Origin: Planctomycetales bacterium
GTDB taxonomy: Bacteria > Planctomycetota > Planctomycetia > Pirellulales > Pirellulaceae
Assembly (NCBI GenBank): GCA_020427005.1
Contig: JAGQOY010000015.1
Location: 1 to 64,000, forward strand
Length of the DNA stretch: 64,000 nucleotides
Reading direction: 5' to 3'
Shown here piece after piece: positions 1-64,000 of this stretch. Position 1 is the stretch's first letter, and each line of letters starts with the position of its first letter. The translations under genes and the position numbers were made by a program. The notes under the pieces are model-generated. The model did no database searches. It saw only the letters and a list, made by a program, of their open reading frames with translations, and had not been told where the DNA came from.

Positions 1-1425
1 TATGCTCCAACTGCGGCAATGGGGTTGGCGGAAGTGGCAGGCAACATGAAACGCCTGAAAGATGATTTTGACCCCAAATCCGAAGAAGCTGAAGGAAAAC
101 TACCACAGGTCAAATATGAGCCAACCCGGTTTCGCGCAGATGGCAAAGTTTTTTTTGATTTGGTGCGAAAACCTGAAAGTAACTCCTGCCTGTACTGTCA
201 CAGCAACATTGCGACTGATAACGTGACGGGAGGACGCTGGTTGCATGACGAGGACGTGCATGTTCGAGCAGGAATCTCTTGCGCGGATTGCCATCGCAAC
301 GGACTGGATCACGCTACTGTACGAGGTTTTGATGACGAACAGCATGTCGCAGGCAATTCGATTGCCAGTTTCTCTTGTGCAGGTTGCCACGTTGGCAGCC
401 AAGACCTAGCTAAGAATCTAACTGGCCGGCTGGGAGCACCTCGACCCGAACATCGCGGCATTCCACCTTTGCACTTCGACAAATTGACCTGCACAGCTTG
501 CCACAGTGGGCCTCAGCCCACGCGTCAGGCGGGCAAATTGATGAATTCCATACTGCATACACTCGGTCACAAATCGATACGAGATGGTGAGGAATTACCG
601 GGCGTATTTGGGCCGGTTGTGATGCCCGCCCAAGTGATTGATGGCAACCAAGATGGATCGGCTGACCACGAACCTATGTCCGGAAAGTACGCTCCCCATC
701 GTATGATGTGGCCCTCGTATTGGGGCATTTTGAAAGCAGGTGATATCACGGTTTTGCATCCAGACGCTGCCTATGAATTGGTTCGCAGAGATCTCAAAGT
801 TCGCACTGATTTCACACCCGAACTAGCCGACGTGAAACTGTCATTGCTTCAAAGAAAAGAGTTACTTGGGGAAGAGCGATCACGAGTCAAGGAATTCGAA
901 TGGACTGACGAAGAACGCGAGAAGATTTTAAAAGCTGAGTCAAAGGTTCGTGTGGTACAGGTTGCCGAACGAATGGCAAAAGCTCTGGCCGCGATAGAGA
1001 AAGCCTACCCTGACACTCAAGCAGTCTATGTCAGTGGGGGAATAGGCTTTGTGCGTTCCGGTGAGGCAGAGATTAAACCACTCCTTGGTAAAGAGGTGGG
1101 CAACCGAGCTGGCCCGGTCGCTTGGACGATTGGCCATAACGTACGCCCCGCTCGCCAGGCATTAGGTGCCCAAGGATGCCGTGAATGCCATAGTCACGAC
1201 TCACCCTTCTTTAATACGGAGGTGACGGCGGCCGCTGTCCTTCCTGACCAGCCAGTTTCCACTTGGGCAGTGGCAGACGTGCAACCCATGGATCGAGTTG
1301 TCCTTTCCAGCTGGAATGAGCTTTTCGTAGGCCGTGACATGTTCAAAATTGCAGGGCTAATAGTTCTCGGACTGACTTCGTTGTTAACTTTTGCGTCCGT
1401 GGTAAGCCGTATGACTCGTCACTAG
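1..1425 (+). CDS. Multiheme (five CXXCH) c-type cytochrome, 5' end outside window
   Basis: An extracytoplasmic electron-carrier protein. The reading frame is open to base 1, so the true start and export signal are probably upstream of the window; the first in-window ATG is at 19. Counting from that ATG, five CXXCH heme-attachment motifs are visible: CLYCH near residue 57, CADCH near 88, CAGCH near 120, CTACH near 158 and CRECH near 386. A charged helical stretch rich in Glu, Lys and Arg lies between hemes four and five. A hydrophobic segment at about 445-462 followed by a short basic tail looks like a C-terminal membrane anchor. The next gene, 71 bases downstream, is a small cytochrome-b-like membrane protein, so the pair may pass electrons between the quinone pool and the periplasm. 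I do not recognise a named family, and the substrate is unknown. Multiheme c-type identity is certain; the role is inferred. Confidence 0.85.
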   Translation, partial: YAPTAAMGLAEVAGNMKRLKDDFDPKSEEAEGKLPQVKYEPTRFRADGKVFFDLVRKPESNSCLYCHSNIATDNVTGGRWLHDEDVHVRAGISCADCHRNGLDHATVRGFDDEQHVAGNSIASFSCAGCHVGSQDLAKNLTGRLGAPRPEHRGIPPLHFDKLTCTACHSGPQPTRQAGKLMNSILHTLGHKSIRDGEELPGVFGPVVMPAQVIDGNQDGSADHEPMSGKYAPHRMMWPSYWGILKAGDITVLHPDAAYELVRRDLKVRTDFTPELADVKLSLLQRKELLGEERSRVKEFEWTDEEREKILKAESKVRVVQVAERMAKALAAIEKAYPDTQAVYVSGGIGFVRSGEAEIKPLLGKEVGNRAGPVAWTIGHNVRPARQALGAQGCRECHSHDSPFFNTEVTAAAVLPDQPVSTWAVADVQPMDRVVLSSWNELFVGRDMFKIAGLIVLGLTSLLTFASVVSRMTRH

Positions 1426-1496
1426 CCCCTTCAGTCGAAATTAGCCTGATTGATTTATTGCACATCACATAGAAAACTCCGCTAAGAAATCTCACT

Positions 1497-2057
1497 ATGC
1501 TTTTCGCCGAAGTTAGGCTACCGGATATACCGTTCCCCCAAGTCATGTTGGGCCTATTCGCCATTGTTGGCATAGGGCTCGTTTTGCACTTGTTGTTTGT
1601 TCTGGCAACTCGCAAGACTCAACCAGCTATCCGTCGGAAGAACATAGCGATCCGAGGATTGTATGTTTTGTTTCTCATTGTTGTTGCCACACTCGCGGTA
1701 ACTTCTTTTGGCTCGATTTTGAAAGTCGGACACATGTCCGGCTGGGCTCTGATTGGCCACACGGTTGTGGCTGGAGCTTTTGTTTTTTTACTATTGGCAA
1801 TGTCCGCCTACCTGCCGCGTGGAGGAAACTGCGAAGAGACTTCGGATCGCTGGTGGCTGGCCCGATGGAGTGCTTGGAGCTTGATGCTTAGTAGCTTGGT
1901 TGCGGCGGCAGTTATGTTTTCGGCCATGCTACCAATCTTGGATACGTCTAGGTTGCAATTGGCAATGGAAATTCACCGCTATGCTGGTTTGCTAGTAGTA
2001 ACAACCGCAGTTGTGCACGCATATTCGTTGCTCTGCACGCGTTGCGGTTGGCGTTAA
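1497..2057 (+). CDS. Small cytochrome-b-like integral membrane protein
   Basis: A 186-residue protein with four or five predicted membrane helices (about residues 15-37, 50-75, 85-105, 120-145 and 155-180). Histidines sit inside or at the edges of the hydrophobic segments: in LVLHLL, GHMSGWALIGH, and the pair in EIHRYAGLL and VVHAYSLL. That spacing fits a b-type heme protein such as a cytochrome b561 or formate-dehydrogenase-gamma-like quinol dehydrogenase. A loop carries basic residues (RKTQPAIRRKN). It lies directly downstream of a five-heme cytochrome c on the same strand, which supports a membrane partner taking electrons from or giving them to the quinone pool. Heme ligation is inferred from histidine placement, since no signature motif is present. 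The ATG at 1497 is the only good in-frame start. Confidence 0.6.
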   Translation: MLFAEVRLPDIPFPQVMLGLFAIVGIGLVLHLLFVLATRKTQPAIRRKNIAIRGLYVLFLIVVATLAVTSFGSILKVGHMSGWALIGHTVVAGAFVFLLLAMSAYLPRGGNCEETSDRWWLARWSAWSLMLSSLVAAAVMFSAMLPILDTSRLQLAMEIHRYAGLLVVTTAVVHAYSLLCTRCGWR

Positions 2058-2202
2058 GGAAGTGTTTTACTTACGCTGGCGAAAAAACGCAGTAGTTGCT
2101 GACTTCATACGCTTGCCATGGCAAAGTAAAGTGGCGCACAAAAGGGCCTCTGTTCCGCACATGTGGAACCGAACCATCTGACAGCGGGAAAGGAGTCCAA
2201 GA

Positions 2203-3222
2203 TTGGCACGCAATGAACAATTAATCCGTCAACACAAAATCCTCCAGGTACTCGAACGGCTGCGTTTCGGTTCGACATTAGAGGAGTTGCGTGATACTGT
2301 CGTAGATGAATTGGGTTTGACAAGTCTGCATACACGCAGCATTCGACGGGACTTGGAAGCACTTGTGGCGGCAGGAATGCCCATTGTGGATGAAGATACT
2401 CCCCGAGGGAGAATTTGGAAACTTTCCCGTAGCGACAAGGGACTTCAGAAGATTGCCATCACGGCCAGCGAATTGATCGCTCTCTCGATGGGCAGAGACC
2501 TTATGCTGCCGCTTGTAGGTACTCAATTCTGGATCGGCATTGAATCATTCTGGAATAAGGTCCGCGAACAACTCCCCGACGCGGTCTGGTCGCATTATGA
2601 GCGTTATAGACGGACTCTGTATGTACTCGGCCTACCGACAAAAACATATGAAAAGCATCAGGGAATCCTGAAGACCATCAATCGGGCTATTCAAGAGCAT
2701 CGATTACTGGAAATGGAATATCAGGTTCCGGGCAGGACCCCGACTCTGAGAGTGGTAGAGCCCTACGGTGTGGTAATATTTCAAAGTTCCATCTACGTTG
2801 TCGCAACAGAGACTGCTACAGATGGAGTGGAGACAGACCGTTTGCGCCACTGGAAACTCGATCGTTTCAACTCAGCTAAGGCTTTGGACAAGTGGTTTAA
2901 ACCAAACGAAGCGATCGATCTTCAGCAACACTTGGGACAATCTGTGGGGATTTTTAGTGGCGCCAAGGCCCATGAGTATGTCATCCGGCTTTCACCGCAA
3001 GCAGCCCGCTGGGCTGAAGAAGATCCTTGGCACGCAGCTCAAAAATTAGAAGTCCAAGAAGATGGTTCTATTATTTTGCGTGTGACTGCCTACCACGATA
3101 CAGAAATTATTCAACGTGTGATGCGGTTGGGAGCAGAGGCAGAAGTTCTCGAGCCAGAGAATTGTCGCATGGCGATTCGGGCAATCGTTCAAGAATTATC
3201 GAAACGATATGCGAAGAAATAA
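2203..3222 (+). CDS. WYL-domain transcriptional regulator with N-terminal HTH
   Basis: A predicted DNA-binding regulator of the DeoR/HTH-11 plus WYL type, 339 residues, normal length for the family. Residues 1-65 form a winged helix-turn-helix, with the recognition region around HTRSIRRDLEAL. A linker follows, then the WYL sensor domain from about 165 (beginning INRAIQEHRLLEMEY), in which the usual W-Y-L appears as IYV in SSIYVVATE. A C-terminal WCX-like region follows (APE-rich, ending in VQELSKRYAKK). The start is a TTG at 2203 with a good ribosome binding site (aaaggag, about 2189-2195); no upstream ATG fits. WYL domains bind ligands or nucleic-acid fragments and often control defence or DNA-damage genes. 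Here the neighbours are a cytochrome pair upstream and convergent Tat genes downstream, so the target is unknown. Confidence 0.85.
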   Translation: MARNEQLIRQHKILQVLERLRFGSTLEELRDTVVDELGLTSLHTRSIRRDLEALVAAGMPIVDEDTPRGRIWKLSRSDKGLQKIAITASELIALSMGRDLMLPLVGTQFWIGIESFWNKVREQLPDAVWSHYERYRRTLYVLGLPTKTYEKHQGILKTINRAIQEHRLLEMEYQVPGRTPTLRVVEPYGVVIFQSSIYVVATETATDGVETDRLRHWKLDRFNSAKALDKWFKPNEAIDLQQHLGQSVGIFSGAKAHEYVIRLSPQAARWAEEDPWHAAQKLEVQEDGSIILRVTAYHDTEIIQRVMRLGAEAEVLEPENCRMAIRAIVQELSKRYAKK

Positions 3223-3284
3223 CGTCGCTCAACATTTAGTGGCAGGATTTCCGTAGGATAGGCTTCCAGCCTGCCTGAAAAAAA

Positions 3285-3313
3285 GTTAGGCTTCCATTGA
3301 CTGGAAGCCTAAC
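3285..3313. terminator. Perfect 12-bp hairpin between convergent genes
   Basis: A 12-base stem (gttaggcttcca at 3285-3296 pairing with 3302-3313) encloses a 5-base loop. It is preceded by a run of A and followed by ctactttt. It lies between the WYL regulator (plus) and the tatA-type gene (minus), so it could end transcription from both sides. A partial copy of the same core (aggcttcca) occurs just upstream at 3260-3268, which suggests it is also part of a dispersed repeat. Confidence 0.55.
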
Positions 3314-3386
3314 CTACTTTTACCAAGGCGGACTACTAATAATGAGTGACTGCCTAGTGAGCAGTCTTCCGAAAACTGAGGGGCCC

Positions 3387-3659
3387 TCAGGAATCATCAT
3401 CTCGTGGCGGAACAAACTTGGGACTACTTGTTTGCACAGTATCGTTTTCATCATCAGAAGCTTCGACAAGTTTCTTAGTGGGCTGAGGCTCGATTTTGTC
3501 CCAGTCACGAAATTCCCGGTGAAATTCATCCACCTTCTTGCGCAAGTCCCGATAGGTCCCGCCAAACTTGCGAGCCATATCGGGTAGCTTGCTACCGAAT
3601 AGCATGAGGGCAATGATGCCAAAGAGCATCATTTCCTGATAGCCAAGTCCTGAAAACAT
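3387..3659 (-). CDS. tatA: Sec-independent translocase protein TatA/TatB type
   Basis: A 90-residue component of the twin-arginine translocase, which exports folded proteins. It has the family layout: a very short N-terminus (MFSGLGYQE), one membrane helix (about residues 8-22), the FGSKLP hinge, an amphipathic basic helix (DMARKFGGTYRDLRKK) and an acidic, disordered tail ending in PPRDDDS. The hinge FGxxKLP is of TatA type; the longer tail leaves TatB possible. A second tatA-type gene lies 206 bases upstream on the same strand. No tatC is in the window. Several probable Tat substrates are in the window (the DUF1501, DUF1552 and Gfo/Idh proteins). Family assignment is firm; the A versus B role is not. 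Confidence 0.85.
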   Translation of the reverse strand: MFSGLGYQEMMLFGIIALMLFGSKLPDMARKFGGTYRDLRKKVDEFHREFRDWDKIEPQPTKKLVEASDDENDTVQTSSPKFVPPRDDDS

Positions 3660-3865
3660 AGGGCTCTCAAATAGGTATGTTATTCATTTACGTGGGATGA
3701 CTTGCCGACAAGTCAACGCGGTCTGAGACGATTCGCTCGTTCCCAATTCGGCAGAGTACTCTTCGCTCGCGGACACCCCTTTTTCAAAATTCAATGGTTG
3801 GCCATGGGCATTTTGAAAAACTGGCTGAGCAAATAAGCTTAAAAACGAACCACTACTCGCGGAAC

Positions 3866-4051
3866 TTACGAATCCTTGTTGTCGTTTTCGAGATTTTCAG
3901 TTCCACTTCCAACCGGCTCGCGCATCCCTGCTTTGAACTCGTTGGCACTGCGCCCAAGATTTCGCATTAAGCTGGGCAGTCGGGAGCTTCCAAAGACGAG
4001 CAACACCACGACCATGAAAATGAGGAGCTCTTGCATTCCAAGTCCGAACAT
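3866..4051 (-). CDS. tatA: Sec-independent translocase protein TatA
   Basis: A 61-residue TatA/E-type subunit. Residues 6-20 (QELLIFMVVVLLVFG) form the membrane helix, followed by the hinge FGSSRLP, a short amphipathic helix (SLMRNLGRSANEFKAGMRE) and a polar acidic tail. The length matches small TatA/TatE proteins. It is transcribed toward the second, longer tatA-type gene, so the two may be cotranscribed despite the 206-base gap. The ribosome binding site is weak (gaagtgaag upstream of the ATG). This is the more canonical TatA of the two. Confidence 0.88.
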   Translation of the reverse strand: MFGLGMQELLIFMVVVLLVFGSSRLPSLMRNLGRSANEFKAGMREPVGSGTENLENDNKDS

Positions 4052-4470
4052 CGCAATTCTTCACTTCAAAAAGGCGATTAACATGATCTGCCGCAACTAT
4101 GTGCAAAGCAAGAAATCACGCCCCAAAGAAGCGGCGAAAGCGGGCTCGTCACCTTCACCACAAAGGTACGGCCAGAACCACTTTTTGAGAGTTCAAGAAG
4201 ATATCACCTATTTTAAGATAGGCCTAGCGAGTGGTCAAACCGTATCTTTTCAAATTTGGATTTTCAAATGGCCGAGCTGGGATTTCCTCGCAAGTGGAAA
4301 TCGATCCACCATGACCTAGAGACTATCGTCTGGCCCGGCAGGCAGGAAGCCCGTCCAATAGGGAGCTACCAGTTTTTGCCGTGTCAATTTTCTCCTACCT
4401 TGCCACTGCGTCCAGAGGAAATGATCGTCTATACTATTTTTGGTCTGAAAAGTAAGGAGCAATTAGGGGA
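4052..4470. other. Intergenic region between tatA and the TA-like pair
   Basis: About 420 bases with no convincing gene. Open frames here have no ribosome binding site and no recognisable composition. The region must hold the divergent promoters for the tat genes and for the small gene at 4471, but I cannot point to clear -35/-10 boxes. Confidence 0.4.
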
Positions 4471-4713
4471 ATGGCGACAGAAGTCGAATTGGAATACGAA
4501 CGGCGTTGGAAATCGATGTCGCACGCGGAAAAGGTTTCTCGCAGCGCGGCCATGTTCGCCTGGACGCGGCAACAAATGGCCATTCGAATTCGTAACGACA
4601 ACCCTAGACTATCGAACGAAGAAATCAAATGGCATGTTGCGCTGAAGCTCTACGAGCGAGATCCGGAAATGGTCAAGCTCATTCAGGAGCAACTCACCAA
4701 TGTTTCGCGTTGA
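4471..4713 (+). CDS. Small antitoxin-like partner of a nucleotidyltransferase
   Basis: An 80-residue, highly charged, helical protein without membrane segments. Its middle (SHAEKVSRSAAMFAWTRQQ, then NPRLSNEEIKWHVALKLYERDP) resembles the short proteins often encoded just upstream of stand-alone nucleotidyltransferases in planctomycetes and cyanobacteria, which share an 'xxAEK... RxxxPxxSExExxxxxALxxY' layout. A gggga ribosome binding site sits just before the ATG at 4471. The stop overlaps the start of the next gene by 14 bases, implying translational coupling. By position and size it would be the antitoxin or adaptor of a toxin-antitoxin-like pair. The function is inferred from context and remembered similarity. 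Confidence 0.6.
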   Translation: MATEVELEYERRWKSMSHAEKVSRSAAMFAWTRQQMAIRIRNDNPRLSNEEIKWHVALKLYERDPEMVKLIQEQLTNVSR

Positions 4714-5272
4714 AGCATTTGAATGGACGATCAGAAAGTTTGTTGCGATTGCAGAGGCGGTGGAACTTCCCTTTCATCTGACCGGCGGCTCGATCAGTTC
4801 GGCATATGGCGAACCACGATTGACCCAAGATATTGACGTCGTCGTGTCGCCAGAAGTCGCCAAGCATCGAATTGATGATTTAGTAGACCTACTGGCATCT
4901 TCCGACTTTCTATTCACCGAAAGTGTCGTTCGGCAAGCGGTTCTAACCGGAGAATTGTTCCAGCTTCTGGACAAGAGTGAGAGTTTGAAACTGGATATCT
5001 ATCCAAGAGAGCTGATACCCGGTGAGCTGCTGCGGTCACAGACTCTAGAGCTGTTTGAGGGATTTTTTCTGCCCGTGGTTTCACGCACGGATGCTGCGAT
5101 CTCGAAACTCATTTGGATCGACAAAGGAAGCCTGCGTAGTCGTCGCGATTTTCGAAGCATTTTCAAAAGCTGTGATGAAAAGCAACAATTAGTTATTCGA
5201 AATCATGCTTCTGGATTGCATTTGAGTGACTTGCTTGACGAAGTCCTCGCGGAATCCGATGAAATCCGTTGA
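4700..5272 (+). CDS. Stand-alone nucleotidyltransferase, AbiEii/DUF6036-like (candidate toxin)
   Basis: A 190-residue protein with the minimal nucleotidyltransferase fold. Residues 29-31 are the GGS of the helix-turn, followed by SAYGEPRLTQ, and the metal-binding carboxylates are D44 and D46 in DIDVVV. A third candidate acidic residue is in LKLDIYPRE near residue 97. The 'GEPRxTQDID' string is typical of the AbiEii/DUF6036-type family, some members of which act as toxins that transfer nucleotides to tRNA or proteins. It starts inside the end of the preceding 80-residue gene (14-base overlap), as in toxin-antitoxin operons. The fold assignment is solid; toxin activity is inference. Confidence 0.75.
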   Translation: MFRVEAFEWTIRKFVAIAEAVELPFHLTGGSISSAYGEPRLTQDIDVVVSPEVAKHRIDDLVDLLASSDFLFTESVVRQAVLTGELFQLLDKSESLKLDIYPRELIPGELLRSQTLELFEGFFLPVVSRTDAAISKLIWIDKGSLRSRRDFRSIFKSCDEKQQLVIRNHASGLHLSDLLDEVLAESDEIR

Positions 5273-6078
5273 TCCCAAATAAGGTTTTGGATAGCTTGCG
5301 TCTTTTGCGGGGAGTGCTTCCACTGAGCTTGCACTAACCTATGTTACCCGTCCATCCCTACCCGAGCGTTTTTCCAGCGACAGACTCGGTGAGGGAAGTA
5401 ACAGATGTGACAGGCCAAAGCGTGACTACCTGACCAATTGGTTGGCAAGAGCAAGAGCCGGTGATCCCGGTTTTTCGTCCCCAAGTGGCCTAAAACCGAA
5501 ACATTCGGTGATGATGGACTTGGCACACCGAATGCTGTCTGGCAAAAAAACCTCCTTCGGGGTGCTGATGGCGCGCGACGGAATTTCGGATCGTGCTACC
5601 ATACGAAACGCTCGACAACGTCAGAGTGGTTAGCAGGATGATTACCGCCGTCATTCTTCCAACAAGTAGATACATGTTCCTGTTCCTCTCCCATTTGAGT
5701 ATTGACCCCAATGTTCGAGATTCGCGCTCCATGCCAGGTTTAGAGCTATAAACGAATCCATTAAATCCCTAATGAGCCTTGGAGAAGAGCAATCTCTGGA
5801 CCATTGACCAAATGCCCAAGGTTTCCTTAGAGAAACGAGTATTCGATCACGATTTTGGCTCTAAAGGATTGGCAGGGTCGAGCATTCTTTGTGCAATCGA
5901 GCATCTTTTGTCTGAGCTCAACAGAACGTACATGTGGTCGTCCGAACCCAGTTGGATAGGCTTGTCGACCAGAATCAGGAGTCCGCGTTTCGCCGCTGGG
6001 TATCCGGTATAAGCTAGTGCTTCGTATGGGGTGTGCATTGTCAGGAATTCCTAAAGTCTACTTCAGAAAGGTGATCAA
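5273..6078. other. Long intergenic region without a convincing gene
   Basis: About 800 bases in which all frames are short and none has recognisable protein similarity. Two minus-strand frames deserve mention only. One spans 5490-5732 and has an internal hydrophobic stretch (AVIILLTTLTLSSVSYGS) that could be a relic signal peptide. The other spans 5847-6038 and is listed separately. The region upstream of 6079 must contain the promoter of the NADH dehydrogenase gene; no clear boxes are visible. Confidence 0.35.
5847..6038 (-). CDS. Possible small protein of unknown function
   Basis: A 63-residue frame divergent from the NADH dehydrogenase gene. It has an aggaa ribosome-binding-like sequence about nine bases before its ATG and a protein-like composition (for example GLLILVDKPIQLGSDD and MYVLLSSDKR). 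I recognise no family, and there are no membrane segments or cysteine motifs. It could equally be a chance frame in an intergenic region. Confidence 0.22.
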   Translation of the reverse strand: MHTPYEALAYTGYPAAKRGLLILVDKPIQLGSDDHMYVLLSSDKRCSIAQRMLDPANPLEPKS

Positions 6079-7398
6079 GTGCCTCGATGTCCCCATGTTG
6101 TGGTAGTAGGAGGAGGGTTCGCGGGATTGCAAGCGGCTCGCTGCCTAAGGCGCGAAAATGTTCGAGTAACTTTGGTAGACAAGCGTAATTACCACCTGTT
6201 TCAACCGCTGTTATACCAGGTTGCCACGGGCGGATTGTCGCCGGCGAACATTGCAGTCCCGCTCCGTAGAATTCTCAATAAACAACGTAACTGCGAAACA
6301 TTGCTGGCCGAGGTCGTTGATTTTGATCTCGACCACAATAGGCTACTTCTTGCAGATGGCGCACTTGAGTATGACTTTTTGGTAGTCGCTGCAGGTGCTT
6401 CGCAGTGTTACTTCGGTAATGAAAAATGGCAGATCCATGCACCTAGCTTAAAAACGCTCGAGGATGCGTCTGTAATTCGGCGCAAGATTTACTTTGCGTT
6501 TGAGGCGGCGGAACGTGAAACGAGCACCGACATGCGAAAATCGTGGCTCACGTTTATCATTGTCGGTGGAGGTCCTACTGGAGTAGAGCTTGCCGGTGCC
6601 ATCGCAGAAATTGCGAGGGAAACACTGCGATATGACTTCCGCCACATTAACCCCTCGGATACTCGCATCCTGGTAGTAGATTCCGAGCCACATATTCTCA
6701 GCATGTATTCCGAACGGTTGGCAATACGAGCAGCGAACAAACTCCAGATGATTGGAGTCGAGATTATGAACTGCTGCCGAGTCTGTGATGTTCAAAATGA
6801 CTCGGTGACCATACGTGACTCAAATGGCCAGACAAGTAGGATTCTTACAAAAAATATATTATGGGCTGCTGGCGTCAGTGCCAATCCGCTGGGACGGAAC
6901 CTTGCGGCAGCCGCAAACGGTGATGTGGATCGAAGCGGTCGGGTCGTTGTGGATGGCTATTTGCGTATGGGATCTGACAATGTCTTTGCGGTTGGCGATA
7001 TGGCTTGCGTTAAGAACCAATCTGGGCATACGCTTCCTGGTTTGGCCCCGGTTGCCATGCAGCAAGGCAAATTTGTTGCAAATGTAATCTGCCGACTCGT
7101 ATCCCATCAAGCATTGCCACCTCCATTCGAATACCGCGATCCGGGATCGATGGCCACAATTGGTCGCGCAGCAGCAGTAGCGGTCATCGGCCACCGAGAA
7201 TTCTATGGTTTTACAGCCTGGTTACTTTGGTTGACGGTCCATCTTTTCGGTATCGTGCTATTTCAGAATCGGATGCAAGTCCTGGCTCAATGGAGTTGGA
7301 ATTACCTGACGTTCAGTCGAAGTGCTCGTCTGATTACCGGGGTTGAGCATCCTCGCATTGGTAATGGGACAGAAGTGCATGACCAAGCTGCTCATTGA
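6079..7398 (+). CDS. ndh: Type II NADH dehydrogenase (NADH:quinone oxidoreductase)
   Basis: A single-subunit, non-proton-pumping respiratory enzyme that oxidises NADH and reduces membrane quinone with FAD. It has 439 residues, usual for NDH-2. The N-terminal FAD-binding Rossmann motif is VVVVGGGFAGLQAAR, and the following FQPLLYQVATGGLSP segment is highly typical of the family. The second dinucleotide site is IVGGGPTGVELAGAIAE near residue 160, and the FAD pyrophosphate region is DNVFAVGDMA. The C-terminus has the hydrophobic membrane-binding stretch (TAWLLWLTVHLFGIVLF) and ends in a polar tail. The start is GTG at 6079, with agaaagg just upstream. A degenerate second copy of the 3' end lies 236 bases downstream, and the next complete gene is convergent. 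Confidence 0.93.
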   Translation: MPRCPHVVVVGGGFAGLQAARCLRRENVRVTLVDKRNYHLFQPLLYQVATGGLSPANIAVPLRRILNKQRNCETLLAEVVDFDLDHNRLLLADGALEYDFLVVAAGASQCYFGNEKWQIHAPSLKTLEDASVIRRKIYFAFEAAERETSTDMRKSWLTFIIVGGGPTGVELAGAIAEIARETLRYDFRHINPSDTRILVVDSEPHILSMYSERLAIRAANKLQMIGVEIMNCCRVCDVQNDSVTIRDSNGQTSRILTKNILWAAGVSANPLGRNLAAAANGDVDRSGRVVVDGYLRMGSDNVFAVGDMACVKNQSGHTLPGLAPVAMQQGKFVANVICRLVSHQALPPPFEYRDPGSMATIGRAAAVAVIGHREFYGFTAWLLWLTVHLFGIVLFQNRMQVLAQWSWNYLTFSRSARLITGVEHPRIGNGTEVHDQAAH

Positions 7399-7440
7399 AT
7401 AGCAAATTCACTTGCCTCCCCTCGCTATGCTCGAACATAG

Positions 7441-7494
7441 TTAATGCTTGAATAAGAAGGCTGGGCTATTGATGAGTGCCCATGTCAGGCCTTG
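7441..7494 (-). pseudogene. Remnant of the 3' end of a DUF1553 gene
   Basis: Read on the minus strand, these 54 bases encode QGLTWALINSPAFLFKH and a stop. The functional gene at 7869-7922 ends in QDLTWALINSPAFLFNH and a stop: 15 of 17 residues are identical, while about a quarter of the bases differ. Immediately upstream in this frame (7504-7506) there is a TGA, and no further similarity to the DUF1553 gene is visible, so only the last codons survive. It sits directly after the intact ndh gene in the same convergent arrangement as the functional copies, and I interpret it as one half of a decayed tandem duplication. LxWALxNSxxFLFN is also a general family ending, so an unrelated lost DUF1553 gene is possible. 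Confidence 0.7.
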
Positions 7495-7610
7495 ATCCAA
7501 GATTCACTTCCTGATTTCAAAGACAACCATTAGCCGGCAAAAGTTTGCAAATCTTGCACATGTTTCTCAGCTCGGCTATTCCCTTACTTCTTCCACTTCC
7601 GCGTATAGTA

Positions 7611-7810
7611 CCAATTGCCGGGCAGCTGCGGCGGTGGCAGTCATTGGCCATCGAGAATTCTATGGATTGACGGCCTGGCTCTTGTGGCTACTGGTTCACC
7701 TGTTTGGTATTGTGTTATTCCAAAACAGGACGCAAGTTCTAGCACAATCGAGCTGGAACTATCTGACATTCAGCCGCAGTGCACGTCTGATTACGGGAAT
7801 TGAGCATCCA
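7611..7810 (+). pseudogene. Truncated second copy of the ndh 3' end
   Basis: From 7634 the frame aligns codon for codon with 7177-7353 of ndh. Over 59 codons I count by hand about 32 silent and only 5 replacement differences; the shared core includes IGHREFYG and LTFSRSARLITG. Similarity extends a little upstream (about 7611), where there is a one-codon insertion and a frame slip; the first 350 or so codons of the enzyme, including both nucleotide-binding motifs, are absent. An open frame remains from a GTG at 7634 to a stop at 7879, but there is no ribosome binding site. The product would be only the membrane-binding tail, so I treat it as a pseudogene. The excess of silent differences means the two copies diverged while still under selection. 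Confidence 0.85.
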
Positions 7811-7868
7811 AGCCTTAGCCACAATGCAGAAGAACAGAGTGAACCGGGTTCTAAGAGAGAACCGGATT

Positions 7869-10800
7869 CTAATGGTTAAACAAAAATGCTGGACTGTTAA
7901 TAAGTGCCCACGTTAGGTCTTGCGCTAAGGTGAGCCGCCGATTGGACATTTGTTGTGAGCTTGCCTCAAAGTCATGTCGCAATTGAACTAGGCCCAAGTC
8001 ATCTGGCGTTTCAATACTCAATTGTTTGAGTTTTGTTGACAACTGCGTGAGCTGCACGTCCTCCGCCAAGGGACGCTTGGCATCTGCCACATCTGCTTGC
8101 AATTTAAGCCATTCCTTATCGCTGACTTTAAGGTAGCCCACCAGGGACGCAAAGGCTTCCTCGGTCTGTTGCTTTTCAGGTAACGTCTGCAGGACCGCAA
8201 ATTCTTCAGGCAAACCGATCCCCAATTCTCCTGTATCCGTAGTTGCTGAAAGCCTAAAATGGGCCAATCGGTGAGCTTCCGCGTTATGATACTGGTGAAT
8301 CTGGATGGTAAGTAGGCAATCGCCATCTGTCGACAGAGGCTGTTTGAACTGTAGGTTCAACCAGTGGACGACAGCTCCACGAGGACTTACCGCCCAACCA
8401 CGCTGGTCGCGATTCTGATTGTCAAAGACTTGCTGAGGATCGAATCCATCTTGTGAAAAATCAGCTATCGCCCGCTCAAGTTCGACGCGATGACTTTCTT
8501 TGGAGTTGGCCTGAGAGGCTGCTTCAATTTCAATTTCGGTGATAACGAAATTACCGTTTTTGGACAGTCCGGGGCCGCCGCCTGGAGACCCATCCAAAGG
8601 CAAGGCTTCCAGTCGTAGCCCTGTGATTTCTTTGAGTGAAGTTCTAAAGGTCAAGGTGTAAGTACCTTTGTCGGCATTGCCTGAAGCCACAATGGAGCGG
8701 TCGGGTTGCACAACGAAATCGCACTTGTTAGTTGACTTCAACTTTTCAGGCATCAAGGGATACCATTGAGCTTGTTGTTTGCTGTTGTTCATGAGAAATT
8801 CACGTCCCATGGGAACGCCTTTCACGGCTTGCTCGGCCAGCTTAGTTTCGGCCGCTTGGATCGCCAGTTCACGTTCTTTTGCCAATCGCTCGCGCTCAGG
8901 TGCAATTTCCCGTTTGCGGTCGGCAATCTGAGTTTCAACTAACTTAAGTTCGTTTAACCGTTTGATTTCAAGCTGTTCACGTTCCCCTACCCACCAAGCC
9001 TCACGTTCGGCCAATTGCGTTTTCAATTCCTGGTGATCTAGCGGGATCTGATCGGCTGCATCGACAATTTGAGTTATTTCTGCTTCCGTGGCCTCTCGAT
9101 TTAGGACTCGCAAATAGATATCTCGCACCAACTGAGCATCTGAAGCTTCCTGCCCCGCCAGTTCCGCCAACTCACATTTAGGATCGCTAATTGCCTTACC
9201 CACGGTTGGCCCGCTGACAAGCGCCATGACGGGGCCAAGTTGTAAATCTTGTGATCGCTCACATTCGCAGGCGCTCTCTCGAACCGGCCGGCCAAGATTG
9301 TTCAAGAAACCATCGGGCAATTGAACTGCTACGTCAGGTAAAGCGGCAGCCCGCGTGCCAGGTTCCACGCCAGGAATCTCTGACACCGCTCCGGTGACGT
9401 GATAAACCGCATCATATAATACTTCCGCCGGCAATCGGCGAGCAAGTGCATGCGAATAGTTCAATTGATCGTCTTGATTCCAACGGTTGCTGGCCACGCT
9501 AAGTTGGTAAGTACGAGAATTGCAAATCATTCTCAATACATGTTGAACATCGAAACCACTATCGATGAACTCTGCGGTGAGCCAATCCATTAATTCAGGA
9601 TTGGTAGGTGGATTTCCAGCTCGAATATCGTCGAGCGGCATCATCAATCCCGTTCCAGTCAAGTATCCCCAAATGCGATTGGCCAAACTGCGAGCAAAAT
9701 AGGGATTGTTTCCAGAGGTCATCCAAGCAGCTAACTGTTCTCGTCGGGTGGCGTTTTCTGAGACTTCGAATTGGACATCGAAAGGAAAATGAGGCTCTGC
9801 GATTTTGCCGGTCCGTTGGTGCGTCATTTCACCATCGGGTCGTTCCGCCACAATTTCATAAAGGGGCCGCGCAACTTCGACGGCAGTACCGCCGACTTTT
9901 TTATCGCCACTCTCGGGATCCTTTTGAAGCTCGATGCGAGAAAAATATGCTGCCAAAGCGTAGTACTGATCCTGTGTCCAGCGTTCGAACGGGTGATCAT
10001 GACACTTGTTGCAGTTGAATCTAACTGCCATAAACAAGTGAGTCGTATTCTCCATAATCAGGTCAGGATCCCGCAAAATCTTGTAATAGGAAGCAGCGGG
10101 GTTGGTGCGATTAGATCCATCGGCCGTGATTATCTTCCTCGCAAACTCATCAAAAGGCGTATTGGCCTTGATCTCCGAGCGAATCCAATCGCGAAAAGAT
10201 CTTGCCCCTTCGGTGCCTAAGAATTTCGAGTTAACTTGTAACAAGTCTGCCCATTTGTTCGACCAATGGTCCACGTAATCCTCAGATGCCAGCAACTCAT
10301 CGATCTTCAGTTGGCGTTTTAAGCGGCTCGGCAGCGGATCACTAGTGAATGCATTGATTTCGCTGACTGAAGGGGGTAGGCCTGTCAGATCCAATCGCAC
10401 ACGCCGCAAAAACTCAAAGTCATCACAGACATCCGAAGGAGCAATCTTCATACGTTGCCACTTAGATGCAACCAAATCATCAATGGTGTTGTAAACCGAT
10501 GGCTGCGACCATTCGAACCCGGAACGATCGCCCATTACAGTGACGGTCGCCGCGGCATAGGCTCCCTCATAGCGCACCAGCACCGGAGCTTCTCCTCGAC
10601 GTATCGCCTGGACTCGACCTCCGGGGAAGGCCTTGACGACCTCACTGTTGCCGCTTTCTACGAAAGACTCATGAGTAACATCTCTTTGGCGGCCATCCGG
10701 GTAGTGTGCGATAACTCGGAATTGTTGCCAAGCTAAAGCATTTGACAGGACGGGTTTGGTTGGAAATAGCTCGATCCGAGACACCTTCTGGCTGCTCGTA

Positions 10801-13070
10801 TTCAGTTGAGCCCCCTCCGCAATCCATCGCCGCAATATATCGAAATAGACGCTGTCGGACGACATCAGCACTCCGCCTTCGTGCGGAACTGCACCTACCG
10901 TTTTTTGTAACATCAAACTTGCACCAGGTGCAGCAATATTAAGGCGACGTGCACATAGGTCATCGCTTAATGCACGGATATCTTCAACTGGGTCGTAGCC
11001 ACGTAGAGACAACTTGAATCCATTCTTACCTTTCTGCGCACCATGGCACGTGCCCTGATTACAACCTAGCCGTGAAAGTATGGGATTAACGTCTCGTACA
11101 AAATCAGTGCCAGAATTAACGGTAGTAGCAAAATCAACGCACACCGGAATCTCGGACGATTGGCCTCCAAACGCCACTTGAAGTATCGCATTGCCGCTTC
11201 CTTCCGCCTGAAGCAACCCGGTTGCATTGAGTTGAGCTATGTGTGGTGAACTCATTTCTAATTTGACTAGCCGCGTCAAGTCAAGTTGCTGACCATCGGC
11301 AAAAGTTCCTGTAACCACCAATTGAACGTAGTCGGTTGGAAAGTGCAGATTCACCTGTGTCGGCAAAACATCCAGTCTTGTAAGTGGTGATGCCGATAGT
11401 TGTTCTTGCTCTTGAATTCGGTTGGGTAGATCGACACTAGCAACAGGCAGACCGCTTGCGGGCGCCAGCAATTTAGTACTATCCGAGCCAACATCATTCC
11501 TCACTATGGAACTCTCCATTGGCGTGAATTCTGCTTGGATTCGATTCTGGTCGACATCAATCATCCGGACTCGACCATCGCTACCGCCAACGGCCAGGGC
11601 TCCGGTCGGTGAAAACGCCACCGCGTACAAACTAGTCGGAATATCCATTTCGAGTTTGGCAGGGGATGTTTTACTCTGGTATTCTTCCACTATTTTCTTC
11701 TCGTCATCGCTCCGTTCGGTGACGCGTTTCGCCATAGCAACTTTGACATCCGCCGGGAGCTCCGAATCAAAGTCATAGGGGTAAACTTGTACCCGACTAT
11801 GGCCATCAAGCGTGCCAGCTGAAGCAAACAAAGTGCCTGACATGTTGAGTTCAACGCTGAATATGCGTTGACCACTGCTGGGAAACTGTCGAATTAGATT
11901 GGCATCGTCTCCAATCCTGCGTTCTGTTTCGCGAAAAATGCGGTAGATCTTGGGCGAACCATCTGCCCCCCCCACTAACACTTCGTTACGACTGGGATGC
12001 ATCGCTAAAGAGTTGATGCCTCCCCGCAATGCACCAGGGGTAATCGAGGTCACATTATCGACAAATCGTTCGGTGACTACTTCCGTTAGCTTGACTGTCA
12101 TGTCTCGTCCGGCACTCAACAAATGCGTGCCGTCGGGATTGAACACAACGCTGCGAATCCAATCTTCGTGAGCTCCCTGATGCAATACTTGTTGCCCAGT
12201 CTCTGCATCGATTGCGCGCACCGTATTATCAGTGCAACCAAATGCGACGAGCTTTCCATTGGGCGAAAAACAACCGCCATAAACGCTATCGTAGGATACT
12301 TGGTGACTGATTAGCAATTCACCGCTTGCCACATCCCATATCTGGACTTCGCCGGATCTCCCTGGCACGCCGCCGGTTACGGCGAGTCGGCTCGAATCCG
12401 GCGAAAATGCGACGGACTCAATTCGCTCACTTAGACCAATTAGCCGCTTGGTCACTTGCCAATCCGCGGTCGACATCAACAGAACTTCGTGGATTCCGTT
12501 GACGGCCAGAAACCGACCATCGCGAGAAAACTCAAGGGCCGTTATGACAGCCGGACGCGTGTAGACCGGCGGGTTTTCGGGCGAGAATTTGAGGCCCTCG
12601 CTAACTACATCAATCTCGGCTCCCAATTGAATCCATGCCTCAATCAGTTCGATCTCGGCAGCCGACAGTGCTGGCAGGTTCTTGGGCATAGCCGCTTGAC
12701 CGTCGACAGGTCGGATTTGCCTCAGTAGATGACTCGCCTCAATGTTTCCCCGTACGACGGCGGTATCGCCAGTCTCTCCGGCATCAAAGAGACGTTCCGT
12801 ATCGGTGATAACATAACCGCCCTGAGGCTTGGCCGGCTGATGACAGCCCTGACAGTGCATACGGAAAATGGGTTCAATGTCTCGTTGATAGCTAACTTTC
12901 GGCCCAGATAAAGGCTCCTGCGCCTGGGCTGAAAGCTGGCAACAAATCCAAAGTGTCATACAGCATGGCAGAATTAACCATCGATATGTCATGAGCTTGG
13001 GTTTCAGTATTCTAAAGGTGAGCAATCGACCACGTTTTGTTAGGCGGGGCTTCGTGGTGGTAAGGGGCAC
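7869..13070 (-). CDS. Giant exported cytochrome: PSCyt1 + WD40 propeller + DUF1549 + DUF1553
   Basis: A 1733-residue planctomycete-type exported redox protein. In order: a long basic N-terminus and hydrophobic signal segment (about 28-50, ending SAQAQ); a C-type heme domain with CQGCH at 73-77; WD40-like repeats (about 165-520, with recurring FSPDxxxLAV and VQIWD strings); an Ig-like/Big domain (about 565-650); a CX4CH motif (CNQGTCH, 670-676) followed by HGAxKGKxGFxLSLxGYDP; DUF1549 (about 860-1060) with CNKCHDHPFERW at 1020; and DUF1553. The DUF1553 is split: after the RVLNREATEAE segment there is an insert of about 330 residues (a coiled coil rich in Glu, Lys and Arg, then a beta-rich domain) before the terminal WALINSPAFLFNH. 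The annotated start is a GTG at 13070; the ATG at 12992, which begins MTYRWLILP, is an attractive alternative. The biochemical role of the family is not established. Confidence 0.9.
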   Translation of the reverse strand: MPLTTTKPRLTKRGRLLTFRILKPKLMTYRWLILPCCMTLWICCQLSAQAQEPLSGPKVSYQRDIEPIFRMHCQGCHQPAKPQGGYVITDTERLFDAGETGDTAVVRGNIEASHLLRQIRPVDGQAAMPKNLPALSAAEIELIEAWIQLGAEIDVVSEGLKFSPENPPVYTRPAVITALEFSRDGRFLAVNGIHEVLLMSTADWQVTKRLIGLSERIESVAFSPDSSRLAVTGGVPGRSGEVQIWDVASGELLISHQVSYDSVYGGCFSPNGKLVAFGCTDNTVRAIDAETGQQVLHQGAHEDWIRSVVFNPDGTHLLSAGRDMTVKLTEVVTERFVDNVTSITPGALRGGINSLAMHPSRNEVLVGGADGSPKIYRIFRETERRIGDDANLIRQFPSSGQRIFSVELNMSGTLFASAGTLDGHSRVQVYPYDFDSELPADVKVAMAKRVTERSDDEKKIVEEYQSKTSPAKLEMDIPTSLYAVAFSPTGALAVGGSDGRVRMIDVDQNRIQAEFTPMESSIVRNDVGSDSTKLLAPASGLPVASVDLPNRIQEQEQLSASPLTRLDVLPTQVNLHFPTDYVQLVVTGTFADGQQLDLTRLVKLEMSSPHIAQLNATGLLQAEGSGNAILQVAFGGQSSEIPVCVDFATTVNSGTDFVRDVNPILSRLGCNQGTCHGAQKGKNGFKLSLRGYDPVEDIRALSDDLCARRLNIAAPGASLMLQKTVGAVPHEGGVLMSSDSVYFDILRRWIAEGAQLNTSSQKVSRIELFPTKPVLSNALAWQQFRVIAHYPDGRQRDVTHESFVESGNSEVVKAFPGGRVQAIRRGEAPVLVRYEGAYAAATVTVMGDRSGFEWSQPSVYNTIDDLVASKWQRMKIAPSDVCDDFEFLRRVRLDLTGLPPSVSEINAFTSDPLPSRLKRQLKIDELLASEDYVDHWSNKWADLLQVNSKFLGTEGARSFRDWIRSEIKANTPFDEFARKIITADGSNRTNPAASYYKILRDPDLIMENTTHLFMAVRFNCNKCHDHPFERWTQDQYYALAAYFSRIELQKDPESGDKKVGGTAVEVARPLYEIVAERPDGEMTHQRTGKIAEPHFPFDVQFEVSENATRREQLAAWMTSGNNPYFARSLANRIWGYLTGTGLMMPLDDIRAGNPPTNPELMDWLTAEFIDSGFDVQHVLRMICNSRTYQLSVASNRWNQDDQLNYSHALARRLPAEVLYDAVYHVTGAVSEIPGVEPGTRAAALPDVAVQLPDGFLNNLGRPVRESACECERSQDLQLGPVMALVSGPTVGKAISDPKCELAELAGQEASDAQLVRDIYLRVLNREATEAEITQIVDAADQIPLDHQELKTQLAEREAWWVGEREQLEIKRLNELKLVETQIADRKREIAPERERLAKERELAIQAAETKLAEQAVKGVPMGREFLMNNSKQQAQWYPLMPEKLKSTNKCDFVVQPDRSIVASGNADKGTYTLTFRTSLKEITGLRLEALPLDGSPGGGPGLSKNGNFVITEIEIEAASQANSKESHRVELERAIADFSQDGFDPQQVFDNQNRDQRGWAVSPRGAVVHWLNLQFKQPLSTDGDCLLTIQIHQYHNAEAHRLAHFRLSATTDTGELGIGLPEEFAVLQTLPEKQQTEEAFASLVGYLKVSDKEWLKLQADVADAKRPLAEDVQLTQLSTKLKQLSIETPDDLGLVQLRHDFEASSQQMSNRRLTLAQDLTWALINSPAFLFNH

Positions 13071-13384
13071 GGACTCCCAACTGACAAGGGCTCTCCGCCG
13101 GGACCTGCCTCGATAAAGAGCTTTCTAGGTCTGATCAAGGGAATCTGCTTCTTGGAAACCGAAATGGGCGGGATCTAATGTATCTCTAGAATAGCAACTA
13201 AAAGGCCGAATCGGCAACTATCTGAATCTCTGTTGGCAATTTTGGGATAGAGCTACAGATGTCCCTATGCCCCCCTTATTGAATATAAGGCGCAGAATGT
13301 TTGCATTTCAGGCACCGGAGAGAATACAATTGAGCTGTTCGTCTCCATCATGAGGGGTATTCACCCAGTCCTTTATTCGTACGG
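13071..13384. other. Divergent intergenic promoter region
   Basis: About 310 bases between the minus-strand giant cytochrome gene and the plus-strand ECF sigma gene. It must hold both promoters. No gene or strong repeat is seen, and I cannot assign a specific -35/-10 pair with confidence. Confidence 0.4.
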
Positions 13385-14014
13385 ATGATTGTTAATTCCA
13401 TGTCGCAAGCCACAGAAAATCTTACTGTTGGTGTCATAGAGAGTGACGAACAACTACTCCGCTCGTTTGTAGAATCGGGTAACAGAAGTGCGTTAGAAAC
13501 ATTGATTCGACGTTACCAGACCGAAATTTATAATTACCTTCGCCGCTACTTGGGTGATGACAGCTTGGCTGAGGATGCGTTTCAGCTAACGTTTGTTCGC
13601 ATTTATCAAAAAGCTGAGCAGTTCGACTTGGCGCGCCGTTTTCGGCCCTGGTTATATGGTGTAGCAACCAACCAGGCCATTGATTTGAAACGCCGTTGTA
13701 AGCGGCGTAAGCTGCAAAGTCTGGATTTACCGTCTCCAGCGGCGGAAAGCCGCGGGACTACGCAGGCAGCCCGATTGCCCGATCACCGGCAAAGTGAGGC
13801 CGATCCCTTGGAAGTAGCTGAATTCAACCAGAGAATGCGTAATGCGATTGAGCAATTGGGGGATGCAGGACGTAGTGCTTTGGAATTGGTTTACCTGCAG
13901 GGAATGCCCTACCGAGACGCGGCCGAAATCCTCGATGTACCGGTGGGTACGGTAAAAAGTCGCGTACATGCCGCGATCCGCAAACTTGCATCGATTTGGG
14001 AGCGTACAACATAG
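13385..14014 (+). CDS. ECF-type RNA polymerase sigma factor
   Basis: A 209-residue alternative sigma factor. Sigma region 2 covers about residues 20-95: LIRRYQTEIYNYLRRYLGD, then AEDAFQLTFVRIYQKAEQF and the -10-recognition segment FRPWLYGVATNQAIDLKRR. A poorly conserved linker follows, and then region 4 (about 150-200) with the helix-turn-helix GMPYRDAAEILDVPVGTVKSRVHAAIRKL. It lacks region 3, as expected for ECF members. A second in-frame ATG (MSQATEN, 13400) is an alternative start. It is followed 94 bases later by a gene whose N-terminus looks like an anti-sigma domain, the usual arrangement for an ECF pair. Target promoters are unknown. Confidence 0.92.
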   Translation: MIVNSMSQATENLTVGVIESDEQLLRSFVESGNRSALETLIRRYQTEIYNYLRRYLGDDSLAEDAFQLTFVRIYQKAEQFDLARRFRPWLYGVATNQAIDLKRRCKRRKLQSLDLPSPAAESRGTTQAARLPDHRQSEADPLEVAEFNQRMRNAIEQLGDAGRSALELVYLQGMPYRDAAEILDVPVGTVKSRVHAAIRKLASIWERTT

Positions 14015-14108
14015 GTGTGCGTATCATTTTGACCGAAAGGGTCTCTGCCTATCCATGTTGATTCCCAGATAAAGTTCTCGCCTTTGTCGAATCCCTCCGC
14101 TGGACACC

Positions 14109-15203
14109 ATGCCGATTTCTGACGATGACTTGATTGCATATTTGCTTGGGGATGTGACTTCTGAGCAAACCCGGCGCATAGAGGAAGCGCTGGCGGGTGA
14201 TCAGAAATTGCATGACCGCCTTGAGCATCTGCGAGAAATGCTCAGTGGATTGGATCGTTTAAATCAAGCAGTTGAACCACCGCTAAATTTGCTTACAGAT
14301 ACGCTGGCAAAGTTGGATGCCGTCGACCACATGGCGATGAGCAATAATGGGATGGGTGGATCAGCTACTAACGACCGCCTGAATTCCTCCAATTCGATAT
14401 TTGCATCCAGTGAACAACCTCAAAGTCTATCCTCGATCCACGCCCATCCGCTATCTTCAATCTCACGAGGCCCGCTCGATTCCACAGTATTGGCAACCTG
14501 TGTCGCGGTAGTGTGTTGTCTGATATTGCCTGCACTTGTTCGCGTAAGATTTGAATCGCGCAAGTACCAATGTGCCGATAATCTTCGGGCAACAGGCATA
14601 GCCATGCTTGATTTTGCGAATAACCAGCCTAGCCACCGTTTTCCGGCTGTGGCTGTAAACGGCCCCGAGGCGTTTGCAGGCATTTTTGCGATACGGCTAA
14701 ACGACTTGGGGCTTATCGAGTCCTTGTCTCAACTCCAGTGCGCTAGCCTTCCAAAGCTTACCGCATGGCCAGCCAGTTATCGATTGCCAAGCGTTCAGGA
14801 GCTGTCTACTTTAGACAACTTGCAACTTGAGCGCGTACAGAATACCGCAGGTGGTAGCTATGCGTATTCTCTGGGCGTTATTGAATCGGAGGAAATATTG
14901 CCGCCTCGTTGCGAAGGAAGAAGCCATTTTCCGATTCTTGCTGATGCTCCGATTTACGTCGGAGCTCGGGAGGAGTTCGTCGCTCATGATGGCCGAGGAA
15001 TCAACATTCTCTTTGAAGATGGTCGAGTTGCCTTTGTAGTCGGAATTAAGGACTGGGAGCTTGGCAATTCATTCGAATCGACGATTGGGCCCTCTGATTA
15101 TCCATTCCAAAACGCGAACGGACTGCATGCGGTGGGAATGCATCCTCACGATGCTAGCCTCGCGCCAAGTTTCGTTGCACCACTGGCTTTGGGTGAACAG
15201 TAA
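14109..15203 (+). CDS. Membrane anti-sigma-like protein fused to a DUF1559/pseudopilin-like domain
   Basis: A 364-residue, probably bitopic protein. Residues 1-55 resemble planctomycete anti-sigma domains (DDDLIAYLLGDVTSEQTRRIEEALAGD, without a clear HxxxCxxC zinc site). A Ser/Asn-rich linker leads to a single membrane helix at about 124-144. What follows looks like the start of a DUF1559/type II pseudopilin domain: LPALVRVRFESRKYQCADNL, ATGIAMLDFANN, then a beta-rich part and the terminal HDGRGINILFEDGRVAFV, which is close to the H-X9-DG motif of that family but with ten spacing residues. It is immediately downstream of the ECF sigma gene. I infer a transmembrane anti-sigma factor whose outer part is a pseudopilin-like sensor. 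The N-terminal assignment is weaker than the C-terminal one. Confidence 0.65.
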   Translation: MPISDDDLIAYLLGDVTSEQTRRIEEALAGDQKLHDRLEHLREMLSGLDRLNQAVEPPLNLLTDTLAKLDAVDHMAMSNNGMGGSATNDRLNSSNSIFASSEQPQSLSSIHAHPLSSISRGPLDSTVLATCVAVVCCLILPALVRVRFESRKYQCADNLRATGIAMLDFANNQPSHRFPAVAVNGPEAFAGIFAIRLNDLGLIESLSQLQCASLPKLTAWPASYRLPSVQELSTLDNLQLERVQNTAGGSYAYSLGVIESEEILPPRCEGRSHFPILADAPIYVGAREEFVAHDGRGINILFEDGRVAFVVGIKDWELGNSFESTIGPSDYPFQNANGLHAVGMHPHDASLAPSFVAPLALGEQ

Positions 15204-15439
15204 GCGTTGGATCTTCGGCTAGCGATGGCCTCGTGGCACGGATTCTACTTTCTAGGCCGCTGCGGTGGACCCGCCCCCCCAATACACTCCGGGACATTTC
15301 TTTGCGCACACGTCGATGCAATGGTACCTCTACCGGGAATACCTGTTATAAGAAACGGTTATAATTGGAACATTCATGCTCCAACATTGGTAGCAATCAA
15401 CAGACTTACAACTTTCGTCACATCAATTTGGACAAGCGA

Positions 15440-17332
15440 ATGCAACGAACGACACTGAAGATTCTTAGTATTGTTTGGGTAGTGGGTTGGTTTTTGAGTG
15501 CTCCGAACACTGCGCAAGAGGCTTTGTTTGACAAAGATTTTCCTAACCTGGACTCCCAAGCTACTGGATCCTGGTGGGAACCTCGGCCCAACCCGGGACG
15601 TGCCAATGCCCGCAATGGGCAGATACTTGATTTTGGCGTGCCGCGTAATGAAGTTGTCGCTTTTGCGATTTACACTCATGAGTCTGGCAAATTGAAGATG
15701 AGCGCACAGTTATTCCCTCTCTTACCTGACGAGCCCCGGATCGCCAGATTAGAACTCAACCAAGGGGGAAAATGGCAGGAGGTGGCTCAGGCTGAAGTAT
15801 TTTACCCAGGCTGGGATGCCCATTTCCGAGTTGAGCCCTGGGACAACACGCGTGATGTAGCCTATAGGGTCAGGCATGGCCAAAGCTCCGTTTTCGAGGG
15901 ATTAATCCGCCATGATCCAATCGAAAAAGACGAAATCGTGGTGGGGCTGTTGAGCTGCAATTCCAGTCGAACTAAAGGGCCACGAGAGGAGATTCTGAAC
16001 AACTTAAAAGTACAAAACCCTGATCTACTGTTTTTTGCTGGTGACCAGACATACCACCATACAGAGCACACATCGGGATGGTTGGAATGGGGAATACAGT
16101 TTCGTGAAATACTTCGAGACCGACCCGTTGTCACAATTCCCGATGATCATGACGTGGGACAAGGCAACATTTGGGGTGAAAACGGCAAAAAAGCATCCAC
16201 CTCAGCTGGACCGGACGGTGGATACTTTTACCCACCTAGCTATGTCAATATGGTGCAAAGACAGCAGACATCGCATTTGCCAGATCCATTTGACCCGACA
16301 CCAATCGAACGTGGCATTTCCGTTTACTACACCCGCTTGCATGTCGGCGGTATCGACTTTGCGATTCTCGAGGATCGTAAATTCAAAAGCGGACCAGAAG
16401 GCAAGATTCCACCCATGGGACCTCGTCCAGATCACATCAATGATCCATCCTATGATCGAAAAAGCGTCGACATTCCAGGCCTGAAACTACTCGGTGATCG
16501 GCAGTTGCAGTTTCTAAAAACGTGGAATGAAGATTGGGAGGGCTCGGTCCTCAAGTGCGCGCTTTCACAAACCGCCTTCTGTGGTGCAGTGCACATCCAC
16601 GGAAATATCAATAATCGTCTCTTGGCGGACCTCGATTCCAACGCTTGGCCCCAGAGTGGTCGCAATCGTGCCTTGGAGCTTCTCCGTCAGAGCCATTGTA
16701 CGCATCTATGTGGGGACCAACATTTGGCAGTGGTCGTCAAGCATGGAATCGAGCAATTTGGCGATGGGCCATTTGCTTTTACGGGCCCTGCGATCATCAA
16801 CACTATTTATGGGAGATGGTGGCACCCAGCGGACGAGAAGGCTGGTAACAATGCCTCCGCGGATGCCAAGCTGCCCTGGACAGGCGAATACTTCGATGGC
16901 CTGGGAAATCGAATCACAATGCTGGCCTACGCCAATCCTGAGGACATCCAAAATGAATTGAAACGTTCCGACGGATATGGTTTAGCCCGTTTCCACAAAA
17001 CGGCTCGCACCGTTACTTTTGAATGCTGGCCTCGCTTTGCTAAAGTTAGCGATGGAGATTCCGCTCAGTTCCCAGGTTGGCCGATCACCGTCAATATGGA
17101 TGAGAACGATGGTAGGCGCCCCTCAGGATATTTATCCAAAGTTTCTTTAGAAGGTTGCGACAATCCTGTTGTACAGGTGTCGGATGAGACTACAAGCGAA
17201 GTGCTGTATACAATCCGTCCTGGAAATCCATCCTTCTCGCCGCCTATTTTTGATGCGACTCATACCTACACAGTCCGGCTCGGGAAAGACCATCCAGACC
17301 AGAAAGTGCTGACCAAACTCAAAGCCCAATAA
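15440..17332 (+). CDS. PhoD-like alkaline phosphatase/phosphodiesterase
   Basis: A predicted exported metallophosphoesterase of the PhoD family (calcium/iron phosphatases acting on phosphodiesters and monoesters). The frame opens at 15365, but the ATG at 15440 starts a proper signal peptide (MQRTTLKILSIVWVVGWFLS, cleavage after APNTA), so I chose it; this gives 630 residues. Motifs in order: VVGLLSCNSSRTKG, the metal-binding FFAGDQTYHH, TIPDDHDVGQGN, a conserved CALSQTAFCG segment and the C-terminal metal-binding LCGDQHLAVVV. An N-terminal beta domain (about 30-150) precedes the catalytic core and a beta-rich tail follows. It ends in a strong bidirectional terminator. It could serve phosphate scavenging together with the pst operon far downstream, though no Pho box is evident here. 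Confidence 0.85.
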   Translation: MQRTTLKILSIVWVVGWFLSAPNTAQEALFDKDFPNLDSQATGSWWEPRPNPGRANARNGQILDFGVPRNEVVAFAIYTHESGKLKMSAQLFPLLPDEPRIARLELNQGGKWQEVAQAEVFYPGWDAHFRVEPWDNTRDVAYRVRHGQSSVFEGLIRHDPIEKDEIVVGLLSCNSSRTKGPREEILNNLKVQNPDLLFFAGDQTYHHTEHTSGWLEWGIQFREILRDRPVVTIPDDHDVGQGNIWGENGKKASTSAGPDGGYFYPPSYVNMVQRQQTSHLPDPFDPTPIERGISVYYTRLHVGGIDFAILEDRKFKSGPEGKIPPMGPRPDHINDPSYDRKSVDIPGLKLLGDRQLQFLKTWNEDWEGSVLKCALSQTAFCGAVHIHGNINNRLLADLDSNAWPQSGRNRALELLRQSHCTHLCGDQHLAVVVKHGIEQFGDGPFAFTGPAIINTIYGRWWHPADEKAGNNASADAKLPWTGEYFDGLGNRITMLAYANPEDIQNELKRSDGYGLARFHKTARTVTFECWPRFAKVSDGDSAQFPGWPITVNMDENDGRRPSGYLSKVSLEGCDNPVVQVSDETTSEVLYTIRPGNPSFSPPIFDATHTYTVRLGKDHPDQKVLTKLKAQ

Positions 17333-17432
17333 ACGTCATGCAACCGTTTGGCGACCTTGACTCGGCAAGCAAGATTACTCACCAGTGTGACAAGAAATTC
17401 TCACCACGTTGGTCCTGAAAGAAAAATCAAAA

Positions 17433-17479
17433 ACGGGGATCGAAGGCCCAAGCCCCTCGTCCCCGTATTTGTTTTTTTT
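17433..17479. terminator. Bidirectional intrinsic terminator between PhoD gene and csrA
   Basis: A GC-rich hairpin (acgggga at 17433-17439 pairing with tccccgt at 17460-17466, with further partial pairing inside) is followed on the plus strand by atttgtttttttt. On the minus strand it is followed by the complement of gaaagaaaaatcaaaaa, which is also U-rich. It can end both the PhoD gene (plus) and csrA (minus). Confidence 0.8.
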
Positions 17480-17510
17480 GCGAAGTGGTTAGTTCACCAC
17501 GATCGGTTAT

Positions 17511-17735
17511 CTATCGGCGTCGATTTCCGAGCGAGCGAGTTTCGCCAGGCTGGATATGGCCAGCCTTTTGGTTTTCTCGCTTAATCGCCTCGTAAACTTC
17601 TTGGCGATGTACTGGAATATCTTGTGGGGCTTCAATGCCAAGCCGCACTTTATCTCCTCGAATATCGACAATTGTGATAACTACGTCATCACCGATCATG
17701 ATGCTCTCGTCTCTATGTCGCGACAGCACCAACAT
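17511..17735 (-). CDS. csrA: Carbon storage regulator CsrA
   Basis: A 74-residue RNA-binding post-transcriptional regulator that binds GGA motifs in mRNA leaders and usually represses translation. The core is textbook: [51 protein letters not shown], including the key basic RHR and the GIEAP and VHR segments. The tail is slightly longer than in E. coli and basic (TRSLGNRRR). The ribosome binding site gagaaggag lies six bases before the ATG. fliW is on the same strand about 560 bases upstream. In bacteria that have FliW, it binds and antagonises CsrA to couple flagellin synthesis to assembly, so the pair is functionally coherent. Confidence 0.95.
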
Positions 17736-18157
17736 GAATCGCTCCTTCTCCGGTCAAACTAAGTTGTGTAGTCAATCCATTGATTTTTTTCACCTGCGAC
17801 GACTCGCTACTTCGCCCCGCTTTGATGGAACATCCCACGCCTTCCAGTGACAATGTGTTCCAACGCGACTTGCCTCGAATCCATCGATGCGTGATCTATC
17901 GACCGGTACCATTGCCTGCAATCAATAACAATAGCATGTTTCTAGTTGGAACGAGCGTACAGGCTGGGTATAGCGAATCTAGTTGTACCGTCTACAACTG
18001 TTGTCTAGCACGCCATCCGATGTTCAATAGACAGAATGTGAAATCTGAAAAGAGAAGAATCGATGCGGGCGTTCCAAGCCTAATTGCTTTAGATTAATTC
18101 AGACATCTTTTTTGAATTAGCCTCCAAAACTATCAAGTCGCTCGCAGTAAAGTGCTT
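17736..18157. other. Spacer between csrA and the inverted-repeat element
   Basis: About 420 bases without a convincing gene; plus-strand frames here have no ribosome binding site. It probably carries the csrA promoter. A TTGACT-like hexamer lies about 30 bases upstream of csrA on the minus strand, without an obvious -10 partner. Confidence 0.35.
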
Positions 18158-18287
18158 GCTCTAGTAGGCTGCTGAAAAAGTAACCCGCAGCGTCAGCGAG
18201 GGAAAGTGCCCAGCCCCTCGCTGACGCTTCGGGTTACAAATCGTCCACAAGATTTTGCAAATCTTCAGCAAATCTAATTACGCAGAG
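18158..18287 (-). repeat. Miniature inverted-repeat element, copy 1 (right end eroded)
   Basis: The sequence begins gctctagtaggctgctg and carries a long internal hairpin: gtaacccgcagcgtcagc near 18179-18196 pairs with gctgacgcttcgggttac near 18219-18236. It continues with aatcgtccacaagatt. Almost the same sequence in the opposite orientation occurs at 20131-20268. The right terminal repeat is not clearly preserved here. The element sits directly behind the fliW stop codon (18295) and so separates fliW from csrA. It encodes no protein. Confidence 0.75.
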
Positions 18288-18294
18288 CTACTAC

Positions 18295-18738
18295 CTAGGC
18301 GGCAATTCTAAGTGGAGTTGCCGAATCGAGATTGATTGGCATGGCTAGTGGCAACGGCTCGGTTGAGATCACTTGACATGCTAGACGCTGTGTAAGATTG
18401 ATCACAATCGGACTTCTTAGATTGGTGGTCAATGTCTTGCCAGACTTGCTAACCACCGTCAACACAAAGATCTTATCCGTCGATCGCACTTTGAGCGGCG
18501 ACAGTTGTCTTTGCGGCAAGCTCAATCTGTAGTCCGGAGCGTATTTTCTGGGGCTAACCAACGGCAAAGCGACTTGAGCTTGCGCTACAGCTTGAAGCCA
18601 AGCTACATCGGAGTTTTCAGGGTCTGCCACTATCAGCCAATGACGATTGGCCTCAAAACCAATTAACCCTTGAGGGAAAATAATAACGTCGTCTTGTTTT
18701 ACTTCCAAATTCCCAAACCTGGTCGTATGAACTAGCAT
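18295..18738 (-). CDS. fliW: Flagellar assembly factor FliW
   Basis: A 147-residue protein that binds flagellin and CsrA. Family features: an N-terminal beta strand region (MLVHTTRFGNLEV), the hallmark IIFPQGLIGFEANRHWLIV, a hydrophobic core (VAWLQAVAQAQVALPLVSP), and the C-terminal VNLTQRLACQVI. The ribosome binding site ggtgag lies just before the ATG. It is usually adjacent to csrA; here an inverted-repeat element and other sequence separate the two. No flagellin or other flagellar gene is in the window. Confidence 0.9.
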   Translation of the reverse strand: MLVHTTRFGNLEVKQDDVIIFPQGLIGFEANRHWLIVADPENSDVAWLQAVAQAQVALPLVSPRKYAPDYRLSLPQRQLSPLKVRSTDKIFVLTVVSKSGKTLTTNLRSPIVINLTQRLACQVISTEPLPLAMPINLDSATPLRIAA

Positions 18739-19216
18739 CGGCTCACCATGAATTAACTAAAAGGTCTGGAGAATTGAATTCCCTGCGGCTGTACGACCGT
18801 CACATTCGTAAATATCGGCCAAGAGCTGGACAAAAAGTTGGCGGAATTGGTTTCTTCACGCAAATTTGTCATTTTTCAGTGAAATCGATACCTCACCTTC
18901 CAAGCCTCAGACAACAATTCGTGAAATATAAAGACTTACACTTAAGATTAAGGCCTCTGGGCAGGAGATGCCTCAGCCAGCTTGAGTTTTTTCGGATCCG
19001 CAAACCTGCTCACTAAAGTCCAGTTGCTGAGCACAGAACCGGCATGCAATGTGCTCATAGGGTGAACTGGCTCTGCACATGCAGAGGGAACCACCTTGCC
19101 ACGACAAAATGGCAGCATAGCAACTGTAAAAAAGCCCTATTGGAGAAAGTACTTATCCGTGTGACCAAAATGGCGGAAACGCATGTTGTTGTCGCGCGGA
19201 TTCAAAGGGAAAGACA
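18739..19216. other. Intergenic region with two inverted repeats
   Basis: About 480 bases with no convincing gene. Two short dyads are seen upstream of the site-2 protease gene: tgagcac (19028-19034) with gtgctca (19051-19057), and the palindrome ctctgca-ca-tgcagag (19071-19086). They could be operator sites or a structured leader. There is no further evidence for either. Confidence 0.35.
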
Positions 19217-20119
19217 ATGAAACTGGGACGATTCGCAGAAATAGACATTTTCATCCATTGGTCATTTTGGATATTGCCAGCCTATTACTTGCTGTCCGTC
19301 ACCGCCACTCAAGGTTGGGAGACTGGGCTGTTCACGAGCCTACTAGTTTTAGCCATATTCGCATGCGTTTTGGCACACGAGTACGGACATGCTCTGACGG
19401 CTCGCGCCTTTGGAATACGCACAATTGACATTACGCTTTATCCCATTGGAGGAATTGCTCGTTTAGCCCAGATTCCAACGAATCCCTGGCAAGAGTTCAT
19501 GATAGCCATCGCTGGACCAGCCGTTAATGTTGTTTTGGCAACGATCATGGTCATGGTGTTGTTCTTTGTAGCCCCCATCCCAACTGTGCCCATTACGGAG
19601 TCAATTACAACAGAGGCTCTCGAAGTCCTGTTGTATGCAAACCTTGCGCTAGTGTTGTTTAACCTAATACCAGCTTTTCCGATGGATGGTGGACGGATCT
19701 TGCGTAGCTTACTGGCTACTAGGCTTGATTACTTGCGGGCAACCGAGATTGCTGTGCGAGTGGGACGCTGGATGGCACTGCTGCTCGGAATTTATGGATT
19801 CTTTGCTTCACCCATGCTGATGTTCATCGCTTTGTTCGTATTTCTTGCAGGCACTATTGAATTTTATGGTGCAAGATTTCAGAACATGCAAAACCAAGCA
19901 AACCACTATGCTTCAGGAAATGGTTTTGGATACACCCCCTTACATGGCGCAAACGACTCAGGTTGGCAAGTGTTTGTTTGGCCGGCACAAGGTGCCGCTT
20001 ACCCAGGCCCCACCTCGGGACCCGGCACTCATGCTCAGAGCAGGGCGTATAGCGCTGGGGCAACTTCTCCCCAGCGCGCCGATACTATCGATGCAACGGA
20101 TGTACGCAAGTTAAACTAA
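19217..20119 (+). CDS. Site-2 protease family (M50) zinc metalloprotease
   Basis: A 300-residue intramembrane protease of the simple archaeal/bacterial S2P group (no PDZ or CBS domain seen). The zinc-binding HEYGH is at residues 54-58 within a hydrophobic helix, and the second metal-ligand region NLIPAFPMDGGRIL is at about 149-162. Five or six membrane segments are apparent. The N-terminal RFAEIDIFIHWSFW is typical of this branch. The C-terminal 80 residues are polar and low in complexity (Gly, Pro, Ala, Gln), likely cytoplasmic and disordered. Related enzymes cut membrane-bound anti-sigma factors or signal peptides; no clear substrate is adjacent. The ATG at 19217 is preceded by aaaggga. Confidence 0.88.
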   Translation: MKLGRFAEIDIFIHWSFWILPAYYLLSVTATQGWETGLFTSLLVLAIFACVLAHEYGHALTARAFGIRTIDITLYPIGGIARLAQIPTNPWQEFMIAIAGPAVNVVLATIMVMVLFFVAPIPTVPITESITTEALEVLLYANLALVLFNLIPAFPMDGGRILRSLLATRLDYLRATEIAVRVGRWMALLLGIYGFFASPMLMFIALFVFLAGTIEFYGARFQNMQNQANHYASGNGFGYTPLHGANDSGWQVFVWPAQGAAYPGPTSGPGTHAQSRAYSAGATSPQRADTIDATDVRKLN

Positions 20120-20130
20120 CCGTGCTGTCT

Positions 20131-20268
20131 GCTCTAGCAGGGTGATGCAAAAGTCGATTTGCAACATCTTGTGGACGATTAGTAACCCGAAGCGTCAGAG
20201 CGTCAGCGAGGGCTGGGCACATTCCCTCGCTGATGCTTCGAGTTACTTTTTCAGCAGCCTGCTAGAGC
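20131..20268 (+). repeat. Miniature inverted-repeat element (MITE-like), copy 2, 138 bases
   Basis: The two ends are inverted copies: gctctagcagggtgatgc at the left and, read in reverse complement, gctctagcaggctgctga at the right. The terminal repeat is at least 11 perfect bases, and 20 or more with mismatches. Inside is a long hairpin (agtaacccgaagcgtcag from 20181 with an imperfect partner ending near 20246), followed by ctttttc. Copy 1 at 18158 matches it in the opposite orientation. It lies between the convergent site-2 protease and PIG-L genes and could also act as their terminator. No coding capacity; mobility would depend on a transposase elsewhere. Confidence 0.82.
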
Positions 20269-20354
20269 CAACCTCATACAAGAGTGGCGTGTTTTCGCCC
20301 ATTCGATCAATGATTTCCCTGAAAACACACGCTATACGTTTGTGCGACTCGCAC

Positions 20355-21278
20355 CTAGTTCGACATCGGAAACAAGCGGCGAATTTCTTCCGGTTCAGGT
20401 TGTCGTCCGTATTCGCAAATCTCAAATGCCTCGGCATATTTGATTTCTTTGGCGCGATCAGGACCATACCACTTTTCCAAGGTCGACCGATATCGATCGG
20501 CTTCATCTGAGTTTCTGCGCTCCCATCGTTCTCGCAACCATGCCCGGCGTAATTCGGGTTGGTTGGCTGGAGGTGCTGCGTCCATTTGTTGTTGGCTTCC
20601 AGTGGCTCCGCCCTCAAACGTTTGTGATTCGAGTGCCAACAATGCATCGACCTTTTTCTCGAATACTGAGTCAATCGCAACAGCAATATCAGCTTTGAAC
20701 GGGTATGGCTTCTGAAAACGGTCACTTGAATAGAGAAATAGTGGATTGTTCTCCAATGGCTCGACGTCAGGACAAAAGAATGGCACTGCAACCATATAGG
20801 CGGCATCTTGAACCAAGATTCCGACATAACGGTGGTCCGGGTGATAATCCCAAGGACGATGCGAGATGACTATATCAGCCCGCCACTGACGAATGAGGCG
20901 GGTTATCTTCTTTCGGTATTCGAGAGTAGGTTCGAGTTCACCATCATGAATATCCAATACTTCGTAGGACACTCCCAACCGCTTGGCCACTTCGGTCGAT
21001 TCAGCGGTCCGCCTTTTCGCTAACGGGCCACCGGCCATTTGCCAATGCCCGATATCTCCGTTGGTTACAGAAACAAGCTTTACAGCATGCCCTGCTTGCG
21101 CCCATAAAGCAGCTGTGCCACCACTTTTGTACTCCGCGTCGTCCGGATGAGCTCCAAAACATATGATTCTTAGTTGCTTCTCGCTTCGCTCCTGTGCTTT
21201 AGCGATACTTCCTAGAGCTAGGAAACTAACTGCAACGACATACGGAGTCCACCAAGATTGCAATTTAATGTTTTTCAT
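20355..21278 (-). CDS. Exported PIG-L/LmbE family deacetylase
   Basis: A 307-residue zinc-dependent N-acetyl-sugar deacetylase-like protein with a signal peptide (YVVAVSFLALGSIAKA). The zinc site is recognisable: AHPDDAEYKSGGT near residues 44-56 and the distal HRPWDYHPDH near 140-149, with the catalytic Asp in the first motif. Related enzymes deacetylate N-acetylglucosaminyl lipids, mycothiol precursors or antibiotics; the substrate here is unknown. The secreted form suggests action on extracellular amino-sugar material. It faces the site-2 protease gene, with a MITE-like repeat in between. Confidence 0.88.
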   Translation of the reverse strand: MKNIKLQSWWTPYVVAVSFLALGSIAKAQERSEKQLRIICFGAHPDDAEYKSGGTAALWAQAGHAVKLVSVTNGDIGHWQMAGGPLAKRRTAESTEVAKRLGVSYEVLDIHDGELEPTLEYRKKITRLIRQWRADIVISHRPWDYHPDHRYVGILVQDAAYMVAVPFFCPDVEPLENNPLFLYSSDRFQKPYPFKADIAVAIDSVFEKKVDALLALESQTFEGGATGSQQQMDAAPPANQPELRRAWLRERWERRNSDEADRYRSTLEKWYGPDRAKEIKYAEAFEICEYGRQPEPEEIRRLFPMSN

Positions 21279-21581
21279 TCTACATCCTCACTGAAGAAGC
21301 CTTAACTGACAATTCGTCACCCACGCGCTAGCCCTATTTTCGAAACGCATTTGTACTTGGCCATTTGAAGGTAGCCGTTCAGGACTGAAAACCGAATTGC
21401 CAGTTTAGCCTAAAATAGGTGAGTGTTGTTTCACATCTCAAGACTTTGCGCGACCCTGGTTCTAAGACCCCCGATCCATTTATTACCATATTTTCATCGT
21501 TAACTTATAATGGTAAAGAAAGGCTATCTGGTCCTCTGTTTTGGAACTCACCGTTTCATCCTATAATCTGTCGTTTCTCGT
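21279..21581. other. Divergent intergenic region
   Basis: About 300 bases between the minus-strand deacetylase and the plus-strand cytochrome. No gene; AT-rich stretches near 21480-21515 (tttattaccatattttcatc) are plausible promoter territory, but no firm boxes are assigned. Confidence 0.35.
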
Positions 21582-23933
21582 ATGCCGAAAAAACCACTCT
21601 GCTTGAACCACAGCAAATGGAGCTTGATCCTTCAGCTGATGCTCATCTGGTTCGCAAACACTCCAGCCTCAGCAGAGGAGACTTCGCGGCGCGCTGATGA
21701 GTTACGCCACGAGGTTGGTCCCTTGCTTTCTGAGAATTGTTTAGGTTGTCATAGTGGAGACGAACCAGACGGAGGCTTGGCACTCGATATCTTTACAGAG
21801 CCGCTTGATTTCGTGAAGCAGCAAAAAGTATGGCGTAAGGCAATTCAGAAGATCCGCATTCAAGCCATGCCGCCGCCGGAAGGGAAGGCCTTGGATGCGA
21901 ATTCACGGTTGCGACTAGTAGATTGGCTGTCATCCGTAATGGATGAATTTGAATGTGGACAAGAACCAACACCCGGCCGTGTTACCATGCGTCGTCTCAA
22001 CGCCAACGAATATAAGAACACCATCTATGAGCTTCTAGGAATTCGCTTTGCAGCAGCCGCCAATTTTCCGGCCGATGATGTTGGCTATGGATTCGACAAC
22101 ATTGGCGACGTGCTAACTTTACCTCCCATCTTGATGGAAAAATATGTTTTGGCGGCCGAGGAGATAAGCCGCTTGGCAATTCAAACACCCTCGCCGGGTT
22201 CGCGGTTTGAAATCGGTTTGTCCGGTAGTGAGTTGCGATATGACCAGGAGAACAACCGCAAAGGGCAACGTGAATTGATCATCACCAGTAGCGAACCACC
22301 TGCTTCACTTGATTTGGACATCCCCAGGGCAGGCGTATACGAAATCACTATTCAGGCTTCAGGCGATCAAGCGGGCGACGAACCGCCAATCATGCAATTG
22401 AATTTGGATTCAAAACCCACTTTGCGTTGGCCGGTACCAAATGAGCCTTCTACCCCTATGGAGCTTTCTGGGAAACTGAGAATGCGAAGCGGCAGGCATC
22501 GCATTGAAATTCGTTTTGTTAATGATTTCTATCAACCTCGTGAGGGACAGACTGCATTGGATCGCAATCTAATCATTCATCACGTGCTCTTGGCAGGTGA
22601 AGCTGAAAAACCTAAACCTCTTAGACTAGACCAAACCTCTGCCAGTCATCGTCGGATTTTCTTCGTTCAACCGACTTCCAAAGCGGAATTACCAACTGCC
22701 ACTCGCCAGATAATTCAGCGGTTGGGAAGCCGTGTCTTTCGTCGTCCGTTGCTTGACGAAGAACTGGATAGCCTGTGCGAACTTGCAGAAACGATACAGC
22801 AGGATGAAGGCTCCTTCGAGGAAAGCATTCAAATCGTGCTGCAGGCGATGTTGATTTCTCCGAAGTTCCTTTTTCGCCCCGAGCCACTACCGAGTTCTGG
22901 TTTGGGTCAAAACTATCGAACGCTAGATAATTTTGAACTAGCAAGTCGCCTTTCCTATTTCCTGTGGAGTAGTATGCCAGACGAAGAGTTATTCACCCTA
23001 GCCTGGCAAAAGAAACTTAACGATCAAGCAGTTCTAGATCAACAAATCATGCGCATGCTGCGGGATCGGCGTAGCAACGAGTTCGTAAAGAATTTTGCTA
23101 GCCAATGGTTAACCTTGCGGCGTATTAGCGGACTCAATCCCGACCCTACGTTGTTCCCCGCCTGGGATCCGCAATTAGCACAATTAGTTCAATTGGAGAC
23201 TTTGAATTTCTTCGCTGGCATCATGAGAAGGGATTTGAATATCCTCCGATTGCTCGATGCAGATTTTACTTATCTCAACGAGCCTCTCTCTAATTTCTAC
23301 GGGATCGGTGGAGTCAAAGGGGAAGGCTTTCGCGAAGTGTCACTGGCGGGTACCGGCAGAGCCGGATTGTTGACTCAGGCTTCTATTTTGGCTGTCACGA
23401 GTAATCCCACTCGTACAAGCCCGGTGAAGCGAGGTAAGTGGATTTTGGAAAACCTGTTGGCGACACCGCCTCCTCCAGCACCACCAGGAGTCCCGGAACT
23501 CAGGGATCGCGGGCCACTATTAGGAACTCTTAAACAACAAATGGAACAGCATCGTAGCGACCCAGCCTGCGCCAATTGTCATCAATTGATGGATCCATTG
23601 GGTTTTGCATTGGAAAATTTTGACGCGATCGGTCGTTATCGCGACTCAGATCGTGGGCAGCCCATTGAGTCTCAAGGTGTTTTGCCAGATGGCACGGTAG
23701 TGGAATCTGCTAGTGAGTTACAAGCCGCATTGGTATCTATGCACAGTGAAGAATTTGTTCGCTGTGTCACTGAGAAGCTTCTAACTTACGCCTTGGGACG
23801 TGGCCTAGAATACTACGACCGCTGCGCTGTCGAAACCATTTTGTCTGAGGCTCGCGCGCAGGATTTCCGATTTAGTTCGGTAATACAAGCCATCGTCCGC
23901 AGTGATCCATTTTGTAAGACACTCGCTGATTAG
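21582..23933 (+). CDS. Exported diheme planctomycete cytochrome (DUF1587/1595/1592/1588/1585)
   Basis: A 783-residue exported protein with the standard planctomycete multidomain order. A signal segment (SLILQLMLIWFANTPASA, about 14-31) is followed by a PSCyt1 heme domain with CLGCH near residue 54 and QAMPPPEG as the distal Met region. DUF1587 follows (RRLNANEYKNTIYELLG, DDVGYGFDNIGDVL), then a carbohydrate-binding-like beta domain, DUF1595 (RVFRRPLLDEEL), DUF1592 (ELASRLSYFLWSSMPDEEL, FASQWLTLRRI), DUF1588 (GLLTQASILAVTSNPTRTSPVKRGKWI, then CANCHQLMDPLG) and the C-terminal DUF1585 (LLTYALGRGLEYYDRC). It is followed 33 bases later by the DUF1552 gene, its near-constant partner. Electron transfer is implied by the hemes; the substrate is not known. 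Confidence 0.92.
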   Translation: MPKKPLCLNHSKWSLILQLMLIWFANTPASAEETSRRADELRHEVGPLLSENCLGCHSGDEPDGGLALDIFTEPLDFVKQQKVWRKAIQKIRIQAMPPPEGKALDANSRLRLVDWLSSVMDEFECGQEPTPGRVTMRRLNANEYKNTIYELLGIRFAAAANFPADDVGYGFDNIGDVLTLPPILMEKYVLAAEEISRLAIQTPSPGSRFEIGLSGSELRYDQENNRKGQRELIITSSEPPASLDLDIPRAGVYEITIQASGDQAGDEPPIMQLNLDSKPTLRWPVPNEPSTPMELSGKLRMRSGRHRIEIRFVNDFYQPREGQTALDRNLIIHHVLLAGEAEKPKPLRLDQTSASHRRIFFVQPTSKAELPTATRQIIQRLGSRVFRRPLLDEELDSLCELAETIQQDEGSFEESIQIVLQAMLISPKFLFRPEPLPSSGLGQNYRTLDNFELASRLSYFLWSSMPDEELFTLAWQKKLNDQAVLDQQIMRMLRDRRSNEFVKNFASQWLTLRRISGLNPDPTLFPAWDPQLAQLVQLETLNFFAGIMRRDLNILRLLDADFTYLNEPLSNFYGIGGVKGEGFREVSLAGTGRAGLLTQASILAVTSNPTRTSPVKRGKWILENLLATPPPPAPPGVPELRDRGPLLGTLKQQMEQHRSDPACANCHQLMDPLGFALENFDAIGRYRDSDRGQPIESQGVLPDGTVVESASELQAALVSMHSEEFVRCVTEKLLTYALGRGLEYYDRCAVETILSEARAQDFRFSSVIQAIVRSDPFCKTLAD

Positions 23934-23966
23934 GTTCCGTCCAGGAATCACGAATACTTAAGTGCT

Positions 23967-25358
23967 ATGAAAAAAACATTCTTTCCCGTAATGTCATCTC
24001 AAGCCATCAATCGCCGCACGTTGTTGCGTGATTCCCTGCTGCGCGGTACCGGAATAGCCATTGGTCTGCCCTGGCTCGAGGCCATGGTGGCGGAAAACAA
24101 TTCGGGCAGTTGCCGGGCAAATGAAAACAACCCGCTCTTACGCACAGTATTTGTATACGCACCCAATGGCATGCACATGCCGCAATGGACTCCAGAAGCG
24201 GAGGGACGCAATTTTGAATTCAAATCAATTCTCGCTCCCGTCGCTCACCTACGTTCGAAAATCAACATTCTTTCCAATCTGACACTTGACGGTGCGCGGG
24301 CTCACGGTGATGGCGGCGGGGATCATGCACGTAGTGCGGCGGCTTATTTGACGGGCGCTCACCCTCGCAAGACGGACGGTGCGGATATTGAAAATGGAGT
24401 CAGTATCGATCAAGAAATTGCCTCGCACTTAGGAAACCAAAATCGCCTTTCGTCACTCGAATTGGGCCTAGAAGGAAGTAGTCAAGCAGGTAGCTGTGAC
24501 ACAGGTTATAGCTGCGCGTATTCTTCGAATTTAGCCTGGCGAAACCCGACAAGTCCACTCGCCAAGGAAGTTGACCCTGCCGCAGTCTTCGATCGGCTGT
24601 TCACCTCGGGAAAAGAGTCACCCAGTAATTTGGTAACCGCTCAAAGAAAACAGCGACGGAAGAGTGTGTTGGATTTTGCGCTCAGTGAAGCCAAAAAACT
24701 GGAGAGCCAACTTGGTAGTGCGGACCGCCGAAAATTAGACGAATATTTTTACTCGATTCGGGATGTTGAAAAGCGACTCATAGATAGCGAAAAGTTACAA
24801 ATTGGCGAGGACGGGATTCCCAATTACCCACGTCCTGCCGGAGTACCAAAAGAATTGGACGAGCATTGTCGCCTGATGTTTGACATGATCGTACTGGCAA
24901 TACAGAGTGGAAGTACGCGGATTGTAACGCTGATGTTGGCTAACGAAGGTAACAACCGTGGGTATCCAGAATTGGGAGCCCCAGAGGGTCACCATGATCT
25001 ATCGCATCACGGAGGTAGTATCGAAAAACAAGCCAAAATCGAGACTATCAATATCTACTATGCTCAGAAACTGGCGGTATTCCTTGACTCGCTGAACGCC
25101 GTGTCAGAAGGTACCGGGACTCTGCTCGACAATACACTTGTCGTCTATGGAAGTGGTATCAGTGATGGAGATCGGCATAACCACGATCAACTTCCCGTTT
25201 TAATGGCTGGGGGAAGCACAGCAGGAAGATTTGAGACTGGTCAGCATATCAGATACGCCAAGGAGACCCCTTTATGTAACTTTTATGTTTGGCTCATGCA
25301 GCGCTACGGAATTGAATCCACAAGTTTTGGTGACTCGACAGGTGTGGTAGAAATCTAG
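23967..25358 (+). CDS. DUF1552 family exported protein, partner of the preceding cytochrome
   Basis: A 463-residue protein with a twin-arginine-like leader (NRRTLLRDSLLRGTGIAIG). Recognisable DUF1552 segments include VFVYAPNGMHMPQWTPE, GGGDHARSAAAYLTGAHP, GVSIDQEIASHLG and the C-terminal LVVYGSGISDGDRHNHDQLPVLMAGG. Members are encoded next to DUF1592-type cytochromes across planctomycetes, as here, and probably act in the same pathway. The biochemical function of DUF1552 is not established. An internal ATG at 23991 is an alternative start that shortens the leader. Confidence 0.9.
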   Translation: MKKTFFPVMSSQAINRRTLLRDSLLRGTGIAIGLPWLEAMVAENNSGSCRANENNPLLRTVFVYAPNGMHMPQWTPEAEGRNFEFKSILAPVAHLRSKINILSNLTLDGARAHGDGGGDHARSAAAYLTGAHPRKTDGADIENGVSIDQEIASHLGNQNRLSSLELGLEGSSQAGSCDTGYSCAYSSNLAWRNPTSPLAKEVDPAAVFDRLFTSGKESPSNLVTAQRKQRRKSVLDFALSEAKKLESQLGSADRRKLDEYFYSIRDVEKRLIDSEKLQIGEDGIPNYPRPAGVPKELDEHCRLMFDMIVLAIQSGSTRIVTLMLANEGNNRGYPELGAPEGHHDLSHHGGSIEKQAKIETINIYYAQKLAVFLDSLNAVSEGTGTLLDNTLVVYGSGISDGDRHNHDQLPVLMAGGSTAGRFETGQHIRYAKETPLCNFYVWLMQRYGIESTSFGDSTGVVEI

Positions 25359-25526
25359 TAGCCTTCGGGATCGGATGGGATGCTTTTTTAAGAAATGTAT
25401 TTGCCTCAATTCGAAAGTAACGCGGTAAATATGCATCCATTCGGGAACAGAGAACGTAGGCAAGGTTGGTGAGTCCCAAACCATGTGCTGAGCCTAGTAT
25501 GAATGAAAGGTTTTGCATTCGCGGAA

Positions 25527-26012
25527 CTACTCTTCTGCGGGCCCTAGCAAACGCTCAATGATTAACAACAGGACATTAGGATCGTATGGCTTGCCAACAA
25601 AGAAGCTTGCACCCGAGGCACGGCTTTTGCGCACGATATTGTCGGGATCCATGCTGCTCAAAATTATGATTGGCAAATCAAGGTAGCGTGGATCGTCTAC
25701 TACCGATTCACAGAAATGCAAGCCATTTCCGTCGGGTAACTGGATATCAACGATTGCAATTTCAATCTTTGCATTCTCGAGGTGATACCAGGCACGCTCA
25801 ATAGTCCCGGCCACCAGAGTCTCCAGACCCATGGATTGCAAGTACTGAACCAGCAACTCCTGCTGTACATCATCGTCCTCGACGATTAAACACCGCAATC
25901 GTCGCCCTCCCAGTTGAGTCGACTGTTCCTCTGGCATCACTGTAGCTGAAGTCTCGGTTTCCGGACCTGAAAACTGCTCTAAATCAGACTCGGCGTCCAA
26001 TGATTCATCCAT
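25527..26012 (-). CDS. Stand-alone response-regulator receiver protein
   Basis: A 161-residue protein with a single CheY-like receiver domain and no output domain. After an acidic, Ser/Glu-rich N-terminal extension of about 37 residues, the receiver has the acidic pocket E45-D46-D47, the phosphoacceptor D89 in VDIQLPDGNG, the conserved Ser in IIILSS and the Lys in GKPYD. The ribosome binding site aagga precedes the ATG by about eight bases. It follows the histidine kinase gene on the same strand (127-base gap) and is its likely partner. Output would be by protein-protein interaction. Confidence 0.9.
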   Translation of the reverse strand: MDESLDAESDLEQFSGPETETSATVMPEEQSTQLGGRRLRCLIVEDDDVQQELLVQYLQSMGLETLVAGTIERAWYHLENAKIEIAIVDIQLPDGNGLHFCESVVDDPRYLDLPIIILSSMDPDNIVRKSRASGASFFVGKPYDPNVLLLIIERLLGPAEE

Positions 26013-26139
26013 CGCCGTGAATCCTTACTCCGCGGGAAGTTGTTCCAAATCTAAAAATTGTTATATCATTTTGTTAGGACGACGTTGCGAGAAAAGAGTG
26101 AATTATCAACTCAACAGAATTTTGAACTAACAACCATTG

Positions 26140-27924
26140 CTACGAATCCGATTGAATATCGGCCTCCATTGGGGCTTGTATGGTTACTACAAAACAAGAA
26201 CCTGAAGAGTTTTCCTTTAACTGACAATCTCCACCATGCGCCTGTGCCAACGTTCTTACAATGGCCAAACCAATCCCCATGCCAGCCGGGTCCGACACGC
26301 CATCGCGTATTCTATAGAAGGCATTGAAAATACGTTTGCGAAAGCGGGCAGGAATTCCCTTACCGCGATCCTCAACTTCTATAACTAGGGTAGTTTGTGT
26401 TCCATAACTCTTAATCTTCAGATACCGTCCGGATGCAGCATACTTCTCGCAGTTAGATACCAAGTTTACAAGGATCTGTTGCAATGCCGAGCTGTCGATC
26501 AAGCGCTGCTGCTCGGTCGAAAGATCTAGTTGAACATCGAAATCTAGTTCTTGTAAGGCCGGCATAAAGCTGGAGACGACATTTTCAATGATGACATTCG
26601 GGACCGCTTTACTTTTCCTTAGCAGCGTCGCTCCGCGGTCGGCTCGGGCAAAACGCATGACATTATCGATTACATGTCCCAATCGATGGATTTCACTTCT
26701 TATGATTTCTATCCGCTGGCCAAATAAAGGCTCCTCCTCGACGGATGAACCTTCCAATTCAGAGTGAAGCAAGTCGGTATACAAACAGATATTAGTCAAC
26801 GGCGTACGCAGTTCGTGGGAAACTTGATTGACAAACGATACTCGGCTTTTAGCCAGCCTTAACTGCCGATTCACATTCATTGCAACAAACGAACCGAGAC
26901 CAATCAAACACGCAGCGAGCAACCCCACCAAGGTCCATATTGGCCATGCTGAAATTCCCAGACGTTTAAGATTCTCGATGTGCCTTGGAGAAGCAAATAG
27001 TTGGAGCTGCCACCCGGAAAGCGGCGAAGCCAAATCGAAGGTCGCCTGTCGATGATTATTTAAATCCAGTAGATCGGTAGATGCTTTCGTCCCATTTGTC
27101 CATTGATAAATGGAATTGTTTTCCGCATCCACGAGTCGGGTCAGGATACCAGGTTCATTACTTGTTGCGGATGGCACGCCACGTAATTGATCCGCGTTAG
27201 AATCCAGCAAGAAATTGGGAGAGGTAGATGAGTCTGGCAGGGCATTGACTACATCGGACATCCACCTAGAACGAGGTAAGACAACCAAAATCCTTAGTTG
27301 GCCATAAATATCCGAACTTTGTGAAGAAATATAAGCCAACATCAGACCTCGACCGTGGTACCAAGTCAGCCATTTCAAATTGGTTGTTCCAGGAACTTCG
27401 GCCGATTCAGCGATCTCTTGGGGCGAGCTTCCGCCTAAATCACTACCAAAAACCTGGTCAGGAGTTTGGGCTAAACGGTTGAGATCCACATTCTGCGAAT
27501 CGATTGATTGCTTCAGGCGCTTTGCAGGAGTTGTTGGGAAAGTCTCATGCAATAACTGCATAGCCTCAGAGAGGATTAACCGATCATCGTCCGACAGTCC
27601 TTTACCACCAGAAGAGCCGGGCACTAGCCGGTCCGCAGAATCCAAAACCAAAAGATGAGCGACCAATGGATGACGCCTCATCTCCAGGTTGTCTTCGACT
27701 CGACTTACGTTATGTGATTGCAACTCGCGTTCGATGGCAACTTCGAAGTTTAGAATGACTTCATGAATGTTAGCCGCAATTGGAGGAAGTTGTTGCCCTA
27801 GCACTTCTTGAGCTTGAATGGCCGCATTGATCTCTCGTTGTTCAAGCCACGAGGATGCAAAGAAACATACCGTGCCTATTGCGCAGGCGACAAGTAAGAA
27901 TAACCAGGCGATAACAAAACGCAC
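26140..27924 (-). CDS. Membrane-bound sensor histidine kinase
   Basis: A 594-residue kinase. The first membrane helix (about 5-25) is followed by a large extracytoplasmic sensor region (about 30-325) and a second helix (about 328-350). There is no clear HAMP domain, but a short helical linker (NRQLRLAKSRVSFVNQ) is present. The phosphoacceptor is H370 in VSHELRTPLTN. The ATPase domain has the N box (LVNLVSNCEKYA), G1 (DRGKGIP), the F box region and G2 (GMGIGLAIV). It starts with GTG, with ggagcaagg just before it. It lies 34 bases downstream of an NMT1-like binding lipoprotein and upstream of a receiver protein, suggesting a three-gene sensing unit. Confidence 0.92.
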   Translation of the reverse strand: MRFVIAWLFLLVACAIGTVCFFASSWLEQREINAAIQAQEVLGQQLPPIAANIHEVILNFEVAIERELQSHNVSRVEDNLEMRRHPLVAHLLVLDSADRLVPGSSGGKGLSDDDRLILSEAMQLLHETFPTTPAKRLKQSIDSQNVDLNRLAQTPDQVFGSDLGGSSPQEIAESAEVPGTTNLKWLTWYHGRGLMLAYISSQSSDIYGQLRILVVLPRSRWMSDVVNALPDSSTSPNFLLDSNADQLRGVPSATSNEPGILTRLVDAENNSIYQWTNGTKASTDLLDLNNHRQATFDLASPLSGWQLQLFASPRHIENLKRLGISAWPIWTLVGLLAACLIGLGSFVAMNVNRQLRLAKSRVSFVNQVSHELRTPLTNICLYTDLLHSELEGSSVEEEPLFGQRIEIIRSEIHRLGHVIDNVMRFARADRGATLLRKSKAVPNVIIENVVSSFMPALQELDFDVQLDLSTEQQRLIDSSALQQILVNLVSNCEKYAASGRYLKIKSYGTQTTLVIEVEDRGKGIPARFRKRIFNAFYRIRDGVSDPAGMGIGLAIVRTLAQAHGGDCQLKENSSGSCFVVTIQAPMEADIQSDS

Positions 27925-27958
27925 AACCTTGCTCCAAGAGCTGGTAATTGATCACGTA

Positions 27959-28954
27959 CTAATCTACCTTCTCCGTTTTCAAGAATTTGAGATTAAATAC
28001 TCTTTCAGAACTGACATGAGCAGAATCAATCAACTTTAGTTTAGTAAGTTGATTGACCAAAGTTTCCCATCGCTCTGCACTCATTGCGCCGATCTCATTT
28101 TCAGACAGGCCCTCTGGCCTGCATAATTTGCCCAACTGTTCAGCACCAAATTGAAGCGCTTCGGCGGTCATTCCGAATTGATTCTGAGATAAAATGTATT
28201 CATTTGTCTGACTTGGATCAGCCAGGTATCGCCTCCAACCCTCACAACTTGCCTGGACCATTTTGCTTACCAACTCCGGATTGGCATCAATCAAAGATTC
28301 CGTGACTATCAAGCAAGATGCATATGGGTTAAATCCGATGTCAGACAACATCATTGATCTTGTGGCTACGCCTTGTTGGCTTGCCATCAATGGTTCGGAA
28401 AAACTATAGGCCTGAATAGCCGTACTTCGATCTGATACCAGCTGAGATACGTTTCCGTTGTAGGGTACTACCTGCACACCATCTAATAGTCCTTGAGCCT
28501 GTAGAAAATCCAGAAAAGCGCGCCCCTTGTTGGCCTGCAATAGGTGGCCCTTAAGATCTGAGAAATTGTTGATATCAGAGTCTTGGCGTACCAAGATGCA
28601 GCGTGGTGTATTTTGCATAGGAGCCATAACGGCCACCACGGGAGCTTCCTGTTGTCGAAACAACAGCACGTCATCCGCATTTCCAATAGCGAATTCAACC
28701 CGCCCGGTAACCAGCTCTTGGGCTACGGGCGCCTTGGGACCGCCCGGCAAAATTTCAACCTCTAATCCATATTTCTCAAAGATGCCGTGTACCTTGGCAG
28801 CATAGAATCCTCCATGTTCGGCTTCGGGAAACCAGTTGAGCATTAGCTTTACCGGAACAAGACCAGGGCCTTGTGCAACATCTGAGTGTTTGGAAGTGCA
28901 ACCTAAGGCGCTAAAAGTCGCAAGCAATAAGAAAAAAGATGCAATATTTTTCAT
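27959..28954 (-). CDS. NMT1/THI5-like substrate-binding lipoprotein
   Basis: A 331-residue periplasmic binding protein of the SsuA/THI5/NMT1 family, anchored as a lipoprotein (signal FFLLLATFSALGC, lipobox Cys near residue 19). Typical segments are VKLMLNWFPEAEHGGFYAAKVHGIFEKYGLEVEI, ARGRVEFAIGNADDVL-like sequence and FSDLKG. The family binds pyrimidine precursors of thiamine, sulfonates, nitrate or riboflavin-type ligands. NWFPEAEHGG is close to the thiamine-precursor branch, but the ligand is not certain. No ABC permease or ATPase is adjacent. Instead a histidine kinase follows at 34 bases, so it may present ligand to that sensor. Confidence 0.85.
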   Translation of the reverse strand: MKNIASFFLLLATFSALGCTSKHSDVAQGPGLVPVKLMLNWFPEAEHGGFYAAKVHGIFEKYGLEVEILPGGPKAPVAQELVTGRVEFAIGNADDVLLFRQQEAPVVAVMAPMQNTPRCILVRQDSDINNFSDLKGHLLQANKGRAFLDFLQAQGLLDGVQVVPYNGNVSQLVSDRSTAIQAYSFSEPLMASQQGVATRSMMLSDIGFNPYASCLIVTESLIDANPELVSKMVQASCEGWRRYLADPSQTNEYILSQNQFGMTAEALQFGAEQLGKLCRPEGLSENEIGAMSAERWETLVNQLTKLKLIDSAHVSSERVFNLKFLKTEKVD

Positions 28955-29067
28955 CGAACTTTGGCTCTACAAATGCGTTATGGCTGGGCACATTGTAGCA
29001 CTGCAGTCGATCAACTGGTAGCAGCAGACGCTGGGCTTGTTGAATACGTAGCCAGGTTCGAAGTTAC

Positions 29068-29895
29068 TTAATCCAGATGATGGCGTTTCACAATCTCTTG
29101 TGCTGCGCTATGAAGCGTGCCATTGCTCGCCAGCAAACTGGATTTCGTCAGGGGCAGCTCCTGACCTCGGCCGTCGCTTACACAACCACCTGCCTCTCTA
29201 ACTATCAGCTGGCCAGCAGCAAAATCCCAGGGGGCTAGTTGATATTCAAAGTATGCACCGTAAAGACCATCTGCTACGTGACATAAATCCAGTGCTGCGG
29301 TTCCAAACCGACGAATGCCGTGGATCTCACACTTGAAGAAATCATGAATGGCGTTCAGCGTAGCTTGCATCATGGCCCCACGATCATAATAAAACCCGAC
29401 ACCAATCATCGATTCACTCAGTCTTGTTGCCGGACTTACCTGCATTCGACGACCATTGTGATAGGCCCCGTACCCGCGCCGCGCCCAGTACCAATCCTCG
29501 CGAACAGGATTGAACACTACGCCTACCTGAGGTTCACCACAATGATAGTAGGCTACTGAAACCGCAAAGTGCGGAATGCGGTGCGCGAAATTGTTGGTTC
29601 CATCCAACGGATCCACGATCCACAAGTGTTCAGCTCGAGTGTCTGCCACCTGCTCCTCTTCACCCAAAATTGCGTGCGTAGCAAACTGGCTCCGAATAAA
29701 AGCTGCAATCGCCTTTTCAGATTGAATATCCGCGTCGCTGACTAAGTTGTAGGTTTGCTCGCCAGGCTTACTGCGGATTTCAGCGCCCAAGTGAAAGTAA
29801 TGCAAGACGATTTCGCTACCAATGCGCGCCGCCTCAATTGCCACGCGCAATTCCGGGCTGTCGGGACAATTCAGAACATCAGGGCCTTTAACCAT
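29068..29895 (-). CDS. Inositol monophosphatase family protein
   Basis: A lithium-sensitive-type, magnesium-dependent phosphatase (IMPase/SuhB/CysQ fold). Metal-binding motifs are LGEEE (first site), IVDPLDGTNNF (central motif) and the C-terminal APWDFAAGQLIVREAGG. Substrates in the family include inositol phosphates, PAP and sugar phosphates; none can be chosen from sequence alone. I placed the start at the ATG at 29895, which has aggatt upstream and begins close to the conserved domain (275 residues). A GTG at 29961 would add 22 residues of unconserved sequence. It lies upstream of the binding-protein gene by about 110 bases. Confidence 0.88.
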   Translation of the reverse strand: MVKGPDVLNCPDSPELRVAIEAARIGSEIVLHYFHLGAEIRSKPGEQTYNLVSDADIQSEKAIAAFIRSQFATHAILGEEEQVADTRAEHLWIVDPLDGTNNFAHRIPHFAVSVAYYHCGEPQVGVVFNPVREDWYWARRGYGAYHNGRRMQVSPATRLSESMIGVGFYYDRGAMMQATLNAIHDFFKCEIHGIRRFGTAALDLCHVADGLYGAYFEYQLAPWDFAAGQLIVREAGGCVSDGRGQELPLTKSSLLASNGTLHSAAQEIVKRHHLD

Positions 29896-30441
29896 GTATT
29901 TTGTAAATCCTAACTTTTCTGGAGAGAAACAGTCCCCTGATCGCTCGTTCAGTATCGACACTTATCCAACTAACATGCAATGACAAAAGTCGCGAACGCA
30001 ACGCGACTCTCCTTGGTAGTCTTTCGCCACATGCATAACGACAGAGGTCCATATCGCCAAGATGGTTACATGGACGGATACGGCTGGAATTGGCCAAGAA
30101 GCATTATGTCTGCAATAGGGCTGCCTCATATCTGTGAGCAGATCACAAATCTGGTTTTCGTACCCACCATTCAAAACGAGCGACCCCCCAGATGAGTGCA
30201 TAATAGTGAATATTGTCTTGATTTTGAGAGCTTGGGCTTGGATTAAGTGGCAACCGAATACGATACGATGTGACAAACTTCTTTGGGTGTGGCAGATAAT
30301 ATCCCGCTAGAGGCCCTCCAATCTTCGGTACGCTGTTCATCCGTGCTAAGGAAGGAATTATTGCCATTGGAATGGAATCCCAGTAGATTGCGTGCAAGAA
30401 GATGTACGTCGAGGACTTTTTTATGAAACTAGTACAGATTG
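29896..30441. other. Divergent intergenic region
   Basis: About 500 bases between the inositol-phosphatase gene (minus) and the kinase gene (plus). Frames present are low quality and overlap on both strands; none is supported. It should contain the promoters of both transcription units. Confidence 0.35.
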
Positions 30442-31779
30442 ATGAATCGTTATTCGACTGAGGCACTCGATGCGCCAACCATTGTGGGTGATGCAACCAA
30501 TCTTCCACACACTGCAAGCGAGAGTTTCCCACAGATCCCAGGCTACGAAATTCTCTATCAGCTGGGTCGTGGGGGCATGGGTGTTGTCTATCTGGCGCGA
30601 CATAAGGCTCTCGATCGCCGGGTGGCGTTAAAGACTTTGCGCGGGACCGAAGATCCGGAACTTGCTAATCTTCTGCTTTCGGAGGCCAAAATTGCTGGTC
30701 GGCTCGAGCACCCAGCCATTGTTCCAGTCTACGAGGTTAATACCCAGCGTCAGCCCTGGTTTTTCTCCATGGGATATGTGGACGGAGAAGACCTCGCCAA
30801 AAAGCTTTCTCGTCAGGTAATGGAACCCCGTGCCGTTGGTGAGATGGGAGTTGCATTAGCCGAAGCGATTGTTTGTGCACACCGACAAGGCGTTCTGCAC
30901 TTAGACATTAAGCCAGCCAATATCCTTATCGATAGCCAAGATCAGGTGAAGCTTGCAGACTTTGGGCTAGCAGCGCTCCACACTGACTATGCACATGCCG
31001 ATGTACAATTCGGCACACCTCAGTTCATGTCCCCTGAGCAAGCGATGGGGGATAAATCTAGAATTGGGGAGAGTTCTGATATTTATTCCCTCGGGGCCGT
31101 ACTCTATGCCGCCCTCGTCGGCAGACCTCCGATCGTTGCCGCGACTACGACAGAACTAATGGGACGAGTCATTTCGCAGCAACCTGCTCCGTTACGACAA
31201 TTCAGGCAAAAAATCCCGGTGGAATTAGAGGCCATTATCAACAAATGCCTGCGGAAATTGCCCGAGGAACGATACCAGAATGCGGCCGCCCTAGTAACGG
31301 ATTTGAAGGCCTACCTAGAAGGCAAGCGAGTCCTAGCACCCAAACCTGGTCTGCTGCAAGCTCTGCGTTATCAATTACAATATCACGTGGTAGCATCCCG
31401 GGTCAGCGGTACAATCGTGCTGATGCTTGTTTTGCTGGCAACCTGGTTGTTCCTGAAAAACGTCAAGCAATCTACAGAATTGCAACGTTTACGGGATATG
31501 GAAGTTCAAATCGTTCAACAGGGACAAGTCCTGCACGGACTGGCATCTGAACTAAGCAGACGCAACCAGAGCAAAGAGGCTGATCAACTGGCGGCTATTC
31601 TCTTTCTGTTATCACCATCCACTAATCAGACTGAGAAATCGCGTGACAGCCAGAGATTTATCGATTTGGCTGGTGCCGCTGGGATTGATACCCGAAACCA
31701 CGAAGCTTTGACCGAGTTTGCAGAACAATTGATTGCACCGATTCGCAGTAAACTGCCGACCGTAAGTGAACACGAGTAA
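30442..31779 (+). CDS. Membrane Ser/Thr protein kinase (Hanks/PknB type)
   Basis: A Hanks-type kinase with a cytoplasmic catalytic domain (about residues 36-295) and one membrane helix near 322-339, followed by a short coiled-coil-prone outer region. The numbering here uses a frame starting at TTG 30439; ATG 30442 is my chosen start. Catalytic elements are complete: glycine loop LGRGGMGVVYLA, K65 in RVALKTL, HLDIKPANIL with D156 and K158, DFG at 174-176, FMSPEQA and DIYSLGAVL. The catalytic loop has HLD rather than HRD. Related planctomycete kinases are abundant; substrates are unknown. The next gene, 26 bases on, is an FHA-pseudokinase that is a natural reader or scaffold for this kinase. 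Confidence 0.9.
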   Translation: MNRYSTEALDAPTIVGDATNLPHTASESFPQIPGYEILYQLGRGGMGVVYLARHKALDRRVALKTLRGTEDPELANLLLSEAKIAGRLEHPAIVPVYEVNTQRQPWFFSMGYVDGEDLAKKLSRQVMEPRAVGEMGVALAEAIVCAHRQGVLHLDIKPANILIDSQDQVKLADFGLAALHTDYAHADVQFGTPQFMSPEQAMGDKSRIGESSDIYSLGAVLYAALVGRPPIVAATTTELMGRVISQQPAPLRQFRQKIPVELEAIINKCLRKLPEERYQNAAALVTDLKAYLEGKRVLAPKPGLLQALRYQLQYHVVASRVSGTIVLMLVLLATWLFLKNVKQSTELQRLRDMEVQIVQQGQVLHGLASELSRRNQSKEADQLAAILFLLSPSTNQTEKSRDSQRFIDLAGAAGIDTRNHEALTEFAEQLIAPIRSKLPTVSEHE

Positions 31780-31805
31780 TATCACGGTGACTGAGGAGAG
31801 ATAGG

Positions 31806-33032
31806 GTGACTTGGGTTCTCGAATGTAGTTTGAGTGATGGCCAGACACGCCGATTGCCAATTGCAGATGGACAAACCATCAAAATAGGGCGTGGCACCAA
31901 TAGCGATACGCAGATTCCCGACCCCGCTTTGAGCCGATTGCACTGTGAGCTTTCAGTACACGGCGAACGCTTTACACTTAAAGACAATAACAGTTCGTCA
32001 GGAACTTTTGTTTCGTCGGATCGAATCCAAGAATGCAGTCTACAAGTGGGTCAATCTTTTCGCGCAGGCAACACGCTATTCCACATCTTAGGACACTCAC
32101 AACTAGATGAGCCAACGCGTCTAAGCGCGCATTTGGGGCATGCAAAACGCCTGCGAAGTCTCGCCAAAGAACTCGAGTCAGCCGGTGAATTGGACAGATA
32201 CCGACTACTGGATGCGTTGGATGAAGGCGGGCAAAACCTCGTCTTTAAAGCAGAGGAAATCGAAGGAAATCGCGAAGTAGCGATTAAGATTTTCCCTGAC
32301 GACCATTCGACGTTAGAAGATGACGAACGTTTCATGCGTGCCATGAAAAGCGTGCAGCAACTGAATGCCCCTGAGATTATCCGACTTTATCGAGCAGGCA
32401 AGAAGAAAGACTTTTTTTGGGTTGCCATGCGCTGGTGTCCTGAGGGCTCCTTGAGGGACCGTGTGGCTTCCTTGGGCATCGGAGGAAGGTTGGATTGGAA
32501 GGACGTCTGGGGTATTGCGGTCGCCATATCAAAATCGTTGGTTGTACTTCAAAAACATGGCATAGTGCATCGCAATGTGCGTCCCAGCAATATTCTGCGA
32601 TGCCCAAAGCACAGGTGTTTTGTGCTGAGTGATTTGGTTGCCGCCAAACCTGCCAGTGAGGAGCAAAGGGCAACTGTAACTGGGGAAATCTATCTACCCT
32701 CGGACTTGAGTTACACGGCACCAGAACGATTGCTTGGGACTGAGGGCGACATCCCCTCTGCCAAGGCTGACATCTATTCACTAGGTGCGGTGCTGGCCGA
32801 ACTCCTAAACGGCCAACCACCGTTTGGTCGAGGCAGTCTTGGGGAACTGTTAGTCAAAATGCGTGCCGGCAGTGCCCAAATTGAACGACACGGCCAGATG
32901 GGAGTCAACGAACGCTTTGTAGACTTAGTTGGTCGCATGACCAATCCAGATCCAAAACACCGGCCGCAAACTGCGACCGAACTATTGTCCGAGATAGAAC
33001 GCATCGCCAAGTTTTCAAACCTCCCAGTTTGA
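31806..33032 (+). CDS. FHA domain fused to a degenerate kinase (pseudokinase)
   Basis: A 408-residue cytoplasmic protein. Residues 20-95 form an FHA domain, which binds phosphothreonine: IKIGRGTNSD, LSRLHCEL and NNSSSGTFV carry the expected Gly-Arg, Ser-Arg-x-His and Asn-Gly/Ser-like positions. Residues 132-400 have a protein-kinase fold with K161 (REVAIKIF), SYTAPERLL and KADIYSLGAVL kept. The catalytic loop, however, reads HRNVRPSN (Asp to Asn at 257, Lys to Arg at 259), the DFG is DLV (276-278), and the glycine loop is EGGQNLVF. It is therefore predicted to be catalytically weak or dead. It starts at GTG 31806 with gaggag upstream, 26 bases after the active membrane kinase. Confidence 0.87.
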   Translation: MTWVLECSLSDGQTRRLPIADGQTIKIGRGTNSDTQIPDPALSRLHCELSVHGERFTLKDNNSSSGTFVSSDRIQECSLQVGQSFRAGNTLFHILGHSQLDEPTRLSAHLGHAKRLRSLAKELESAGELDRYRLLDALDEGGQNLVFKAEEIEGNREVAIKIFPDDHSTLEDDERFMRAMKSVQQLNAPEIIRLYRAGKKKDFFWVAMRWCPEGSLRDRVASLGIGGRLDWKDVWGIAVAISKSLVVLQKHGIVHRNVRPSNILRCPKHRCFVLSDLVAAKPASEEQRATVTGEIYLPSDLSYTAPERLLGTEGDIPSAKADIYSLGAVLAELLNGQPPFGRGSLGELLVKMRAGSAQIERHGQMGVNERFVDLVGRMTNPDPKHRPQTATELLSEIERIAKFSNLPV

Positions 33033-33056
33033 TCGTTGGTGTAATCTTCTCCAAGG

Positions 33057-34280
33057 ATGTCGTTGTTGATGCCAAAATGCGTTGTCCAACCATTTCTGAC
33101 TCTGCGATTTTTCCTCGCCATTACATGCATTCTAGGATGCTCGCAGATATCTTTTGGGCAACCAAACGAAGTTCATTCGTACTCGCCCGTCGATGGTTCA
33201 AAACCAATTTCGGTTTCAGATGAATACCTACAAACGAAACTGGATGAACTGTCAAGCGATTCTTATCGTGCACGCCAAGCAGCCTATTGGCAACTGTCAC
33301 AGCATCCATCTGACACTGTTCGCATTATAGGTCTGCGAATCGACAAGTTCGATTACAACACCACTCAGCAGATAATCGAGCTATTGAGTCTGTTTGCGAC
33401 TCATGAAGATCCTCGCACTCAGCGGCAGGCATATGAGTTGCTCCAACAGCTCGCTGAGCGAGTTTCCGGCGTCGGCATACTAGCTCAAAACGTAGTGCTC
33501 GGCATTGCCGACATCCAGGAAGCTAAAGCGATTGAACATTTGAACCATTACGGGGTCATGTTCGGTGATCGTTTTTTCATGATTGATGGAAAACGACCTC
33601 GATTCAATGTTGGTGATGAATACTCCCCAGCTATGGTCCTCAGTTCTCGGTTTATTATTCAACGCAAAGAGATCCTTGACTGGATACCCTTTGTTAAATC
33701 GGTGGACACTGTCTACATAATAGGAGAATTCGATAGACCTCTCTTAGAATCTGTGTCAAAAATGCGGGGAGTCAAGAACGTCAAGCTTCGAGAAATTAAG
33801 CTCACCGCTGCCGATTTAGATCTTTTTCGCGAGTTTTACACGCTTGAGCATTTTGAATTGTCTTATGTCGATATCGACGATAGCTGCATTGAAACTCTAT
33901 TAAGTCTTCCAATTAACATTTCGCTCAGATTGTACGGCACAAACATCAGTGACGAAGGTGCAGAAAAATTGGCTCGCAATTTGAGTACGATTCAAGTGTT
34001 TTGTGCTCGCGGCGGACATCTGGGTGTTTCCATGGATCTCAACGATACGGTAGTACTCGATGTAGCCCCAAATTCAGCAGCCCTGCTGGGTGGTATTCAA
34101 CGATCCGACGTTCTTACCCACATCGCAAACGTTCCTATCTCAAATTTTGACGAACTGCGCCGTGAGCTTGGTAAATTCCGTGCAGCTGAAACGATAGAAA
34201 TTCGCTTGAAGAGGCCCGTTTCTCACTTTCAAAAGGAGGAAGTAACCTTACATGTCACTTTAGGGTACGAGGCCGAGTGA
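33057..34280 (+). CDS. Exported protein with C-terminal PDZ domain
   Basis: A 407-residue protein with a hydrophobic leader containing a possible lipobox (FFLAITCILGCSQ). Residues 60-140 are helical and HEAT-like (repeated helices around QAAYWQLSQHPSDTVR and DPRTQRQAYELLQQLA). Residues 200-310 resemble irregular leucine-rich repeats (VKNVKLREIKLTAADLDLF, LEHFELSYVDIDDSCIETL). The last 90 residues form a PDZ domain (VVLDVAPNSAALLGGIQRSDVLTHIANVPISNFDELRREL). No protease domain is present. The role is unknown; PDZ and repeat domains suggest protein-protein interaction at the membrane or in the periplasm. The gene overlaps mutY by four bases (GTGA). Confidence 0.75.
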   Translation: MSLLMPKCVVQPFLTLRFFLAITCILGCSQISFGQPNEVHSYSPVDGSKPISVSDEYLQTKLDELSSDSYRARQAAYWQLSQHPSDTVRIIGLRIDKFDYNTTQQIIELLSLFATHEDPRTQRQAYELLQQLAERVSGVGILAQNVVLGIADIQEAKAIEHLNHYGVMFGDRFFMIDGKRPRFNVGDEYSPAMVLSSRFIIQRKEILDWIPFVKSVDTVYIIGEFDRPLLESVSKMRGVKNVKLREIKLTAADLDLFREFYTLEHFELSYVDIDDSCIETLLSLPINISLRLYGTNISDEGAEKLARNLSTIQVFCARGGHLGVSMDLNDTVVLDVAPNSAALLGGIQRSDVLTHIANVPISNFDELRRELGKFRAAETIEIRLKRPVSHFQKEEVTLHVTLGYEAE

Positions 34281-35410
34281 CTAAGTTTATCGACATGGCA
34301 ACAACGTTATCAGTGCGTAGTTTTCGAACGGCTCTATTACGTTGGTTTGCCAAACATCAACGGGACCTCCCGTGGCGTCACACGCATGACCCATATGCCA
34401 TATGGATCAGTGAGACCATGTTGCAACAAACTCAAGTTGCCACCGTACGTAGCTATTACGAAAGGTTTCTCGAACGATTTCCCAACGTTTGGCAATTAGC
34501 GGATGCCGAGGAAGCAGAAGTATTGCGATTGTGGGCAGGGCTGGGTTACTATCGACGCGCACGACAATTGCATGCTGCCGCCAAGCAAATTTGCGATCAA
34601 CATGAGGGCCAATTCCCTCCCGAACTTGAAAAGCTCCAACATCTACCAGGTATCGGCCGATACACGGCTGGTGCCATCCTCTCCTTTGCCTACGATGCGC
34701 CAGCCCCTATCGTGGAAGCCAACACAAGCCGAGTCTATTGCCGACTGTTAGCATTGACTGCTCCACCGTCTCAAGCCGCCACTCAAAAAGAATTATGGAC
34801 TTTTGCCGAATCTTTGCAGCCAACATCTGGAGGCAGTGGAGCACTCAATCAAGCCCTAATGGAACTCGGAAGTTTGGTTTGTACTCCGCAAGCACCTCAA
34901 TGCGCTGATTGCCCAGTAAAGAAATACTGCCGGGCATATGCAGCGGGTTTAGAAAATGAAGTCCCTTGTCGTCCTGCAAAACAGAAATTTACTGCTTTAC
35001 ATCATGCTTTAATCATTGTCCAGAAACAAAAAGATTTTCTCGTACGACGCAATCCCGCAGGCGGATGGTGGGAGGGTCTTTGGGACTTCCCGCGAGTGGA
35101 TATTACGGAGACCATGACGGCTTTGGTGAGTAAGAAAACGCCAACGGAAAGGATACTAGTTGAAACTTGCCAGGCCGCATTTCAGGCAAAATTCGACTTG
35201 CACCTCGACAGCATCTCTCACGTACATACTTTGCGACATGGAGTGACGCGTTATCGCATTCGCCTTGATTGTTTCCGTGCCACGAGTCTGAGGCTCAAAA
35301 AACTGCCTAACGAGTTTCAATGGCTTCCACTACCTGCGATTGAATTGCTAGGCCTCACTTCTACCGGCCGCAAAATGCTAAGGTGGATATCTGCCCAAGA
35401 TTTTAGCTAA
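34277..35410 (+). CDS. mutY: A/G-specific adenine glycosylase MutY
   Basis: A DNA repair glycosylase that removes adenine mispaired with 8-oxoguanine. It has 377 residues. Features: LPWRHTHDPYAIWISETMLQQTQV with E46 (E. coli Glu37 equivalent), the helix-hairpin-helix LPGIGRYTAGAIL, the [4Fe-4S] cluster loop CTPQAPQCADCPVKKYC and a C-terminal MutT-like 8-oxoG recognition domain. At the position of the catalytic Asp (E. coli D138 in LDGNVKR) this protein has E147 in VEANTSR. It starts at GTG 34277, overlapping the preceding stop; an ATG at 34295 is possible. Cotranscription with the kinase/PDZ genes is likely from spacing. Confidence 0.93.
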   Translation: MTKFIDMATTLSVRSFRTALLRWFAKHQRDLPWRHTHDPYAIWISETMLQQTQVATVRSYYERFLERFPNVWQLADAEEAEVLRLWAGLGYYRRARQLHAAAKQICDQHEGQFPPELEKLQHLPGIGRYTAGAILSFAYDAPAPIVEANTSRVYCRLLALTAPPSQAATQKELWTFAESLQPTSGGSGALNQALMELGSLVCTPQAPQCADCPVKKYCRAYAAGLENEVPCRPAKQKFTALHHALIIVQKQKDFLVRRNPAGGWWEGLWDFPRVDITETMTALVSKKTPTERILVETCQAAFQAKFDLHLDSISHVHTLRHGVTRYRIRLDCFRATSLRLKKLPNEFQWLPLPAIELLGLTSTGRKMLRWISAQDFS

Positions 35411-35549
35411 TGCCTAGGCAACAAATTTCCCCAGCGAATGCGATGCAAAGGACCCGCTAGGAAAGCGCATTAGATAAAATGAAGCCATCGAAATGTGTGC
35501 ATCTTTACAAATGCCAAAACAAATCTGCCTACCCGCATCAAGGTCTCCC

Positions 35550-38500
35550 ATGTTCCCCAACATCAAGCGTAGTTGGCTGACGCAGTGTTTTTGTTTTTTA
35601 TCCTACCTAGCCGGTTGGGGATATTCGCAGAACGACATTTCAATCGATCTGGAAGAACTGGAATACATTCCAGGATTGATAGGTCACTATGCGACCGAGC
35701 AAATTCAATTCCAACGGCTTGATGATGCACTCAGTTTCGACTGGCGAGTTCACTCGCCCGACGCGAGAATCACCGATGGCTCAAAATTCTCAGTAACCTG
35801 GCAGGGCGGTTTGCAGATTCGAGCGGACGGAAACTATCGCTTATCTTTTTATGGAAGTGGAAAATGCGAAATATTGCTGGATGGCAAATCCGTATTGATT
35901 CATGACAGCATTACCACCAGTTGGACTACTTCTGAACTACTTACTTTGCAATTCGGTATTCACTCACTTGTCGTCAAGGTAACCAACAGCCAGCAGCTCG
36001 GCCTGTTTTGGGAAGGCCCTCAGTTTGCCTTGGAGCCGTTAACAAGTTTGCATATTGTGCACGCCAACCCCGATTATTTTGATGCTACTCCGGAAGTCGC
36101 TGCCAGTCGTTTGAATGACCAATTTGATCGTGGTCAGCAACTAGTGAGAAATAGTAAATGTTCTGCCTGCCATGATTTGACTGATGGCAGTTCGCCTGTG
36201 CCCGCCCCGGCTTTAACGAACCTAGCCGACAATCTGAATCCCCATTGGTTGGTAGAGCATTTGATGGCGTCTGTGGATACCGTTAGCGACGGTCCTCACA
36301 ATCGAAATATGCCGTTCTACGGTTTGTCGCGTTCCGACGCGGAAGCCGTTACGAGTGCCCTACTAGCTAACTCGGAACCACCCAGCGATCTACCGCACTG
36401 GCGGCAAGAGCTGGCAGAAATGCAGCGTAAACGCAAAAAGAACGATCCTGAGATTCGTGTTTCACCAAGTGAGAAATCTGGGCGAGTATTATTTGCAACT
36501 AGCGGTTGCTTGGCCTGCCACATACACTCTGCAATCATGCCTGCCTCAAACATGGCTGTTGGCGCGTCTGCCATCGACCTCTCTCAGATTGCAAACAAAA
36601 GGACGCGATCGTTCTTTGCACGGTGGCTGAACAACCCTGCTGAAGTAAATTCCCAACATCAAATGCCTGTCTTTGAATTCGATGCCATCGAGCATCTGGA
36701 CTTGATCGCCTTTCTGACGACTGGTTCTGCGAACCCCCAGTTGGTGAACAACCAAACTCCTTTCGAATTGGGCGGTTCTGAACAGATAGACCGAGGCCGC
36801 CAGTTAATAGCAGAACTCCATTGTGTTGCTTGTCATGAATTGCCTCGCAGTATTCAAGCAACTCCCAACAAACGAGTTCGCTTGCAGGCAACGAGCAAAA
36901 TAGCTATGGCCGGATGCATCAACGGAGCTTCCGCCGAACGCCAACGAACGTTCCAGGTCTACTTGTCCGAAAATGACAAGTCGGCGGTGGAAAGCTACCT
37001 GCGTGATGCTGCTCCTAACCATCGTCAAATTGCGTCCGCCGAACAATTGCTAGAACAGCACAACTGTTTGGCGTGCCATGCTTACAATCTGAACTCTGGT
37101 ATCGTGAGTCAGTTTCCAGATCTGTTGAAGGCCGTGCCTGGTTTAGCGACTGAAATGCCTCTTTTGTCTCCTCCGGCCTTGACCAGTGTCGGCGATAAAC
37201 TCCATGACTCGGCATTGAAAACGGCGATACAACGCTCGGGCCCAGCCCGTCGACCATGGCTGAGAATCCAAATGCCAAAATTCCGCCTTTCAAGCCGAGA
37301 GATCGATTCGTTGGCTGAGTACTTTATCGCTCGTGACAGGATTCCTGAGGGTAAACAACCGGTTTCCGTCGTTTTAGATCGCGGGGCTGAATTGGCGGCT
37401 GCCCGTTTGGTAACGTCCGAAGGTCTTGGATGTCAAAGCTGCCACCAAATTGGTAGCAATGCTCCTCCCATAGTTGCACCCGGAGCTCATGGAACCAACC
37501 TGACGATGGCTGGAAAAAACATTCGTGAAAGCTGGTTTCGACGCTGGGTACATAACCCTGCGAGAATCGTTCCGCGGATGGAAATGCCGGCTATTCAAAC
37601 ACCGGTCAAAGGCGTCCTTAACGACTCTTTGGAAGAGCAATTAAGCGCACTATGGCAAGTTTTGAACACACCAGGTTTTGAGCCACCACGACCTGCACCC
37701 GTTCGCGTCGTCCGCAGTTTTAATAGCCCTGACTTGAAACAATTCGGGCATATCATGACCGATGTGCTGGAGTCTGGAGAACAGAAGTATTTGAGACCTT
37801 TGATATTTGGGTTGCCAAATCGCCATAACTTGCTCGTTGACCTCGAGCGGGGCACGCTGCGTGATTGGTGGATAGGAGACACAGCTCGACAATACACTCG
37901 CGGCAAAAGTTGGTATTGGGAACAGGGCAACGACTCGCTGGTTAGTGGACTAGACTCTTTGGAACGCTATGAACTCTGCGATGCACAGGGCAACATCTGG
38001 GTACCTCGCCCCGTAGCTCAGTTTGTCATGGAATTGGACCAACTGGACTTTGAGAATGGACGTCGCATGTTGGGCCGAATTCATTTTGCGTTCGGCGATC
38101 AGGAGCGTACATTGGCCCTCGAGTATGAGGCGGACGGAATCGGGCCGGATGCAGTACTGACAACCCACATGACAGGCCTCCGTGCGGGCGAATTCCTACG
38201 TATTGCCACGGGAGCTCAACTTACTCCAACCAGTAATGCAACCTTGGAGGGCGCGCTGGACCGCGATTCAGGCCTTCAAATCTCGGCCGCGGACAGGGCA
38301 TGCAATATATCGTTATCTGCATCCGACAAGCGCCAATTTGAAATCCGGCCAGCATTATCAGGCGATAGCGTGGCCTGGAGTTCACGCTATCAGACACGCT
38401 TCGTACCTGATGAATTCCCGATAGTTGCTGTTGAACCTTATGTCCAGCCTGCAGTGGAATTGAAATGCGTGCCTGGCTTTGAGGCTTGGCAAATGGCATT

Positions 38501-39845
38501 GCCTCCCGACGAAATGCCAACTGCCATGGCTTGGGACGATCGAGGAAGAATGTACATTGCCTCGTTGAAAGGCCGTGTCCTGAAAATCGATGAAAGCCAA
38601 CCCGAAAAGTATGTGCCCATTAGTGACGAATTCCCCGCACCCTATGGACTCTACTTTGGAGCTGACGGTTTGGATGTCCTCACGAAAACTGCGCTTTATC
38701 GGTTAACCGAAAACGAATCTCCGACTGAGATTCGGGATAGCCGTGTATTAGTGGATGGCTGGGGCTATACCGCTGACTACCACGACTGGGCCGTTGGATT
38801 AGTGAAAGATGAGACCGGTAATTACTTTATGGCCTTGCCGTGCCAGCAAGATGACCGGTCCGAGGCAGCAGCCTATTTGCGTGGGCACGCTTTGAAGCTT
38901 GTGCCGTATGAGAGTCAGGAAGAACCACGAAGTTATCGGATCGAGCCTTGGGCAGCTGGCTTGCGTTTTCCAATGGGGATTGTCCTTACTGATAGCGGTG
39001 ATTTATTCACTACCGACAATCAAGGCAACTATAACCCATTCAATGAACTGAATCATTTGCAGTATGGCAAGCGATATGGCTTCATAAACAAACTAGAAAA
39101 TAAAGAGGGTTTTGCACCGCCGTTTGAATCACCCGCGATCAACTTGCCGCACCCGTGGACCCGTAGTGTCAATGGTATTTGCATTCTCAAGACTCCGACA
39201 GCCTTGAAACAAGTGGGTGAGTCCAATCACTTTGGTCCCTTTGAAGGACATATTATTGGGTGCGAGATGAACGGACGTAGCCTCGTTAGAATGAGTTTGC
39301 AGCAGGTTAATGGACAATATCAAGGCTGTGCTTATGACTTTAGTCGGCCCATCATCGACAATAGCGAACCTACCTTTGAAGGGCCCATCTGCTGTGCAGT
39401 TTCTCCATCTGGTGACCTGTATATAGGTAACCTTCACGATAGCGGATGGGGAGGCGGGCAAAACACAGGATCCATTGTTCGATTAACTCCACGCGATCAA
39501 ATTCCATTGGGCATCGCCGAAGTACGAGCTACTCCAGATGGCTTTTTGATTGACTTCACACAACCCGTGGATCCTTTGGCAGCCACATCCAAAGAGAACT
39601 ATCAGCTTCGATCGTATCGGCGAATTTCAACACCTGCATACGGTGGAGATGACCAAGAGCAACGTCAAGAACAAATTGCTGAAATAGAGTTAGCTGGTGA
39701 GAAACAGGTAAAACTTAAGCTGGGCGCAAACCTGCGTGACGACTCAGTCTACGAAATTTATGTTTCTGTAATTGGTGATTCTGGCGTCACTCCATTTCCC
39801 AATCAGGCTCATTACACGATGCGTTCTGTTCCTAGAAAGCAGTAA
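35550..39845 (+). CDS. Large exported five-heme cytochrome with C-terminal propeller domain
   Basis: A protein of about 1430 residues. The frame opens at 35493, but the ATG at 35550 begins a good signal peptide (MFPNIKRSWLTQCFCFLSYL). An N-terminal PA14-like beta domain (GGLQIRADGNYRLSFYGSG, GKSVLIHDS) comes first. Five cytochrome-c modules follow, with heme motifs KCSACH, GCLACH, HCVACH, NCLACH and GCQSCH. Four distal MPxF/MP ligand segments are seen (NRNMPFYG, QHQMPVFE, RIQMPKFR, RMEMPAIQ). The second half is beta-rich and ends in a propeller-like domain (TAMAWDDRGRMYIASLKGRVLKI, LRFPMGIVLTDSGDLFTTDNQGNYNPFNE) resembling the sorbosone/glucose-dehydrogenase-like proteins of planctomycetes. 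It is predicted to be a periplasmic or surface electron-transfer dehydrogenase; the substrate is unknown. Confidence 0.85.
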   Translation: MFPNIKRSWLTQCFCFLSYLAGWGYSQNDISIDLEELEYIPGLIGHYATEQIQFQRLDDALSFDWRVHSPDARITDGSKFSVTWQGGLQIRADGNYRLSFYGSGKCEILLDGKSVLIHDSITTSWTTSELLTLQFGIHSLVVKVTNSQQLGLFWEGPQFALEPLTSLHIVHANPDYFDATPEVAASRLNDQFDRGQQLVRNSKCSACHDLTDGSSPVPAPALTNLADNLNPHWLVEHLMASVDTVSDGPHNRNMPFYGLSRSDAEAVTSALLANSEPPSDLPHWRQELAEMQRKRKKNDPEIRVSPSEKSGRVLFATSGCLACHIHSAIMPASNMAVGASAIDLSQIANKRTRSFFARWLNNPAEVNSQHQMPVFEFDAIEHLDLIAFLTTGSANPQLVNNQTPFELGGSEQIDRGRQLIAELHCVACHELPRSIQATPNKRVRLQATSKIAMAGCINGASAERQRTFQVYLSENDKSAVESYLRDAAPNHRQIASAEQLLEQHNCLACHAYNLNSGIVSQFPDLLKAVPGLATEMPLLSPPALTSVGDKLHDSALKTAIQRSGPARRPWLRIQMPKFRLSSREIDSLAEYFIARDRIPEGKQPVSVVLDRGAELAAARLVTSEGLGCQSCHQIGSNAPPIVAPGAHGTNLTMAGKNIRESWFRRWVHNPARIVPRMEMPAIQTPVKGVLNDSLEEQLSALWQVLNTPGFEPPRPAPVRVVRSFNSPDLKQFGHIMTDVLESGEQKYLRPLIFGLPNRHNLLVDLERGTLRDWWIGDTARQYTRGKSWYWEQGNDSLVSGLDSLERYELCDAQGNIWVPRPVAQFVMELDQLDFENGRRMLGRIHFAFGDQERTLALEYEADGIGPDAVLTTHMTGLRAGEFLRIATGAQLTPTSNATLEGALDRDSGLQISAADRACNISLSASDKRQFEIRPALSGDSVAWSSRYQTRFVPDEFPIVAVEPYVQPAVELKCVPGFEAWQMALPPDEMPTAMAWDDRGRMYIASLKGRVLKIDESQPEKYVPISDEFPAPYGLYFGADGLDVLTKTALYRLTENESPTEIRDSRVLVDGWGYTADYHDWAVGLVKDETGNYFMALPCQQDDRSEAAAYLRGHALKLVPYESQEEPRSYRIEPWAAGLRFPMGIVLTDSGDLFTTDNQGNYNPFNELNHLQYGKRYGFINKLENKEGFAPPFESPAINLPHPWTRSVNGICILKTPTALKQVGESNHFGPFEGHIIGCEMNGRSLVRMSLQQVNGQYQGCAYDFSRPIIDNSEPTFEGPICCAVSPSGDLYIGNLHDSGWGGGQNTGSIVRLTPRDQIPLGIAEVRATPDGFLIDFTQPVDPLAATSKENYQLRSYRRISTPAYGGDDQEQRQEQIAEIELAGEKQVKLKLGANLRDDSVYEIYVSVIGDSGVTPFPNQAHYTMRSVPRKQ

Positions 39846-40008
39846 CAGAATGTCGTATTGAAATTTCGAATCAATTGAGATCCTGGATAGGTTCAACGAA
39901 TAAACGACACTGCATCTTTATCGCCTAATAGCTAAAATCGGCTCCACTAACGAAGGTCGGATGACCTGTTTGATGGTTTCATTTTTTGTAATGATTGCTG
40001 AGTAATAA

Positions 40009-41289
40009 ATGAATGACATTGCGACTCGAGGAATTGCCATAATAGGCTTGGTGGTTTTCATCTTCCTGGCTTGGCTAATGAGCTCCAATCGCAAACAGTT
40101 TCCATGGCGAATTGTCACAGGAGGTTTGTTGCTGCAACTAGCCTTGGCCATCCTCGTACTACGTACTCAAGCCGGTCAGGCTTTTTTTGAATCGGCCAAT
40201 CGTGCCGTAGCTGCTTTTCGTGATTTTGTGAACGAGGGAAGTGGCTTTGTATTTGGGCTATTTCCAGGTGCAGCCGAACAGGTCGGTGGGGATCGGTTGT
40301 TTCTGCTGAGTACGTTTGCCTTTGGCGTCCTACCAACTGTTATTGTGTTTTCGAGTTTGATGGCAGTGCTTTACCATTTGGGAGTCATGCAGCTTGTCGT
40401 GCAAGGAGTTGCTTGGGGTATGCAACGTACGCTAAAGACGAGCGGACCCGAGACGCTTGCCACTGCCGCAAACATCTTTGTTGGCCACACGGAAGCTCCG
40501 TTGGTGGTCCGACCTTATTTGGACAAGCTTACCAAAAGTGAGTTGAATGCCTTAATGGTAGGTGGTTTTTCTACGGTCACCGGTAGCCTATTGGTCAGCT
40601 ACACGGAGATGGGTGCAGAAGCAGGACACTTGGTCACTGCAAGCGTCATCTCGGGGCCTGCTGCCCTGCTGATAGCCAAGATAATGCAACCCGAAGAAGC
40701 AGACGCTGAGATCGAAACGTCACTCATTATGGATCAACAAAGTAGTAGCCCCAATTTGATTGGCGCTGCTACTCAGGGCGCCAGCGATGGTTTAAAACTG
40801 GCCCTGAACATTGCCGCCATGCTTATTGCCTTTCTAGCTTTACTGGCGCTAGCTGATTTTTGCGTAGGGCAGTTGGGTTTGCTATTTGGACTTCGGGGTG
40901 CCGAGGGTGAAGCTTTGCTTAGCTTTACCCTAATCCTGTCTTATCTATTTACTCCCTTTGCCTGGTTGTTGGGTGTGCCATGGAGTGAGTGCTTGGATGC
41001 AGGTCGGCTGCTGGGAATTAAAATGATTGCCAATGAGTTTGTTGCTTACGAGCAACTTGGCGAAATGTTGAGTAGACAGAGCAATCCGCTAAGTGAGCGA
41101 ACTCGCGCGATTATGACCTATGCGTTATGTGGATTCTCCAATTTCAGCGCCATTGGCATTCAAGTAGGGGGGATTGGGGCACTGGCGCCGAGTCGAAAGG
41201 AAGAGATAGCCAGACTTGGATTGCGAGCCATGTTAGGTGGGACCTTAGCGTGCTTAATGACAGCATGTATTGCTAGCGCATTTCTGTGA
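40009..41289 (+). CDS. Concentrative nucleoside transporter (CNT/NupC family)
   Basis: A cation-coupled nucleoside importer, 426 residues with about ten membrane segments, normal for the family. Typical signatures are NIFVGHTEAPLVVRPYL, FSTVTGSLLVSY, the middle ASDGLKLALNIAAMLIAF, PFAWLLGVPWSEC and the C-terminal ALCGFSNFSAIGIQVGG. These cover the substrate and sodium/proton-binding helices. The gene starts at ATG 40009 after an AT-rich leader, 163 bases behind the five-heme protein, and is probably its own transcription unit. The nucleoside preference cannot be read from sequence alone. Confidence 0.93.
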   Translation: MNDIATRGIAIIGLVVFIFLAWLMSSNRKQFPWRIVTGGLLLQLALAILVLRTQAGQAFFESANRAVAAFRDFVNEGSGFVFGLFPGAAEQVGGDRLFLLSTFAFGVLPTVIVFSSLMAVLYHLGVMQLVVQGVAWGMQRTLKTSGPETLATAANIFVGHTEAPLVVRPYLDKLTKSELNALMVGGFSTVTGSLLVSYTEMGAEAGHLVTASVISGPAALLIAKIMQPEEADAEIETSLIMDQQSSSPNLIGAATQGASDGLKLALNIAAMLIAFLALLALADFCVGQLGLLFGLRGAEGEALLSFTLILSYLFTPFAWLLGVPWSECLDAGRLLGIKMIANEFVAYEQLGEMLSRQSNPLSERTRAIMTYALCGFSNFSAIGIQVGGIGALAPSRKEEIARLGLRAMLGGTLACLMTACIASAFL

Positions 41290-41785
41290 TACATTTCACC
41301 ACGGATGCAGGGCCACGCAAAGTCTCAAGAAAAGGCATTTTCTCGATAGGGACGAAAAGTTCGGACTCAGGTACTTTCCTCCCGCCAATCCGAACAATGT
41401 GAGGAAATTTGGAAAGGGGAGGGCCGCCTCAGTTTGAGAAAAGTGCTCAGGCACCTGTGCGGATGTGTTATGCGGATGCTTTGACAGTTGAACCGCCGCC
41501 ACTTAAAATACTGTCCACGGCCTGCCGGAGTACGCCTGCGTACTCAGAATTGCAGCCACTCGAACTTGAGTGCAAATGGACGGTAGGCTTCCCACCTAAA
41601 TTCCCACCTTGAGTCGACAATCCAGATGGGTGGAGGTCGATGGATGTTCCTGAGTACCCGCGCTCGTTTCAAAGTTGATCCGGTTGCCGGTTCTCTAATT
41701 CACAAAGTGATTCATCCTAAATTCTGATTGCGAAGCTCAATTGAACTTAGTTTTTGCACAGAGCGTTTCACCGGAGTAGCTAACA
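41290..41785. other. Intergenic region ahead of the DUF1501 operon
   Basis: About 500 bases with no supported gene. It probably contains the promoter of the operon starting at 41786. A short GC-rich dyad-like stretch near 41515-41545 (cctgccggagtacgcctgcgtactc, in which gagtacg and cgtactc pair) may be the terminator of the transporter gene or a repeat relic. Confidence 0.35.
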
Positions 41786-43084
41786 ATGATGTGTATGGGT
41801 AACGGACTCTCAAGAAGAAGTTTTCTTACGGTTGGCTCTTTCGGAGGATTGAGTTTAGCCCAATTGTTATGGGCGCGTGCTTTACGGGCGGAACAGAAAA
41901 ACTACGAATTCTTGCCAGCTAAAGCTGAGAGCGTTATTCACGTCTTTTTGCCCGGTGGCATGGCTCACCAAGAGTCGTTTGATCCCAAGCCGTATAGTCC
42001 CTTGGAATATCGCGGTGAAATGGGGGTCATTAAGACGAACACGGGTGAAGTGGTAAGCCAAGTGCTACCCAAGCTGGCAGCCTGTGCCGATAAGTTCACG
42101 CTAATTCGCTCGATGACCCACGGTGAAGCGGCTCACGAGCGAGGTACACACAACATGTTTACTGGATACAAGCCAAGTCCTGCGCTTGTGTTTCCAAGCT
42201 TTGGAAGTGTTATCAGCCATGAATACGGTCCGCGTAATAACCTTCCTCCCTATATTTGTATTCCCAATCGACCCAACGAATTTGCAGGCAGCGGTTATTT
42301 GAGCAGTTCGTATGGTCCGTTTAGCTTGGGTGCCGACCCAGCCAATGCCGGCTTTAAGGTTCAGGACTTGAATCTCCCGGGAGGAGTTGACGAAGAGCGG
42401 TTTTTGCGGCGCCGAGAGGCGTTGGATTCAGTCAACCAGTACTTTAAGACACGCCATAATGCTGACGGCGTCACGGCAATGGACAGCTTTTACGAAAGAG
42501 CCTATTCGTTGATTGGTTCTGAAAAGGCGAGGCTGGCATTTGATTTGGAAAAGGAAGACGCTGCCATGCGCGATCGGTATGGTCGCCATCAAGCGGGACA
42601 ACGGTTGCTTTTAGCGCGTCGCTTAGTAGAAGCTGGCGCCAGATTCGTGACGTTGACCTATGGTGGATGGGATATGCACACCAACATTACTGCCAACTTC
42701 AACAATCAAATGCCCCCGCTTGATCAAGCACTCGCTGCGCTTATCGAAGACCTGGAATCTCGTGGCCTGCTCGATTCCACTTTGATCATGGTGAGCAGCG
42801 AATTCGGACGAACTCCTAAAATCAACAACGATGCCGGACGAGACCATTGGCCCAAGGTATTCAGCGTATTGTTGGCCGGTGGTGGTACCAAACGAGGAAT
42901 TGTCTACGGAGCATCTGATCCAACAGCAACTGAACCGGACCTGGATCCCGTATCACCTGCGGATCTCGCTACAACTGTTTATCACCTTCTTGGAATTGTC
43001 GCAGATAAGGAGCTAATGGCTCCAGGCGACCGACCGATTGAAATCGTTGACGGAGGTAATGTTATCAAGGGACTATTAGCCTAA
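41786..43084 (+). CDS. DUF1501 family Tat-exported protein
   Basis: A 432-residue protein with a clear twin-arginine leader (LSRRSFLTVGSFGGLSLAQLL). Diagnostic DUF1501 strings are FLPGGMAHQESFDPKP, MTHGEAAHERGTHNMFTGY and SSEFGRTPKINNDAGRDHWP. The family is placed in the alkaline-phosphatase-like superfold and is often paired with DUF1549/DUF1553 proteins in planctomycetes; its reaction is not established. It is the first gene of a run with PPC, DUF1549/DUF1553, WD40-cytochrome and Gfo/Idh proteins, with gaps of 86, 119, about 25 and about 65 bases. Confidence 0.93.
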   Translation: MMCMGNGLSRRSFLTVGSFGGLSLAQLLWARALRAEQKNYEFLPAKAESVIHVFLPGGMAHQESFDPKPYSPLEYRGEMGVIKTNTGEVVSQVLPKLAACADKFTLIRSMTHGEAAHERGTHNMFTGYKPSPALVFPSFGSVISHEYGPRNNLPPYICIPNRPNEFAGSGYLSSSYGPFSLGADPANAGFKVQDLNLPGGVDEERFLRRREALDSVNQYFKTRHNADGVTAMDSFYERAYSLIGSEKARLAFDLEKEDAAMRDRYGRHQAGQRLLLARRLVEAGARFVTLTYGGWDMHTNITANFNNQMPPLDQALAALIEDLESRGLLDSTLIMVSSEFGRTPKINNDAGRDHWPKVFSVLLAGGGTKRGIVYGASDPTATEPDLDPVSPADLATTVYHLLGIVADKELMAPGDRPIEIVDGGNVIKGLLA

Positions 43085-43170
43085 ATACTGGAAACTTAAA
43101 TACTGATTGGTAGCCAGATTGCTGAAATCCCAAAGACTCCTACGTCGACAGTTCCGGTCCCCCGTTCTTA

Positions 43171-45651
43171 GTGTGGCAAGCCATGTCCCTTGCAAAACTC
43201 ATGCAACATTCAACTTTCAATCGACTAGTCTTAGCCGTTCAGGTTAAGGTGAAAATTATTCGAGCAGGGCTATGCGTCATTGCAATGACTGTGGCGATTC
43301 CAGCGAGTGCGGATAATCCAGCCATTTCTATGTTCACTCCTGCCGGCGGTCAGCGTGGCACGGAAATCGATGTGTCCATTGCGGGTGCGAGAATTGACGA
43401 TGTCCGCCAATTGCACAGTTACACACCTGGAATTTCGGTGCTTGGGCTGACTGCTGAAAATGGGAATCGAGTGAAGGCCAAATTGGCAATCGCAGAGGAC
43501 TGCCCGATTGGCTTACATGCCTTGCGTTTAGTAACCGAAACTGGCATTAGCAACTTGCGGCTATTCGGCGTAAGTGCTCTTCCTCAGATTGAGGAGACCG
43601 AACCAAATAACCGTTTTGATGCGCCACAGGTGCTGAGCATGAACAGCACAGTAAACGGAGTCGTCAAAACGGAGGACGTGGATTATTACGCCATTAATCT
43701 ATCAGCTGGTCAGCGCGTCAACGTTGAGTTGGAAGGACTGCGTCTGGGTACAGAATTCTTTGATCCATTTGTGGCAATCCTGGACACGAATCGATTTGAG
43801 CTAGCTGCTAGCGATGATGCGCCTTTGGTTCAACAGGACTGTGTTTGTACCTATACTGCGAAGGAAGATGGAACCTATGTAATTGAGGTTCGAGAAAGCA
43901 GTTTTGGTGGCAATGATCGTTGCCAGTACAGACTGCATGTGGGCTCATTTCCGAGGCCAGTGTCAATCCTTCCCAGTGGCGGTAGACCTGGCGAAACCAT
44001 CCAAGCGACGGTCGTTGATATCTCAGGCGAGACTTGGCAACAAGAAATCCAATTGCCAGAGACCCCTGGCGATTATGAATTTGTGGCTGAACGAAATGGA
44101 CAATGGGCTCCTTCGGCTAATAAGCTGCGAGTCATCGATCTGCCAAACTATATGGAGACTGCGGACGATGCCCAGCGAGAAGCTCTAGTCGCAGTAGATT
44201 TGCCAGCAGCCTTCAACGGAGTAATTGAGACCCCAGGCGACACTGACTGGTTCAAGTTTAGGGCTAAAAAAGATCAACAGCTTGAATTCGTCGTCTATGG
44301 TAGGCGTGTGCTGCGCAGCCCGATTGATAGCTGGCTTGAAATTCATAAAGTTGGCGGTGGCCGACTGGCAGCTAACGACGATGCGAACGGACCGGATAGC
44401 AGTCAGCCATTCAAAATTCCAGAAGATGGCGAATACTTGGTTTCGATTCGAGATCAACTTAGCGAGGGCAGCCCACAGCACACCTATCGAATTGAAGTCT
44501 CACCTCCCCGACCAGAACTAACGTTATCCATCGACGAATTACAACGCTATGTTTCACAGAATATGGAGGTGCCGCAAGGAAGTCGAATGGCGGTTTTGCT
44601 GCGTGCGGGACGCAAGAACTTTGGCGGAGATTTGGAATTGCTATTTGAGAATCTCCCAGCCGGAATACACGTCTCAACGCCCAAAATGGCTGCCAACGAG
44701 AGTTATATTCCTTTCATGCTTGAAGCCAATCCGGATGCTCCTATAAGCTCGGAACTAGTTCACCTGGGAGCCCGACTCAACTCAGAAAACACCGATATCA
44801 TTGGACAGCTGGATCAAAGAACCCTGTTGGTGCGGGGGCAAAATAACCGCGACATGTGGGGATTTAATTCCGATCGTTTGGCCGTAGCCATCACGAAGCA
44901 GCTTCCCTTTCAGATTGAGTTGATTCAGCCGCAGATTCCCATCGTTCGAAATGGAGCTCTTAATTATCAGGTGCGAGTTCAACGAGCTCCCGAATACAAG
45001 GAAACTATCTATCTCCAAACGCTATACAACCCCTCCGGCTTGCGTGCTAGCGGTAGCATCAAGTTGGAAGGCGATGCGACGGAAGCGCTAATACCAGTCA
45101 CTGCCAACGGAAACGCTGCCCTGGGCAATTTCCCCATCACTATATTGGCTCGCGCTAAGGGCACCAATAGCACCGTATGGACGGCATCCAATTTTGTCAA
45201 TTTGGAAGTCGCGGATTCATTCTTCAATTTCAAATTTGGAAAAACCGTGATTGAAACCGGTGCACGCGGATCTGTAGTCGTAGGTTTGGAAGCTAAGCGA
45301 CCGGCTGAAGGAATTGCTGAATTCGAATTGGTTGGATTGCCAGCTGGCGTTACCAGCCCACAAGCCAAGGTAACGTACCAAGAAGGGCAATCCCAGCTGG
45401 AGTTTCCAATCGACGTAGCCCCGGATGCAAGAGTGGGGCAATTTAAGATGCTAGTAATCAAGGCGACGATAACTCGAGACGGTGGCACGATAGAACAGAA
45501 CCAAGGCACTGGTGAAATTCAGATAGCGCAACCCTTGCCAGCTACAACTGCCGTGGCGGTAAATCCTTCCAACACCGGCGAACCGGCTGCCAAGCCGCTT
45601 AGTCGTTTGGATCAGCTGCGACAAGCTAAGGCCGCAGGTGGTGGAGAATAA
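43171..45651 (+). CDS. Exported PPC-domain (pre-peptidase C-terminal) beta-sandwich protein
   Basis: An 826-residue secreted protein without an enzymatic domain. The signal segment is about 30-48 (AGLCVIAMTVAIPASA). The rest is a string of beta-sandwich modules: an IPT/TIG-like start (MFTPAGGQRGTEIDVSIAG), then at least two PPC domains (IEETEPNNRFDAPQVL with VDYYAINLSAGQRVNVELEG; TPGDTDWFKFRAKKDQQLEFVV) and further Ig-like domains. Such proteins regularly sit between DUF1501 and DUF1549 genes in planctomycetes. They probably bind a surface polymer or scaffold the exported complex. The start is uncertain: GTG 43171, ATG 43183 or ATG 43201, none with a strong ribosome binding site. The tail is polar (SRLDQLRQAKAAGGGE). 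Confidence 0.83.
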   Translation: MWQAMSLAKLMQHSTFNRLVLAVQVKVKIIRAGLCVIAMTVAIPASADNPAISMFTPAGGQRGTEIDVSIAGARIDDVRQLHSYTPGISVLGLTAENGNRVKAKLAIAEDCPIGLHALRLVTETGISNLRLFGVSALPQIEETEPNNRFDAPQVLSMNSTVNGVVKTEDVDYYAINLSAGQRVNVELEGLRLGTEFFDPFVAILDTNRFELAASDDAPLVQQDCVCTYTAKEDGTYVIEVRESSFGGNDRCQYRLHVGSFPRPVSILPSGGRPGETIQATVVDISGETWQQEIQLPETPGDYEFVAERNGQWAPSANKLRVIDLPNYMETADDAQREALVAVDLPAAFNGVIETPGDTDWFKFRAKKDQQLEFVVYGRRVLRSPIDSWLEIHKVGGGRLAANDDANGPDSSQPFKIPEDGEYLVSIRDQLSEGSPQHTYRIEVSPPRPELTLSIDELQRYVSQNMEVPQGSRMAVLLRAGRKNFGGDLELLFENLPAGIHVSTPKMAANESYIPFMLEANPDAPISSELVHLGARLNSENTDIIGQLDQRTLLVRGQNNRDMWGFNSDRLAVAITKQLPFQIELIQPQIPIVRNGALNYQVRVQRAPEYKETIYLQTLYNPSGLRASGSIKLEGDATEALIPVTANGNAALGNFPITILARAKGTNSTVWTASNFVNLEVADSFFNFKFGKTVIETGARGSVVVGLEAKRPAEGIAEFELVGLPAGVTSPQAKVTYQEGQSQLEFPIDVAPDARVGQFKMLVIKATITRDGGTIEQNQGTGEIQIAQPLPATTAVAVNPSNTGEPAAKPLSRLDQLRQAKAAGGGE

Positions 45652-45770
45652 TTGTGAAATTGGTGAAGCTCGACGCGAATCGGTAGTGCGAGCGACGCAA
45701 AGCGTGTGTTTTAGGGAAATGATCCAACGGACGAAAACGCGCTACTCTTGTATCAAGTTTGCTCTAAAAG

Positions 45771-48224
45771 ATGGCTGGACGCAAAAGCATGGTTACTAAG
45801 ACGTCATTTCGGCTTGCGACCTTCGTTGTCATGCTCGTACTGCAGGCTGCGACCGCGACAGCTGACGATTCGCAGTGGCAATCGTTGGACATTTACCCCC
45901 CCAAAATCCAACTTGATTCGCAGAGCGACTTTCAAAATGTCGTAGCTATGGCGCGGCGCAACGATGGCGTAACCATGGATGTAACTGAGCAAGTTCATTG
46001 GCAACTTAGCGATCCCAATTTGGCCGAGATGCGTCACTTTCGACTCCGTCCTGTGGCCGACGGTCAAACGCTGTTGCGGGCCACGTGGGACTCGCTGGAA
46101 AGTACGGCATCCGTGAATGTTAAAAATGCTGAACAGCCGCACGGAATCAGTTTTGGAATGGATGTGATGCCCGTGTTGACACGAAGCGGATGCAATACAG
46201 GTTCCTGTCATGGTGCAGCCAGGGGCAAGGATGGCTTTCGCCTTTCGTTATTTGGATTCGATCCACAAGGCGACTACCAGAGGATCACTCGCGAAATTGG
46301 CATACGGCGAATCAATTTGGCCATTCCTGACCAAAGCCTCATTTATTTGAAAAGTATCGGCAAGGTTCCACATAGCGGCGGTAAAAGGATGGAGTCTGAT
46401 AGCGTCTATGCGGAAACACTGCTTTCGTGGCTCGCTCATGGTGCCTTAGCGGATGCCCAAACACCTCCAGCCTGTACGTTAGTTGAAATATTCCCACCCG
46501 AAGCTGTCCTGGAAGGTGAGCAGGCCGCACAGAGAATGGTTGTAGTGGCCCATTATGCAGATGGTACCACCCGAGATGTTACAAATCTCGCGTCATTTAC
46601 TTCGAATAATGAGCGAACCGCTGCGGTCACCGATACTGGTCTGGTACAGGCCGGTGCGCGTGGCGAGGCGTTTGTCATGGCTCGCTTTGATACGCATACT
46701 GTTGGTAGCCAGATTTTGGCTCTACCCGCCAACATGCAATACACTTCGCCAAAAGTAACCGGCAATTACATTGACCAACTAGTGGGTGCCAAACTAGAAA
46801 AATTACGATTACTGCCCAGTGACTTGTGTACCGATGAAGAATTCCTGCGGCGGGTGACGATCGACATCATTGGCCAACTACCTGCTGAACAACAGTATCA
46901 AGATTTTCTCAATGACTCAAACCCTGACAAGCGCGCCGCAGTGATCAACCAATTACTGGAAAGAAAGGAATTCAGCGAAATCTGGGCCATGAAATGGGCG
47001 CAGTTACTAATGATTAAGAGCGACAATCAAGTCAGTTACAAAGCCGCATTTCAGTATTCGACTTGGTTGACCAACAAAATTGCAGCCAATACGCCGATCG
47101 ATCAGCTTGTAAGAGAATTGATCGCGTCTAGCGGTGGAGTCTTCGAACAACCTGCTACGAATTATTATCAAGTTGAACGCGACACACTCAAGACTGCCGA
47201 AAACACCGCCCAGGTTTTTATGGGCATTCGTACCCAATGTGCGCAATGTCACAATCATCCATTCGATCGCTGGACTATGGACGACTATTATGGCTTTGCA
47301 TCATTTTTCTCGCAGATTGGAAGGAAGACTGGTGAAGACTATCGCGAGATCATCGTTTTCGACCGGCGAACAGGTGAGGTAAACCATCCCGTCACTGGTA
47401 AGCCGGTACCTCCTACTTTTCTCGGTGGATCTCGCCCTGAAATTCGTGACCAAGATCGTCGCGAGGTGTTGGCCGAGTGGATTACCAGTCCAGACAATCC
47501 ATTTTTCGCTACAAGCATAGCCAATCGAGTTTGGGCACATTTTACGGGTGTTGGAATTGTCGAGCCTGTCGATGATATTCGCGTGTCGAACCCCGCTAGC
47601 AATCCTCAACTACTCAAGACGCTGGGCGAGAAACTAACTTCCTACGAATTTGATATCAAGCAACTCGTGCGTGACATTTGCAATTCACAGACATATCAAC
47701 GGACGACCGCACCCAACGAATCCAATCGGCTTGATTCACGCAATTACGCTTTCGCTCGAGTACGTCGCGTGCCTGCCGAGATGTTGTTAGATTGTATTTC
47801 GCAAATAACTGAATCACCTGATAAATTCCGTGGATTGCCATTGGGAGCCAGAGCAGTCCAGATTGCCGATGGAACTACTAGCACTTATTTCTTGACCACA
47901 TTCGGTAGGTCTCCGCGTTCGAGTGTTTGCGAATGTGAAGCCACAACAGATCCATCCTTGTCCCAGGCCTTACATTTACTAAATGGCAATGCCACACAAG
48001 GTAAGATCCAACAAGGCAAATTGATCGCACGCTGGTTGTCAGAAGGACTAGATATCCGGTCCATAATTGACAAGATTTTCGTTCGCGCACTGTCCCGCTT
48101 ACCCATGGAGCAAGAACGAAGTCGGCTGATTAAAATCGTGGCTGAGGCTGGCGATCAGCAAGCTGGATTAGAGGACGTATTCTGGGCCGTTCTCAACAGC
48201 CGTGAATTTATGTTCAACCATTGA
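45771..48224 (+). CDS. Exported DUF1549/DUF1553 cytochrome-like protein
   Basis: An 817-residue planctomycete PSD1-type protein with a signal peptide (FRLATFVVMLVLQAATATA). In order: an Ig/Big-like domain (about 35-118), the CX4CH motif CNTGSCH at 141-147 followed by HGAARGKDGFRLSLFGFDP, a second Big-like region (about 235-320), DUF1549 (about 335-500) with CAQCHNHPFDRW at 490, and DUF1553 to the end (SIANRVWAHFTGVGIVEPVDDIR, WAVLNSREFMFNH). Residue for residue it parallels the second half of the 1733-residue protein at 7869-13070, without the large insert in DUF1553. The downstream partner supplies the WD40 and first heme domain. Start ATG 45771 or 45789. Confidence 0.92.
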   Translation: MAGRKSMVTKTSFRLATFVVMLVLQAATATADDSQWQSLDIYPPKIQLDSQSDFQNVVAMARRNDGVTMDVTEQVHWQLSDPNLAEMRHFRLRPVADGQTLLRATWDSLESTASVNVKNAEQPHGISFGMDVMPVLTRSGCNTGSCHGAARGKDGFRLSLFGFDPQGDYQRITREIGIRRINLAIPDQSLIYLKSIGKVPHSGGKRMESDSVYAETLLSWLAHGALADAQTPPACTLVEIFPPEAVLEGEQAAQRMVVVAHYADGTTRDVTNLASFTSNNERTAAVTDTGLVQAGARGEAFVMARFDTHTVGSQILALPANMQYTSPKVTGNYIDQLVGAKLEKLRLLPSDLCTDEEFLRRVTIDIIGQLPAEQQYQDFLNDSNPDKRAAVINQLLERKEFSEIWAMKWAQLLMIKSDNQVSYKAAFQYSTWLTNKIAANTPIDQLVRELIASSGGVFEQPATNYYQVERDTLKTAENTAQVFMGIRTQCAQCHNHPFDRWTMDDYYGFASFFSQIGRKTGEDYREIIVFDRRTGEVNHPVTGKPVPPTFLGGSRPEIRDQDRREVLAEWITSPDNPFFATSIANRVWAHFTGVGIVEPVDDIRVSNPASNPQLLKTLGEKLTSYEFDIKQLVRDICNSQTYQRTTAPNESNRLDSRNYAFARVRRVPAEMLLDCISQITESPDKFRGLPLGARAVQIADGTTSTYFLTTFGRSPRSSVCECEATTDPSLSQALHLLNGNATQGKIQQGKLIARWLSEGLDIRSIIDKIFVRALSRLPMEQERSRLIKIVAEAGDQQAGLEDVFWAVLNSREFMFNH

Positions 48225-48249
48225 TCCGCAGTGAGGTTTGGCACTAGCC

Positions 48250-50124
48250 ATGCGTACTTGTCTCGTTTTTTGCTTGATTATTTCATGCAACCTACTGCGC
48301 AACTCTGTTGCGGCAGACGAAGTGGAAAAAAAAATCACGTTCGACGAGCACATCAAGCCCATCTTTCGCGAACATTGCACCACCTGCCATAGCGAGTCGG
48401 ACAAGGAGAGTGACCTGGCTTTGGACAGCTACGGCGGCGCACTTGCCGGCGGCTCAGGAGGCCAAGTCATCAAGGAAAATGATGCTGGCGGCTCTAGGTT
48501 AGTGGCTCTGATCGACCATGCTGAAGGCCCATTTATGCCGCCGGACCAAGCTCCAATTCCAGATGCACAGCGTGCGATGATCAAGACTTGGGTTGATCAA
48601 GGAATGCCTGAAAACTCTGGTAGCAAAATCCGACGCAAGAATACTGCAGCTGCGTCCATGATTGAACAGGGTGCACAAGGACGTCCAGAAGGGCCTCCCC
48701 CAATGCCCATATCACTGCTCAAACAACCGGTCGAATTGACTCCACGAAGTTCGGCTATTGCCGCGATGGCCGCCAGCCCCTGGTCGCCGCTAATCGCTGT
48801 GGGTGGCCAACGACAGGTAGTCCTTTATCACTCAGAGACTACGGAATTGCTCGGCATTTTGCCATTCCCCGAGGGTGAACCCCAGTCACTGTCTTTCACT
48901 CGGGATGGTCGACAGTTATTGATTGGCGGTGGTCGCCATAGTCACAGTGGCTGCGCCGTGCTGGTTGATATCGAGACGGGGAAGCGGCTAAGCAAAGTTG
49001 GCGACGAATTGGATATCGTCCTGGCAACCGATATTAGCCCAGATAAGCGGCGCATCGCAATTGCTGGTCCTCAAAAGATTATTCGCGTTTTCGATACGTA
49101 TTCAGGTGAGCAGCTTTTCGAAATGAAGAAGCACACCGACTGGATCTTTACGCTACGATACAGCCCGGACGGAGTTCTCCTGGCTTCAGGAGATCGATCC
49201 AATGGACTAATTGTATGGGAAGCCGATACGGGACGTGTCTACGCGGACCTGGTGGGTCACAAGGGAGAAGTACGAGCAGTCGATTTCCGACCAGACTCCA
49301 ATGTTCTATTGAGCGCCAGTCTGGACGGCACCCTCAAACTCTGGGACATGTACGAGAGTAAAGAGGTTCTTTCGATATCTGCTCACAGCGGTGGAGCTAC
49401 TTCGGCAGCCTTCACTCAGGATGGCCGCATCGTTTCCTCTGGTAGAGACTCAAAGATCAAACTTTGGGATGCCAACGGTAAAATAATTAGTGAATTCCAG
49501 GGCCTGAGCGAAGCCGCACTTGAAGTAGCAGTAACAGGCAACGGCCAAAACTTGGCGGGAGGAGATTGGAATGGGGATGTGCGAGTTTGGCAAGCTAACA
49601 ATCCTCAGGCAGCTCTCCCGGTGTCCGCAAATCCGCCGTCAATTGAACAGCGATTGTTAGTTGCTCGACAACACGTTGATTCTCTTGAGCCAAACTACGC
49701 GAAATTGAGCGAGCAACTAGAGAAACTGTCACAAGACACCGGAAATGCCAAAATGGAGCTCGAAACAGCTACCGCAAGGGTATCAAGCATGGAAATTCGA
49801 CAAACTTCACTTGCTTCAGATTTAATGAGTGTTGAAGCTCAGATTGCCGAACAGAATGCAGAAATGGAACGGCTTGCTTTAGCACTGGAATTAGCTCAAC
49901 AGCGTCGCAACGAACTTGTAGCTACAGCTGAGAACATTCGTCAACAGCAGGCCAATGACGAAAGTGAGCTTCAGCAGTTGCTAGCTGCCCGAGAGACCGC
50001 GAACAAGATCGTCAACGAACTGCAGATCAAGGTTGAAGAAACAGCAGCTAAAGAGGCTCAACAGCGTCAGGAGCTGGAATTAGCACGCGTCGCTTTAACA
50101 CAAGCTGAAGCTGATAAAATATGA
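48250..50124 (+). CDS. Exported c-type cytochrome with WD40 propeller and coiled coil (frameshifted end)
   Basis: A secreted protein with signal peptide MRTCLVFCLIISCNLLRNSVA. A heme domain follows (CTTCH at about 43-47, with LMPPDQAP-like FMPPDQAP as distal Met), then a Pro-rich linker, then seven WD40-like repeats (about 160-450; for example LRYSPDGVLLASGDRSNGLIVWEADTG) and a long coiled coil from about 465. I prefer ATG 48250 over the TTG at 48238, because the gagg ribosome binding site would sit on top of the TTG. The frame stops at TGA 50122-50124 in the middle of the coiled coil. The coiled coil continues without a break in the next frame to 50455, so this copy is shortened by a one-base change. 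Together with the preceding protein it reconstitutes the 1733-residue fusion. Confidence 0.85.
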   Translation: MRTCLVFCLIISCNLLRNSVAADEVEKKITFDEHIKPIFREHCTTCHSESDKESDLALDSYGGALAGGSGGQVIKENDAGGSRLVALIDHAEGPFMPPDQAPIPDAQRAMIKTWVDQGMPENSGSKIRRKNTAAASMIEQGAQGRPEGPPPMPISLLKQPVELTPRSSAIAAMAASPWSPLIAVGGQRQVVLYHSETTELLGILPFPEGEPQSLSFTRDGRQLLIGGGRHSHSGCAVLVDIETGKRLSKVGDELDIVLATDISPDKRRIAIAGPQKIIRVFDTYSGEQLFEMKKHTDWIFTLRYSPDGVLLASGDRSNGLIVWEADTGRVYADLVGHKGEVRAVDFRPDSNVLLSASLDGTLKLWDMYESKEVLSISAHSGGATSAAFTQDGRIVSSGRDSKIKLWDANGKIISEFQGLSEAALEVAVTGNGQNLAGGDWNGDVRVWQANNPQAALPVSANPPSIEQRLLVARQHVDSLEPNYAKLSEQLEKLSQDTGNAKMELETATARVSSMEIRQTSLASDLMSVEAQIAEQNAEMERLALALELAQQRRNELVATAENIRQQQANDESELQQLLAARETANKIVNELQIKVEETAAKEAQQRQELELARVALTQAEADKI

Positions 50125-50455
50125 CGAACAGACTGCCAAGATAGCCGACTTAGTTTCTCAGACGGTCTCACGCGTCGAGGCAATTAAGAACCAGCTAGCG
50201 ACAGCCACAGATCAAACGTCTACCCAACAACACGCGATCGAGGAACGTGATGCCGAGCTGGAACAATTGAAACTGCAACTGGGTGAATTGCAACAAAAAT
50301 TGCAATCGGCTCTAGAAACCCAACAACAGGCAATGCAGCAGCTACAAGACCAACTATTGATGAAGGAACAGCTGCAGGAAGAATTGGAAAGTGCCGAAGC
50401 TGATGCTCAGGATGCCACAGAGCAACTGGACCTATTCCAACAATCCTATGATTGA
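50117..50455 (+). pseudogene. Out-of-frame C-terminal tail of the WD40 coiled-coil cytochrome
   Basis: In the frame one base ahead, translation continues YDEQTAKIADLVSQTVSR, then VEAIKNQLATATDQTS and a Gln/Glu/Leu-rich heptad sequence to a TGA at 50453-50455. It matches the composition and heptad pattern of the sequence before the TGA at 50122. Removing one A from the aaaa run at 50116-50119 would join the two parts seamlessly (ADK-YDEQ), giving a protein about 110 residues longer. It is either a real inactivating or shortening mutation or a sequencing/assembly error. The stop of the tail overlaps the open frame of the next gene. Confidence 0.8.
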
Positions 50456-50520
50456 GCCTTGAGTATTTGATATTAATTCTTTGTCACAGTTGTATCACGA
50501 GCGGAGCTGGGGAAGCCAAA

Positions 50521-51801
50521 ATGAAGTTTAATCGCCGGCGATTTGTTGCTGCTAGCTCTGCCTTGGTTTCCCATTTGGGACCTGCCCCAATTTTTTTGCG
50601 TGGCCAGAACCTAAACAGCCGTCCCGGAATTGGCGCAATCGGGTTGAGATATCAAGGTACCGTAATCGCCAATAAAGCGCAAACCCATGGCGACATTCTG
50701 GCCGTGTGCGATGTAGACAAAAATGTGCGTGATCAAGGCAAAGCTGCTTTTGGTAGCACCCCGCGGGACTTCGAGGATTATCGTGACCTGCTTGCCCGAA
50801 AAGACATCGATGTAGTGACCATCGGGACTCCGGACCATTGGCACACAAAAATGGTCATCGACGCGTGCCGAGCCGGTAAGGATGTATACTGCGAGAAACC
50901 GCTGACCTTGACTATTGACGAGGGCAAGTTGCTACGCCAGGTTGTCCAGGAAACCGGACGCGTCGTACAGGTGGGTTCTTGGCAACGCAGTGATCACCGC
51001 TTTCGCTTAGCGGTTGAAATGGTAAGGCAAGGCCGAATCGGAAAACTAAAAAAAGTCGAGGTCGTACTGGGAAAGAACCCTACCGGCGGTCCGTTTCCTA
51101 GGCACCCGGTACCCAGCACGCTGAATTGGAATCTGTGGCAAGGTCAAACTCCCGACGTCCCATACATTGAGCAAAGGTGTCACTATCTATTTCGCTGGTG
51201 GTATGCCTATTCAGGAGGACAAATGACGGACTGGGGCGCCCACCATTTGGATATAGCACAATGGGCCATCGACAGCTTACCGGTAGAAATAAATTCCTCT
51301 GCAAGCTTTCCCAAGGTTGTAGATGGGTACGACGTAGCAACGGATTTCTTTGTCAGTTATCGTTATGCCAATGGAGTCGAAATGACTGTCAGCGATTCCG
51401 GTCGAAACGGAATCATGTTTTCCGGTGAACAGGGAAGGATTTTTGTGAATCGCGGTAGCTTGGAAGGAAAACCTGTCGAGGATTTATCCCAACGGGCTCT
51501 GCCACGCGAAAACTGGACTGCCTATGCATTCGACGATTTAAGCCAACCGCTTCGAGCCGGGAAACTTGACGCCATTGTTTCCCATATGGAAAATTTCTTT
51601 CAATCCCTTCAATCACGTCACCAGCCAATTTCGGATATTGAGAGCCAACATCGTAGCGTCTCGACGTGCCATTTGGGAAATATCTCTATGCGATTGGGCC
51701 GCCCTTTGAGGTGGAACCCATCCCTTGAGAAATTCGAAGGGGATGCAGAAGCTAATTCATGGCTTAGTCGAGAGCAACGAACTGGCTTCGAGATTGGGTA
51801 A
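50521..51801 (+). CDS. Tat-exported Gfo/Idh/MocA family oxidoreductase
   Basis: A secreted NAD(P)-dependent sugar-type oxidoreductase. The frame is open from 50452, but the ATG at 50521 starts a twin-arginine leader (MKFNRRRFVAASSALVS) with ggggaag upstream, giving 426 residues. The nucleotide-binding motif is GIGAIGLRYQG and the catalytic-domain signature is GKDVYCEKPLTLT. The C-terminal half carries VQVGSWQRSDHRF and GQMTDWGAHHLDIAQWAI. Exported members of this family are common in planctomycetes and often act on glycans with tightly bound cofactor; the substrate is unknown. It closes the run of exported proteins that begins with the DUF1501 gene. Confidence 0.92.
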   Translation: MKFNRRRFVAASSALVSHLGPAPIFLRGQNLNSRPGIGAIGLRYQGTVIANKAQTHGDILAVCDVDKNVRDQGKAAFGSTPRDFEDYRDLLARKDIDVVTIGTPDHWHTKMVIDACRAGKDVYCEKPLTLTIDEGKLLRQVVQETGRVVQVGSWQRSDHRFRLAVEMVRQGRIGKLKKVEVVLGKNPTGGPFPRHPVPSTLNWNLWQGQTPDVPYIEQRCHYLFRWWYAYSGGQMTDWGAHHLDIAQWAIDSLPVEINSSASFPKVVDGYDVATDFFVSYRYANGVEMTVSDSGRNGIMFSGEQGRIFVNRGSLEGKPVEDLSQRALPRENWTAYAFDDLSQPLRAGKLDAIVSHMENFFQSLQSRHQPISDIESQHRSVSTCHLGNISMRLGRPLRWNPSLEKFEGDAEANSWLSREQRTGFEIG

Positions 51802-51877
51802 GACTTGTAAAAAGTCACAATCTTCTCGAATATCTACCGGAGAATATTTCTGCTCACTGAAAAAAGAAATATTGGGA

Positions 51878-52381
51878 ATGGTACGCTTTAACTCCATGCG
51901 ACTCGCAGTATCGGAATATTTGATGAGCCACATTGACGAATTGGATACAGAACAGGAGATTAAGCTTCGACCAATCGAAAATCCCGATGAGAGTATTGCA
52001 AGCGGGATTGCTATGCGTCTACGAAAAGCTCAAGCGATACTGGAGTTAGAAAAAATTCAAGCGGACGCCGCCCTGGGAAATGAACTTTGCGTACGCGAGA
52101 TGGGAGCCCAAGTTGGCATTGGCTTCTTACTCACATTGACGACATTGGTTGCCATCACTTTTTGGCTGGTTCAACGATTCGGCAGCTACTCTTGGATGAT
52201 TTGGTTCCCGCTGGCCGCAGTTTTTGTTGGCTGGCTTTATGTATTTGACTGGCAAAACCGTCATCATACTCGGATTGCAAAGCGACTCAGTCAATTTCGC
52301 CGCCGATATCGCGATGTACCGATTGATGTCTTTGTGCCGATTGACCAAGACTCAGGACCTAGCTCTCCATTTCACGATTGA
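51878..52381 (+). CDS. Small membrane protein of unknown function (two TM segments)
   Basis: A 167-residue protein with no recognised family. Residues 1-75 are soluble and helical (LDTEQEIKLRPIENPDES, RLRKAQAILELEKIQAD). Two hydrophobic helices follow, near 85-105 (VGIGFLLTLTTLVAITFWLV) and 112-130 (WMIWFPLAAVFVGWLYVF), then a basic cytoplasmic tail (RHHTRIAKRLSQFRRRYRD) and an acidic end. The frame is open from 51725, but that would overlap the preceding gene, and the ATGs at 51878 (gg-aatg, moderate ribosome binding site) or 51896 are more reasonable. It is encoded after the Gfo/Idh gene on the same strand; linkage to it is unproven. Confidence 0.6.
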   Translation: MVRFNSMRLAVSEYLMSHIDELDTEQEIKLRPIENPDESIASGIAMRLRKAQAILELEKIQADAALGNELCVREMGAQVGIGFLLTLTTLVAITFWLVQRFGSYSWMIWFPLAAVFVGWLYVFDWQNRHHTRIAKRLSQFRRRYRDVPIDVFVPIDQDSGPSSPFHD

Positions 52382-52464
52382 TAGTCAACATGACAGTCAT
52401 TCTTCTAATACTCAAACTGACAACAAATTGCCAGCGCAACACTGATAAGCAATTCCGAAAGTTG

Positions 52465-53457
52465 TTACGGCCTGAGCACTAGTTTTCCTGTGAGGGTACT
52501 CGTGTTACCGATAGTATGAGCTTCTTGCAAGCGGTGGGCTTCCGCTGCCTCACTTAGTGGTAAGGTACGGTCGATAACTGCCTGAAGCTGGCCGTTCGTG
52601 AACCAGTGGTTGATATCAGCCGCGCAGGCTCGCTGTTCTTCTGCAGTGGCTTTGAACATAACAAATCCATGCATCGAACAACCTTTGACATAGAACGGAC
52701 CTACAGGGAAAGGAGGACGTGCATCGCGTCCAGCCATCAAGATGATTCGTCCCTTTTCGCTGAGGAGTGAAACTGCCATATCAAAGTCAGGCTCGCGAAG
52801 AGTTTCCCAAAATACTTGCACTCCACTAGGGGCAAAGTCGGAAACTTGCTCGCAAATGTTGCCCTGCGTGTAATCCACTACATGCTTGGCACCGAGTCGA
52901 CGGCAAACTGCAGCTTTTTCGGCTCCTCCGGCCGTGGCGATTACGGTTGCCCCTATAGCAGAAGCCATTTGCAGGACCATAGATCCCACGCCTCCCGCTC
53001 CGCCGCGTACAAAGATGGTCTCACCCGCCCGCAAACGGGCTTCTCGAAACAGTCCCAGGTGTGCTGTTATGCCAACCAGTGCGGCCGCGGCCATCGACTC
53101 ACTGTCCACACCATCGGGTATGGGATACAGCCATTGCTCATCGATCGCACAATACTCCGCAAAAGTCCCTTGGCGCCCTAGCAATCCTTGGTTGCTCCCC
53201 CACACTCGCTGCCCTACAGCTAGACCACTTACATTGCTCCCTACTTCAACCACCTCCCCAGCAATATCACATCCTAGGACAAACGGGCTTGGTAGTTCCC
53301 AGTATTTTGCACCGCCGCGAATATAGGTATCAATCGGATTTATTGACACGGCCGCAGTACGAACGAGAGCTTGATTTTCCTCAACTTTCGGAATTGGAAG
53401 TTCACCATATTGAATCACTTCTGGCGGCCCAGCCTGTTCAATAAATGCAGCCTTCAC
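52465..53457 (-). CDS. Zinc-independent NADPH:quinone oxidoreductase (MDR family)
   Basis: A 330-residue medium-chain dehydrogenase/reductase of the quinone-reductase (QOR) branch. N-terminal segments are typical (VIQYGELPIPKVEENQALVRTAA, INPIDTYIRGG, LGCDIAGEVVEVGSNVSGL). The Rossmann motif is IFVRGGAGGVGSMVLQMASAIGA, followed by GAKHVVDYTQ. Catalytic-zinc cysteine and histidine ligands of alcohol dehydrogenases are absent. It reduces quinones or enones with NADPH in the cytoplasm. It starts at ATG 53457 and is convergent with the preceding membrane-protein gene. Confidence 0.9.
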   Translation of the reverse strand: MKAAFIEQAGPPEVIQYGELPIPKVEENQALVRTAAVSINPIDTYIRGGAKYWELPSPFVLGCDIAGEVVEVGSNVSGLAVGQRVWGSNQGLLGRQGTFAEYCAIDEQWLYPIPDGVDSESMAAAALVGITAHLGLFREARLRAGETIFVRGGAGGVGSMVLQMASAIGATVIATAGGAEKAAVCRRLGAKHVVDYTQGNICEQVSDFAPSGVQVFWETLREPDFDMAVSLLSEKGRIILMAGRDARPPFPVGPFYVKGCSMHGFVMFKATAEEQRACAADINHWFTNGQLQAVIDRTLPLSEAAEAHRLQEAHTIGNTSTLTGKLVLRP

Positions 53458-53808
53458 CTACGCTCTCCTATATTTATTCTCGGTCGCGCAAGAACGGGTC
53501 TTCTTGCATAAGGTCGACCCGGCAAGAACATATTTTACGAATTCCAACACAGTGCCTCTTCAAAAGCCCCCCTGGCAATTGAGCGGTGGGATAAAGTCAT
53601 TGTCCCCCGTTTGATGAGGTGCGACTAGTAGACAATGGCCACTTGGTCTTTGAGAAACGGAACTAGAGCTACGTCGGCTCTGAAAGGCTTGCCCCGAGGC
53701 GGATGAAAACTCACCAAGCCGGTACTCCACGTGAAGCTCTTTGTTTTGAGCTCGTGGAATCCAGGAAATGAGGAGTTGCCTAGGGCCATCCGCACAATTC
53801 GACACAAC
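53458..53808. other. Intergenic region
   Basis: About 350 bases between two minus-strand genes. Minus-strand frames at 53560-53807 are low quality and unsupported. It should contain the promoter of the quinone oxidoreductase gene; nothing else is seen. Confidence 0.35.
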
Positions 53809-54240
53809 TTACCTGCGTGGCTGCATGTAGATTCCGCCGGATTGTCCGGCGGCTGACCAGTAACCTTGAAGCGAGTTTCCGTAGGGGGTCAGTACCATTT
53901 GGTAGTCTCCCAATGGGCCTAGTCGCTTGTTAGTCACCAGTTGACCGTTGATTTCATTCACTTGAGCTCGAAAAACGTATGGAATCACGACGAAGAATCG
54001 CCCAGCAAATAACCCCTGATAGCTACCACTTGCGGTGGGCCGCAGATGCATTCTCAGGGTCCCCTGATGGCCTTTAGCAGGACTGGTCCATGTTCCATGC
54101 CAAGTTCGGTTCGGGCGCCCCAAGACCTGAGCGGATGTGTTGTTTTCAGCCAGGATGACCGCACAAGAAACCAATGCGAGTCGTAACAGGTAGTATCCAA
54201 CCCTTGAACGGAACGTGGATCGAATGGATTGGTCACGCAT
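53809..54240 (-). CDS. Small secreted protein of unknown function
   Basis: A 143-residue protein with a signal peptide (YYLLRLALVSCAVILAENNTSA). The mature part is beta-rich and repetitive in feel (TWHGTWTSPAKGHQGTLRMHL, GSYQGLFAGRFFVVIPYVFRA, DYQMVLTPYGNSLQGYW), with many Gly, Tyr and Trp, suggesting a small beta-barrel or sandwich such as lipocalin-like or avidin-like folds. No catalytic motif or cysteine pair is seen. I do not recognise a family. It is divergent from the pst operon, so the two could share a regulatory region, but no functional link is shown. Confidence 0.65.
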   Translation of the reverse strand: MRDQSIRSTFRSRVGYYLLRLALVSCAVILAENNTSAQVLGRPNRTWHGTWTSPAKGHQGTLRMHLRPTASGSYQGLFAGRFFVVIPYVFRAQVNEINGQLVTNKRLGPLGDYQMVLTPYGNSLQGYWSAAGQSGGIYMQPRR

Positions 54241-54640
54241 TTTTTGACTCCGTAAAGAAAAATGTGGGGGAAGTCTTTTCTATCTTGCAACTTACTCGGC
54301 GTCCTGGTGGTGCGAGTTGGCACACCTCTTGACGACTCAGTTTCTACTATAATCCGCAAAATCGCTTCTTCACTATTCGCACCGAACGATCCGCAATTGA
54401 TCATGCAGTCCATCAAAATGCCGACGTTTGCCTAGCCGCATAAAGTGGCTCGCGACCTCCCGTGCTTTCGGCAAAACAAAACACCCCTGAAGGGCTGTCC
54501 GAATCTGACTACCGGTTCTTCATAATTTCTTAACAATTTTGCATTACCCCCGGAACATCCACCTCAGGGAAACTAATGCTTGTAAAAAGTTATCGAGAAA
54601 TGCGTTCCGTATTTTGCAGCTGGCATATGGAGAATTAGTG
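54241..54640. other. Divergent intergenic region upstream of pstS
   Basis: About 400 bases between the small secreted protein (minus) and pstS (plus). Besides the candidate Pho box listed separately, no gene is supported. An upstream extension of the pstS frame to 54539 exists but lacks a signal peptide and ribosome binding site. Confidence 0.4.
54495..54541 (+). promoter_or_regulatory. Candidate Pho box / pst promoter region
   Basis: Two patterns sit about 100-145 bases before pstS. The first is ctgtccgaatctgact (54495-54510), with two CTG(T/A)C-like half sites ten bases apart. The second is a pair of adjacent 11-base units, tcataatttct and taacaattttg (54520-54541), matching at seven positions. 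PhoB/PhoP sites in known bacteria are 11-base direct repeats, but the sequence preference in planctomycetes is unknown to me, so this is a suggestion. Confidence 0.3.
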
Positions 54641-55630
54641 ATGAGATCGTTCAATTGGTTCGCAATCCTCGCAGTGTTTGGATGTTGCACAACTGCGACT
54701 TGTCAAACAGTTTCGGTCGACAGTCAGCTTCCCAGTTACAAAAAGGTTAGTGGCATTGCTGGCGGTAGCATGCTGAAGACCGTTGGATCCGATACCATGA
54801 ATAACATGGTAGGCCTGTGGACAGAAGAATTTAAGAAGCTCTACCCAGGTGTAAAAACCGCAGTAGATGGCAAAGGCTCCTCAAACGCGATTCCAGCCTT
54901 GACCGAGCGTCAAGCAACCTTCGGTCCGATGAGTCGTGACGCAAAGAAAAGCGAGATCACAGCTTTTTCAGAGAAGTTTGGTTATCCACCTTTATTGATT
55001 CCGACTGCTATCGATATGTTGGCTGTTTATGTCAACAAAGATAATCCGCTGGAGGGACTTTCCTTTCCTGAGATCGACTCCATTTTTTCGAGCACTCGGA
55101 AGCAAGGTGCAAAGCAACAAGCGGTCAAGTGGGGTGAATTTTTGAAACAACCTGCGTGGAGCAGCAAGTCCATCGCTTGTTACGGTCGCAATGCGTCCAG
55201 TGGTACGTACGGGTACTTCAAGGAAATGGTTCTGGCAGATGGCGATTACGGAACCTGGGTGGGAGAGGCCCCTGGCTCTTCATCCGTTGTTCAATCTGTG
55301 GGAGAGAACTTGTACGGAATTGGCTATAGCGGAATTGGCTATCGTACAGCAAATGTCAAACCACTCAAGTTATCCGTGGAATTGGGTGGCGCCTTAGTTG
55401 CCCCAGAACCAGCCAACGCTTTTGACGGAAGTTATCCGTTGGCTCGCTTTCTGTATTTGGCCGTAAACTATGATCCGCGCGGCAAGCTTGATCCGCTACA
55501 AACAGAGTTCCTGAAATTTGTATTAAGTAAGCCCGGCCAGGAACAGGTGATCAAAGACGGTTACTTGCCAGTCTCCGCAGACATTGCTCGCGAGGCATTG
55601 CTTTCCGTTGGCGTTGAACCTGGATTCTAG
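54641..55630 (+). CDS. pstS: Phosphate-binding protein PstS
   Basis: The periplasmic phosphate-binding subunit of the high-affinity PstSCAB importer. I chose the ATG at 54641 because it starts a signal peptide (MRSFNWFAILAVFGCCTTATC, possibly a lipoprotein Cys) with a tggagaa ribosome-binding-like region upstream; this gives 329 residues. Phosphate-site strings are present: TVGSDTMNN, the GKGSSNAIPAL loop, FGPMSRDAKKSE, and the NASSGTYGYFKE segment. The gene is followed 36 bases later by pstC. Likely induced by phosphate limitation. Confidence 0.93.
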   Translation: MRSFNWFAILAVFGCCTTATCQTVSVDSQLPSYKKVSGIAGGSMLKTVGSDTMNNMVGLWTEEFKKLYPGVKTAVDGKGSSNAIPALTERQATFGPMSRDAKKSEITAFSEKFGYPPLLIPTAIDMLAVYVNKDNPLEGLSFPEIDSIFSSTRKQGAKQQAVKWGEFLKQPAWSSKSIACYGRNASSGTYGYFKEMVLADGDYGTWVGEAPGSSSVVQSVGENLYGIGYSGIGYRTANVKPLKLSVELGGALVAPEPANAFDGSYPLARFLYLAVNYDPRGKLDPLQTEFLKFVLSKPGQEQVIKDGYLPVSADIAREALLSVGVEPGF

Positions 55631-55666
55631 TTCGCTGAGTTGTGATTCCATACTCTATGTTTTTCG

Positions 55667-58336
55667 GTGGTAGCCGAATTGGCCGCCACCGTCGACTATC
55701 GAACCTGGAAGTTTTGTGTGGCTGACAATACCGACAATGGGCAAAAGTCCTTTACTGGCCTAAATCGTCGCAAGCAAACGCCTTGGACAGTACGGTTTGG
55801 CGATAAACTGGCGTCTCGCACCATTACGGTTGGAGGTATTGGCACCATCATCGCTGTGATGCTGGTTGTGGTTGTTCTAATTGCTACTGCAGCCCCTCTC
55901 TTTTTTAAGCCCCAAATCCAGGACTGGGTCCAGTTTTCACTACCCGATTATGAGCAATTCGGCTGCGATGAAAACAGCCAGTTGTTATGGGGCATGCTGG
56001 AAAACGGCTCGATCGAGGTGCGTAGCACACACGACGGTAGTTTGCTCAGTACTTTCGATGCACCTGATTCCACAGCTGCTATCACCTGCACGCATCTCTC
56101 AATTGACCGACGGCTCCTTACGCTTGGATATGCTGACGGAACGGTGCGCTCTACGGAACTTAATTTCTTAACGGAATTACTTGCATCGAGTGCTTTGCCA
56201 TCGGAGGTTCGAATCTCTCCCGAGAATCCCATGCAGACCTATGAAGATTCCGTTTATGAGTATTTCGATCGATTCGGAGTTCGTCGCACGACGCTGACTC
56301 CTCCTAATTGGTCGACGCCAAGAGAATTGGGTACGCAACCTGTGATCGCCTGCGATTATCTACCTCCTGGTACAACCAACCGATTTGCTACTTCCTCAAT
56401 AGCCTATCTGGCTGCCATAGTGGGAGACGAAATCGTATTGGCAGAAATAGAGTCCAAACGAAACTTGTTGACCCGGAAGACTACCGAATCGCTTCAAGTG
56501 CAGCGTTGCCCCTTACTTCAGAGGACGATCGACCAATCCCCATTGCTGCTCATGCTATGGGATGGGGAACGCCAAATCGTTGTTGCATGGAAAAATGGCA
56601 AATTAGATCGTTACGCGAAATTGGAAAATGAGCTACGATTTGCAGAGTCCTCCGACGCGAATCTTGACGGTGGCAGCTTGACGTGTGCGGCACCATTACT
56701 TGCCCGTCAGACGTTAATGTGCGGCGACTCACTCGGAAATGTGACCGGTTGGATGATCGTTCAACCCTCTGATCCCACGACCATCACTACTACCGACGGT
56801 ATGGTAATGGTACCAGCCCGAGAACTAAAAACCGGTGACCAGGCGATTCAAAGTATTTCAAGCAGCCAGCAAAGCCATGTCGCGTTGATTGGCTCGCAGT
56901 CCGGGGAATTTTCCCTGGCCTACCTTACCAATCAAAATCGACTACAAAGCTTCCGATCTCCGCTCACATCACAAACAAACGCCTTCTTGAACCCGGTAGA
57001 CAACTCGATTTTCTCGATCGGATATGGTTCGATTGCTTGGTGTCCGGTTCAGTTAGGCTACCCGGCCGCTTCGCTTCGCGGATACTTTGGGAAGGTCTGG
57101 TATGAGGGTCATGACAGACCAAAGTACATTTGGCAGAGCTCCTCAGGTACCGAAACGGCGGAAGCAAAATTTAGTTTGGTACCATTGGTTTTCGGCACTA
57201 TTAAAGCCACCTTGTATGCAATGCTTTTTAGTATTCCACTGGCGATGTGCGCTGCAGTGTATACGAGCGAATTCCTTTCTCCAAAGTCTCGCAGCCGTGT
57301 CAAACCAATAATAGAATTCATGGCTAGTTTGCCTAGCGTCGTTTTGGGGTATATCGCGGCCTTAGTGCTAGCACCTGCCCTACAGACGAATTTGATGACT
57401 GTCATTTTGTCGGTCTATTTGATACCTCTATCATTTGTAACAGCAGGCCATGCCTGGAACCTTGTACCGCAAAATGTCAGCGCTCGAACAATGGTACTTC
57501 GGCTGCCTCTCCTGTTAGCAACTTTATTTGTGGCTTGTCTACTGGCTTGGTTACTCAGTGACCCCATTGAACAAGCGTGGTTCTCGGGAGACATTGTGCA
57601 ATGGCTTTCCGGTAGCGGCGATCAAGCAGCAGGCGGATGGATTTTGGCACTATTACCACTCGTGTCTTTACTATCGGTATTGGCTCTTAACGGTCCACTG
57701 GCCATTCCCATTCATAGACAAGCCGTTCATCAAACTCCTAAAACTTTCGCGCGTTATTCTTTGGCTCGACTGGCCGTCACGGTAGCAGTCATCTGTGGAT
57801 TGTCCATCTTGTTTGGCCACATGGTTGCGTCGTGGGGATGGGATCTACGGGACAGCTTTCTGACTGGCTACAAAGATCGCAATGCCATGCTAGTAGGTTT
57901 TGCACTCGGCTTTTGCGTCATACCACTCATCTACACAATTAGTGAAGATGCTTTGCAAAGTGTTCCGCGACAATTGCGAAGCGCTGCGTTGGGCTGTGGG
58001 GCAACTCCTTGGCAAACGACGACACGCGTCGTGATCCCTAGCGCTATGAGTGGTTTGTTTAGCGCGATCATGATTGGACTCGGTCGGGCTGTCGGCGAAA
58101 CCATGGTCGTGCTCATGGCATCCGGCAACACTCCGCTGACTGAATGGAATCCATTCAACGGTTTTCAAACGCTGTCGGCCACGCTCGCTACAGAGCTTCC
58201 TGAAGCCGCCAAGGGGAGCATACATTATCGCACTCTATTTCTGGCCGCACTCCTGCTATTCATGCTGACCTTGATTGCCAATACCTTGGCCGAATTGGTC
58301 CGCATAAGGTTTAGGAAACGGGCCAGTCAACTATGA
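55667..58336 (+). CDS. pstC: Phosphate ABC permease PstC with large extracytoplasmic propeller-like domain
   Basis: A membrane subunit of the phosphate importer, 889 residues against about 320 for E. coli PstC. After TM1 (about 54-79) comes a domain of about 420 residues that reads like a beta propeller (repeated WGMLENGSIEVRS, LSIDRRLLTLGYADGTVRS and GQTG/S-type strands). The permease core starts near 503 (LVFGTIKATLYAMLFSIPLA, YTSEFLSPKSRS, LPSVVLGYIAAL). An additional hydrophobic insert (about 605-720) sits inside the core. The EAA-like coupling loop is LRSAALGCGATPWQTTTRVVIPSA, then GRAVGETMVVLMASGN. The start is a GTG at 55667 and is uncertain. Its last four bases overlap pstA (ATGA). 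Confidence 0.9.
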   Translation: MVAELAATVDYRTWKFCVADNTDNGQKSFTGLNRRKQTPWTVRFGDKLASRTITVGGIGTIIAVMLVVVVLIATAAPLFFKPQIQDWVQFSLPDYEQFGCDENSQLLWGMLENGSIEVRSTHDGSLLSTFDAPDSTAAITCTHLSIDRRLLTLGYADGTVRSTELNFLTELLASSALPSEVRISPENPMQTYEDSVYEYFDRFGVRRTTLTPPNWSTPRELGTQPVIACDYLPPGTTNRFATSSIAYLAAIVGDEIVLAEIESKRNLLTRKTTESLQVQRCPLLQRTIDQSPLLLMLWDGERQIVVAWKNGKLDRYAKLENELRFAESSDANLDGGSLTCAAPLLARQTLMCGDSLGNVTGWMIVQPSDPTTITTTDGMVMVPARELKTGDQAIQSISSSQQSHVALIGSQSGEFSLAYLTNQNRLQSFRSPLTSQTNAFLNPVDNSIFSIGYGSIAWCPVQLGYPAASLRGYFGKVWYEGHDRPKYIWQSSSGTETAEAKFSLVPLVFGTIKATLYAMLFSIPLAMCAAVYTSEFLSPKSRSRVKPIIEFMASLPSVVLGYIAALVLAPALQTNLMTVILSVYLIPLSFVTAGHAWNLVPQNVSARTMVLRLPLLLATLFVACLLAWLLSDPIEQAWFSGDIVQWLSGSGDQAAGGWILALLPLVSLLSVLALNGPLAIPIHRQAVHQTPKTFARYSLARLAVTVAVICGLSILFGHMVASWGWDLRDSFLTGYKDRNAMLVGFALGFCVIPLIYTISEDALQSVPRQLRSAALGCGATPWQTTTRVVIPSAMSGLFSAIMIGLGRAVGETMVVLMASGNTPLTEWNPFNGFQTLSATLATELPEAAKGSIHYRTLFLAALLLFMLTLIANTLAELVRIRFRKRASQL

Positions 58337-61146
58337 ACCAACAGACCAACAAGCAAAACGTTGACTCGGCTGCAGCCGCTACGCTGGGTAGGCGGCGTTC
58401 GGCGTTTCGAAAACTTCGTAGCACGCAGCAAACCGGCTTTTCGATGCTGTCGCGCGGTGAACCTTTAGTTTGGCTCACCGGAGGTTTGTTAGTAGTTTGC
58501 CTCGTGATGATTGTCGCGCTGTTCGGCTTTATCATCTCATCCGGCTTGCCTACATTCTGGCCTCGAACTGTAAATCTGTTAGTTTTGAATGACGGCTCTT
58601 TGAACATTGGCCAATTGCAGAGCACCAAGATTTCTCGATTCTCTGATACCTCTGCCAGCTCGAACAAAACTGCCGCCTCTCAAGCCAAGAAATCGATTAG
58701 CTGGAATTTCCGGACTGGAAATTATGATATTACAAACGAACATTATCGATGGTTTGAAGCCGATCAGCTCGACTCTCGCGGCATTCTGACTCCTTCAATG
58801 GCGGTCATCGTTGAACGGGAGTCTTGGGGACGACTATATGGCCTGCCGACCAACGTGCTTCAACTGCAACTATTGGACCCGTATATATCGATGTGGCCAA
58901 GCAAGCCTGACCTCAGGCCCGCGTTGGAACATGGGTTGTCGTCAGAGACTCTCTCAGAGCTTTCTATCGCGGAACAGAGTTTACGTGAACTAAGTAACAA
59001 AGTGGAATCGAACTGGCTACTTTCCTTGATCAACTCGGTATCGTCCAAAGCTCTTGAGCTGAGATATCAACTTAACGCCGAACTGCTTTCAGCTGATGCG
59101 ACAAGTGCACCAGCCAAAACTTCCCAGGTTTCATTTCAATGCAGCCAGGAGCCAGAGGGCGACTGGCAACTAGTGTCCAGTGAAACATCGAACATCTATG
59201 CATTGCGGAAAGTATGGTCCAATCCAGTTGAGGTCCTGGATTTACTCAAGCAGGAAATTACACAAGCCGGTCGTTGGCGCGATGAAGAGACAAATGTGAA
59301 GTGGCAGATGAGTCGCCTAGATGCAAGCGTCGCCCAGCTACGACTCGAAGTTCGACAGGTCGAATTGCGGTCTGGCCTGCGTTTGGCCACACCACTGGAA
59401 GAATCCCATGCACTGCTTGAAGAGCTATGTTTACTTGAAAACGAACTAGCACAGCTTAGCCGACTCAAAGATTCCCTGAATTCTTTGATTGGTCAAGATA
59501 CCATTTGGAAAGAAGCTTCCCAACAACTAACTGAATATTTAGCAAACCAGCAACCTGAACAGCACGCGGCGGCTCAGTTGGCACTTGATGAGTGGCTTAG
59601 CGCGGCCGCTCTCAATAATACGGCTCTTGCCGCAGCCTGCAGAAACTATTTTTCAGGTTACAAAAGGGCTTGGCACGCCAAAATCCCTCTACAATCGCAG
59701 CTCGACCAGCTGGAGCGACTCATGCTCCGAACCGAAGTTCGGTTTGCAATCCCTACGGATGCTTTACAGTTTTCCGAAGCCAACGACCTTGACATTTCAA
59801 GTCTGATCGCTGGTCAAATCTCGCCCAACTTGGCGTCTCAGTTGAAGAATTCAGTCGGCGAAGCTATTAACTTGAAAACTTCGACGGACGTGGTAAGCGA
59901 TACTCTTAAACTAGTTTCCATCCAAACGCTGCAAAATGAACAGCGTCTACTGGCAGTTACATCTGCGGGATACACGGCCGAGCAATCGCCTTCCCCACAG
60001 TTGCGTCTATTCGGTGAAAAATCACTCACTTGCCGAGAGATCATTCGCCTAGTAGACGTTAACCGACTCACATGGCTCGACAAAGCAGACGTGTATCTGG
60101 CCCGGTGGCACGAATTTATTTTTGACAAGCCTCGTGAATCGAATACTGAAGGTGGCGTTTTTCCTGCTATCTGGGGCATGGTGGTCATGACCGTTATCAT
60201 GACCATAGCTGTTGTGCCTTTCGGAATAATGAGCGCCCTCTATCTTCGGGAGTATGCAAAGAGTGGACCACTTGTTTCTTTGATTCGGATCTCCATCAAC
60301 AACTTGGCCGGTGTACCCTCTATTGTCTACGGCGTCTTTGGGTTTTCATTCTTTTGCTACATGATTGGAGCATTTGTTGATGGTGGTGCGGAAAACGCTG
60401 ATCTCAGCGTTTTCCCCAAACCCATCTGGTTCGCTGTTTTGGCTGTTGCAGCTGTGGCTGGCACATCCGCATTCCTAATCGGTTTGTTGAGCGGAGTTAG
60501 CAACTCGGCAAAATCAAAGGATACTAGTTGGATCCGGCGTAGTACGTTCGTTCTTTGGCTCTTGTGCCTAGCGGCGATGGTCTTGTTGATTTTTGGGAAT
60601 CCTTTTTTCCATGGCTTTTACCAGGCATCCCTTCCAAATCCAACTTTTGGAAAAGGCGGTTTGTTGTGGGGATCATTAACATTGGCACTCTTGACCTTGC
60701 CGGTCGTAATTGTTGCCACAGAGGAGGCTCTGGCGGCGGTCCCCAATTCTCTTCGCGAAGGTTCACTGGCCTGCGGAGCCAGCAAATGGCAAACTATCCG
60801 CCGTATTGTGCTTCCTTACGCTCGCCCAGGAATCTTGACGGGAGCTATTCTCGCAATGGCACGTGGAGCCGGCGAAGTGGCGCCCTTGATGCTGGTGGGC
60901 GCGTTGCCAAGCGCTCCCGACTTGCCGGCTGACAGCGAATTCCCATTTGTACACCCATCGCGTACCTTTATGCATCTGGGATACCAGATTTTCACGCTTG
61001 GGTTTCAGAGCCAGAATAGTGAGGCTGCCAAACCGATGGTGTACACATGTACGTTATTGCTGTTAGCGATTATTGCGACCTTAAATATTTCAGCTATCTT
61101 GCTACGAAATCGGCTGAAACGAAAATTCCAAAGCAACCAGTTCTAA
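58333..61146 (+). CDS. pstA: Phosphate ABC permease PstA with very large extracytoplasmic insert
   Basis: The second membrane subunit, 937 residues against about 300 for classical PstA. TM1 is at about 46-74 ([20 protein letters not shown]). An insert of some 530 residues (about 76-605), rich in helices and heptads (repeated ELxxL patterns such as [14 protein letters not shown] and [18 protein letters not shown]), separates it from the core, which begins [18 protein letters not shown]. Core motifs are [31 protein letters not shown], the coupling loop [22 protein letters not shown] and [17 protein letters not shown]. It overlaps pstC by four bases and precedes pstB by 28. The extra domains in PstC and PstA may interact with each other outside the membrane. 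Confidence 0.9.
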
Positions 61147-61174
61147 CCATCCATTACCGCCGGTTTCCCGCGAC

Positions 61175-62029
61175 ATGAATATATCCAATGAACCTCATGA
61201 TCAACCTAGCAGGATAGCGGAGATCGCGGACGGCAAGGCCGTCAAAGCTGAAATCCACGATGAGGTAATGGCAGCCGAACCGGCTGTCCAAATACAGGAA
61301 TTCAACCTCTGGTATGGTGCCAAGCAGGCTCTGCATAATATTACGTTGCACATTCCCAGAAACCAGGTCACTGCCTTGATCGGTCCTAGCGGGTGTGGAA
61401 AATCGACATTGTTGCGGAGCGTAAATCGCATGAACGATCTGATCGACGGGCTGTCGGTTCAGGGCGAGATCCTATTGCGCGGCGAATCGATTTTTGCGCC
61501 AGGCGCCGATGTCATCGAATTGAGAAAACGAATGGGTATGGTCTTCCAAAAGCCCAATCCCTTCCCAATGAGCATTTTCGAGAATGTCGTCTTCCCGTTG
61601 CGTATCGATGGCCAACGCGACAAGAAAGTCCTTCGGGAGGTTTGCGAACAGAGTCTAAGAGGCGCTGCCTTGTGGAATGAAGTCAAGGATCGACTGCATG
61701 AGAGTGGCCTTGGCCTTTCCGGCGGACAACAACAGCGTCTGTGTATCGCTAGAGCTATTGCAAGCGACCCGGAAGTTCTATTGCTCGACGAACCATGCTC
61801 TGCCCTGGATCCCTTGGCAACAGGGAAAATTGAAGATCTCATCGACGAATTGCGAGGTAACTACACGATCTTGATCGTCACTCACAATATGCAACAAGCG
61901 TCGAGAGTTAGTGATTTTACAGCATTCATGTACCTTGGGAGACTGATCGAGTATGGTCCGACTACTCAGATTTTCACCAAGCCAAGATTGCGTGAAACGG
62001 AAGATTATGTGACGGGGCGATTCGGATAG
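61175..62029 (+). CDS. pstB: Phosphate ABC transporter ATP-binding protein PstB
   Basis: The ATPase that powers phosphate import, 284 residues. An N-terminal extension of about 40 residues precedes the usual start ([14 protein letters not shown]). Motifs: Walker [11 protein letters not shown]-loop region [15 protein letters not shown] (highly specific for PstB), signature [14 protein letters not shown], Walker [14 protein letters not shown] and switch His in IVTHNMQQA. The ending is the family's EDYVTGRFG. It closes the operon; no phoU or phoB/phoR follows in this window. Confidence 0.97.
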
Positions 62030-62179
62030 TCCCCGCGAGTATTGCCCTTACTCCCCTACCTCCTGGGTCCGTTCAATGAAAATGCTTGATCAACGTGCCC
62101 GATTATGATCTCGGTTTATCAATGGATGAGTATTGGATTTGGTCCGTGACGCGCGACAGCTTATTGCGAACGGGCATCA

Positions 62180-62205
62180 GCCAGTACCCGAAGCCTTCGG
62201 GCTAC
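62180..62205. repeat. Short hairpin, possible dispersed-repeat relic
   Basis: cccga (62187-62191) and tcggg (62197-62201) form a small hairpin inside gtacccgaagccttcgggctac. Its outer part, with acaaatc behind it, recalls the stem of the MITE-like element (cccgaagc... gcttcgggttacaaatc). It lies between pstB (plus) and the aldolase gene (minus) and might serve as a weak terminator. Similarity to the element is suggestive only. Confidence 0.4.
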
Positions 62206-62229
62206 AAATCATTTTATGCACACGGCTAT

Positions 62230-63321
62230 TTAGGATGATCCGAGCCATCGTGCCAGGTTTTCAGAGACAAACTCATCATCGGTTAGATGCGGATAGGACT
62301 CAATGACCCGAGTTATTTCATCGCTCTGACCGGGACTCATCCGTTCATTTGGGTCCAGGCACCAATTGCCTTCTAGCAATCCTTGCCGCCGAAGAACTTC
62401 ATGAATTCCAGCAATGCAACCACAAAACTGATTAGCTGCATCAAAAATCGCCGCATTCATGTCAGTTACTTGATGAGACAGAATATGTGTTTCTAGCCAT
62501 CTTTGAGAATCGATCGTCAGCTCACCAGTAACCAGGGCTCGGCATCTAGCGTGCAATTCTACAGCGGTCTTTGTCCAACAGGCCCAGTGTCCCAATAGGC
62601 CTCCAGTGAAACGGAGTGTTCGCAATTCTCCTTCTACCTCGAACTGGTAACTAGTCACAAGATCACTGACAATCGAGTCATCGTTTCCAGTATAGATTGC
62701 AATTTCCTGCCAACGGCTACTGCACCCAACCGCTCGTACGACATCCAATGTCTGGTAGCGATTGAAGGGAGCTATTTTTATGGCCAGGACTCCATTAATA
62801 TCAGCAAATTGGCGCCAGAAATCGAATGAAAGTCTTCGACCTCCAACAGCGGGCTGCAAGTAAAAACCAAAAAGTGGAATCACTTCCGCCACTTCAGCAC
62901 AGTGCCGAATAAGTTGCTGTTCATTATGCTCTCGAAGGGCGGCAAGTGAGAGTAAGCCTACGTCATAGCCTAGTTGCGAAGCAAGCTTCGCCTCTCGAAG
63001 AGCTTGATCGGTTTGCCCGCAAATGCCAGCAACCATAATTGGCTTCGCATGGACCAAGCTCACCGCTTTAGCCCGCCAATCCCTAACTGTTTCAATCGCC
63101 AGCCCCAGAACGTTTGCCAACAAATCATGCTTGGGATCGCGAATGGCGAATTGCGTAGTGTGAACCCCAATGGCTACGCCCCCAACACCTGAATCGAGGT
63201 AGTAACGCGTTAATGCCCGTTGTCGCGCGTAGTCCAACTTACGGTCTGCGGTCAGCGCCAAAGGATGAGCCGGAATAACAAGACCATGCAAAAGGCGGTC
63301 ACGTATCAACAAGTGATTCAT
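62230..63321 (-). CDS. DHDPS/NAL-family aldolase of unknown substrate
   Basis: A 363-residue class I aldolase-fold protein related to dihydrodipicolinate synthase and N-acetylneuraminate lyase. Family landmarks: an opening LLHGLVIPAHPLAL, GVGGVAIGVHTTQF (the GTTG region in altered form), the substrate-pocket Tyr in LFGFYLQPAVGG and the Schiff-base Lys in VLAIKIAPFNRYQTL. It is longer than DapA (about 290), with an unusual C-terminal half, and the phosphate-type GTTGE motif is replaced. It is therefore probably not lysine-biosynthetic DapA. It is transcribed right after the LRR gene (14-base gap) and before a plus-strand neighbour ends. Confidence 0.8.
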   Translation of the reverse strand: MNHLLIRDRLLHGLVIPAHPLALTADRKLDYARQRALTRYYLDSGVGGVAIGVHTTQFAIRDPKHDLLANVLGLAIETVRDWRAKAVSLVHAKPIMVAGICGQTDQALREAKLASQLGYDVGLLSLAALREHNEQQLIRHCAEVAEVIPLFGFYLQPAVGGRRLSFDFWRQFADINGVLAIKIAPFNRYQTLDVVRAVGCSSRWQEIAIYTGNDDSIVSDLVTSYQFEVEGELRTLRFTGGLLGHWACWTKTAVELHARCRALVTGELTIDSQRWLETHILSHQVTDMNAAIFDAANQFCGCIAGIHEVLRRQGLLEGNWCLDPNERMSPGQSDEITRVIESYPHLTDDEFVSENLARWLGSS

Positions 63322-63335
63322 TTATGCGCACCGTT

Positions 63336-64000
63336 TCAATCGCTAAGGCGTGCAGAGAACGCTTTCCAGGCGGACGGCGTAATTTGTGTCTCCGCCACGT
63401 CACATTGTTTAATTACCGGCAATGTCTTGAGAACGTCTAGAGTAGAATCTGTAACCCCGGTACCAGTCAGCCAGAGTACTTGTAGACTGGGGTGCCCCCG
63501 TATCGAGACAATATCTGCATCCCGTATCGGGCAATGACTTAGGTCCAACTCTTCCAGCTGGAGCTGTTTGGAAACGCGAACTACAGTCTCACCACCAACT
63601 GAGGTTCCTTCCAAGCTGAGCCTCCTTAACTGCGACAATTCCTTCAAAAATGCGGATTCAGCCTCTGAGATATTTGTGAAGGAAAGATCAAGCCAACGTA
63701 AATTCTTGAGTTGTGAGAGCATCCCCCAAGTCTCAGGTCTAAGCTCGCTGCCCGAGAGTACCAATTCTTCTATTTCTGGCTGAATTTGGACAAGGGCTGC
63801 CACATCAGCGTCATTCATGGTCAACGATTGCTGGTAACGCAACTGAGCCTTACTGTCGTTCAAATCCAACAGAGCATCTAACTCACGCCCCACCGGATCA
63901 CCATGGTAAACGCGCACCAACGCCTGTTGAACTGCCAAGCGGCCGGTCGGCTGTTTCGTCAGATTCATAAACACCTGGGTTAATCCGGCTGCATGCGTGT
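63336..64000 (-). CDS. Leucine-rich-repeat protein, 5' end outside window
   Basis: The frame is open to the right-hand window edge, so the start is probably beyond base 64000; an internal GTG at 63974 and an ATG at 63968 are the first candidates seen. Residues from 63974 include regular LRRs of about 23-25 residues, typical of planctomycete ribonuclease-inhibitor-like repeats (LKNLRWLDLSFTNISEAES, LSQLRRLSLEGTSVGGETV, LQLEELDLSHCPIRDADIV, PSLQVLWLTGTGVTDSTLD). There is no enzymatic domain in the visible part. The DHDPS-like aldolase follows at 14 bases, so the two are probably cotranscribed. Function is unknown; LRRs imply binding. Confidence 0.78.
   Translation of the reverse strand, partial: THAAGLTQVFMNLTKQPTGRLAVQQALVRVYHGDPVGRELDALLDLNDSKAQLRYQQSLTMNDADVAALVQIQPEIEELVLSGSELRPETWGMLSQLKNLRWLDLSFTNISEAESAFLKELSQLRRLSLEGTSVGGETVVRVSKQLQLEELDLSHCPIRDADIVSIRGHPSLQVLWLTGTGVTDSTLDVLKTLPVIKQCDVAETQITPSAWKAFSARLSD

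Follow-up and report, generated by a model that had tools for sequence, protein, structure and literature searches.

Why should the gap between two intact, convergent genes hold pieces of both? The question is raised by a 64,000-nucleotide stretch of DNA (the whole of it is called the window here), on contig C66 of a 7.87 Mb assembly in 527 contigs, in which an intact ndh faces an intact DUF1553 gene and remnants of both genes occupy the interval between them. Judged by its domains, the genome is that of a planctomycete, probably one of the Pirellulaceae. Along the locus, complete ndh is followed by a DUF1553 tip, a filler, an ndh tail and the complete DUF1553 gene. The initial annotation had noticed the two remnants, and blastn of 7399–7868 against the window recovers both.

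Intact genes and the remnants between them

The intact ndh (6079–7398, plus strand) encodes a type II NADH dehydrogenase-like protein of 439 aa, assigned by its Pfam domains and by full-length relatives that reach 59% identity. Pyr_redox_2 is well over the cut-off (5.6e-46), and the C-terminal membrane domain NDH2_C scores slightly below it (2e-05, 25.1 bits versus 27.7); with these two domains the predicted protein has the makeup that defines NDH-2. A scan of genome contigs for ndh returned distant relatives only (≤49%). The opposing gene (7869–13070, minus strand) encodes a 1733-aa protein of PSCyt1-WD40-DUF1549-DUF1553 architecture whose Pfam matches (PSCyt2, 2.6e-46; PSD1, 4.7e-40) place it in the planctomycete DUF1549/DUF1553 family. 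Upstream of ndh, an AbiEii-like nucleotidyltransferase ORF (window 4700–5272) lies in an otherwise gene-poor stretch (3660–6078).

The ndh tail lies on the plus strand at about 7610–7834. Its blastn alignment pairs 7625–7809 with ndh 7168–7352 (78% over 187 bp, E = 4.6e-28), its protein match spans 7622–7834 and, read from the sequence, homology starts at about 7610 with a one-base frameshift near 7613–7618; it is thus slightly longer than the 7634–7810 first assigned to it, for which the count of 59 codons was right. The tail agrees with the intact ndh at 57 of 62 residues (92%) versus at most 66% with the ndh of 33 other loci, and in a family-wide search with a composite query built from both copies the closest match was 71%, full-length matches topping out at 69%. 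The tail is sister to the intact ndh in the same window, not a piece of a distant ndh lineage, the outcome that would have told against a duplicated junction.

The DUF1553 tip (7441–7494, minus strand) comprises 17 codons and a stop and had been read as the 3′ end of a DUF1553 gene, which the alignments corroborate: 7442–7494 matches 7870–7922 at 77% nucleotide identity (E = 0.005), with an alignment score of 46, where the highest of 2000 shuffles reached 29. Its peptide, QGLTWALINSPAFLFKH, aligned to QDLTWALINSPAFLFNH, shares 15 of 17 residues with the product of the window gene, whereas DUF1553 paralogs in the same genome reach at most 59% over the matched stretch. Beyond this genome, most of the top DNA matches fall at the 3′ ends of orthologs of this DUF1553 gene, led by that of G006 (84%) and including those of G005, G012 and G004. 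One G010 paralog tip reaches 76% too, so identity is not strictly diagnostic by DNA alone; taken together, the comparisons place the tip closest to the window gene's own ortholog group. The tip could extend weakly to 7512, with an in-frame TGA, giving a 23-codon comparison, but the changes in it are mostly clustered at the break, and the sequence past 7494 is ambiguous as decayed DUF1553 and may be non-homologous. Two tip changes, D to G and N to K, fall at positions invariant among 11 orthologs and are consistent with a period of relaxed constraint.

Between the remnants lies a filler of about 115 bases (7495–7609, no strand assigned), which found no match in DUF1553, ndh, their upstream regions, the remaining genome or 148 other genomes of the family. 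The comparisons show no trace of decayed DUF1553, ndh or linker sequence in it, and we set those identifications aside as unsupported. The junction between the remnants falls within a stretch that carries filler, not at a clean microhomology. Since both remnants trace to ndh and to the DUF1553 ortholog group of the flanking genes, the scar stems from another copy of this ndh/DUF1553 junction.

Divergence of the copies and age of the truncations

Silent sites are saturated in both remnants, and replacements are few. The tail differs from the intact ndh with pS 0.797 and pN 0.057 (dN about 0.06), and the hand counts first made over its 59 codons, 32 silent and 5 replacement, proved exact on recount; the tip differs from its intact counterpart with pS 0.94. 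This pattern in both genes upholds the earlier proposal that both copies were long under selection, and it implies that the distance between the two junctions is large and much alike for both genes. For comparison, functional ndh pairs whose tails are 87–89% identical in amino acids have pS of 0.57–0.74, are only 67–74% identical across the whole protein and come mostly from different genera; judged against these pairs, the remnant divergence is as great as that between ndh of different genera. What the silent and replacement counts between remnant and intact copy record is the divergence that preceded truncation, and this may have accumulated in more than one genome.

The tail shows no excess of replacements, its pN lying at the low end of functional ndh pairs, which suggests that it was cut off late relative to the divergence or that constraint persists. 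The latter would be expected had the tail been kept as a selected small membrane protein (81 aa from a GTG at 7634), formed by capture of the membrane tail of NDH-2; selection on such a peptide would account for the lack of replacements, and the frame is open over 7634–7879, its stop at 7877–7879 and its end overlapping the DUF1553 stop by 11 bases. We give this reading very little credence: the frame has no in-frame ATG and no promoter-like site upstream on the plus strand, recent truncation accounts for the conservation, and the one further isolated ndh tail detected, that of G010, is a recent repeat of the ndh end in its own genome. No evidence was found for a function of either remnant, and they probably do nothing. 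Whether the two truncations differ in age is beyond the reach of such small samples, Fisher's test giving p = 0.04 when the ambiguous 23 codons of the tip are used and p = 1.0 on the firm 17.

Gene neighborhoods in related genomes

The two genes are distributed differently among relatives. Orthologs of the DUF1553 gene are present in 14 of 14 congeners at 58–64% identity (that of G001 is split over two contigs), while ndh is absent or distant in some congeners and, where present, is spread over several separate clades; as far as these genomes reveal, ndh is patchy and polyphyletic in the genus and the DUF1553 gene universal. No ndh was found beside the ortholog in 12 congeneric DUF1553 loci, several of which end at contig borders, nor did any of 20 ndh loci from relatives have a close relative of the window's DUF1553 gene next to ndh. 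An intact tandem two-copy arrangement, as the initial annotation envisaged, was likewise absent from every relative's ndh locus and every congener's DUF1553 locus examined. Given the patchy occurrence of ndh and the universal DUF1553 gene, the suggestion in that annotation that the two genes were kept, or transferred, as a unit does not hold in general. The neighbors of the 1733-aa protein vary among congeners although its ortholog is universal, which suggests a core role for this protein.

G010 offers two observations of its own. A second ndh copy in that genome (L148, contig C14) is 61% identical to the first and frameshifted near codon 50, showing that diverged ndh copies can come together in one genome and decay. 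Separately, the 3′ end of its own ndh recurs about 10 kb downstream as a 355-bp direct repeat with 99% identity (L147, 9039–9392 and 19106–19460), and the repeat pair encloses a DDE transposase and ORFs that by eye resemble Rhs repeats but have no Pfam match. The repeat raised the idea of a site-specific element integrating at the ndh 3′ end, which we rejected: the repeat begins at a different codon from the tail, the G010 interval has a DDE transposase and no recombinase was recognized among the ORFs tested, and such an element leaves the DUF1553 tip unexplained.

Origin of the scar

Two histories would place the remnants as they are found. In the first, which takes up the tandem duplication of the initial annotation, an ancient duplication in a single lineage left both copies of each gene long under selection until the DUF1553 body of the first block and the ndh body of the second were lost, in one deletion or in two successive steps. 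The order and orientation are exactly those predicted (A, b′, a′, B, each copy sister to the flanking gene), silent-site saturation is equal in the two genes and replacements are few in both, and the two tip changes at invariant positions would accord with decay after loss. A single deletion from the first DUF1553 gene into the second ndh suffices, so "reciprocal" losses are unnecessary. What stood of the proposal is the ancestry of the two fragments, each from the gene lineage expected, with the right order and long selection; the order does not by itself establish tandem co-residence followed by reciprocal decay, as a single deletion inside a tandem repeat or one-sided recombination with a diverged relative's block yields it too. 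Two tandem blocks, or even adjacency of the two genes, occur in no relative examined, the expected linker leaves no trace in the filler, and large direct repeats would have had to survive until saturation. Direct repeats of such size usually collapse by homologous recombination. We regard this history as possible, though on the doubtful side.

We favor, at about even confidence, the reading that the interval is a recombination scar between junctions that diverged in separate lineages and met by DNA uptake. Convergent ndh–DUF1553 junctions would have diverged in two separate but related lineages and been brought together by uptake; one side would have recombined within homologous sequence while the other formed an illegitimate join within genes of the partner, either directly or through a short-lived tandem merodiploid followed by one deletion, to give the observed order of remnants and filler between the two complete genes. 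The remnants, with their ancestry and divergence, are observed; we infer an origin of the copies in different genomes and one join behind the scar. A single exchange with a diverged relative explains the order equally well, without two copies of each gene persisting, and it is favored because large direct repeats are unlikely to last side by side to the silent saturation seen in both fragments and because ndh appears to be exchanged within the genus, its patchy, polyphyletic distribution making replacement by relatives' genes plausible. The late truncation of the tail and the two diverged ndh genes of G010 also speak for it. Against it, the relatives examined yielded neither a donor nor a sister genome in which ndh adjoins the DUF1553 gene, and the 115-base filler is unexpected from a simple join; it is neatly explained by neither history. 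Composition on either side of the scar is that of the rest of the genome, with no foreign signature, and tetranucleotide usage is uniform across it and clearly unlike that of congeners, so any donor would have been compositionally close.

The same order would also result if an assembly as fragmented as this one had joined reads from two related, co-occurring species that both have ndh facing DUF1553. We think this improbable: the copies differ by 22% in DNA and are separated by unique filler, leaving no shared stretch for a mis-join, and the composition, uniform and unlike that of congeners, makes a known congener an unlikely partner in such a chimera, if not a close sister. Even less probable is a chance arrival of the two pieces in unrelated events, the tip coming from an unrelated DUF1553 gene; the tip is just 17 codons long, DUF1553 paralogs are numerous in the genome and the G010 paralog tip reaches 76% in DNA, but the protein-level agreement with the ortholog group far exceeds that with own-genome paralogs, and order and orientation fit a duplicated junction.

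Recombination on one side with illegitimate joining on the other is documented as homology-facilitated illegitimate recombination (HFIR), which couples insertion with deletion (PMC3240628), and has been proposed for gene-remnant arrays in Vibrio (PMC5361080). HFIR products likewise contain partial copies of resident genes, but the mechanism is rare where measured (PMC3240628); here the event is deduced from one genome, and the join carries filler. In the T6SS arrays of V. cholerae, incoming modules push the old gene's 3′ end downstream as a remnant and leave orphan immunity genes (PMC5361080); a displaced 3′ end is common to both cases, whereas our locus has no toxin–immunity module and both flanking genes leave remnants. 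DNA uptake can also produce partial chromosomal duplications, as described for transformation-derived merodiploids (PMC3784515), and such a duplication could later collapse into a scar of this kind, although no intact duplication is present here. The scar is real but fairly ordinary, a product of duplication or of recombination with a relative and not a new kind of system. It offers a clear example of neighborhood turnover in large planctomycete-like genomes, in which copies of a junction already saturated at silent sites replaced one another or collapsed into one.

Elsewhere in the window, a palindromic interspersed repeat of about 103 bp occurs at 18158–18263 and 20156–20268 and in part at 45695–45766. 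It had no match in Rfam; about 40 places in the genome were scored, from 187 first-look candidates, and its predicted hairpin is very stable (−50 kcal/mol, z = −6.6).
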